Source: a virus. From it: DNA of 30,945 nt. The position numbers and the translations under genes are program-made. Shown in pieces: positions 1 through 30,945 of the stretch. Under the pieces are notes generated by a model. It had not been told where the DNA came from and did no database searches. It was given only the letters and a program-made list of their open reading frames with translations. The stretch covers positions 1 through 30,945 of IMG/VR virus record IMGVR_UViG_3300030106_004313; one strand, written 5' to 3'. Numbering within the stretch: position 1 is the first letter of the stretch; every line of letters starts with the position of its first letter.

Positions 1-407
1 CTAATCTCAGATTTATTAATATAGATATTACCTTGTGCTTGTCCTCTTCTATACTCAGCCTGAACAGCGGCTGAATAAGCACCATTCTCCAAAGCTCTAT
101 CTCTAATTGTCTGCAAATCTTTCAAATGTCGTTTGTAATTAACGCCATATTTTTCATCCAGTTCATCTCTATAAAGTTGAATTGCTCTAACAACATGAGG
201 ACAGATTTCAGGATTAGTCATCTCATAAGCTCTTGTATGAGCTGAAGAAGCTGGAAAGCCAGCATTTATTGCAGCTTCTCTCATGGTTATCATACCATCA
301 TTAGAGACAAGCTCTTTAACAAACTTTTCTTGTTTACGAGAAAGCTTGCTATGTATATCGACTTTTGGCCGACCTCTTCCTTTTTTCAAAGGTTTTAAAA
401 TACTCAT
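1..407 (-). CDS. Terminase small subunit, partial (C-terminus off the left edge)
   Basis: The first 135 residues are visible, starting from the ATG at 405-407; the frame is still open at base 1. The small terminase recognises phage DNA and passes it to the large terminase for packaging into the procapsid. The basic N-terminus (KPLKKGRGRPK) is followed by a helix-turn-helix-like block, RKQEKFVKELV, then MREAAINAGFPASSAHTRAYE. That order is typical of Terminase_2-like small subunits. The following EKYGVNYKRHLKDLQTIRDR is probably the start of the central oligomerisation region. The ribosome-binding site is weak: the leader is T/A-only apart from AAGAT just before the ATG. The repeat-rich region upstream (485-592) could hold its binding site or its operator. 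The family call rests on motif recognition only. The large subunit would be expected just beyond the left edge. Confidence 0.75.
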   Translation of the reverse strand, partial: MSILKPLKKGRGRPKVDIHSKLSRKQEKFVKELVSNDGMITMREAAINAGFPASSAHTRAYEMTNPEICPHVVRAIQLYRDELDEKYGVNYKRHLKDLQTIRDRALENGAYSAAVQAEYRRGQAQGNIYINKSEI

Positions 408-484
408 ATCTTATATATATAACAGAAATTATTTTTTTTCAAAAAACTTTTTAGGCTCTTATAAGGCCAAACTTAATTTAACAG

Positions 485-592
485 TATGGTTACATATTTG
501 TATATCAGAAATGTAACCATATATGTAACTGCTATAATTCTTATATATAAAGGGATACAGAGTAAAAGTTACATGGTTACACTAGTTACACC
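485..592. repeat. Cluster of six GTTACA sites, with an 11-bp inverted repeat
   Basis: In about 105 bases GTTACA occurs on the plus strand at 489, 568, 576 and 585, and as TGTAAC at 512 and 524. Two sites form a perfect 11-bp inverted repeat, TATGGTTACAT (485-495) and ATGTAACCATA (511-521), separated by 15 bases. Three plus-oriented copies sit 8-9 bases apart at 568-590. The cluster lies in the leader of the terminase small-subunit gene. It looks like a protein-binding array: an operator, a packaging recognition site, or origin iterons. The repeats are directly visible; the function is inference. Confidence 0.7.
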
Positions 593-646
593 TATTTTTT
601 AAAAAAATTATTTTTTTTATTTTTCTGTCTATATATAGAGATTATT

Positions 647-677
647 AAAAAAGCCCCCGACATTTCTGTCGAGGGCT
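647..677 (-). terminator. Rho-independent terminator after the 688-1152 gene
   Basis: Read on the minus strand, AGCCCTCGACA, loop GAAA, TGTCGGGGGCT forms an 11-bp stem with one mismatch, followed directly by TTTTTT. It lies 11 bases after the stop of the hypothetical gene at 688-1152. It would separate that transcript from the terminase leader. Confidence 0.85.
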
Positions 678-687
678 GTAAGTTGTG

Positions 688-1152
688 TTAAGCACTTAGT
701 TTATTAGATTTAGTTTTAGGATGAATATAATCTACTATGGCACCTACTAAAACCATATGAGATTTATTACGTCCAAAGTATCGACTAGCTTCTCTATTAG
801 CTTCATGTAGTCCAAACTTACTAATCAGATCCCAAACTATAAATTCGTTAGAGACGGCTTTCAGGCTTTTGACCGGTTTGCCTTGGACATAAATAGTAGT
901 CTTATGACTTCTAAAATTACTTTTATGAACTCTTACAAATTCTTCAATGTAACTTCTTGGAAAATTTCCTTTCCCATCAAAGTTTTTACTAGAAGTATAG
1001 TAAGTAGGGGCATTTAAGCTGTATGGATCTCCCAAAGTATCATAAATCTCATTTTCAGATAATTTGCTCAAGAAAGTTTTTATTTTTCTTGTCATGATCT
1101 TATCAAACTTATTTGCTTTACTTATTAATTTTTGTTTTTCACTTTTAAGCAT
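688..1152 (-). CDS. Hypothetical protein, 154 aa, basic
   Basis: I do not recognise this protein. It is lysine-rich with no cysteines, no signal peptide and no membrane segment. The N-terminal 45 residues look helical, and the middle (SYIEEFVRVHKSNFRSHKTTIYVQGK) looks like mixed alpha/beta. The start is well supported: AAAGGAG sits six bases before the ATG. It is a single-gene transcription unit, with a candidate promoter overlapping a palindrome upstream (1238-1288) and an intrinsic terminator downstream (647-677). Its own promoter and terminator suggest regulation independent of the methyltransferase gene behind it. A basic, monocistronic early phage protein could bind nucleic acid or act on the host, but nothing visible proves it. 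Confidence 0.7.
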   Translation of the reverse strand: MLKSEKQKLISKANKFDKIMTRKIKTFLSKLSENEIYDTLGDPYSLNAPTYYTSSKNFDGKGNFPRSYIEEFVRVHKSNFRSHKTTIYVQGKPVKSLKAVSNEFIVWDLISKFGLHEANREASRYFGRNKSHMVLVGAIVDYIHPKTKSNKLSA

Positions 1153-1237
1153 TATGCTCTCCTTTAATGTGTGATTAAAAATTAAGAAACTGTTGGCCTA
1201 AGCCAAAAGTTTTTTGACACCAACAATTTCAAACAGA

Positions 1238-1288
1238 TATGAGATTTCTCTCATAATTTATTATACCATATTTAAAAACTTTTTTCAG
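1238..1288 (-). promoter_or_regulatory. Candidate sigma70-type promoter with an overlapping palindromic operator
   Basis: On the minus strand TATAAT occupies 1265-1260, with CTGAAA 17 bases upstream (1288-1283). Just downstream, around the expected transcription start, is a perfect 7-bp palindrome: TATGAGA (1238-1244), TTTC, TCTCATA (1249-1255). A second imperfect hairpin follows in the leader, where TGTTGG (about 1190-1195) can pair with CCAACA (about 1220-1225). The arrangement suggests a repressible promoter for the gene at 688-1152. The -35 box is weak. The rest of 1153-1390 is AT-rich and holds nothing else I can identify. Confidence 0.5.
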
Positions 1289-1390
1289 ATTTAATTTTAT
1301 TCAGTAAAATCAATAAGTTACAAATTTAAATTTTAAGATTTTTAAGATTTTGGCCACCGGTTTCTGCCGATTCGCAACTTAATGATTCGT

Positions 1391-2116
1391 TTAATTTTTT
1401 GGAAATAAGTCTCTTTGGCCGGTGTTACTTGTGGACTTAGGATATGATGCTCCCAAACTCTCTTCATAGTCCCCTTCCTTTTCAAGCTGACTTCTACATG
1501 GTGGTATCCAAACCAAATCTGTTCCAAACGACCTTTCATCTTCTTCAAAGCCTTTCCAAACAAACCAAGCATAGCTCGTAGCTGTGGACGCCGTAGCCGA
1601 TAGCTTTCCTTTAAGGATTGGTACTCGCTCTGTAAACTGAGCCACAAAATCAGGATGTGTCTTTTTAAATAATCTTTCATATCTTCCTACACTTTCTAAA
1701 AACTGTGTTCTTGCAAAGATAGCAACACAGTATCTTGCTTGTTTTAATGCTTTTAATACAAATTCTTCAGCCAGGTTAAATGGTGGATTGGTTACAATAT
1801 AATGATACTTCTGCTTTTCGTCTGTTTTAAGAAAATCGGCGATTCGGTCTTGACCATAATCATCTATGTCAGCTGAAACAACTGTATCAAAATACTCTTT
1901 TAATACTTTTGTCATGTGACCAGCTCCGCAAGCGGGCTCCAAACAATTAATATGCCCATATCGGCCAGTAAACTTATCCGGTATACGCCAATATTTTTTT
2001 AAAACTTTCTCAAACAACGCTCTTGTTGCCCAAGGCGGAGTAGGAAAGTAATCTTTACTCTCCTTATTCTCATGCCTTTGGCTCATAACAGCGTGTGTTT
2101 TATTTTGTTTTGTCAT
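1391..2116 (-). CDS. Phage DNA N6-adenine methyltransferase
   Basis: This 241-residue protein has the hallmarks of an SAM-dependent DNA adenine methyltransferase. The SAM-binding motif is LEPACGAGHM (residues 59-68), SADIDD (81-86) is a motif II-like acidic turn, and the catalytic motif IV TNPPF sits at 109-113. The N-terminal DYFPTPPWATRALFE (22-36) is typical of phage N-6 methyltransferases. Motif order and length fit a complete stand-alone enzyme; no restriction subunit is nearby. It probably modifies phage DNA to resist host nucleases or to mark replication or packaging sites. Its ATG overlaps the stop of the 45-residue gene upstream (ATGA), so translation is coupled. The target sequence cannot be read from the protein. 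No terminator is seen after its stop. Confidence 0.85.
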   Translation of the reverse strand: MTKQNKTHAVMSQRHENKESKDYFPTPPWATRALFEKVLKKYWRIPDKFTGRYGHINCLEPACGAGHMTKVLKEYFDTVVSADIDDYGQDRIADFLKTDEKQKYHYIVTNPPFNLAEEFVLKALKQARYCVAIFARTQFLESVGRYERLFKKTHPDFVAQFTERVPILKGKLSATASTATSYAWFVWKGFEEDERSFGTDLVWIPPCRSQLEKEGDYEESLGASYPKSTSNTGQRDLFPKN

Positions 2117-2250
2117 CCAACTCTAGTTATTTCTAAAATTTTATGATTAGGATTAATCATTTCTTTTATCTGATCTGCGTCATCCGCTTCTACCATAAAA
2201 CTAATTTGTTTTTCAAACATTGATACTTTTATATAATATCTATTTTCCAT
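2113..2250 (-). CDS. Small protein, 45 aa, between DpnD-like gene and methyltransferase
   Basis: This is a short gene with strong translational signals: AGGAGGAATGA precedes the ATG at 2250, and its TGA overlaps the methyltransferase ATG by four bases. The protein begins MENRYYIKVSMFEKQISF and continues VEADDADQIKEMI, giving a strand-strand-helix pattern. This resembles in outline the neighbouring 57-residue DpnD-like protein (a strand, then the acidic D/E-D/E-A pattern, then a helix), so the two may be diverged copies of one small fold. No function is known to me. The call rests on signal quality and operon fit rather than homology. Confidence 0.65.
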   Translation of the reverse strand: MENRYYIKVSMFEKQISFMVEADDADQIKEMINPNHKILEITRVG

Positions 2251-2424
2251 TCATTCCTCCTCATAAACATTTTCTAAAGTCCAATCATGTCCATCATCTG
2301 TTTTTTCCCAATCAGCGAAATCACTATCTTTAGCCATTTGCCACGCTTCATCTTCATTCTCTGCCATAATTGTAGTTTTATAACCTACGTCCATTGTTGC
2401 AGTAACAATAAATTTTTTAGCCAT
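2251..2424 (-). CDS. DpnD/PcfM-like small protein, 57 aa
   Basis: I start this gene at the ATG at 2424 because GGAGG lies seven bases upstream. The longer reading frame from 2460 would add only a lysine/arginine-rich stretch encoded inside the neighbouring gene. The protein reads FIVTATMDVGYKTTIMAENE, followed by an acidic helix (EDEAWQMAKD) and a C-terminal WTLENVYEEE. This beta-hairpin, ENEDEA, helix pattern resembles DpnD/PcfM-like domains of phages and plasmids, whose role is unknown. Its stop is immediately followed by the ATG of the 45-residue gene, and its start overlaps the 77-residue gene by eight bases, so these tiny genes and the methyltransferase form one operon. Confidence 0.65.
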   Translation of the reverse strand: MAKKFIVTATMDVGYKTTIMAENEDEAWQMAKDSDFADWEKTDDGHDWTLENVYEEE

Positions 2425-2650
2425 TTTTTTCCTCCATAATTTTTTTAACCTTTTCTTCAACCAACTGATCGAACCAATCGCTATCCGTTGGATTGTCGGT
2501 ATCTACAGCTAAGAGGCTTTTAAGTTTTTCCTCAACTAAATCTTCAAACCAATCGCTATCGGTTACTATATCTAAATTATGTTGAAGAAAATTTTCTAAT
2601 TCCAAAGCTAAAGGAACTAAGCTTGGTTTTACTTCTTGTATATCTTTCAT
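2417..2650 (-). CDS. Small acidic protein with a duplicated TDSDWF motif, 77 aa
   Basis: This hypothetical protein has an internal duplication: TDSDWFEDLVEEKLKSLL (residues 30-47) and TDSDWFDQLVEEKVKKIM (55-72), with a 25-residue period. Each copy is an acidic amphipathic helix with an invariant Trp-Phe pair. The protein is very acidic and has no cysteines. Highly acidic small phage proteins sometimes mimic DNA or bind host RNA polymerase, but that is speculation here. The start has AGGAG seven bases upstream. It is first in an operon with the DpnD-like, 45-residue and methyltransferase genes. A TTGACA (2707-2702) lies about 50 bases upstream, directly after the terminator of the previous gene, but no -10 box at normal spacing is clear. 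Confidence 0.65.
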   Translation of the reverse strand: MKDIQEVKPSLVPLALELENFLQHNLDIVTDSDWFEDLVEEKLKSLLAVDTDNPTDSDWFDQLVEEKVKKIMEEKNG

Positions 2651-2706
2651 ATAATCTCCTATAATGTGTTATGCGATATATCTTATACATATAATTAACT
2701 ATGTCA

Positions 2707-2752
2707 AATAAAAAAGCTGCATAAAGCGGAGGTGCCTTATGCAGCTAGTTTT
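2707..2752 (-). terminator. Intrinsic terminator after the membrane-anchored gene
   Basis: AGCTGCATAA (2715-2724) pairs perfectly with TTATGCAGCT (2737-2746) around a 12-base loop. Read on the minus strand the stem is followed by TTTTTTATTTG, so it should stop the transcript of the gene at 2871-3350. On the plus strand the stem is followed by AGTTTTT, so it may act both ways. The loop reads CACCTCC on the minus strand (GGAGGTG on the plus), a match to the anti-Shine-Dalgarno sequence. Confidence 0.8.
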
Positions 2753-2770
2753 TATCACACATTATATAGT

Positions 2771-2840
2771 TCTTTATTTTTAATTAAGGTCATAAAATAA
2801 AGAATCTTGAAAAAGGTAGTTTTTATTGTTTCTTTTTCAA
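2771..2840. repeat. Two further perfect inverted repeats in the 2651-2870 gap
   Basis: TCTTTATTTT (2771-2780) pairs with AAAATAAAGA (2794-2803), a 10-bp stem with a 13-base loop. TTGAAAAAG (2807-2815) pairs with CTTTTTCAA (2832-2840), a 9-bp stem with a 16-base loop. They follow each other and sit next to the terminator hairpin at 2715-2746. Just beyond, CACATATGTG (about 2861-2870) is self-complementary. The series could be an untranslated structured RNA, a retroregulatory 3' end for the 2871-3350 transcript, or a replication-related region. Confidence 0.6.
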
Positions 2841-2870
2841 CACCAGTTATCGCATATGATCACATATGTG

Positions 2871-3350
2871 TCAATTTTTATTTACATAAAGATAACCTAA
2901 CAGCGTAATAAATCCGATAACCGTGATACAAAGCACAGTAATCCCAATCCATTCCCATATTTTTCTGATGAGTTCTTGGCGTTCATAGATTTCTTTTTGC
3001 CTTTGCTTTCGTATTTGGCCTTCCATATGGAGTATTTCATTCCAAGAATTAGCTCCGTAATGAAAATTGATAAAAGTCTTCAGCTCTTGTCTTTGTTGTT
3101 CCAGTTTCTTTTTAGCTGTAAAAGCTTCGATGGCCGAGGCTTCTATTTCTTTGCCCTTGAATAATTTTTGTAAAGCTGAAGCATTCTTCGTGGTCTTCTC
3201 TGCGTTATCAACGTCACTCAGGGCTCCCATCCAGCGTGATAGGTCTTTTCCCATAGATTCTATATCTTTTCCGACTGCGAAACCATTTTTGATTGCGGTG
3301 AAAGCGGATTTAGCAACACTTAAAGCCGCGGTAATCGTTACAGGGTCCAT
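2871..3350 (-). CDS. Conserved marine-phage protein with a C-terminal membrane anchor, 159 aa
   Basis: I place the start at the ATG at 3350 (MDPVTITAALSVAKSA), preceded by AAAGG six bases upstream. The frame is open further up, to 3488, but that extension has no signal and crosses the promoter region. The protein begins with a small-residue helix, followed by GKDIESMGKDLSRWMGALSD and a long charged helical region (about residues 75-130). It ends in a single membrane segment, IGITVLCITVIGFITLLGY (about 135-153), with a short tail. I recall similar proteins (an MDP-start, a sliding helix, DLSRWMG, a C-terminal anchor) in many marine podoviruses, without an assigned role. A tail-anchored inner-membrane protein is likely. 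A holin or spanin-like role is possible but unproven. TTGACA (3403-3398) and TATAAT (3386-3381) lie upstream, but only 11 bases apart. Confidence 0.7.
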   Translation of the reverse strand: MDPVTITAALSVAKSAFTAIKNGFAVGKDIESMGKDLSRWMGALSDVDNAEKTTKNASALQKLFKGKEIEASAIEAFTAKKKLEQQRQELKTFINFHYGANSWNEILHMEGQIRKQRQKEIYERQELIRKIWEWIGITVLCITVIGFITLLGYLYVNKN

Positions 3351-3443
3351 TTGTAACCTTTCTGCGGTTGTTATGATTCGATTATAACTTTTTTTAATGT
3401 CAAGTCTATTAATTTGTAAAAAGTTATTTATAGTTAAAGGTTT

Positions 3444-3617
3444 ATGAATCAAGTTTTCAGAGGAGAGCCGTGTGTCATTTGCCATCAATGTGGTCGAAAG
3501 AAGTACTCAAGCGGTTGTACCTGTCACAAAATACAAAGGAAAGTAGCTCATGTCACTAGAACAAAAGGAAGAGGGAAAGATGAACATACCAAATCACACA
3601 AAATTACCAAACCGTAG
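3444..3617 (+). CDS. Small zinc-knuckle-like protein, 57 aa
   Basis: This short plus-strand gene is divergent from 2871-3350. The protein starts MNQVFRGEPCVICHQCGRKK and has CxxC (C10, C13), then H14, C16, and C25-T-C27-H28, enough ligands for one compact zinc site. The C-terminal half is strongly basic (KIQRKVAHVTRTKGRGKDEH), which suggests nucleic-acid binding. AAAGG lies three bases before the ATG, a short but possible spacing. Its 3' end overlaps the next plus-strand gene in another frame by about 38 bases, consistent with a two-gene cassette. I know no named family. The evidence is the cysteine pattern in an otherwise gene-free gap, so a chance frame remains possible. Confidence 0.5.
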   Translation: MNQVFRGEPCVICHQCGRKKYSSGCTCHKIQRKVAHVTRTKGRGKDEHTKSHKITKP

Positions 3618-3825
3618 GCCGTGCATCACGACTGATGTAGGAGAGGGCCTATCCATAACAGTATCGTATCATCCTGATACGGAAGAACCGGTAGAGCTGT
3701 TTGTAACGAGTAGAGGTAAGAAAGCGTCAGACGGGCCCATGACGGACGCTTTATATAATTTGGGCGTTACGGCCTCTAAATTAATGCAGAAAGAGGGTTT
3801 TCATTCGGCTGATACAGCTGACTGA
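3580..3825 (+). CDS. TSCPD-like small protein, 81 aa
   Basis: The protein reads NRRPCITTDVGEGLSITVSY, then HPDTEEPVELFVTSRGKKASDG and MTDALYNLGVTASKLMQKEG. This pattern (NRR, a strand, D/E-P-V-E-L-F, a glycine/serine turn, then an Ala/Leu helix) resembles the TSCPD domain. That domain occurs at the C-terminus of B12-dependent ribonucleotide reductases and in small stand-alone alphaproteobacterial proteins that begin with N-R-R. The function of the stand-alone forms is unknown. I prefer the ATG at 3580 (GGAAGAGGG just upstream, N-terminus aligned to the family) to the ATG at 3550, which has AAAGGAAA nine bases upstream. The gene runs against the main direction and its last 25 bases overlap the 3' end of the RHH gene tail to tail. 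Confidence 0.6.
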   Translation: MNIPNHTKLPNRRPCITTDVGEGLSITVSYHPDTEEPVELFVTSRGKKASDGPMTDALYNLGVTASKLMQKEGFHSADTAD

Positions 3826-4007
3826 CTTTTTCGCTTCATGTGAGCGTCAACCATCTCTTCAACTCTAGCCTGATCTTCTGACTTATACTGTGAGAAGATG
3901 TGTCTCAGTTGTCCGCCAATGGTACGGCCTTCTGTCTTTGCAATAACTTTTATCTTTTCATACACATCTTTTGGCACAAGAACGCTTTTCCATTTATTTG
4001 TATCCAT
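3801..4007 (-). CDS. Ribbon-helix-helix-like DNA-binding protein, 68 aa
   Basis: The sequence WKSVLVPKDVYEKIKVIAKT, then EGRTIGGQLRHIFSQY, fits a ribbon-helix-helix fold (Arc/MetJ/CopG type). It has a short strand that would enter the DNA major groove (KSVLVPK, residues 7-13), helix A (DVYEKIKVIAKTEG), a turn, and helix B (IGGQLRHIFSQYK). The C-terminal tail is charged. Such dimers repress promoters, commonly their own. GAGGT lies five bases before the ATG. Phased repeats overlap the candidate promoter at 4026-4059, which supports autoregulation. It could control the adjacent plus-strand cassette, the polA operon, or both. It is the only obvious small DNA-binding regulator in this window. The family call comes from the pattern alone. 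Confidence 0.7.
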   Translation of the reverse strand: MDTNKWKSVLVPKDVYEKIKVIAKTEGRTIGGQLRHIFSQYKSEDQARVEEMVDAHMKRKSQSAVSAE

Positions 4008-4025
4008 GTAAACCTCGTTTTTTCT

Positions 4026-4059
4026 AAGATATTATGCGATTTTACAAGATATTACAAGA
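4026..4059 (-). promoter_or_regulatory. RHH-gene promoter with helically phased direct repeats
   Basis: On the minus strand TTGTAA (4057-4052) and TAATAT (4034-4029) are 17 bases apart. Two sets of direct repeats overlie them. TTACAAGA occurs at 4042-4049 and 4052-4059, exactly 10 bases apart. AAGATATTA occurs at 4026-4034 and 4046-4054, 20 bases apart. Spacing of one and two DNA turns suits side-by-side dimers on one face of the helix, as ribbon-helix-helix repressors bind. The promoter boxes are imperfect. Confidence 0.5.
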
Positions 4060-4154
4060 AAAAGGTTGCAATTAACTATTTTATTTAGTACTTTTTAAGT
4101 CTCTCAATTTTTCTCCTTTTTAGTATTGAAAACATTTGAGGGGTGTAAATGGTA

Positions 4155-4184
4155 AAAAGGCTCAAGATTTGCTCTGAGCCTTTT
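4155..4184. terminator. Bidirectional intrinsic terminator, end of the replication operon
   Basis: AAAAGGCTCA (4155-4164) and TGAGCCTTTT (4175-4184) form a perfect 10-bp stem with a 10-base loop. T-rich tails follow on both strands: TTTTACTTTTT on the plus and TTTTTACC on the minus. On the minus strand it would end the operon finishing with polA. On the plus strand it would end read-through from the cassette at 3444-3825. Confidence 0.8.
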
Positions 4185-4241
4185 ACTTTTTGAGTTGTAA
4201 TAAAGTATTTTATCTGTTAGTTTATAAAGATCAATGTTACT

Positions 4242-4276
4242 AAGGCCCAGTTTTTACGCTGGGCCTTTTACTTTTG
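4242..4276 (+). terminator. Second hairpin terminator, plus orientation
   Basis: AAGGCCCAG (4242-4250) and CTGGGCCTT (4259-4267) form a perfect 9-bp stem with loop TTTTTACG, followed by TTACTTTT on the plus strand. The minus-strand tail has no T-run. No plus-strand gene lies between this hairpin and the one at 4155-4184. It therefore ends either read-through or a short untranslated plus-strand RNA. Confidence 0.6.
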
Positions 4277-4294
4277 GAGGATTGTTATGCGATT

Positions 4295-6187
4295 TTACTC
4301 ACATTCGCCCCATGAAGGCCCCACTTCCACATCGACCTTACTAGGGACATTTAATTTTACCGCGTCTTCCATAATAGATGCAACCTTTTTTGTCTCATCA
4401 GTTGAAATAAATGATACGGCTATCTCGTCATGTATTTGAATTAGCGGGATAATTCCCTCAGAATAAATATTTACCATAGCTTGCTTTGTCATGTCAGCTG
4501 CGGACGCTTGTATGAGTCTGTTAAGAGCTTTGTAAGTGTAAGCTCGCTTTAATCTTGTCGTTGGCCCATATTCATTGACCGCTTCTTTGTAAGGCAGAGC
4601 CTTGTTTAGAGCAAACGTATCAGGCTCCCAAAGGTCAAATCTGCACTTACGTCCTAGTATAGAGCGAATCGAACCTGAGCTGGTGCGATTGTTTAGCTTG
4701 TTCATGACGCCGTTCATCAAAAGTTTAACAAACGGGACTCTGTCATGGTATTGTTGTATTAAACCTTTAGCTTCATCTACAGGTATATCTAATTGATCTG
4801 ACAACTTATTTACGCCCATACCATAGATCAAACCTAAGTTAATCGTTTTGGCTTGCTTTCGTGGTATCTTTGCCATTTCAGCTACCATCGTATGAAAATC
4901 CATGTTGGGATCATTGATGTAACCGTCCACAAACTCATTGACGCCTTTCATGTCGTGATTCTGTGATCGGGCGTAAGCATGAGCGTAGTGAACCAAGATC
5001 CGTGGTTCTTGTTGCGAGTAATCTAAACTAGCCCACTTGGCCCCTTCTTCAGGTAGAAACAACGAGCGTATCATCGGCCCCAGCTGTGGATCACGGGCCG
5101 GTATCTGTTGTAGGTTGGGATGGTTCATACTGATACGTCCTGAAACGGTACCGCCATCGTCTGATCTAATCTGATTAATATGTCCATGTATACGTCCTTG
5201 AGGCGTGGTGTACTTCATAATGGTGCTGATAAACGTACCGTGCGTCTTGTTAAGCTCACGGCATCTGAGGATCAGCTTAGGTAATTCGTGTGTATGTTCT
5301 GCAAGGAACGCTTTCGTGAAACTTGGAGCACCTTTGTCGGTTTTTGGATACGGTAGGCTGACGTTATCAAACGCCTTGGCGAGCGAAGCGGCCGCCCATA
5401 TCTCTACGTTTTCATTGGTAAGATCCTTGATCCGTGAATAAACTTTCTTTTCTTCTTTGAGCAGATAGTCTCTGGTGCGTTCAACGCGGTCTGTATCAAT
5501 ACGGACACCTTTCCATGTCATATCGATAAGGACAGGTAACACGCCCAGCTCAAGATCAACGATAGATTGTAAGTCTTCTTTCTGTATCAGAGCCTTGAAA
5601 CAATTCCAAAGTTCCAAGGTGACTTCGGCGTCAGTCTCTGCATAGGGGCCAACATACATAGACGGTAGCTTCCACAGCTCTGCTTTCGGATCAACACCGA
5701 ACTCCTGTGCTGCTTCAGTCAATCCTTTCTCTGACTTGGTCTTTGATATGTAGTCGTACGCCAGTGCGTTGAGGCTGTAGCTGAACCTGTTCTCATCGAG
5801 AAGTGAGGCAACAACCATTGTATCTATGATACGGCCATTGATTTTAAAACCTGTGCGACGTAGCCAACCGGTATCGTATTGTGCGTTGTGCATGATTTTA
5901 TCAGCGGGGCTTTCGCAGACCTTCTTCATCCAGTTGTTGACAATACGTTCATCAAGGTTACCGCCACCAAGATGTTTAATGGGGACATAACATTTAAAAC
6001 CATCGACAGCTACGGCGTAGCCTACAATCTCTCCATTACCTGTAGGCCAACCTGGACCGCTACCTTTGATATCGGGATCTTTGGTCTCGACATCGATTGC
6101 GATGGTCTTGGCTGAAGACAGATCAGGAAGTTGCTCAGGTGGTATCCACTCGCTCTTCGGTGTAAACATTGCCATTTGTAGTGTCAT
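4295..6187 (-). CDS. polA: Family A DNA polymerase (Pol I-like) with 3'-5' exonuclease
   Basis: This 630-residue replicative polymerase lacks the 5'-3' exonuclease domain, as phage enzymes do. The proofreading domain is intact: Exo I DVE (D32, E34), Exo II NAQYD (N101-D105), Exo III YAETD (Y182-D186). In the polymerase domain, motif A is DYSQQEPR (389-396), motif B is RKQAKTINLGLIYG (443-456) and motif C is HDE (586-588). In motif B the residue equivalent to E. coli Pol I F762 is Leu451; Phe or Tyr here is typical of lytic T7-like phages. The start has AGGA five bases before the ATG. It is the last gene of the replication operon, seven bases after the small secreted-protein gene, and its stop lies inside a 14-bp repeat shared with the RHH promoter region. 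No DnaJ-like zinc insertion is seen. Confidence 0.95.
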   Translation of the reverse strand: MTLQMAMFTPKSEWIPPEQLPDLSSAKTIAIDVETKDPDIKGSGPGWPTGNGEIVGYAVAVDGFKCYVPIKHLGGGNLDERIVNNWMKKVCESPADKIMHNAQYDTGWLRRTGFKINGRIIDTMVVASLLDENRFSYSLNALAYDYISKTKSEKGLTEAAQEFGVDPKAELWKLPSMYVGPYAETDAEVTLELWNCFKALIQKEDLQSIVDLELGVLPVLIDMTWKGVRIDTDRVERTRDYLLKEEKKVYSRIKDLTNENVEIWAAASLAKAFDNVSLPYPKTDKGAPSFTKAFLAEHTHELPKLILRCRELNKTHGTFISTIMKYTTPQGRIHGHINQIRSDDGGTVSGRISMNHPNLQQIPARDPQLGPMIRSLFLPEEGAKWASLDYSQQEPRILVHYAHAYARSQNHDMKGVNEFVDGYINDPNMDFHTMVAEMAKIPRKQAKTINLGLIYGMGVNKLSDQLDIPVDEAKGLIQQYHDRVPFVKLLMNGVMNKLNNRTSSGSIRSILGRKCRFDLWEPDTFALNKALPYKEAVNEYGPTTRLKRAYTYKALNRLIQASAADMTKQAMVNIYSEGIIPLIQIHDEIAVSFISTDETKKVASIMEDAVKLNVPSKVDVEVGPSWGECE

Positions 6188-6194
6188 AATAGTC

Positions 6195-6395
6195 CTATAG
6201 TTTGTTAACTTTAATACATTCGCCTAATACAATGTTGTGATAATGTGGTAATTCTTTTGCCCGATAGTAAATCAGTCTCATCTGACATTCTCGTTTTGTT
6301 TCAAATTCCCAATCAAACATATGCGTAAAACAAGCTTGTTTGGCTTGCCCGTTTGCTATCCATGCAGCACAGATAAGTGCCATTGCCTTAAACAT
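6195..6395 (-). CDS. Small predicted exported protein with cysteines, 66 aa
   Basis: The N-terminus MFKAMALICAAWIANGQAKQ looks like a short signal peptide: a lysine, a hydrophobic core, then an A-x-A-like region. The remainder carries three cysteines (C22, C37, C60) and aromatic residues. It could be periplasmic with a disulphide, or membrane-anchored. I know no family. AGAGG lies eight bases before the ATG. It overlaps the DUF3310 gene by eight bases and precedes polA by seven, so it is co-transcribed with replication genes, which is an odd place for an exported protein. Host takeover or superinfection exclusion would be typical roles for such proteins, but this is only a guess. Confidence 0.6.
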   Translation of the reverse strand: MFKAMALICAAWIANGQAKQACFTHMFDWEFETKRECQMRLIYYRAKELPHYHNIVLGECIKVNKL

Positions 6396-6681
6396 TACTT
6401 TCTACCTCTATTAATTTAGCCAAGTACCACTGAGCTTTCTTTAGATCTTCTACACCATTTTTATGTTTATAACGTATAAGATATTTCATTATATTACCTT
6501 TAAGATAATCTGCAAACCCAGCACCCAACCCAGCTTGTATAACATGAATAGCTTCGACAGCGTTCTGTTTGTAGTGTGGTGGATGGTTTACCGTTTCATC
6601 TTGTTTTCGTATCATGTCTCCTACCTCTCTGTACTTGTCTCGTATCATTTCTCTGTATGGTTTGTGGTCATCATACTTCAT
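6388..6681 (-). CDS. DUF3310 family protein, 97 aa
   Basis: The C-terminal two thirds match the DUF3310 pattern: NHPPHYKQNAVEAIHVIQAG (residues 32-51), GNIMKYLIRYKHKNGVEDLK (62-81), then KAQWYLAKLIE. DUF3310 proteins are common in phage nucleotide-metabolism and replication operons and are sometimes annotated as nucleotide kinases. The biochemical role is not settled. The start is uncertain. The ATG at 6681 overlaps the SET gene by 11 bases, whereas the internal ATG at residue 22 is preceded by a good AGGAG. The first 21 residues (charged, helical) are therefore optional. Its neighbours argue for a replication-linked role. Confidence 0.85.
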   Translation of the reverse strand: MKYDDHKPYREMIRDKYREVGDMIRKQDETVNHPPHYKQNAVEAIHVIQAGLGAGFADYLKGNIMKYLIRYKHKNGVEDLKKAQWYLAKLIEVESNV

Positions 6682-6988
6682 AATTTAACGTCAGCTCCTC
6701 ATCTTTTTTAATCGGTCTCTTTGTAATTATATTATAGACAAGATAATCGTCCCAGTCTTGTGTGCATTCTAAATAACAGTTAGCCTGATCGGCATGGTTT
6801 ATAAAACCACCAAGCGGAGTTCTAATGTAAGTCAGGATCATCGGCACCTTGATATGTGTAGAACCAAGGTCTGTGCCTTTCTTAATATCTTGTGTGGCGT
6901 AAATGCCGTGACCATGAATGGGGCTGACCTGTATACAAACTTCATCAGGCAATGGATTGTAATAAAACCTATTATAATTAATTTTCAT
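6671..6988 (-). CDS. Compact SET-domain protein, putative lysine methyltransferase
   Basis: This 105-residue protein carries the three SET-domain signatures in order. HGHGIYATQDIKKG (residues 25-38) is the G-x-G SAM-binding strand region. GFINHADQANCYLE (61-74) contains the N-H-x4-N element that contacts SAM. KKDEELTLNYEV (94-105) contains the E-L-T-x-x-Y catalytic signature, with Tyr103 as the likely catalytic tyrosine. SET enzymes transfer methyl groups from SAM to lysines. The pre-SET region and post-SET cysteines are absent, so it is a minimal SET core close to the smallest known viral forms. It overlaps the zinc-ribbon gene upstream and the DUF3310 gene downstream by 11 bases each, so it belongs to the replication operon. 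The substrate is unknown: a host nucleoid or ribosomal protein, or a phage replication protein, are all possible. Confidence 0.8.
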   Translation of the reverse strand: MKINYNRFYYNPLPDEVCIQVSPIHGHGIYATQDIKKGTDLGSTHIKVPMILTYIRTPLGGFINHADQANCYLECTQDWDDYLVYNIITKRPIKKDEELTLNYEV

Positions 6989-7262
6989 TTTCTAACTCTT
7001 TAATTCTATTTTTTAATCGTGTAATTTCATCAGTAAATTTTTTCTTATGTTTATGTCTATGAGCCGCACCTCTACAATTAGGACTGCAATACTTTAAACC
7101 TAAACGGCCTTGCTTCATTCTAATCACCAAAATTTGTTTTACCTTTTTGCATTGAGGACATTTAAAATCAAAAGTTTTGGTTGCCTTAATATTTTTTATA
7201 CGATCCTGTGCTTCTTCTATTTCTTTATCATACTCTCTTCTTGCTTGTTTATAAGTTTTCAT
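6978..7262 (-). CDS. Zinc-ribbon protein flanked by coiled-coil segments, 94 aa
   Basis: A charged helix (about residues 1-30: YDKEIEEAQDRIKNIKAT) leads into FKCPQCKKVKQ (C35, C38) and KYCSPNCRGAAHRHKHKKK (C58, C63), giving a four-cysteine zinc site. A second charged helix, EITRLKNRIKELENEN, ends the protein. The helix, zinc finger, helix layout with a His/Lys-rich stretch suggests a dimer that binds DNA or RNA. No named family comes to mind. The ATG overlaps the helicase stop (ATGA), and AGGAG lies ten bases upstream. It is co-transcribed with the helicase and the SET gene. Confidence 0.7.
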   Translation of the reverse strand: MKTYKQARREYDKEIEEAQDRIKNIKATKTFDFKCPQCKKVKQILVIRMKQGRLGLKYCSPNCRGAAHRHKHKKKFTDEITRLKNRIKELENEN

Positions 7263-8770
7263 ATGTGATAGCTCCTGTTGTTGTCATCAGGTTCAATGAT
7301 GTAAAGATTTTGCTTGGCCCGTGTAACGGCTACATAGAATACGCGGTGTACGTCATCGTTACCAATTCGCATGGCATCGTCAGCCGCGGGCGATAAGTCG
7401 GTGAATATCACAACATTTTCAGACTCACCGCCCTTGGACCCGTGTATCGTGGATACTGTAATGCGAGGCTCGCCATTAAATTTCTCACCTCTGCGTAACA
7501 GGGCCGTAATGTATACTCTTGACTCTTCGGGCAATCTATCGAGTGCCTTGTGCCATATAAGTTCATCCCCTACAACAAGTCCGTGACTGTTCTGTAATGT
7601 TGCCATGTCTAGCAAATCTTGATCATCTATGCCACTTAATTTTTTAAAACCTCGCTTGACCCGTGTGCCACTGGACATGAAGCTGTAGACGTCTCTTGCT
7701 GTATCGAGTGTAATCTGTTTACCTTTTCGCAGTTGTTCCCAGCCATTCACAGCTGAAGATATCTTTGCAGATATAGAACGATGACCTTTGTGTGAGAAGA
7801 GCAGACCCATAGACTTGAGTGTTTCTGCGACTGGATTTAAGATGTAACCCGCTTGAGCTAAGATCAGCCATTGTCCCTCTGTAAGATCAATGTCATCAAG
7901 TCGTGCCATGTGTTTGACCGTACCCTCTTCTTCTTTGGGCTGATAGCGTTTCGGATACCTATGCTTTATTCTATCAACAATAGATTCAGCGATCTTGTGT
8001 ATCTGTCTTGGTACTCTGAACGACTGGTCTAGTGTCTCAGAGGTGCCTTCTAAATTAATAAACTGGTCAACATCAGCTCCCGCCCACCTGTAAATAGCCT
8101 GATCATCATCTCCAGCTGCATACATGGCTTTGCTCTTCTTATCCAAGGCGTGGGCTATGTCCCACTGTAAAGGCGATAAGTCCTGTGCTTCATCAAGAAA
8201 TGTAATCTCAAAGGTCGGACAGATACGGTCATAGTCTTTAACAAACATCTCAAGCATATCTGTGAAGTCATAGAGGTTACGTTGTTTCTTATATTCGATG
8301 TAGCATTTGTGGACGTAGTTTACTGTGTTCCAGTCATCTTCTATATATGATTCATTATACTGTTCTCGCAGTGAGACTTTGCGTAGCCGTGCTAGATTGA
8401 TAATATTTAATATGGGATGATCGTTGTTCTGTTTATCGATAATATCTTCATCCATACCGCTGATACGTCCAAATGATATACCTATCTTCTGCCCCAGCTC
8501 TAGGAAATGTTCTCGTGATAAGACTTGCTCTGGCCTTATTTCTGACAAATTTAGTGCAAGGCTGTGTAAAGTCCTGAAGAAAAACAAATCTTTTTCAGGA
8601 TCTAGTTTAAATCTAGACGCTGCTCTTTCTTTAGCTTCATTGGCTGCTTTCTTTGTAAACGCAAGAAAGGCAATGTGGTTTGGATGTACGCCCTGACTAA
8701 GATGATTGTCTACCATATTAAGTAGTGTTGTTGTCTTGCCTGTACCTGGGGGCCCGAATATACGAAACAT
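7259..8770 (-). CDS. Superfamily 1 UvrD/Rep-like DNA helicase
   Basis: This 503-residue helicase has all main SF1A motifs: Walker A GPPGTGKTT (6-14), Walker B FLDEAQD (191-197), motif III GDDDQAIYRWAGA (220-232), motif IV DQSFRVP (248-254), motif V TIHGSKGGE (441-449) and motif VI VFYVAVTRAK (477-486). It unwinds DNA 3'-5' by family analogy. It begins almost at Walker A and has no N-terminal Q-motif; at 503 residues it is well short of a roughly 720-residue UvrD, nearer the size of T4 Dda. It overlaps the 101-residue gene upstream by one base (TAATG) and the zinc-ribbon gene by four. Likely roles are replication restart, strand displacement or recombination beside the primase and PolA. Confidence 0.92.
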   Translation of the reverse strand: MFRIFGPPGTGKTTTLLNMVDNHLSQGVHPNHIAFLAFTKKAANEAKERAASRFKLDPEKDLFFFRTLHSLALNLSEIRPEQVLSREHFLELGQKIGISFGRISGMDEDIIDKQNNDHPILNIINLARLRKVSLREQYNESYIEDDWNTVNYVHKCYIEYKKQRNLYDFTDMLEMFVKDYDRICPTFEITFLDEAQDLSPLQWDIAHALDKKSKAMYAAGDDDQAIYRWAGADVDQFINLEGTSETLDQSFRVPRQIHKIAESIVDRIKHRYPKRYQPKEEEGTVKHMARLDDIDLTEGQWLILAQAGYILNPVAETLKSMGLLFSHKGHRSISAKISSAVNGWEQLRKGKQITLDTARDVYSFMSSGTRVKRGFKKLSGIDDQDLLDMATLQNSHGLVVGDELIWHKALDRLPEESRVYITALLRRGEKFNGEPRITVSTIHGSKGGESENVVIFTDLSPAADDAMRIGNDDVHRVFYVAVTRAKQNLYIIEPDDNNRSYHI

Positions 8771-9075
8771 TAGTTGTCATTACTAGGACTAATAGGTGGT
8801 TCAAAACCAAGGTCTTCTAAGAACTCATCAACTTGCTGGTCAGATGGTATCTCATGGACAAAGATCGGTGTTGTTTCTCCTACCCAAGCACCAACAACAT
8901 TGAACTCCATCCACTCTACGGCTTCTTCATGTGTCATGCCATCTCGTTCCATAAAAATTTTTATGGCTTTGTTGTAGCTGTATACTAATACGTCAGGCAT
9001 ATTGATGCGACTACCTGTGCCTATGATAGCATCTTCAAGTCCATCAGCTTTGACCATTCTTTCATCGTCTTGCAT
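8770..9075 (-). CDS. Conserved phage protein of unknown function, 101 aa
   Basis: This acidic protein has a conserved-looking core: GLEDAIIGTGSRINMPDVLV, then YSYNKAIKIFMERDGMTHEE and FNVVGAWVGETTPIF. I recall similar small proteins beside primase and helicase genes of marine podoviruses, without an assigned function. No cysteine pair, signal peptide or membrane segment is seen; the C-terminus is acidic (DQQVDEFLEDLGFEPP). AAGGAG lies six bases before the ATG, and the start overlaps the primase stop by one base. Placement between primase and helicase suggests a replisome accessory, but this is inference. Confidence 0.75.
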   Translation of the reverse strand: MQDDERMVKADGLEDAIIGTGSRINMPDVLVYSYNKAIKIFMERDGMTHEEAVEWMEFNVVGAWVGETTPIFVHEIPSDQQVDEFLEDLGFEPPISPSNDN

Positions 9076-10604
9076 TAAAAAGGCTCCTTTTCTGTTTGTA
9101 AATTTGGTGTATTAAACTCGTGATCCGTGTTACGGTGTGCGGGTATTGCCCAAACGCGTACGGATCGGTTACTGATTTTCATAACCGTACTGGACCCGTT
9201 AATATCCCGTAAGCGTTGGGCAATCTTGTGCGACTTGTACTCAAAAAACTTATTCTTCTTAAGAAAGTTTTCAAAGTCTCTTAGTCGAAAGTAAGTTAAG
9301 TGGGCCTCTTCATCGGTCCAAGGCCGTCTTAACAATATCTCTTCTCTTTCCTGTGCTTGCTGTAAGTGTCTGCAAAACTCTTCTAAGTAATCGTAGAACT
9401 GTCCGCTTGTGCTCGCATCTTCTGCTACTTCTATGATAGCGGCATCGTTTTCTTTCATCTCATTGAGCAAAGCACTGATCCGTGCTTCCCAAGTTTCTTT
9501 TCGTACAGAGCGTGGCATAAAGTTAAGCTGTTCCATGCAAGCTTTCTGAAAGGTAGGCTGTGATAGCAATGCTTCTGTGTCTAGCTCTAGGGGCTCCCCT
9601 GAGACGTCTAAAAACCAAACAGGCGGTGTTGAGTTATATTTTCTTAAATTAGCGACTGTTGCCCCTTGTACGGCCGACCCTACGCCATGTAATCGTGTTC
9701 TGCACAGCTCTTTGTTACAATGTGCATTAATCGGACTATCTGTGCATTTGTAGGCATAGTCTTTCTTCTTAGCTTGGTTGGCAACAAGATTGACCTCACT
9801 TAATGGTAGTGGTGGATCAAGGTAGGTCATGTTGTAGGTTAGTATCTCTGTCTCCCAGCTGTCAGGAAATGCTTTGCGTAAGTAAACAGCAAGGTTAAAT
9901 AATCCGTTGTTACGTCCACCCTCACTGATTTTACTTTCACATAAAGTCTGTAAGCATGGTGGCCCATCTTTAATTGGTGTGTCTTTTATATCTTCTACTT
10001 GTAATGCTAGTATCTGCTCGTTATTGAGCTTATATTGATCGTACAGGGCGATAAATTCTTCTAAGGTAGCAGAGGTGCCGTCATCCTTTATCGCGTACCT
10101 AAGGCCACTTTCTGCGTCATAATACGGTAAGTTTAAAAAATTACCTACATCGCCACGATCTAAATGTAATTTAATCTGTTTTGGAAATATCTCGCTTTGA
10201 CCGTAGCCAAGAGCAGCTGATATATGTTGTAAGGTTTGTTGCATATCTTTTGCTTCTACCCAGTCTTCGCTAAATAAAAAGCAATGTGCCCCACCACTTT
10301 TGGAACGACATACAACCAGTGGTAGTTTTACTTTTCTTATCTTCTCGACAAGAACTTTATGGTCAAGAGGATAGGTATCAATATCAATACAACCCCACTT
10401 ACACTGTGATTGTGCATTGATCGGTATGATACCGAGAGAGTCCCCTTTTCCTGACAGATGGCCCACCCAATGATCCTTGGTCCGTGGCTCCCTAACGAGA
10501 GCCGCTCTACCGGACTTCTTACCATTGGTTTGGGTCTTATCTATCTTATAAGTGCCAAACGCCTCTTCTAGTCCGTCAAATATTGAACTAAAAGTCTCCC
10601 ACAT
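9075..10604 (-). CDS. Archaeo-eukaryotic-type primase (TOTE/prim-pol-like), 509 aa
   Basis: The N-terminal half is an AEP-superfamily primase domain. The metal-binding IDID (D74, D76) follows CKWGC. Next comes CRSKSGGAHCFLF with the S-x-H-like nucleotide-binding element (S103, H107), then EIFPKQ (138-143) and GNFLNLPYY (154-162). This series matches TOTE-type and related phage primases. A primase C-terminal region follows: EGGRNNGLFNLAVYLRKAF (227-245) and a probable zinc site, C286 with H294, C295 and C300. The last 190 residues are a separate helical domain I do not recognise, perhaps for helicase or DNA binding. It makes primers for PolA in the same operon. It overlaps the SSB-like gene and the 101-residue gene by one base each. 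This is not a T7 gp4-type primase-helicase. Confidence 0.85.
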   Translation of the reverse strand: MWETFSSIFDGLEEAFGTYKIDKTQTNGKKSGRAALVREPRTKDHWVGHLSGKGDSLGIIPINAQSQCKWGCIDIDTYPLDHKVLVEKIRKVKLPLVVCRSKSGGAHCFLFSEDWVEAKDMQQTLQHISAALGYGQSEIFPKQIKLHLDRGDVGNFLNLPYYDAESGLRYAIKDDGTSATLEEFIALYDQYKLNNEQILALQVEDIKDTPIKDGPPCLQTLCESKISEGGRNNGLFNLAVYLRKAFPDSWETEILTYNMTYLDPPLPLSEVNLVANQAKKKDYAYKCTDSPINAHCNKELCRTRLHGVGSAVQGATVANLRKYNSTPPVWFLDVSGEPLELDTEALLSQPTFQKACMEQLNFMPRSVRKETWEARISALLNEMKENDAAIIEVAEDASTSGQFYDYLEEFCRHLQQAQEREEILLRRPWTDEEAHLTYFRLRDFENFLKKNKFFEYKSHKIAQRLRDINGSSTVMKISNRSVRVWAIPAHRNTDHEFNTPNLQTEKEPF

Positions 10605-11443
10605 TAGAATGGCATATTTCCTTGACCGCCTTTGCTTTCAGCTTTTGGCGGTGTTGCAGGCTTTGGTGCTTCTGCTTGAGGTTCATCTTGCTCATATTTT
10701 ACATCAACATTATTCTGCTCAACAGATAAAGCAAAAGCCTTTGCCTCATTATAAAGGTTTATATTCGTCAGCTCTTCTTTCAGCTTCATGTCCCAAACAA
10801 AATAGTCACCCTTACGTCCACTCTCCATGTAGGTACCAAGACTATAGGTATATAAAAACCTTGGCGGTATAAACATAGAACCGTCAGCTTTCTGCTTACG
10901 TCTTGTGGATATTATGCTATTCCACTTACGACTTGCTTTGAGAGAAGTGCTCTTCATAGCAATCATGACAGCATCTGTAGCTCCAGTCGGTTTACCGTTT
11001 TGATCAGTCTTTATAATTAAACAGTAATGCTGATGAGTGTCTTCGATGTAGTGACCTGACCCATCGGTAAGATATTCTTTATTATCTTCCTTAGATCTTT
11101 CTGTAGCTGGACACTCTTCTTTCGTAGAATATATAGCTATTGGTGCACTTTGCTCATCACCAAGAGGAGACCATTGAATAAAACGTCTTTGAAATACACA
11201 AGGTAAAACCAAGACGCCTTTCTCTCTATCGTAGATCTCACCAGTCACTGTATTATACATATCGCCTGATACAGATCCTCGATTAGCTTCAAGTATTTGC
11301 TTTGATAAATTCGTTTTTAAAAACGGAATACTTAAAGTCTCTTGATCGACTTCTCTATTACCTAGACCTGAGTCGGCTTCCACCATACTGAAATCTAGTG
11401 TCGCAACTTGTTGTTGCTCTTTTTTTACTACTGATTCTGCCAT
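10604..11443 (-). CDS. SSB-like phage replication protein, 279 aa
   Basis: I recognise the pattern of a protein common in marine podoviruses and usually placed next to the primase. It reads SIPFLKTNLSKQI (38-50), SGDMYNTVTGEIYDREKGVL, LPCVFQRRFIQWSPLGDEQS, ATERSKEDNKEYLTDGSGHY, AMKSTSLKASRKWNS and IPPRFLYTYSLGTY, probably beta-rich. The C-terminal 40 residues are a disordered Pro/Ala/Glu linker ending in GNMPF, like the D-I-P-F tip of bacterial and T7-like SSBs that recruits replication proteins. The tip is less acidic than usual. Together this supports a single-stranded DNA-binding role, though the core is not an obvious OB fold by eye. AAAGG lies seven bases before the ATG, which abuts the upstream stop. 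Confidence 0.7.
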   Translation of the reverse strand: MAESVVKKEQQQVATLDFSMVEADSGLGNREVDQETLSIPFLKTNLSKQILEANRGSVSGDMYNTVTGEIYDREKGVLVLPCVFQRRFIQWSPLGDEQSAPIAIYSTKEECPATERSKEDNKEYLTDGSGHYIEDTHQHYCLIIKTDQNGKPTGATDAVMIAMKSTSLKASRKWNSIISTRRKQKADGSMFIPPRFLYTYSLGTYMESGRKGDYFVWDMKLKEELTNINLYNEAKAFALSVEQNNVDVKYEQDEPQAEAPKPATPPKAESKGGQGNMPF

Positions 11444-12013
11444 TTACTTTCCTTTCATAATTTTAGCTCTACGGCCTGTCCACGCACCAAACACTGGCGG
11501 TATCTCTTGACCGGCTTCAGTTTGTTCTCTTATCCAAGATTTAAGTGTACTGCTGTGTACGATCTCTTTCTTATCGACAGTAAATCCTCGTGACAAAGCA
11601 GCTTCATAGAAATCTTTGGCGATGTTGTCTTCACCCATACCGAACTCAGCCGCTACAGATGATTTAATTAAATCACCAAAGCCATTGCCTCGCAGCCAAT
11701 CATGTGCTTGTGGGCGATCAGCTACTTTAATTGACCCACCATAGGTAGGTACAATCTCGACCTTAGAGCCATCTGATAAAGTGAAGCTTTCTAGGTTAAT
11801 CTCTTCCATCAACAAAGGCATATCTTCATCAGTTAAGGCAAGAAGTTCTTTCTTCGCAGTCTTGAGTTTATCCTCAAGCTGGGAAACCTCGTCTTCTTTT
11901 AAGGATATCTTATGTGCAATGTCAGCTACGCTTTTAAGCTTATCTGTGCTAACATCACTAATAGAATCTGCACTAGTAGCGTCAGCTTCTACCTGTTTTA
12001 ATAAATCACTCAT
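11444..12013 (-). CDS. Coiled-coil phage protein, first gene of the replication operon, 189 aa
   Basis: I start at the ATG at 12013 (MSDLLKQVEADATS), which has GGAGA seven bases upstream; an in-frame TTG at 12019 is less likely. Residues about 30-65 form a heptad-like coiled coil (ISLKEDEVSQLEDKLKTAKK). The C-terminal half carries conserved-looking blocks: DGSKVEIVPTYGGSIKV, WLRGNGFGDLIKSSV, HSSTLKSWIREQ and PPVFGAWTGRRAKI. I recall this arrangement next to SSB-like genes of marine podoviruses, with no known function. It is the promoter-proximal gene of the operon ending with polA and abuts the SSB-like gene. It may be a replication accessory factor, such as a helicase loader or an SSB partner; this is not shown. 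Confidence 0.7.
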   Translation of the reverse strand: MSDLLKQVEADATSADSISDVSTDKLKSVADIAHKISLKEDEVSQLEDKLKTAKKELLALTDEDMPLLMEEINLESFTLSDGSKVEIVPTYGGSIKVADRPQAHDWLRGNGFGDLIKSSVAAEFGMGEDNIAKDFYEAALSRGFTVDKKEIVHSSTLKSWIREQTEAGQEIPPVFGAWTGRRAKIMKGK

Positions 12014-12052
12014 GTTCAAATCTCCGTTGTTCGTGATTAAAAGTCGTTATTA

Positions 12053-12097
12053 TTGACTTGCATATAAGAAGATATGCGTTATATAATATATTGTCAA
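12053..12097. promoter_or_regulatory. Divergent promoter region between replication operon and SNF2 helicase
   Basis: On the plus strand TTGCAT (12058-12063) and TATAAT (12082-12087) are 18 bases apart and lead to the SNF2 gene at 12108. On the minus strand TTGACA (12097-12092) and TATCTT (12074-12069) are 17 bases apart and lead to the operon start at 12013. An inverted repeat, GCATAT (12060-12065) and ATATGC (12072-12077) with a 6-base spacer, lies inside both promoters, so one regulator could switch both. Outer TTGAC/GTCAA arms (12053-12057, 12093-12097) add to the symmetry. Confidence 0.6.
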
Positions 12098-12107
12098 GGG
12101 AGTTATC

Positions 12108-13559
12108 ATGAAAATGCCATATTTATTTAAAACAAAACCATTCAGACATCAGGAAGAAATATTAGATCTCAGTTGGAAACGTAAGTATTACGCCTTGTTC
12201 ATGGAGATGGGATTAGGTAAATCAAAAGTAATTATTGATACAATAGGTAAGTTAAAATTAGAAGGCGAGATCGATGCAGCTATGATTGTTGCACCGAAAG
12301 GCGTGTATGATAACTGGGTCAAACAAGAGATACCAAACCATTTACCTGATGAATTTGAACGATTCGTGGTCCGTTGGCAACCGTCCAAGTCCAAAGCTTT
12401 TCAAGACGATATGAACAAAGTTGTGTTTGAGATTATGGCTGGCGTTAAGTTCTTTATTATAAACGTAGAGGCATTCAGCACCTTGCGTGGTAAAAAGGCT
12501 GCATACTTTTTCCTGAAACAAAACCCTGACAACATTATGGTTATTGATGAGAGCACCACTGTTAAGAACAGAAAAGCTATGCGTACTAAGAACCTAGTGC
12601 AGCTGGGTAAGTTTGCTAAGTACAAACGTATACTGACAGGATCGCCTGTGACCAAGTCACCTATGGATTTGTTCTCTCAATGTCAGTTCCTTGATCCGCA
12701 AGCCTTGGGCCAGTCATCTTATTTCACATTTCAAAACAGATACGCCATCATACAGCGTAAAACATTTGGTGGTCGTAGCTTCAATGATATAGTAGGATAC
12801 AGACGATTAGATGAGCTCAATGCCAAGCTTGTTAGCTTTTCAGCTCGTACATTAAAGAAGGATTGTTTGGATTTACCTGATAAAATATACATAAAAAGAA
12901 ACGTAGAACTTACAGTACAACAAGCCAAAGTTTATGAGGAAATGCGGCGATTCGCACTAGCTAGATTGTCTAAGGGCGAGCTTGCTACGACAGCTAGTAT
13001 TCTAACCCAGCTGATGAGATTACAGCAGATATGTTGTGGCTATCTTGAAAGTGACAAGGGCCGTTTAGAAGTGTTAGACAACCGTAGATTAGATGAGTTG
13101 ATGAACATCATAGAAGAGACAAGCGGTAAGGTTATTATATGGTGTAACTATGTTTACGGTATAGCTGAGATTAAAAGAAGATTGTCTGAGGTATATGGTA
13201 AAGATAGTGTAGCTACCTATTATGGTGAGACTAAACAGGATGACAGGCAAGATATAGTACAAAGATTTGAAGACCCTGATAGTTTGCTAAGGTTTTTTGT
13301 AGGTCAGCCTAAGACTGGTGGTTATGGTATTACACTTAATCAGGCGTCCACTGTTGTCTATTATAGTAACAGCTACGACTTAGAGAGTAGGTTACAATCT
13401 GAAGATAGAGCACATAGGATTGGACAAAAGAAGTCTGTGACGTATGTAGACCTTATATCACCGGGTACCATAGATGAGAAGATCGTCGAAGCACTGCGTA
13501 ATAAGATTAATCTTGCAGACCAAGTATTAAAAGAAGATACGAAGAACTGGCTTGCTTAA
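12108..13559 (+). CDS. SNF2/SWI2-type superfamily 2 helicase, 483 aa
   Basis: This is the only long plus-strand gene. Motifs are RHQ (13-15, Q-motif-like), Walker A MEMGLGKSK (32-40), motif Ia VAPKGVYDNW (61-70), motif II VIDES (145-149), motif III LTGSP (176-180), and in the second RecA lobe GGYGITLNQA and QSEDRAHRIGQ (430-440), the SNF2-type motif VI. At 483 residues it is a bare two-lobe motor. By family it translocates on double-stranded DNA and remodels protein-DNA or branched structures rather than unwinding fork DNA. No hexameric helicase is seen in the window, so a direct replication role is possible. AAGGGAG lies five bases before the ATG. It is divergent from the replication operon, and its TAA overlaps the endolysin TAA on the other strand. 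Confidence 0.92.
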   Translation: MKMPYLFKTKPFRHQEEILDLSWKRKYYALFMEMGLGKSKVIIDTIGKLKLEGEIDAAMIVAPKGVYDNWVKQEIPNHLPDEFERFVVRWQPSKSKAFQDDMNKVVFEIMAGVKFFIINVEAFSTLRGKKAAYFFLKQNPDNIMVIDESTTVKNRKAMRTKNLVQLGKFAKYKRILTGSPVTKSPMDLFSQCQFLDPQALGQSSYFTFQNRYAIIQRKTFGGRSFNDIVGYRRLDELNAKLVSFSARTLKKDCLDLPDKIYIKRNVELTVQQAKVYEEMRRFALARLSKGELATTASILTQLMRLQQICCGYLESDKGRLEVLDNRRLDELMNIIEETSGKVIIWCNYVYGIAEIKRRLSEVYGKDSVATYYGETKQDDRQDIVQRFEDPDSLLRFFVGQPKTGGYGITLNQASTVVYYSNSYDLESRLQSEDRAHRIGQKKSVTYVDLISPGTIDEKIVEALRNKINLADQVLKEDTKNWLA

Positions 13560-14014
13560 CCTATAAGGCCTTGTCTGTAGCCGTTGGCTTTGTCGTAGGT
13601 AAGCAGTTGCTTTCTTGGTGTTTCAGCTATGGAGCAATGCACCCAGCCTGTATTACCACCAGTATAACATTCCAAGATCAGCTGATCGAAATCTAAGTTT
13701 TCACTAACCCACACAGCTAAGTCCATATTAGATACACCTGGAACCTCAAAGTCCACCGCAGCTTCGCCTTTTACTTTGCAGCAATGCTGGCTTCTTGCAG
13801 ATGATCCTACTGCTATACACAGCTCAGGACTACGAAAACCTGAACTTGGTGTGAAAGGTATATCGTAATGATCGCGTACAGGCTGTAGTATTTTCTCAGC
13901 TATAAGCTTGAGTGATTGTTCCTGTAGTTTTGTAGGCGTGTTTGGTATGCCTTTGCGTTCAGCTGTCTGAGACTTTGTCAGTTCAGCTAAACTAAAATTT
14001 TCTGTAAGTTTCAT
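13556..14014 (-). CDS. M15-family peptidase, probable endolysin
   Basis: This 152-residue single-domain protein has the M15A peptidase pattern: SGFRSPEL (58-65), SQH (zinc ligand H77), then GEAAVD (83-88, zinc ligand D88), and the C-terminal WVHCSI (124-129, zinc ligand H126). E115 or a nearby residue would be the general base. Such D-Ala-D-Ala carboxypeptidase-like enzymes cut peptidoglycan cross-links; in phages they are endolysins or virion murein hydrolases. The N-terminal FSLAELTKSQTAERKGIPN is typical of the phage subfamily. No signal peptide is seen, so release would need a holin, which I cannot identify here. It lies two bases after the 1611-residue virion gene, so a virion-associated role is also possible. 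Confidence 0.88.
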   Translation of the reverse strand: MKLTENFSLAELTKSQTAERKGIPNTPTKLQEQSLKLIAEKILQPVRDHYDIPFTPSSGFRSPELCIAVGSSARSQHCCKVKGEAAVDFEVPGVSNMDLAVWVSENLDFDQLILECYTGGNTGWVHCSIAETPRKQLLTYDKANGYRQGLIG

Positions 14015-14015
14015 G

Positions 14016-17000
14016 TTAAATTCCTACATCTGTAATTACAACTCGACCGTCAGGAAGCACTTCAATTCTTTCATTACCGCTTGAATCTTTTCTAAGTCTA
14101 GAAAAATCTCCACCGGGGTAAAAATCTTTTGCATCGAACATTGGATCTGTAATATCAAAACCTTTCATTTTTGGCTTCATTCCTGAACGATCAAATAGAT
14201 ATTCATTTAAAGGGATTTGTTTTATGCCCGAAGTTGTGATCGGGTCAGTATATTTTAGGTCTCCCATCTTAATTTTTTGTGGAGTGAGCTCTTGACCACC
14301 AAATAGTTTGCTGAAATTACCGCTAAAATAATCACCAGCTTTTCTAACTAAACCCATGATGCCCATATCCATAGCTTGTCGGACTAAACCGGGTGCGTCT
14401 TGTATAGCAAACTTTTCAAGACCTGAAAAAAACATGGGTCTTTCATAACCGTACCCGGCTCTCATATCTAAAGCACCCGGTACTTGTGGTATTAAGCTAG
14501 GGGGTCTTGTCAAATCTTTAAAACCTTGAAACTTTTCAGCACCTAAATAATTGCTTGCAACCTTGTTACCAGGCAGTAAACCTCTAGTAATATTAAGGGA
14601 TTGTGCATAAATTGGATCATAGTTTTTAGAGCCTTTTATATTGGATCTTCCGCCTCCTACTTGTGGTTGAGCTATAACGCTTGCGATTCCTGTCGCTGTA
14701 TCAGGTGCAGAAGCGTAGGCATCAAAATCAACTTCATTTAAGGAACTCAGGTAATCAAAATCTGATTGCGTTATTTGAGAGTCATCTTCCATTCCTATCT
14801 CTGAATCATCATCAACAAACCCACCATTCTGAAAAGGTATTATTGCACCACCAATGAAGCCACTGCCCGTTGATTTAACAAATGGTTGTGCACTTTTTTT
14901 TCCTCTTACAAAATCAAGTATGCTTCTAGCTAACGGATTATTAATACCAGTAATGCCAGTAAAGTTATTACCTGTATTTTTAGTTAAAGTGCTTGGTAAA
15001 GTTTGTACGTCCTGATCATCATCTCTTGTTGTGGTATTTTCCAGAGCAGATTGTATAGCTTGTTGAGCTGTAACATCTGTCTCAAGTCCCATGTCATATG
15101 AAGGATTGCCAGCCATACCGCCATACTGCATAAATTGTGTGGTGCCCTGTTGTTGAGCATTTATTAAACCTGATATAGGATCGTTTGGAAACAAAGATGC
15201 AAATTTGTTTCTATCAATAGACGCGGCTGGTGGGGGCGTCCCCACATTAGCCGCGAGGCGGTTGTTCAAACCGCTAGTTAGTCCTTGTCCAATCTGGGTG
15301 GTGGGAGACCCCTGTAGATTGGGCTGGACAGAACTCCGTTCTTCGATTGAACCTGTAACCCCCGGTAAGAAAGCAGGATCAAATTGTCTTGGCACACTGG
15401 TTTTTCCATCATCACCCGTTTCAGTCTCTGTTGTTCTAGATATGAAACCTAGACCTGAATTTAATATAAATGTTCTCAAACGTCTTGCAAGAACCACAGC
15501 CTCTTTTTCTGATTTAGGTTGCTGTAGTAATAATTTTGCAAATTGTGGATCCTTTGCAGCTTGTAAAAATAAATCCTGTGTAAGTGAGGTTGGTATATTT
15601 AAACCACCTAGCACGGTTCTTACACCTGCCGCTCCTTCAATAATGCCTGAGCCTCTGCCGGGTATCATACTAGAAAGTGAAGTACCTATTTTTGAACCAA
15701 TCAATCTTGCAAGCAAATCACCAAAGGCTTTAACACCACCAACTAATTCACCTTGTATTGGTACAGTTGTGTCAGAGGGTATAGATTTTTGAGCTGTAAT
15801 CATTCTATTAATTAAAGTATTAAATCTTACAGCCTCATCAGATTTTAAAACACCTTGATTTCTCAAAACTTCTATCGCTGAGGGTTGGCCCTTAGCCAAA
15901 GGCTTGTATAAGTAGTTTTTAAATGCAGTAAAGTTCATGGTGCCTTGACTGTCCATAGAGTACTGTAAAGCTCTATCAAAAATTACTTCTTTGATACCCT
16001 CTAAAACGTCTGGGTTTTTTGCTTTTTTACCAAAAGCAATAATTCTTTTAAGGTTAACAACAGGATTGCCCGGTCTTTGTTCAGGTGTACCTATTGCATT
16101 ACCAATGACCAAACCTGGATTTGTATCTGCTGGTAATAAATCAGCAAATGTAAATACATTTTTTAATTTTTTTAACTCAGCTAAATTTCCGGTTTTTAAA
16201 AACCCACCTTCTAAAACCTCTCCATACAATGTTTTTCTGCTATCGTATAATTTTTGAGCGGTCAATATATCACTTAGATCTTTTTTAATCGCAGGAAATC
16301 TTTCTAAAATTTTGCCATTACCAGCTGGACTTAAAAATCTTGCAAGCTTTTGCGGATCAACTTTTTTTGTGTCAAAGTTTATAATCTTTGAAAAAGCAAT
16401 ATGTAATATGTCTTCTTCTGCACCTGAAAGAGTGCCAAGTTTTTTTGTAAGTTCCTCATCTAAAGGTTGACCTGTTTGTTTTTGTAAAAAGCTTACAGCT
16501 GCTTCAATGCCGCTAAAATTATAAGCAACTGCATCACCTCCGCCTCCTAAAATAGAATTGACAGATAACTCAGGTATAACAGCTAATCTACCGTCCTTGT
16601 TTTTTTTCAATAATGTGTTTGGGAAACCTCTAGTGAATGTATCATTTAAAGCAAGACTGAAACTATGAGCTTGTTTAATTAGATTTGTAATTTCATCAGT
16701 GCCTTGTTCTGCTCGCAAACCAATATCATCATTGATGGCATTTGCAATTTTATTAAGAAAATGTGCATTTCTTATATCTCCAGCTGTAGCCTGTTTACTT
16801 GCAGTGGAAAATATTTGAGTTCTTAAATTTCTTATTTCATTAAGAGTAAGCTTACTTGTCTCAATAACCGCTTCAGTTCCGTCTTCAGGTAAATTTTTTC
16901 TGAAATCTTTTATTGATGCATCAATAAGTTTAGCAAGACTTTTATCATTAGAAGATCCTCTAAAATTTAAGTTAGACGCTGTTTCTCTTAATGTTTTTAA

Positions 17001-18851
17001 ATGTCTTGTTGTTAAGTCAGAAAATAAATCTTCAACATCTTTTCTGTTATCACCAAAAAGACCTAATGTAACGCCCTCTTCGGCATTGGCATCGAGCACT
17101 TCTTGACTATATTGAGCAGATTTTAATTTATCAAAATTTCCATTCTTCAAATCTTCAATAGTTAAATTTTTAAGAGACCCTTTTTCTAAACCGTATTCAT
17201 CTTCAATTATGCTTTTATCTATCGACCATCTATTTGATACAGACGGTTTTATACCTTGTATTTTATTTGGTGCATAACCAATAAGTTTGAAGAAAGATGA
17301 TTGAAGTTGATCGCTTTGGTTTATAAATTGATTTGCAAAAGTAAGATCATCGGTTTTTACATCACCTATGATTCTGTTTAAAAGTTGAATACCTGATGTT
17401 TTAAGGCCTAGTTCGTTTATTTCACCGGGTAGTAAACCATCTTTATTTTTTGGATCTAATAATTCAAGTAAAGTTTTTCTTGTCGTATCAACACTAAATG
17501 TGGCTTGACCCGGTATTAAATTATATAATCTACTTTCTTCCTCTCTCACATCATTAAGAGCTTGTTTAAGTAAATTTTGTATTTCTATACCAGCTTTTTC
17601 TGAAGTTTCTAAGCCGGGTGTTAATTTAGTAATTTTTTCCTCTGCTAACATTCTTGCTTGAGCAAGACGTAATGTAACCTTAGTTTTAAATAGTTGGTCC
17701 CTTATCTTTGCTGCACTTGTTATAGCTGTTGGATCTTTGGTGCTTATTAAAGCTTGAATAAGTTTTTCTGCCCCATCTAAATTTCTTTGTAACTGTGCTT
17801 TTAATTCTGGTTGCAAGCCTGGATAATCTTTGAACAAAGTTTTATTTAAACTTTTAAACGCTTCTGAACCTGTCAGGGCTGCTGTAGATAAATCATCTAT
17901 ACCAAGGTCTTGGGCTCTGTTAATAGCGTTTATGATGTCTTTAGGGTCTTCACCGGCTTCTTCTAAAAGTTTTAGCAACCTACCACCGGCATACTCCATT
18001 CTTCCTTTTTCTCTAAATGAGTTAATAAAATTTTTAGCTCCAGAAGTTATCGTTGGTCCCAATTGAAAAATGCCGGGAATTGCGAAACCTCCTAATATTT
18101 CTGCTTGCAATCTATTAAACTCATCGCCTGGTTTAGCAAGCTCTGCGAAACCTCCAAAAGCTGCGGAGCCAACAGTTGAAGCACCCTCAAGACCTACAGT
18201 TAGTCCCGGTCTAGTTGCAGCTGTATATCCTACTTGCTCTAAAAAAGGTGTGCTAAGTCTTGTGCCAACGTCCTTTGCATTTTGTTTCATCCAATTTATT
18301 GTGCCGGGTTGCACTAATTGTGCTGCACGAAAAGGAGCTTGCATAAATGCAACACCACTACCAAATGTCTCACCTGCAACTCTGTAAGGCATTTTGCTTG
18401 GAACTAAATTATCTTCAAAACCAAACAACTCAGATATATTATCAGCAAATTCAACTCCTGCTAAAGCACCCCCAATAGTCAAAACAGGTGTGGCTATTGC
18501 TTTGCCTATTACTGTAGGTGTTTTCATTCCCATTTGAAAACCCATTTTTCCGCCTTCAAAGGCAGCCGCACCTTCAAAAAAACTTTCTATGGATGATTCC
18601 GCTAATACTTTAAAAGCACTTGGATCAGTATAAGGTTTACCGTCCTTTTGTGCCAAAGCCATAATGATCTGATCATCATTAAAATCCTCAGTCAAAGCAT
18701 CATAATTTAAACCAGAATTATCTGATAGATACGCGGCTACATCTTTCGCTGATGAACCAGATCTAATTTCGTTTTGTACATCAAGTTCAATTTTAGGTAA
18801 ACCAAAAGTACCTGTATTTGTAAATAATTGAGATAAACTTTGTTCAGCCAT
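14016..18851 (-). CDS. Very large virion protein, probable internal/ejection protein, 1611 aa
   Basis: This is the largest gene in the window. The N-terminal 110 residues precede a hydrophobic Gly/Ala segment (IGKAIATPVLTIGGALAGV, about 115-133), followed by mixed Gly/Ala and charged helical regions through about residue 900. The C-terminal third is low-complexity and contains short Gly-Gly motifs (FMQYGGMAGNPSYD; PFQNGGFVDDDSE). There is no recognisable enzyme domain. Length, position next to the endolysin and the neighbouring coiled-coil virion genes fit a podovirus internal core or DNA-ejection protein, comparable in role, not sequence, to T7 gp15/gp16. A transglycosylase motif is not evident. 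It overlaps the 906-residue gene by one base. The C-terminus ends in a short strand-rich stretch (IEVLPDGRVVITDVGI). Confidence 0.65.
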   Translation of the reverse strand: MAEQSLSQLFTNTGTFGLPKIELDVQNEIRSGSSAKDVAAYLSDNSGLNYDALTEDFNDDQIIMALAQKDGKPYTDPSAFKVLAESSIESFFEGAAAFEGGKMGFQMGMKTPTVIGKAIATPVLTIGGALAGVEFADNISELFGFEDNLVPSKMPYRVAGETFGSGVAFMQAPFRAAQLVQPGTINWMKQNAKDVGTRLSTPFLEQVGYTAATRPGLTVGLEGASTVGSAAFGGFAELAKPGDEFNRLQAEILGGFAIPGIFQLGPTITSGAKNFINSFREKGRMEYAGGRLLKLLEEAGEDPKDIINAINRAQDLGIDDLSTAALTGSEAFKSLNKTLFKDYPGLQPELKAQLQRNLDGAEKLIQALISTKDPTAITSAAKIRDQLFKTKVTLRLAQARMLAEEKITKLTPGLETSEKAGIEIQNLLKQALNDVREEESRLYNLIPGQATFSVDTTRKTLLELLDPKNKDGLLPGEINELGLKTSGIQLLNRIIGDVKTDDLTFANQFINQSDQLQSSFFKLIGYAPNKIQGIKPSVSNRWSIDKSIIEDEYGLEKGSLKNLTIEDLKNGNFDKLKSAQYSQEVLDANAEEGVTLGLFGDNRKDVEDLFSDLTTRHLKTLRETASNLNFRGSSNDKSLAKLIDASIKDFRKNLPEDGTEAVIETSKLTLNEIRNLRTQIFSTASKQATAGDIRNAHFLNKIANAINDDIGLRAEQGTDEITNLIKQAHSFSLALNDTFTRGFPNTLLKKNKDGRLAVIPELSVNSILGGGGDAVAYNFSGIEAAVSFLQKQTGQPLDEELTKKLGTLSGAEEDILHIAFSKIINFDTKKVDPQKLARFLSPAGNGKILERFPAIKKDLSDILTAQKLYDSRKTLYGEVLEGGFLKTGNLAELKKLKNVFTFADLLPADTNPGLVIGNAIGTPEQRPGNPVVNLKRIIAFGKKAKNPDVLEGIKEVIFDRALQYSMDSQGTMNFTAFKNYLYKPLAKGQPSAIEVLRNQGVLKSDEAVRFNTLINRMITAQKSIPSDTTVPIQGELVGGVKAFGDLLARLIGSKIGTSLSSMIPGRGSGIIEGAAGVRTVLGGLNIPTSLTQDLFLQAAKDPQFAKLLLQQPKSEKEAVVLARRLRTFILNSGLGFISRTTETETGDDGKTSVPRQFDPAFLPGVTGSIEERSSVQPNLQGSPTTQIGQGLTSGLNNRLAANVGTPPPAASIDRNKFASLFPNDPISGLINAQQQGTTQFMQYGGMAGNPSYDMGLETDVTAQQAIQSALENTTTRDDDQDVQTLPSTLTKNTGNNFTGITGINNPLARSILDFVRGKKSAQPFVKSTGSGFIGGAIIPFQNGGFVDDDSEIGMEDDSQITQSDFDYLSSLNEVDFDAYASAPDTATGIASVIAQPQVGGGRSNIKGSKNYDPIYAQSLNITRGLLPGNKVASNYLGAEKFQGFKDLTRPPSLIPQVPGALDMRAGYGYERPMFFSGLEKFAIQDAPGLVRQAMDMGIMGLVRKAGDYFSGNFSKLFGGQELTPQKIKMGDLKYTDPITTSGIKQIPLNEYLFDRSGMKPKMKGFDITDPMFDAKDFYPGGDFSRLRKDSSGNERIEVLPDGRVVITDVGI

Positions 18852-21571
18852 TACTCTCTACTTTTTTTGTAATAATCTAATGTTTTTGCCGTACCGCCAG
18901 CATCTCTTTTTTGTGCATTATAAGCGTCTAAAAAGGCTTGATAACCAGCTTTCAATTGTTTTAATCTTAAAACCTTGGAAGCAGACCCTGTAAAGTCTGA
19001 TTTACTTTGATAAAGTTGATCAAGGCCCGTAATCTCAGTTTCTAATTTATTATCAATAAAATTAATAACCTGACTAATTTTACCAGCAGCTGTTTCATCC
19101 CCGCCAACGAAGGCATTTACATCAGGTAATATTCTTCTAATTTCATTTCGTTCGTCTAGTGCAGACTTACCAGTTCTGTCACCTAGTATGACATTTACAA
19201 GATCTACGTTAATACGATCTAATTCTTTTTTACTACTAGCTATGCCCTTAAAAGGCTGACCAAAACCTAAAGTCTCAAAAGTTAAATTAACAACGTTACC
19301 TAAATATGCAGATGAACCTGTAGCTCCTACTTTACTTCTATCTAATGGTATTTTAGGAATTTTATTATCTAATAAGCTGACAGTTTGTCCTGTGCCCATA
19401 AAATTCTTTTTGGTTAACTTATCATCAACCTTTTCCTCAGTTTTTTTAGTATCAGTAAGGCCTGTTAAATCAGGTATTGTAAGACCTCTTGCACCGCGTT
19501 GTTTTGCAGCATTTATGTATTCTGGAGGTAACTTACTTGTCACTGTTTTGAATGACTTGGTTTCCTCATCATATACTGTTTTTGGTGAAATATAAGATGT
19601 AACGAGTGCATTTACGTCGTTTGTTGTTTGCTTATCTAATGTCCCATCAGCATATTTTTTCAATGTTGTTTCATTTGATATTATAGATAATGTTCGTCCC
19701 TCTAAGCTAGTTCCAAATTTAGTTAAGTCACTTGCATTCTTTTCAATAATTAATTTTTTATTTTCAAGAACATTTTTAAATCTCTTAATCTGCAAATCAT
19801 TGTTTCTAAATATGTTAAGATTATTTTCTTGTACTTTTTTAAACTCAAATTCTTTGTTTTTACGCTCTACATCTGATAATGTTTCAAACTCTTTAAGCTC
19901 TGCAATTCTTAAATCATACTCTTCAAGTTTTCTACGAGCTAAATTAATTTTTGCAGCTTCAGTTTGATTATCTAAATAATCTTTAAGTTTTTTTCTTTGC
20001 AGTTCAGCTTTTTTTAAATTTAATTCTATTAAAGCGTTTGCGTTTTCAATATCAAGTTGATTTAATTTTTCTTCTTGAACTTTTTTATCAAACTGTAATC
20101 TGTTATCTGCAATTAATTCTTTAGATTTATTTAAGTTGTTAGCAATCTCTAGTTTAGTTTCATTATTAGCATCCGCGATACCTTTTTTAGCTGTTAAATC
20201 TTTATTTAATCGTGCCATAGCGGCTCTATTATTAACGCCCGCTAATCCTGTTTTCTTTTCGTATTCAAGATTTATCTTTTCTAATTCAGTGTCTTGTTTA
20301 ATACCTAATTGAACAATTTGCTGCTCACCTTTTAATCTTTGTAAAGCTTCCTCATAAATAGCTTTTGAATTAATTGAATTAATGTCTTGTCGCCCTTTTA
20401 ATTTTTGAAGATCCATTTCCAAAGCTCGTTTTTTTTGAGCAAGATCTGCTTCATGCTCTCTATTACTTACATTCTCTTTCTTCTTAAAACTCAACTCTGA
20501 TATTTTTCTTGCGTTTTCGTTTATTTCTTTAATAGTTGCTAAACTTTGAGCAGCTAAACTTTTTTCTCTTGCTGTTTCCAAACCTATAGCAGCCTGTAAA
20601 GCTCCAGCTTTTTGTGCTGCTTCTATCTTTTTTGTATCTTCTGCTGCTTTTGCTGTTCTGGCTTGTATCTTAGGAAGCAACTGTGTTGTTTGAGCAGCTA
20701 AAGCTAATCTCTCAACTGGGCTTAAACCTTTTTTCTCGCCTTGCATAGGAGCTGAAAAAGCAAGTGCAGTATTAGCAATATCAAATAAAATATCAGATTG
20801 TAATCTATTTCTTTGGGTTTCAGGATCAGTAGCTGGCATAAATTTTTGAAATGTTGGTAAAAGATCCTGTGCAACCTGACCTATGTTTTGTTCAAAATCA
20901 AACTTGGATAAAGCATCTGGCACAACTCCTGCCTTTTCAAATTTTAAAACTGGGTCCTCGTCTCCACGGCGGCGAACCTCACCGCCATATTTAAAATTTT
21001 CGGGTGGTTCGTTTCCAGCCCCCGTCATGCTCATTATTCCGCCAGCCATATCGCCTTCTACTGGTGTGTCCATTGCGTCGCGAGCCATCGGTGCAATGCC
21101 TTCTTCCATCATACTAATTTGTACCACCGGAGTTACTAATGCCAAAACACTATCTGGTGTTTGAGCCGCGTCCTCTGGTCCAACTATACTTGCTAGATCG
21201 TCTCTTCTTTCTTCTTCAGATTTATCTTCACCAGAAAACTGGTTCATCATAGATTGAAAGTCAGGAGCTTGTTCCAAGTCTCCTGTTGTTTCAGACGCTG
21301 TTTGTAAAGCACCCATTATAATGTTTGGGTCTAATTGTTGTTGTGCTGCCATCGGTGGCTGATCCATTGGTGGTGATCCCATAGGCGTAGCTGCCATGTC
21401 CTGTTGTGACATAAGACCTGCTAAACCGCCCTCTTGCATTGCTTGAAAACCCATCTTTCTAACAACGTCAGGACGTTCTTTTGCTAAAGCTTGTAAACCT
21501 TTTGCATCATCAGGTATTACTTTACCGCCATTAGCAAACATCTGTCTTTGTAATAATGCTCTATTCATCAT
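18851..21571 (-). CDS. Large coiled-coil virion protein, 906 aa
   Basis: The N-terminus MMNRALLQRQMFANGGKVIP and following Met/Pro/Gln-rich region (to about residue 210) are low-complexity, with Gly-Gly motifs (ANGGKV, QEGGLAGLM, KYGGEVRRRG). Residues from about 290 to 620 form an extended, highly charged coiled coil rich in Lys/Glu/Asn with many isoleucines and leucines. The last 250 residues are mixed and include LTKKNFMGTGQTVSLLD. Similar proteins with an NGG-type N-terminus occur in marine podovirus structural modules as predicted internal or tail proteins. It overlaps the 302-residue gene by four bases (ATGA) and the 1611-residue gene by one. It is probably an ejection-complex or tail-core component. 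Lysine/asparagine AT-rich codons dominate the coiled coil. Confidence 0.65.
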   Translation of the reverse strand: MMNRALLQRQMFANGGKVIPDDAKGLQALAKERPDVVRKMGFQAMQEGGLAGLMSQQDMAATPMGSPPMDQPPMAAQQQLDPNIIMGALQTASETTGDLEQAPDFQSMMNQFSGEDKSEEERRDDLASIVGPEDAAQTPDSVLALVTPVVQISMMEEGIAPMARDAMDTPVEGDMAGGIMSMTGAGNEPPENFKYGGEVRRRGDEDPVLKFEKAGVVPDALSKFDFEQNIGQVAQDLLPTFQKFMPATDPETQRNRLQSDILFDIANTALAFSAPMQGEKKGLSPVERLALAAQTTQLLPKIQARTAKAAEDTKKIEAAQKAGALQAAIGLETAREKSLAAQSLATIKEINENARKISELSFKKKENVSNREHEADLAQKKRALEMDLQKLKGRQDINSINSKAIYEEALQRLKGEQQIVQLGIKQDTELEKINLEYEKKTGLAGVNNRAAMARLNKDLTAKKGIADANNETKLEIANNLNKSKELIADNRLQFDKKVQEEKLNQLDIENANALIELNLKKAELQRKKLKDYLDNQTEAAKINLARRKLEEYDLRIAELKEFETLSDVERKNKEFEFKKVQENNLNIFRNNDLQIKRFKNVLENKKLIIEKNASDLTKFGTSLEGRTLSIISNETTLKKYADGTLDKQTTNDVNALVTSYISPKTVYDEETKSFKTVTSKLPPEYINAAKQRGARGLTIPDLTGLTDTKKTEEKVDDKLTKKNFMGTGQTVSLLDNKIPKIPLDRSKVGATGSSAYLGNVVNLTFETLGFGQPFKGIASSKKELDRINVDLVNVILGDRTGKSALDERNEIRRILPDVNAFVGGDETAAGKISQVINFIDNKLETEITGLDQLYQSKSDFTGSASKVLRLKQLKAGYQAFLDAYNAQKRDAGGTAKTLDYYKKSRE

Positions 21572-22476
21572 CCAAATAACCCTGCTTTCTGAGCCCCTGC
21601 TGCTGCTGATAATCCTGCAATACCGAGGCCTAAATATTGCTGAAATGGTGATACGTTAGGCGTGCTTGCCTGTGTAATTGTTGATTGTGAGGTGGGCACT
21701 TTACTGTAAATATCAGATAAAAAGCCTAGTCTTTGATACGGCTCATAAAGCTGTGCTAAATCACTAGCTCTTGCAGCATCAAGTCTAGCTTGATCTTGTG
21801 TTTGTAATAAAGATCCTAACCTGTATGCACTGTCAATATCTCTTTGTTGCAAGGCCTGTCCTGTTTCGCCGAGAGCCGCTTGTCTTAACCCTAATTGTCC
21901 CATTTGACCTGCAAGACCGGCAATACCAGTGCCAAGTTGTGTTTGCCTTGCTAATTCTCTTTCAGCCGCCTGTTGTGCTTGTAAAAAGTTTTGGGCCTGT
22001 GATCTTGCTAAAGCATCAGCTCTGTTTCTGTCTATTTCTCTTTGTGCTATTTCACCTCGTGAACCACCAAAGGCACCTTGTCCTACAGCCCCCGCAGCAG
22101 CTTGTCTCTGCTGTATATCAAAACTTCTATTTATTTCATCTTGTACGGCTTGTTGAAAAGGGTTCATATATCTCTGTAACATCTCATCTGTTACAGGGCC
22201 CGCTCCAGCTCTTAAAGCGTCTTCTACTCCGCCTAATGTTTGACCTGCTGCGGTCATTGTACTACCGGCTTGTTGCAGATAAGGTAAAAAAGCGCCAAGG
22301 CCCGCCATTTGTTGAGCAGCCGCCGCTCTTTGTAAACCTGTCATTTCTGCAACTTGCTGGGGAGGTAAATCAATTCCTAAGTCAGAAAGTTCTTTTGCTG
22401 TTTTTAAAAGGCCAATACGATAGGCTTCTATTTCGGGACTTTCCCTGACGGTTTGTATGGTTTCTTCTACTGCCAT
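21568..22476 (-). CDS. Gln/Ala-rich virion protein, 302 aa
   Basis: The protein is Gln- and Ala-rich and mostly helical. It reads ESPEIEAYRIGLL near the N-terminus, then YMNPFQQAVQDEINRSFDIQ, QRQAAAGAVGQGAFGGSRGE and NRADALARSQAQNFLQAQQA. The C-terminus is a hydrophobic Gly/Ala stretch, YLGLGIAGLSAAAGAQKAG. I recall the NPFQQ, then AFGGSR, then ALARSQA pattern from marine phage structural genes near ejection-type proteins. It resembles in style the small internal virion proteins (T7 gp14 position), with membrane-interacting potential at the C-terminus. No function is demonstrated by sequence. It overlaps its neighbours by one and four bases, consistent with stoichiometric co-expression. Confidence 0.65.
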   Translation of the reverse strand: MAVEETIQTVRESPEIEAYRIGLLKTAKELSDLGIDLPPQQVAEMTGLQRAAAAQQMAGLGAFLPYLQQAGSTMTAAGQTLGGVEDALRAGAGPVTDEMLQRYMNPFQQAVQDEINRSFDIQQRQAAAGAVGQGAFGGSRGEIAQREIDRNRADALARSQAQNFLQAQQAAERELARQTQLGTGIAGLAGQMGQLGLRQAALGETGQALQQRDIDSAYRLGSLLQTQDQARLDAARASDLAQLYEPYQRLGFLSDIYSKVPTSQSTITQASTPNVSPFQQYLGLGIAGLSAAAGAQKAGLFG

Positions 22477-24077
22477 TATGCCATCGCCTTTCCTTTTTTC
22501 TCTAATTTACTCATTACACTATACATATTTTTTATGCCAGTGTTAAGATTTCCATTACCTAATCCTCTTACAGCGTCTGTTGTCATAACAAACTCACCCG
22601 GCATCAGCATAGCCCTTACGCTATCTTTACCCGGTGTGCCTTCGTTTGGACCAATGCCACCTGTTCTTCTGGGAAATACGTCTCCACCTTCAGCTAAACC
22701 TATTTGATAAGGTGTGTAATCAAACTGAAAATTAGAAGGGACAGTAAAATTAGCTCTTGATACTCTAGGTCTAAAGTTTGCTATGTTATAAAGCTCAGGA
22801 TTTTTATTGTAAATGTCTAATCCAGTCACTGGATCAACTATAGTTTCTTGCTCCGGTACATCAAAAGCTCCTGAACCAGATAGTGCTGCAATACCAACAG
22901 CTGTTGGAACAGCTGCTTTTCTTAAAAATGCAGAACCAAGTAATTTTGGTGCTAATTCTTTCTCAGCAGCTGCTAAAGCTAGTTTGTTGCCACCTGCCTG
23001 ACCATAAATACTTGGATATTCTTTAATTAACTCAGCTGCACGCTGATTAATTGCTTGTGTTGTAGGACTTTTACCAAAAGCAAAATCACTAACTTTACTG
23101 CCAAAATCTTTAATACTATCAAACATATTTGTTTTTGGGGCACCTTTTACTATTGGCTGCATATTTTTATCCAGAAAAACATCCCCTTTTGGACCCATGT
23201 CAATAAACGCTGTATCACTATCAATGGATTTAGTTAAATTAGCTTTTGTTATTCCATCAGTAGTTTCTATGGGAGGTGCATCACTTTTTAACAAATCTCT
23301 AACATTAGATGGGGCCGCTGCTGTACTGGTCAATGGTTCAAAACTTCCTGAACTAAAAGCTGCTTGTATATTACTAGTGCCTGCACTAAGGTCAGCAGCT
23401 ATATTCTGTCCAAAACCACTTAAACCTTCACCCGGCCCTGCTAATCCAGCTGTCAACGCACCCGTTGCTCCACCTACAAGAGCAGATCTAAAAGCATCAC
23501 TTAAATTACCACCTTGTGCTAAAGTAGCTATACCTGATCCAATTGCACCAGAATAAATAGCACCTAAACCCGGGAACGCAAAGTTTAATGCAACAGGTAA
23601 AATTATAGGAGCAGCTTTTTTTAAGGCTTTACCAACGCCTTTTAATGCTCTTGATACGCCTTTACCAATTTTACTTACCGTTTTTTTAACGCCTCTAAAT
23701 AATTTTTTAAGAAAAAACTCAGGTAATCCTGTGTCTGGATTAATACTATTCTTACTTGTACCAACAACGTATCTTTCTGGATCTTCTACGCCTAGCTCTC
23801 TAAGATGAGAAAAGATACTTTCTTTTAGTTTTGGATTATTTTCTATCAAGGCCCGTGGGACGATAAGCTCGCCTGTTTCAACGTGAGCAACCGTATCATC
23901 GCCATAACGACCAAAGTTTGCCATCTTTCTGCCAATATCATTAAAAGTAGCAATACCTTCCGTGCCGTACTGATCTTCTACTTCTTTTTTCTCCAGTAGC
24001 TTAATTTCTTCATCTGTATAGATAAAGTCACCAATACCACCCGCTGGCATATCTATTTGTTGTGTAGCTTGGCCCAT
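22476..24077 (-). CDS. Virion protein with PGEFV motif and cationic amphipathic helix, 533 aa
   Basis: Residues 59-74 (DDTVAHVETGELIVP) and 483-497 (GKDSVRAMLMPGEFV) are two versions of the G-x-D-S-V, P-G-E-F-V motif often seen near the ends of phage tape-measure-like and internal proteins. Between them, residues about 122-155 form a strongly basic amphipathic helix (FRGVKKTVSKIGKGVSRALK, then GVGKALKKAAP). It is followed by a hydrophobic Gly/Ala segment (ILPVALNFAFPGLGAIYSGA) that could enter a membrane. The rest is Gly/Ala/Ser-rich. This suggests a protein that contacts or crosses the host inner membrane during DNA delivery. The start is supported by AAGG about ten bases upstream, a weak signal; 34 bases separate it from the 75-residue gene. 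Confidence 0.65.
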   Translation of the reverse strand: MGQATQQIDMPAGGIGDFIYTDEEIKLLEKKEVEDQYGTEGIATFNDIGRKMANFGRYGDDTVAHVETGELIVPRALIENNPKLKESIFSHLRELGVEDPERYVVGTSKNSINPDTGLPEFFLKKLFRGVKKTVSKIGKGVSRALKGVGKALKKAAPIILPVALNFAFPGLGAIYSGAIGSGIATLAQGGNLSDAFRSALVGGATGALTAGLAGPGEGLSGFGQNIAADLSAGTSNIQAAFSSGSFEPLTSTAAAPSNVRDLLKSDAPPIETTDGITKANLTKSIDSDTAFIDMGPKGDVFLDKNMQPIVKGAPKTNMFDSIKDFGSKVSDFAFGKSPTTQAINQRAAELIKEYPSIYGQAGGNKLALAAAEKELAPKLLGSAFLRKAAVPTAVGIAALSGSGAFDVPEQETIVDPVTGLDIYNKNPELYNIANFRPRVSRANFTVPSNFQFDYTPYQIGLAEGGDVFPRRTGGIGPNEGTPGKDSVRAMLMPGEFVMTTDAVRGLGNGNLNTGIKNMYSVMSKLEKKGKAMA

Positions 24078-24111
24078 GCCCTAGTCTACCTTATTATCTT
24101 TTTTATGTCTA

Positions 24112-24339
24112 TCATGTCTTAACTTTAATTGTTCCGTTATCATTGAACAACGCACCTACCTCTAAACCTGTATCACTTGTGGGCAAATCCGTCAAAGTAA
24201 TCTTAGTTCCTCTAAGCTCACCGGGGTTTTGTAGCTGTGTAACCAATTGACTTAAACTTCTTACCATTTCATTAAAATACTGCACATCGTACTCATCCGG
24301 TGGTAAAGAAAAATTTGGTGGTACTAGTTGTCTACTCAT
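24112..24339 (-). CDS. Small conserved virion-module protein, 75 aa
   Basis: The protein begins MSRQLVPPNFSLPPDEYDVQ, continues as a helix (YFNEMVRSLSQLVTQLQN), and ends in a strand-rich block, ELRGTKITLTDLPTSDTGLE then VGALFNDNGTIKV. The TSDTGLEVGALFNDNG part resembles the T-S-x-x-G-L-x-x-G tail motif I recall from small marine podovirus proteins of the tail module. No function is assigned. It overlaps the 513-residue tail protein gene by four bases. Confidence 0.65.
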   Translation of the reverse strand: MSRQLVPPNFSLPPDEYDVQYFNEMVRSLSQLVTQLQNPGELRGTKITLTDLPTSDTGLEVGALFNDNGTIKVKT

Positions 24340-25877
24340 CTGTCTCCATCCGCTCTTAAATCAACCCTTGGTGTTCCAAGTCTCCAGTTCACACCTTGTG
24401 TCGTGCTTTCTACTCTAAGACCAAATGATCGACCTCGCAACCTTAAATGATTTAGCTCCGTGCTAGAATTTACTGTATTTGTGGATGTTTTGATAAACCC
24501 ACCACCTGGACTTCTTTGTGCTTTCAAAGAAAATACTGCTTGTTTATTGTCATTGCTTAAACCAGTGTCACTTTTATCAAAACTAACATCAGGTATCATA
24601 CGTCTAATAAACACAAATTGATCTCCATCTTGCACATCTATTGGACTTGACTCAATAAAAGATGTAAATGCTGTTCCATCATTGTCATTACCTTTTTCGT
24701 GATTGTAAACAAGATTTGAATCAGTTGCCATAGGATATTGATATACGCCTCGATCAACCCAAGATGTTCTTGCTAACGATCCTACATACCATATCTTTTG
24801 ATCATAGTTATAAACAACATATTTGTCGTTTTCATCTGTACCACCATTAGCACCAGAATTAGTTTCTGATGGATAAAACCAAAATACTTCACCAAAAGCT
24901 GAATTTACACCCGCATAAACTTTATCAGACTGTGTTTCATTAAAATCTTGAAAAACATGGTCTCTTACTGAACAAGGTATAACTTGCACACGACCATCGT
25001 AAATGTAAAATCTATCATATCCCATCCAAAACACTGCATCACCAACTGCAACTGCTGTGTTAAATCCTCTGACAGTAATGTTGCTTGCAAGCTGATTAAT
25101 ACCAAATGTAAAAGGAGGACCTATAAACTGCATACTATGAACTGACGTATCTGTAAGAACAATAATTTCTCTTCTTGTTTTTACAGCAGTGACTATTTCA
25201 GATCCTGTTCCTATTCTTAAACTACCAGCAGTGTTTGTGGCTACAGGTGTCCAAAAAAATGGGTTTTCTTGTGAACTAAATCTAATTAATAATCTGTCTT
25301 GTGCAGTTTCGCCAATTGGATTTGCACCAAAACAAATGACATGACGATCTCTTTCAGATACTATAACTTTTCTTGATTTGGTTGGTGCTGCATCAGAAAG
25401 CTCAATTAAATTTTGTGCTCTTGTAGTTACACCATTTGATTTGTCCCAATAAAAAACAAACCCATCTCTTTGGTTAAAAATTAAATCTTCACCAAAATTA
25501 TCTTGTGACCATAATCGTAAAGAACCACCACCAGCCGTTTCCGTAGAGGCAGAACCCCAACCATCTGCACCCCAAGTTCCAGCACCCCAACCATCCCCTG
25601 GTACAACAGTATTAATACCAATATTAATTTGATACTCTGCATCTGCTGATCCGTCATTAGTCAAAGCCGCAGAAGCATTTGCACTTAAAGTTATAACATA
25701 GCTATTTGCATCAGTAATTGATGTGATAGAAAACTCATTATTAAGTTGTGTATTTAAAGATGAGTTGCCCGTTGCAGCATTACTAAAGGTTACAAAATCT
25801 CCTGCTATTGCACCATGAGAAGCATCATTAACAGTAACACTTGTGCTATCAGTTGCAGATGTAAAAGTTATCGCCAT
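24336..25877 (-). CDS. Tail protein, C-terminal part of a split gene, 513 aa
   Basis: Residues 1-90 are an Ig-like beta region (ITFTSATDSTSVTV, then DASHGAIAGDFVTFSNA). Next come a Trp/Gly-rich stretch (GDGWGAGTWGADGWGSAS) and a long beta-rich region (LRLWSQDNFGEDLIFNQRDG, then FVFYWDKSNGVTTRA). In related marine phages this content directly follows a protein beginning MPITSLKFRPGINKETTSY; here that N-terminus is a separate gene, 25879-26454. The start I use is the ATG at 25877, one base after the upstream stop (TAATATG). A GTG at 25889 in the same frame is possible. The likely role is a tail tubular or stabilisation protein, comparable in position to T7 gp12. It overlaps the 75-residue gene by four bases. 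Confidence 0.75.
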   Translation of the reverse strand: MAITFTSATDSTSVTVNDASHGAIAGDFVTFSNAATGNSSLNTQLNNEFSITSITDANSYVITLSANASAALTNDGSADAEYQINIGINTVVPGDGWGAGTWGADGWGSASTETAGGGSLRLWSQDNFGEDLIFNQRDGFVFYWDKSNGVTTRAQNLIELSDAAPTKSRKVIVSERDRHVICFGANPIGETAQDRLLIRFSSQENPFFWTPVATNTAGSLRIGTGSEIVTAVKTRREIIVLTDTSVHSMQFIGPPFTFGINQLASNITVRGFNTAVAVGDAVFWMGYDRFYIYDGRVQVIPCSVRDHVFQDFNETQSDKVYAGVNSAFGEVFWFYPSETNSGANGGTDENDKYVVYNYDQKIWYVGSLARTSWVDRGVYQYPMATDSNLVYNHEKGNDNDGTAFTSFIESSPIDVQDGDQFVFIRRMIPDVSFDKSDTGLSNDNKQAVFSLKAQRSPGGGFIKTSTNTVNSSTELNHLRLRGRSFGLRVESTTQGVNWRLGTPRVDLRADGDR

Positions 25878-25878
25878 A

Positions 25879-26454
25879 TTAAGAGCCACCCACAGAAATA
25901 CTTAAATCATTTACTGATACAGTAACAGTGCCAACTGCTGAGGTCATAGCTAAATTAGCTGTAACTGGTGGTGTAAATATTGTGACTGTACCAACAGATG
26001 CAGTTGCTAATATTCTTAAACTTTCTACTGGATTATTTGATTTAACACTTACTGTTTGTGCTCGATCTACTACAACTGTGCCAACTGCACCAGTTCCAGC
26101 ACTTCCAGTAACTTTTGAGGTAACAACACCAGAACCTAAATCAAATACAGTTACACCATTTACAACCTTACGTCTTAATGGTGTAATGTCATTATATCCT
26201 TGAGATTGCTCAATATAAAATTTTTGTTCAGTGCCTATACCTAAATATTTATTGCCCTCTAAGTTTGCCCAAGAATGTAAAGATCTTGAAGCTCCAAGAA
26301 ATGTGACTTGAGAATATTTTTCCCAACCACCTAGTTTCTCTGGGTAGCCAAAACGAAAACGAATTAAATCACAATCGTTCCATCCACCTTTGTTTGAATA
26401 GGATGTTGTCTCTTTATTTATTCCTGGTCTGAACTTTAAAGACGTTATTGGCAC
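25879..26454 (-). CDS. Tail protein, N-terminal part of a split gene, 191 aa
   Basis: The first 95 residues (SLKFRPGINKETTSYSNKGG, WNDCDLIRFRFGYPEKLGGW and so on to YNDITPLRR) are the characteristic N-terminus of a large marine-phage tail protein that normally continues into the sequence now encoded by 24336-25877. Residues about 100-191 add an extra strand-rich stretch with three similar blocks: GAVGTVVV (122-129), ASVGTVTI (152-159) and SAVGTVTV (172-179). The gene starts with GTG, two bases after the preceding stop, so translation is probably coupled. It ends one base before the downstream ATG. The split could be genuine fission, insertion of a repeat segment with a frameshift, or a sequencing error. 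Confidence 0.7.
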   Translation of the reverse strand: MPITSLKFRPGINKETTSYSNKGGWNDCDLIRFRFGYPEKLGGWEKYSQVTFLGASRSLHSWANLEGNKYLGIGTEQKFYIEQSQGYNDITPLRRKVVNGVTVFDLGSGVVTSKVTGSAGTGAVGTVVVDRAQTVSVKSNNPVESLRILATASVGTVTIFTPPVTANLAMTSAVGTVTVSVNDLSISVGGS

Positions 26455-26456
26455 AA

Positions 26457-27041
26457 CTAAATCTCATCTGGGAAATCGTAAATTGGAGCATTGCTACCAT
26501 CTGCTGGAACTTCAAACAATTTAATAAAATCTGCAAGACTACTAATGTTATTGATTTTTGTTTCTATTGTATTGCACGAAGTTCTTACATTATCTCTATA
26601 AGTTTGTATGTCACTTGGTATAGCAGTTCCCTTTTCTGCTTTGCGTGTAATCATCCAGTCTGAAGAGGATAATAGGTTATTTGCCATTTCTTTTGTTTTG
26701 TTCACCCATATAGTTTTAAGACCTTCTTCAATAACTTGATTACCTTTTTTATCTTTTAAAGGTCCTGTAACAACCCATTCCTTTTTTTTATCATCCCAAG
26801 TTTTATCCATTACCTTTTCATCATCTAATTTTCTCTCAATCAAACTTCCGTCTGTGTTTCTTCCGAAATAAAAAGTAGAATCATAAGGCTCTTCAGCAGC
26901 TGATGGATTTTCCCATGTTAATCCATTTGCTTTTTTTTGAGAGTCTGACCATCTCATCCACACTGCTGGATGTTGAGTGCCATCATCAGCGACCCATGCT
27001 TTTCCTATTGTTATTGTTTTTCCGTTATGTTTCCAAGGCAT
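26457..27041 (-). CDS. Tail-assembly-chaperone-like protein, 194 aa
   Basis: The N-terminal half (KHNGKTITIGKAWVADDGTQ, then HPAVWMRWSD) looks like a small beta domain typical of phage baseplate or fibre-assembly proteins. The C-terminal part has SSSDWMITRKAEKGTAIPSD, then QTYRDNVRTSCNTIETK. This matches the S-D-W, Y-R-x-x-x-R pattern of Phage_tail_APC-type tail-fibre assembly chaperone domains. It probably helps fold or attach the fibres encoded just upstream. AGGAG lies seven bases before the ATG. No sign of truncation is seen. Confidence 0.7.
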   Translation of the reverse strand: MPWKHNGKTITIGKAWVADDGTQHPAVWMRWSDSQKKANGLTWENPSAAEEPYDSTFYFGRNTDGSLIERKLDDEKVMDKTWDDKKKEWVVTGPLKDKKGNQVIEEGLKTIWVNKTKEMANNLLSSSDWMITRKAEKGTAIPSDIQTYRDNVRTSCNTIETKINNISSLADFIKLFEVPADGSNAPIYDFPDEI

Positions 27042-27050
27042 TATTTTCTC

Positions 27051-29624
27051 CTATCTCGCATTACTAAATTTAAACGGTTGTTCTGCAAAAGCCATGTATA
27101 TATATGTATTTTGATTTAATGATCCAGCGTTTCTTCTCAACTTAAAGCCATTACTTAAAAAGTCACAAATATTATTTGATCTACTTTCAGCAGCATTTGA
27201 ACTTGGAAATAATTGTCCAACAACTACGTTATCTTTATCTCTTTTGTTATCTGCAATTACCCAATCATCGCTATGTGTTGCTTTAAAAATAACCATAGCT
27301 GGGCGAAATCCTGTAAAGACATAGGTGCCGTCAGCATTTGAGTTGCCAGAGTATGTGCCAAATCGAGAGTAGCCATCTATCTCTGCAAAACAATACATTA
27401 CATAAGTTGTGCCATTTTTGTTACTTGAGTTATCTGAGCCTACACCCATAACTGTTGTTGTGGGTGCAGAACCACCCCAATACGTTGAACTTGATGATGC
27501 TCTTGCATTATCAGCATTTAAAAATATTGTGTAGTTATGTGGAGCAGTTTCATCTAAATTATGATGATAAATATGCCAGTTTTGTGCTTCACTTCTTGAC
27601 TTAACTAAAACCCAAGCTGGTTTTTTTCCCAAGCCATGTCCAACTGTATGTGCTTCAGTGCCAGTTCCAGTGTAAGTTACAATTGAAAATCCTGCTGTTT
27701 GATTAGCTTGAACTGTTGACGTTATGTCTCCGTCAGTATTAGTGCCTGTCGTTCCACCATTAGCTTTCCAATGCCACATAGTATATGTTCTACTATATTG
27801 GTCATTTACTGTAGATACACCACCTAATAAAGTTACATCATTTCCACTTTGCGATTGAATTGCAACTGAATCTGTTTCTGAAACATTATTTGGTGATTCT
27901 AACCTACTTTGCAATTTAGCATTAGTTGTAGAGTGTAATCTTGATGAATCAAAAAATTGATGTTGAATACCAGCCGTGGTTCTTTCTTTAAACCAAAGCC
28001 AATCAGCTTGAAAACTTAATGTTTTTGTTTGATTTGAAGATGAGCCTGAATAAATGATAGTATCAAAATGATCCGTTGATTGTGTTGATTTAGCTGCTGA
28101 AATTGCTGGGTGTGGTAAGTTAAAAGCACATAAAGCTAAATAACCAGAGGGGACACTATATTTGAATTGTCCTTTACCATTGCCATCTGTTTCAGTACCT
28201 ACATTACCACCAGTTAGATTGCCTGCAAAAGTTCCATCTTGACCAAAATTTAAAATAAAATTACCCGTTGCATTTCCGAAGTTTGTCCACGGCAACCATC
28301 CTTGATTTCCATCTACATGAGAGTTCAAATCTGAAACTGTTGAATTAGAAACTTCTGTTCCATTCTTATACCATTTTATTGTTCCGTTATCTAAATCAAC
28401 TGCTACTCCAATGATATCTCCAGTGGTATAAGTAGTGCTTGTGTTGGTAATAGTTGAACTTGCATCTTTAACATAAATATATCCATTATTAGCGTATGTT
28501 CTACCATTTGTGTGAGATGAACCTTGATCTTTTAATTTATAATCCATCTGTACAACACCAATAAAATTACTGCCACTACCACCTATAGTGCCGCAACGAC
28601 CCTCCCAAAACCATTTACCACTTGTCATACCAAAAGTGCCAATTGCTGCTTGATCACTGCCCTCTGCTTTTAAAGCACCTTCTGTTAAAGTTGCAGTATG
28701 AGTTGTGCCACTTAAATCATTTAACGTACAAAAATTATTTGTTGGTGAATCTAACATGATATCCGAAGATAAAAGTGCCGTAACAGCATAATGATTACCA
28801 CTACCAGAGGCATCAGCAAAAGAATCGTCTGGCACATCTGTTGAAGAACCATGTGGGTCACTTATTGCAGATCCACTTGTATTTAAATCTCCACTTGCAA
28901 AAGTTAATCTAAATCCGTTTGTTCCATAAGAACCAGTGTATGCTTTTGGAACCCACAAACCATTATTAAACTCTCCAAATTCATCAATAACATACTCTGT
29001 TTCGCCAGTGCTAGTGTTTGTTCTTGATGTGTGACCAATGGCTGTTCCATCAACAAAATTCATTTCTGCCATGCATCCATCAAAATTACTATTGTTATTG
29101 TAACCTGCACTACCTATAATATGTCTTGTGTTTTGGTTTGGTATATTTATTATGGTATTTAAATTTTGAGCAGGATACCCTGAATTAATTTCAGTTAAAT
29201 TAAGTTGTAATAAACCATTTATATATAACCTTATTCTCTCTGTTTCTGTAGATTGTGTAGTGTCAGCAATACCAACGAGGTGATACCAATTTGTTGTATC
29301 TCGTAAAAGTTTAGTTGCAGCTACAGTATTATTTGTTCCATCTTGTAAACGATCAAAACGAAATCTGCCTGAACTATCTAAATTAAAAGAAGTGAATTGA
29401 TTACCAAGACCATTATTTGTTTCCCCACCAAACAAATGTTGTGAAATATCTATATTGGCTCTTTTTACCCAAACACTAAGAGTGTAAGTTTGTCTATTAG
29501 AAGACTGGGGTGTCATCTCTAATCGACCATTATCTCCTCTGTTCCAACGTAAGGATTGATCTATATTAAAGGAATAAAAGCCAGTGCTTTCGTCACCTAA
29601 GCCAGATGCAGGGAGTATACTCAT
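27051..29624 (-). CDS. Tail fibre/receptor-binding protein with LamG-like and SPRY-like domains, 857 aa
   Basis: Residues about 15-200 form a LamG/concanavalin-like jelly roll (YTLSVWVKRANID, NWYHLVGIADTT, RIRLYINGLLQ, FDGCMAEMNFVDG). Residues about 300-450 look like a SPRY/B30.2-type lectin fold (SGKWFWEGRCG, FIGVVQMD, TGDIIGVAVDLDNGTIKWYK, NGTEVS). The C-terminal part (about 590-857) has HTVGHGLGKKPAWVLVKSR, MYCFAEIDGYSRFGTY and FTGFRPAMVIFKATHSDDW. This pattern is seen in phage fibre C-terminal domains (DUF7483-like). The protein very probably binds a glycan or protein receptor on the host cell. Its length and Asn/Ser/Thr-rich composition are typical. It starts one base after the stop of the 419-residue fibre gene. 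Confidence 0.8.
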   Translation of the reverse strand: MSILPASGLGDESTGFYSFNIDQSLRWNRGDNGRLEMTPQSSNRQTYTLSVWVKRANIDISQHLFGGETNNGLGNQFTSFNLDSSGRFRFDRLQDGTNNTVAATKLLRDTTNWYHLVGIADTTQSTETERIRLYINGLLQLNLTEINSGYPAQNLNTIINIPNQNTRHIIGSAGYNNNSNFDGCMAEMNFVDGTAIGHTSRTNTSTGETEYVIDEFGEFNNGLWVPKAYTGSYGTNGFRLTFASGDLNTSGSAISDPHGSSTDVPDDSFADASGSGNHYAVTALLSSDIMLDSPTNNFCTLNDLSGTTHTATLTEGALKAEGSDQAAIGTFGMTSGKWFWEGRCGTIGGSGSNFIGVVQMDYKLKDQGSSHTNGRTYANNGYIYVKDASSTITNTSTTYTTGDIIGVAVDLDNGTIKWYKNGTEVSNSTVSDLNSHVDGNQGWLPWTNFGNATGNFILNFGQDGTFAGNLTGGNVGTETDGNGKGQFKYSVPSGYLALCAFNLPHPAISAAKSTQSTDHFDTIIYSGSSSNQTKTLSFQADWLWFKERTTAGIQHQFFDSSRLHSTTNAKLQSRLESPNNVSETDSVAIQSQSGNDVTLLGGVSTVNDQYSRTYTMWHWKANGGTTGTNTDGDITSTVQANQTAGFSIVTYTGTGTEAHTVGHGLGKKPAWVLVKSRSEAQNWHIYHHNLDETAPHNYTIFLNADNARASSSSTYWGGSAPTTTVMGVGSDNSSNKNGTTYVMYCFAEIDGYSRFGTYSGNSNADGTYVFTGFRPAMVIFKATHSDDWVIADNKRDKDNVVVGQLFPSSNAAESRSNNICDFLSNGFKLRRNAGSLNQNTYIYMAFAEQPFKFSNAR

Positions 29625-29625
29625 C

Positions 29626-30885
29626 TTATGTTAATGCTCCAGTTGCACCTACTAATATGGTATTATTACCACTAGATGCAGAACAATAATAATTAAGCAT
29701 ATAGGTTCCAGCAGTGGTTAAGGCAGTAAGAACAGTTGCATTTATAGCCACACTTGCATGTGCTGATATTGTATGTCCACCACTATTGACTAACATAACT
29801 GTACCAGATTGACCTTCTGCTGGATTACTAAAAGTTAATGTAATATCACCAGATGGAGTGCATTTAAAAAAGTTACTAACACTTAAATCAAAATCACCAT
29901 CATTGTCTGTTGTTTGAGTACCCGTGCCTCTACCAGCTACAGAAACATCGTTACTAATTGTAACTGCTGTTGATGCAGTCAAATCTATTGTTGGTGCAGT
30001 AATTTCGCACTCTGTATCTGCGTCAATATCTAGTTTACCATCAGCACTTGAGCTTACTGACAAAGCACTATCCCTAAAAGTTAACTTAATAGCATCATTC
30101 AAAAGTAAAGCACTATCTGCAACATGAGTTAATGTAACATCATTATCAGCACCAAAACCAAGAACTGCTGCATCACTATCTAGTTTTAAATCATTACTAA
30201 CTGTAACAGCACTTGAAGCATTCATATCAATGGTTGCCTCTCCATCTATTCTTAAAACACCATCAGAAGACTGTTGGACAAAACTTGCAGCGTCTCCAAA
30301 TGTTAATTTATTTGTGCTATTTAGTGTAAGACCAGTTCCATCTGTATGTGTTAATGTGGTGTCTGTATCGGCTCCAAAACCAAGAACAGCACTATCTGAT
30401 TTTAAGGTAACATCATCAGAAACAATTAGATCATCGTCTACAGTTAGGTCAACTGCTGCTAAGTGTGCAAAAGCATCCACTACGGCTGCTCCAGAACCTG
30501 CACCATCTAAATAAACAACTTTTGCAGTGCCAGGTGCTATTGTAACATTTGCACCAGAACCTTGAGATATAATAATATTTTGTGATCCACTAGTTCCATT
30601 TTCTATTATGTGAACTCTTTTCATAGTATTTGGACTAATTGTTATGGTACAAGCAGAATCTAGTGTCCCAGTGTATTTAATGAACATCGCTCTGCCTGCA
30701 TCACTAGTTGCATCTGCCACTGCTGTTGCGTGAGTATCAGCGTTGGTGGTTATTGCCTCTGTGCCAAAACCCAGTGCTTCACCTATGAGTTCTAAATTAG
30801 TGTTTGTTTTTGTACCCCAAGTTCCTGACTGCTCGCCAGTATTCATTTCTTCGAGTCTTAAATTATTTACAAATGTACTTGCCAT
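29626..30885 (-). CDS. Repeat-containing tail fibre protein, 419 aa
   Basis: The N-terminus (TFVNNLRLEEMNTGEQSGTW, then GTKTNTNLELIGEALGF) is the widely shared attachment region of marine phage fibres. Residues 161-313 hold two tandem repeats of about 72-80 residues, built around VLGFGADTDTTLTHTDGTGL and VLGFGADNDVTLTHVADSAL. These repeats are Asp/Thr/Ser-rich and probably form a beta-helical or triple-stranded shaft. The C-terminus (VMLVNSGGHTISAHASVAIN, then AGTYMLNYYCSASSGN) is a compact tip. It presumably forms part of the tail-fibre structure. The ATG shares one base with the stop of the partial gene upstream (TAATG). Confidence 0.78.
   Translation of the reverse strand: MASTFVNNLRLEEMNTGEQSGTWGTKTNTNLELIGEALGFGTEAITTNADTHATAVADATSDAGRAMFIKYTGTLDSACTITISPNTMKRVHIIENGTSGSQNIIISQGSGANVTIAPGTAKVVYLDGAGSGAAVVDAFAHLAAVDLTVDDDLIVSDDVTLKSDSAVLGFGADTDTTLTHTDGTGLTLNSTNKLTFGDAASFVQQSSDGVLRIDGEATIDMNASSAVTVSNDLKLDSDAAVLGFGADNDVTLTHVADSALLLNDAIKLTFRDSALSVSSSADGKLDIDADTECEITAPTIDLTASTAVTISNDVSVAGRGTGTQTTDNDGDFDLSVSNFFKCTPSGDITLTFSNPAEGQSGTVMLVNSGGHTISAHASVAINATVLTALTTAGTYMLNYYCSASSGNNTILVGATGALT
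29947..30405 (-). repeat. Two tandem repeat units in the fibre gene
   Basis: The stretch encodes residues 161-232 and 233-313 of the 419-residue fibre. Both units carry AVLGFGAD, a TLTH element, L-x-LN, KLTF and DG-LDID/RID, and end in SSAVTVSND or STAVTISND. The protein repeat is clearer than the DNA repeat, so the duplication is old. Confidence 0.7.
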
Positions 30886-30945
30886 TATGCGACCTCTTGC
30901 CAGTTAGCTGTTTGATTAGGAACGATCAAACTGTAGACCAATTCC
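30885..30945 (-). CDS. C-terminal end of an upstream tail-module gene, partial
   Basis: Only the last 19 residues (ELVYSLIVPNQTANWQEVA) are visible before a TAA that overlaps the ATG of the 419-residue fibre (TAATG). The frame is open to the right edge. The sequence is not enough to name a family. The position, tight coupling and polar beta-like character suggest another virion protein. Confidence 0.5.
   Translation of the reverse strand, partial: ELVYSLIVPNQTANWQEVA

Follow-up and report, generated by a model that had tools for sequence, protein, structure and literature searches.

A small terminase-associated repeat site with an unusually changeable word: a probable phage packaging site

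The small terminase gene (terS) at the edge of the virus record IMGVR_UViG_3300030106_004313 is preceded by a compact array of six GTTACA words, which is a TerS-associated repeat site with an unusually changeable word, of a kind that is itself already known. We consider it probable, at about 60%, that the array is where the small terminase (TerS) of this phage would start DNA packaging, in the manner of a pac or cosB site. The preliminary description of the sequence had named a packaging site, a replication origin and an operator as candidates. Packaging is now the best supported of the three because relatives keep the array beside terS although their DNA further upstream differs, because arrays accompany terS even in phages that have them 3' of the gene, and because in HTVC027P-like relatives the word tracks the DNA-binding half of TerS over gp27, gp28, gp33 and the large terminase (TerL). 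An origin, however, remains the main rival.

Composition and conservation of the array

The window, as we call the whole stretch of 30,945 bp analysed, contains exact GTTACA copies beginning at 489 (+), 512 (-), 524 (-), 568 (+), 576 (+) and 585 (+) (Table 1), which confirms the four plus and two minus copies first noticed by inspection, as well as the close grouping of three of them at spacings of 8 and 9 bases. The perfect 11-bp inverted repeat that two copies had been said to form is likewise present (485-495, TATGGTTACAT; 511-521, ATGTAACCATA), and stretches to 16 nt at 88%. Relative to the terS start codon, and in gene direction, the copies start at -183, -174, -166, -122, -110 and -87. 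The hexamer is about twofold common in the window overall (39 observed, 18.6 expected), its other groups being pairs at most. The assertion that clustering at this density is very unlikely to arise by chance held in simulations: four or more GTTACA within 108 bp occurred in 0 of 300 first-order Markov windows, and the best of any eligible hexamer reached at most five copies (2 of 60 simulated windows) against six in the real window. Outer inverted repeats around the window array, a further candidate feature, were set aside (score 11).

Table 1. Coordinates of the array and of neighbouring features in the window
Feature	Position	Strand	Evidence or remark
Whole repeat array, six exact GTTACA/TGTAAC	489..590	.	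Word search, simulations, relatives
Copy 1, opens direct triple in terS direction	585..590	+	Columns 0.79-1.00 conserved, 43 unique leaders
Copy 2	576..581	+	Columns 0.86-1.00, 43 unique leaders
Copy 3, weakest conservation	568..573	+	Columns 0.67-1.00, 43 unique leaders
Degenerate extra direct copy GGATACAG	553..560	+	Intact as GGTTACAG in L031 and certain other relatives
Copy 4, inverted, 61 bp from copy 1	524..529	-	Word search
Copy 5, inverted, within inverted-repeat arm 511-521	512..517	-	Word search
Copy 6, within inverted-repeat arm 485-495	489..494	+	Invariant, 43 unique leaders
Small terminase gene terS, 135 codons seen, reaches window edge	3..407	-	PHROG_51 terminase small subunit, 5e-8
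Intrinsic terminator-like hairpin, between array and gene 688-1152	652..677	-	Sequence scan
154-aa gene upstream of array	688..1152	-	ORF

The window TerS belongs to the SF6/SPP1 Terminase_2 family, as judged by profile and by helix-turn-helix (HTH) fold. PF03592 (Terminase_2) was matched by 66 of the 77 aligned members of its family at E<=0.01, the window protein itself giving no Pfam match, and the family profile matched the SF6 TerS structures 4zc3, 3zqp and 2cmp at 2e-6 to 6e-6 (4zc3 at 2e-6). In an AlphaFold2 model of the window TerS, with a mean pLDDT of 79, residues 42-49 and 56-63 form helices, which we take as the HTH; SF6 TerS was the top Foldseek match of this model, a weak one (E>0.05). 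The product of the 154-aa gene upstream of the array had no PHROG or Pfam match, and the sequence at its position varies among many of the relatives displayed. Rfam had no match in the window.

From 354 stretches that encode relatives we retained a close set of 80 viral contigs whose TerS is 85-100% identical; 73 of them have the 200 nt upstream of terS needed for a leader count, the other seven ending too early. The array occupies the same place in these close relatives, as the preliminary description would lead one to expect: the leader holds six GTTACA copies in 62 of the 73, seven in eight, five in two and three in one. Over 43 unique leaders the majority frequency was 0.941 in the 36 hexamer columns and 0.761 in the 66 columns between (p=4e-7). 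The array accompanies terS while the DNA further upstream varies among many relatives displayed, and in these window-type relatives both the TerS helix and the word are almost constant. As in pac-type sites, the array adjoins the small terminase gene and its repeated elements are conserved as such. The leader with three copies (L005) lacks the stretch from direct copy 3 to direct copy 6, either because the repeats recombined or because the contig was misassembled.

Whether GTTACA is as dense elsewhere could be followed in four long relatives (records of 57.9-60.5 kb; G002 covered to 60,000). In each, as in the window, no GTTACA group is larger than that at terS. Looser groups occur in two of them, five copies over 193 bp in G002 and two groups of three in G001. 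In G003 a different hexamer, ACCTGC, also reaches six copies, within 130 bp.

We infer TerS binding, DNA wrapping and TerL cutting at the array as follows. Protomers of an SF6/SPP1-type TerS, arranged as a ring or as several oligomers, would bind the GTTACA words through their HTH domains; bending or wrapping of the DNA would join the direct triple to the inverted pair, from which it is separated by a set number of helical turns; TerL would then be recruited, cut nearby and package. Contig ends crowd to some extent near the array at no fixed base, in a collection that holds only terS-bearing contigs and in which AT-rich repeats also break assemblies. In G004 the two contig ends share a 77-bp overlap, which lies some 29 kb away from the array.

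Other words in distant relatives and their relation to TerS

More distant relatives were gathered as 80 loci each round TerS of the DSL-LC04 (D), HTVC023P (P23), HTVC027P (P27) and L317 (P317) types, together with 32 loci of the 023Pt_psg01 type, and the range from about -1.3 to +1.7 kb around terS was searched for arrays. Every TerS type shows arrays of different words near terS, upstream or downstream. P23 loci carry ACTAGGAA at about -200 to -95, roughly the place of the window array, with TerS helix and word both nearly constant. P27 and P317 loci have many words, in arrays 3' of terS (beyond gp28 in the HTVC027P type), and 67 of 161 loci had one that qualified, at +780 or beyond. D loci, 29 of the 62 tested (81 in total) passing the cut-off, show ATTACGTC, GGTGTAAC, CTGGTCAA and others, and CTGTGCCA occurs in 10 of the 32 loci of 023Pt_psg01 type.

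Flanking outer inverted repeats are statistically supported in the HTVC023P type only, with a median score of 18 where 95% of shuffled controls scored 12 or less. They were rejected for window-type arrays, whose median of 13 is barely over the shuffled 95% point but equals the direct-repeat control, and for P27 arrays (score 10, equal to control); by eye they were also present in some D loci. Examples of about 24-36 nt were seen in L084 (5724-5944), in L082 (5101-5303) and, upstream of terS, in L159 and L160. Separately, a GCGCGCG stretch plus GGG flanks one side of the array at many D and P27 loci (L159 and L269, for example), and a CAAGC/GCTTG tract in one orientation lies about 450-950 bp upstream of terS in HTVC027P-type and 023Pt_psg01-type loci, and is contained in the gp32 reading frame in HTVC027P.

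Co-variation between word and TerS was assessed on the 46 unique TerS of the 67 P27 and P317 loci with a qualifying array, two sets that share contigs. Words were compared by matrix similarity, since GTCTCA and TGAGAC, for instance, are reverse complements. Loci entered this test by score and position cut-offs only; an earlier matrix comparison had dropped 23 of 81 loci in which no array was evident by eye and 13 without the stretch. Some automatically called words are possibly wrong, that of L321 (CTGAACCC) resembling another tandem tract. In partial Mantel tests the word correlated with TerS residues 1-68 given residues 69-148 (r=0.259, p=0.0007) more strongly than in the reverse arrangement (0.156, p=0.013). 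Arrays in these loci lie 3' of terS, so plain linkage would be expected to favour the C-terminal half of TerS.

The N-terminal half (TerS-N) also held its signal against neighbouring genes. Given gp27 (n=33) the partial correlation of word with TerS-N was 0.343 (p=0.0005), and that with gp27 given TerS-N was 0.184 (p=0.009); the corresponding values were 0.334 (p=0.0005) and 0.054 (p=0.19) for gp28 (n=36), and 0.447 (p=0.0005) and -0.02 (p=0.58) for gp33 (n=28). With TerL as control (n=22), TerS-N given TerL gave 0.305 (p=0.0007) and TerL given TerS-N 0.077 (p=0.22); in this subset, however, the C half (0.43) exceeded the N half (0.35) in plain correlation. It could be argued that gp28, a BLAST homolog of which is present in 30 of 45 array loci, is the protein that reads the word, but this candidate was rejected, as its own correlation given TerS-N is not significant and no HTH is evident in it by eye.

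Within TerS the position of the signal is less sharply defined. The predicted helix given the rest of the protein yielded 0.199 (p=0.001) and the rest given the helix 0.214 (p=0.0017); the rest of TerS thus has an independent signal, and common descent is not removed. Median word similarity falls as helix residues 41-48 accumulate differences, from 0.67 at none through 0.55, 0.51, 0.46, 0.43 and 0.38 to 0.27, the last value coming from two pairs and the pairs not being independent. Similarity was nevertheless below 0.6 in 52 of the 149 pairs with identical residues 41-48. The helix AVVRASEL pairs with four consensus words, GTTACA being common to two of them. GAGACA words accompany every one of the six unique TerS that carry T or S at residue 52; the helix ARSYASKL is paired with CAGTCACA, while ARQYASQL, with K52, is paired with the GAGACA word GTGAGACA, the rows in each case being related by descent. 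The TerS of L300 and L295 have four differences in the first 100 residues, and their arrays are of TTGAGACA and TTGTAACA. In L115 and L110 the TerS are one helix residue apart (KVTAWKL and KVIAWKL) and the called words are CTGGTCAA and GGCCTTAA.

The lead of the DNA-binding half was seen in one group of relatives. The D set showed no such preference (N given C 0.184, p=0.07; C given N 0.25, p=0.03; 18 unique TerS), and in P23 there was no correlation of word and TerS (-0.055 and 0.043; 42 unique TerS). TerS appears from these comparisons to be the best-supported reader of the word, short of a simple helix code.

Look-alike arrays and rival readings

A DNA-only scan with TGTAACNNGTGTAACNNTGTAAC returned at least 119 viral loci and 42 bacterial genome loci. 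Among the matches listed, a window-type TerS lies within 1.5 kb of the TGTAAC triple at 94 of the 119 viral loci, leaving 25 without one, and at none of the 42 genome loci. Neighbours were annotated at 14 of these 25 listed TerS-negative loci: the array adjoins a primase/helicase in seven (L456, L470, L480, L490, L503, L526 and L566), a TerS of a different family (phrog_606) in three (L530, L544 and L562), TerL in L554, a major head protein in L534 and a protein of no family in L476 and L492. The TerS of L480 lies 3.5 kb from its array, and the TerL of L476 4 kb away. The layout of a TGTAAC triple followed by inverted copies was seen beside primase/helicase genes in L470, L490, L526, L566, L582 and others.

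Counting from where the triple begins, the offset of the first inverted copy is 59-62 in 91 of the 93 listed TerS-positive loci that have one (one has none), loci that are also related to one another. In the listed TerS-negative viral loci it is 59-62 in 10 of 20 and 47-49 in six unrelated ones, five more having no inverted copy, and in genome loci 59-63 in 8 of 21, with 21 more lacking such a copy. The step of 11-12 bp between these spacings suggests helical phasing and hence a looped or wrapped complex.

Since look-alike arrays also occur in replication modules, the main rival is an origin at which the words would be iterons for a phage initiator, the primase/helicase or another protein, and the A/T tracts would melt. 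Phage P4 alpha protein binds similar-looking iterons, and P4-type iteron origins, which lie beside the primase-helicase, resemble in layout and word the arrays adjoining primases in other phages, some of which have the 59-62 spacing. In three of the four long relatives the detrended cumulative GC-skew reaches its minimum close to the array, at distances of 0.4, 1.6 and 1.1 kb (7.9 kb in the fourth), and the stretch that holds the array ranks with the AT-richer parts in the four. In the 11 genomes with both proteins, moreover, the partial correlations of the word with primase (0.28, p=0.03) and with TerS-N (0.31) are alike. It should be emphasized, however, that the neighbour of the window array is terS, the window primase (9078-10604) being 8.5 kb away and the gene at 688-1152 having no family match. 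In addition, L395 and L398 keep the word (ACCTACAA and AGCTACAA, matrix similarity 0.99), a TerS-N that differs by 1% and an identical TerL, although their primases are only 31% identical, and the three arrays that adjoin phrog_606 TerS also speak against an initiator. We therefore regard an origin as unlikely, if still the strongest competitor of the packaging site.

That a phage repressor or activator binds the array to control transcription of the terS operon is considerably less probable. The array does sit between the terminator-like hairpin and the terS start, and operators typically have repeated sites. No sigma-70-like promoter match was found in 300-800, however (0 against 2.8 in shuffles, with a consensus that may not fit this host), so that overlap with a terS promoter was not seen in the window; a repressor operator for terS is unlikely because of this and because the HTVC027P-type array lies 3' of the gene, beyond gp28. 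Nor does the window hold a second comparable GTTACA array, and gp28, given TerS-N, fails to track the word.

Seven bacterial genome loci were scanned for neighbours, which were primase-like in L582 and, more weakly, in L584 and an integrase in L592, L603 and L611; in L602 and L613 the single protein scanned in each had no family match. That the array serves some other phage DNA-binding protein, for partition, recombination or an integrase-arm-like function, its link to TerS being shared neighbourhood, is very improbable, for despite these three integrases, and the primase being the sole unlinked DNA-binding protein in the co-variation tests, no integrase was found among ten window proteins scanned and the word tracks TerS above the neighbours tested. 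The L603 array (about 2700-2805 of a SAR116 single-cell contig, near lepA) has direct copies at 0, 9 and 17 and inverted copies at 60 and 71, the window copies lying at 0, 9, 17, 61 and 73. TerS of the window family was not found in the L603, L611 and L592 genomes, where an empty search proves little; these loci are possibly a satellite or integrated element borrowing a packaging site.

Comparison with known packaging sites and implications

The probable packaging site resembles characterized sites to different extents, as far as the available parts of the sources describe them. Lambda cosB, with R1-R3 bound by gpNu1 in lambda, 21 and N15, also consists of repeated sites by the TerS gene, one in the opposite orientation, and in lambda-like phages the R sites and TerS recognition helices differ together (PMC4669245). 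In contrast with cosB, the words here are shorter, the copies number six to seven and the word types among relatives are many more; TerS is Terminase_2/SF6-like, and cosN and cohesive ends are unseen. The pac of SPP1/SF6, phages with a related TerS, similarly has direct repeats, over the terS promoters and start, whereas here conservation of the words is strong and, in one group, they change with TerS. P1 pac, a stretch of 161 bp that is likewise linked to the terminase gene, comprises seven hexamers (PMC10028697), but its TGATCA/G carries a Dam site and lies inside pacA, whereas GTTACA is without GATC and lies in the leader.

Counting against a packaging site read by TerS is the SF6 TerS DNA-binding domain, which was measured as a weak, non-specific binder, according to the portion of the report available (PMC4737164). 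The accessible text of a 2022 review (PMC9611059) likewise describes contacts of pac-type TerS as weak and sequence-independent, and calls TerS the most enigmatic packaging factor, with recognition unsolved. The available parts of the HTVC027P transcriptome paper (PMC12753301) and of the HTVC023P-type genome paper (PMC9599517) name no packaging site, nor do the titles and abstract beginnings of literature on HTVC023P, HTVC027P, pelagiphages and packaging treat such a site.

A wider reading, which we put forward tentatively and consider on the whole doubtful, is that TerS and its site switch specificity together across a large group of phages from marine and fresh waters. Close relatives would carry mutually exclusive words on a conserved, helically phased scaffold, the direct triple followed by inverted copies 59-62 or 47-49 bp on, and this scaffold would be reused beside other TerS families and primases. 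L603, an integrase-borne element with a near copy of the window layout in a SAR116 genome without a detected TerS of the family, would then be akin to a packaging parasite.

With 46 distinct TerS that have a called word, some a few residues apart, sequence-specific recognition becomes testable by simple swaps. Such recognition would help to predict from sequence where uncultured phages have their packaging sites, and to recognize phages or satellites able to package one another's DNA.
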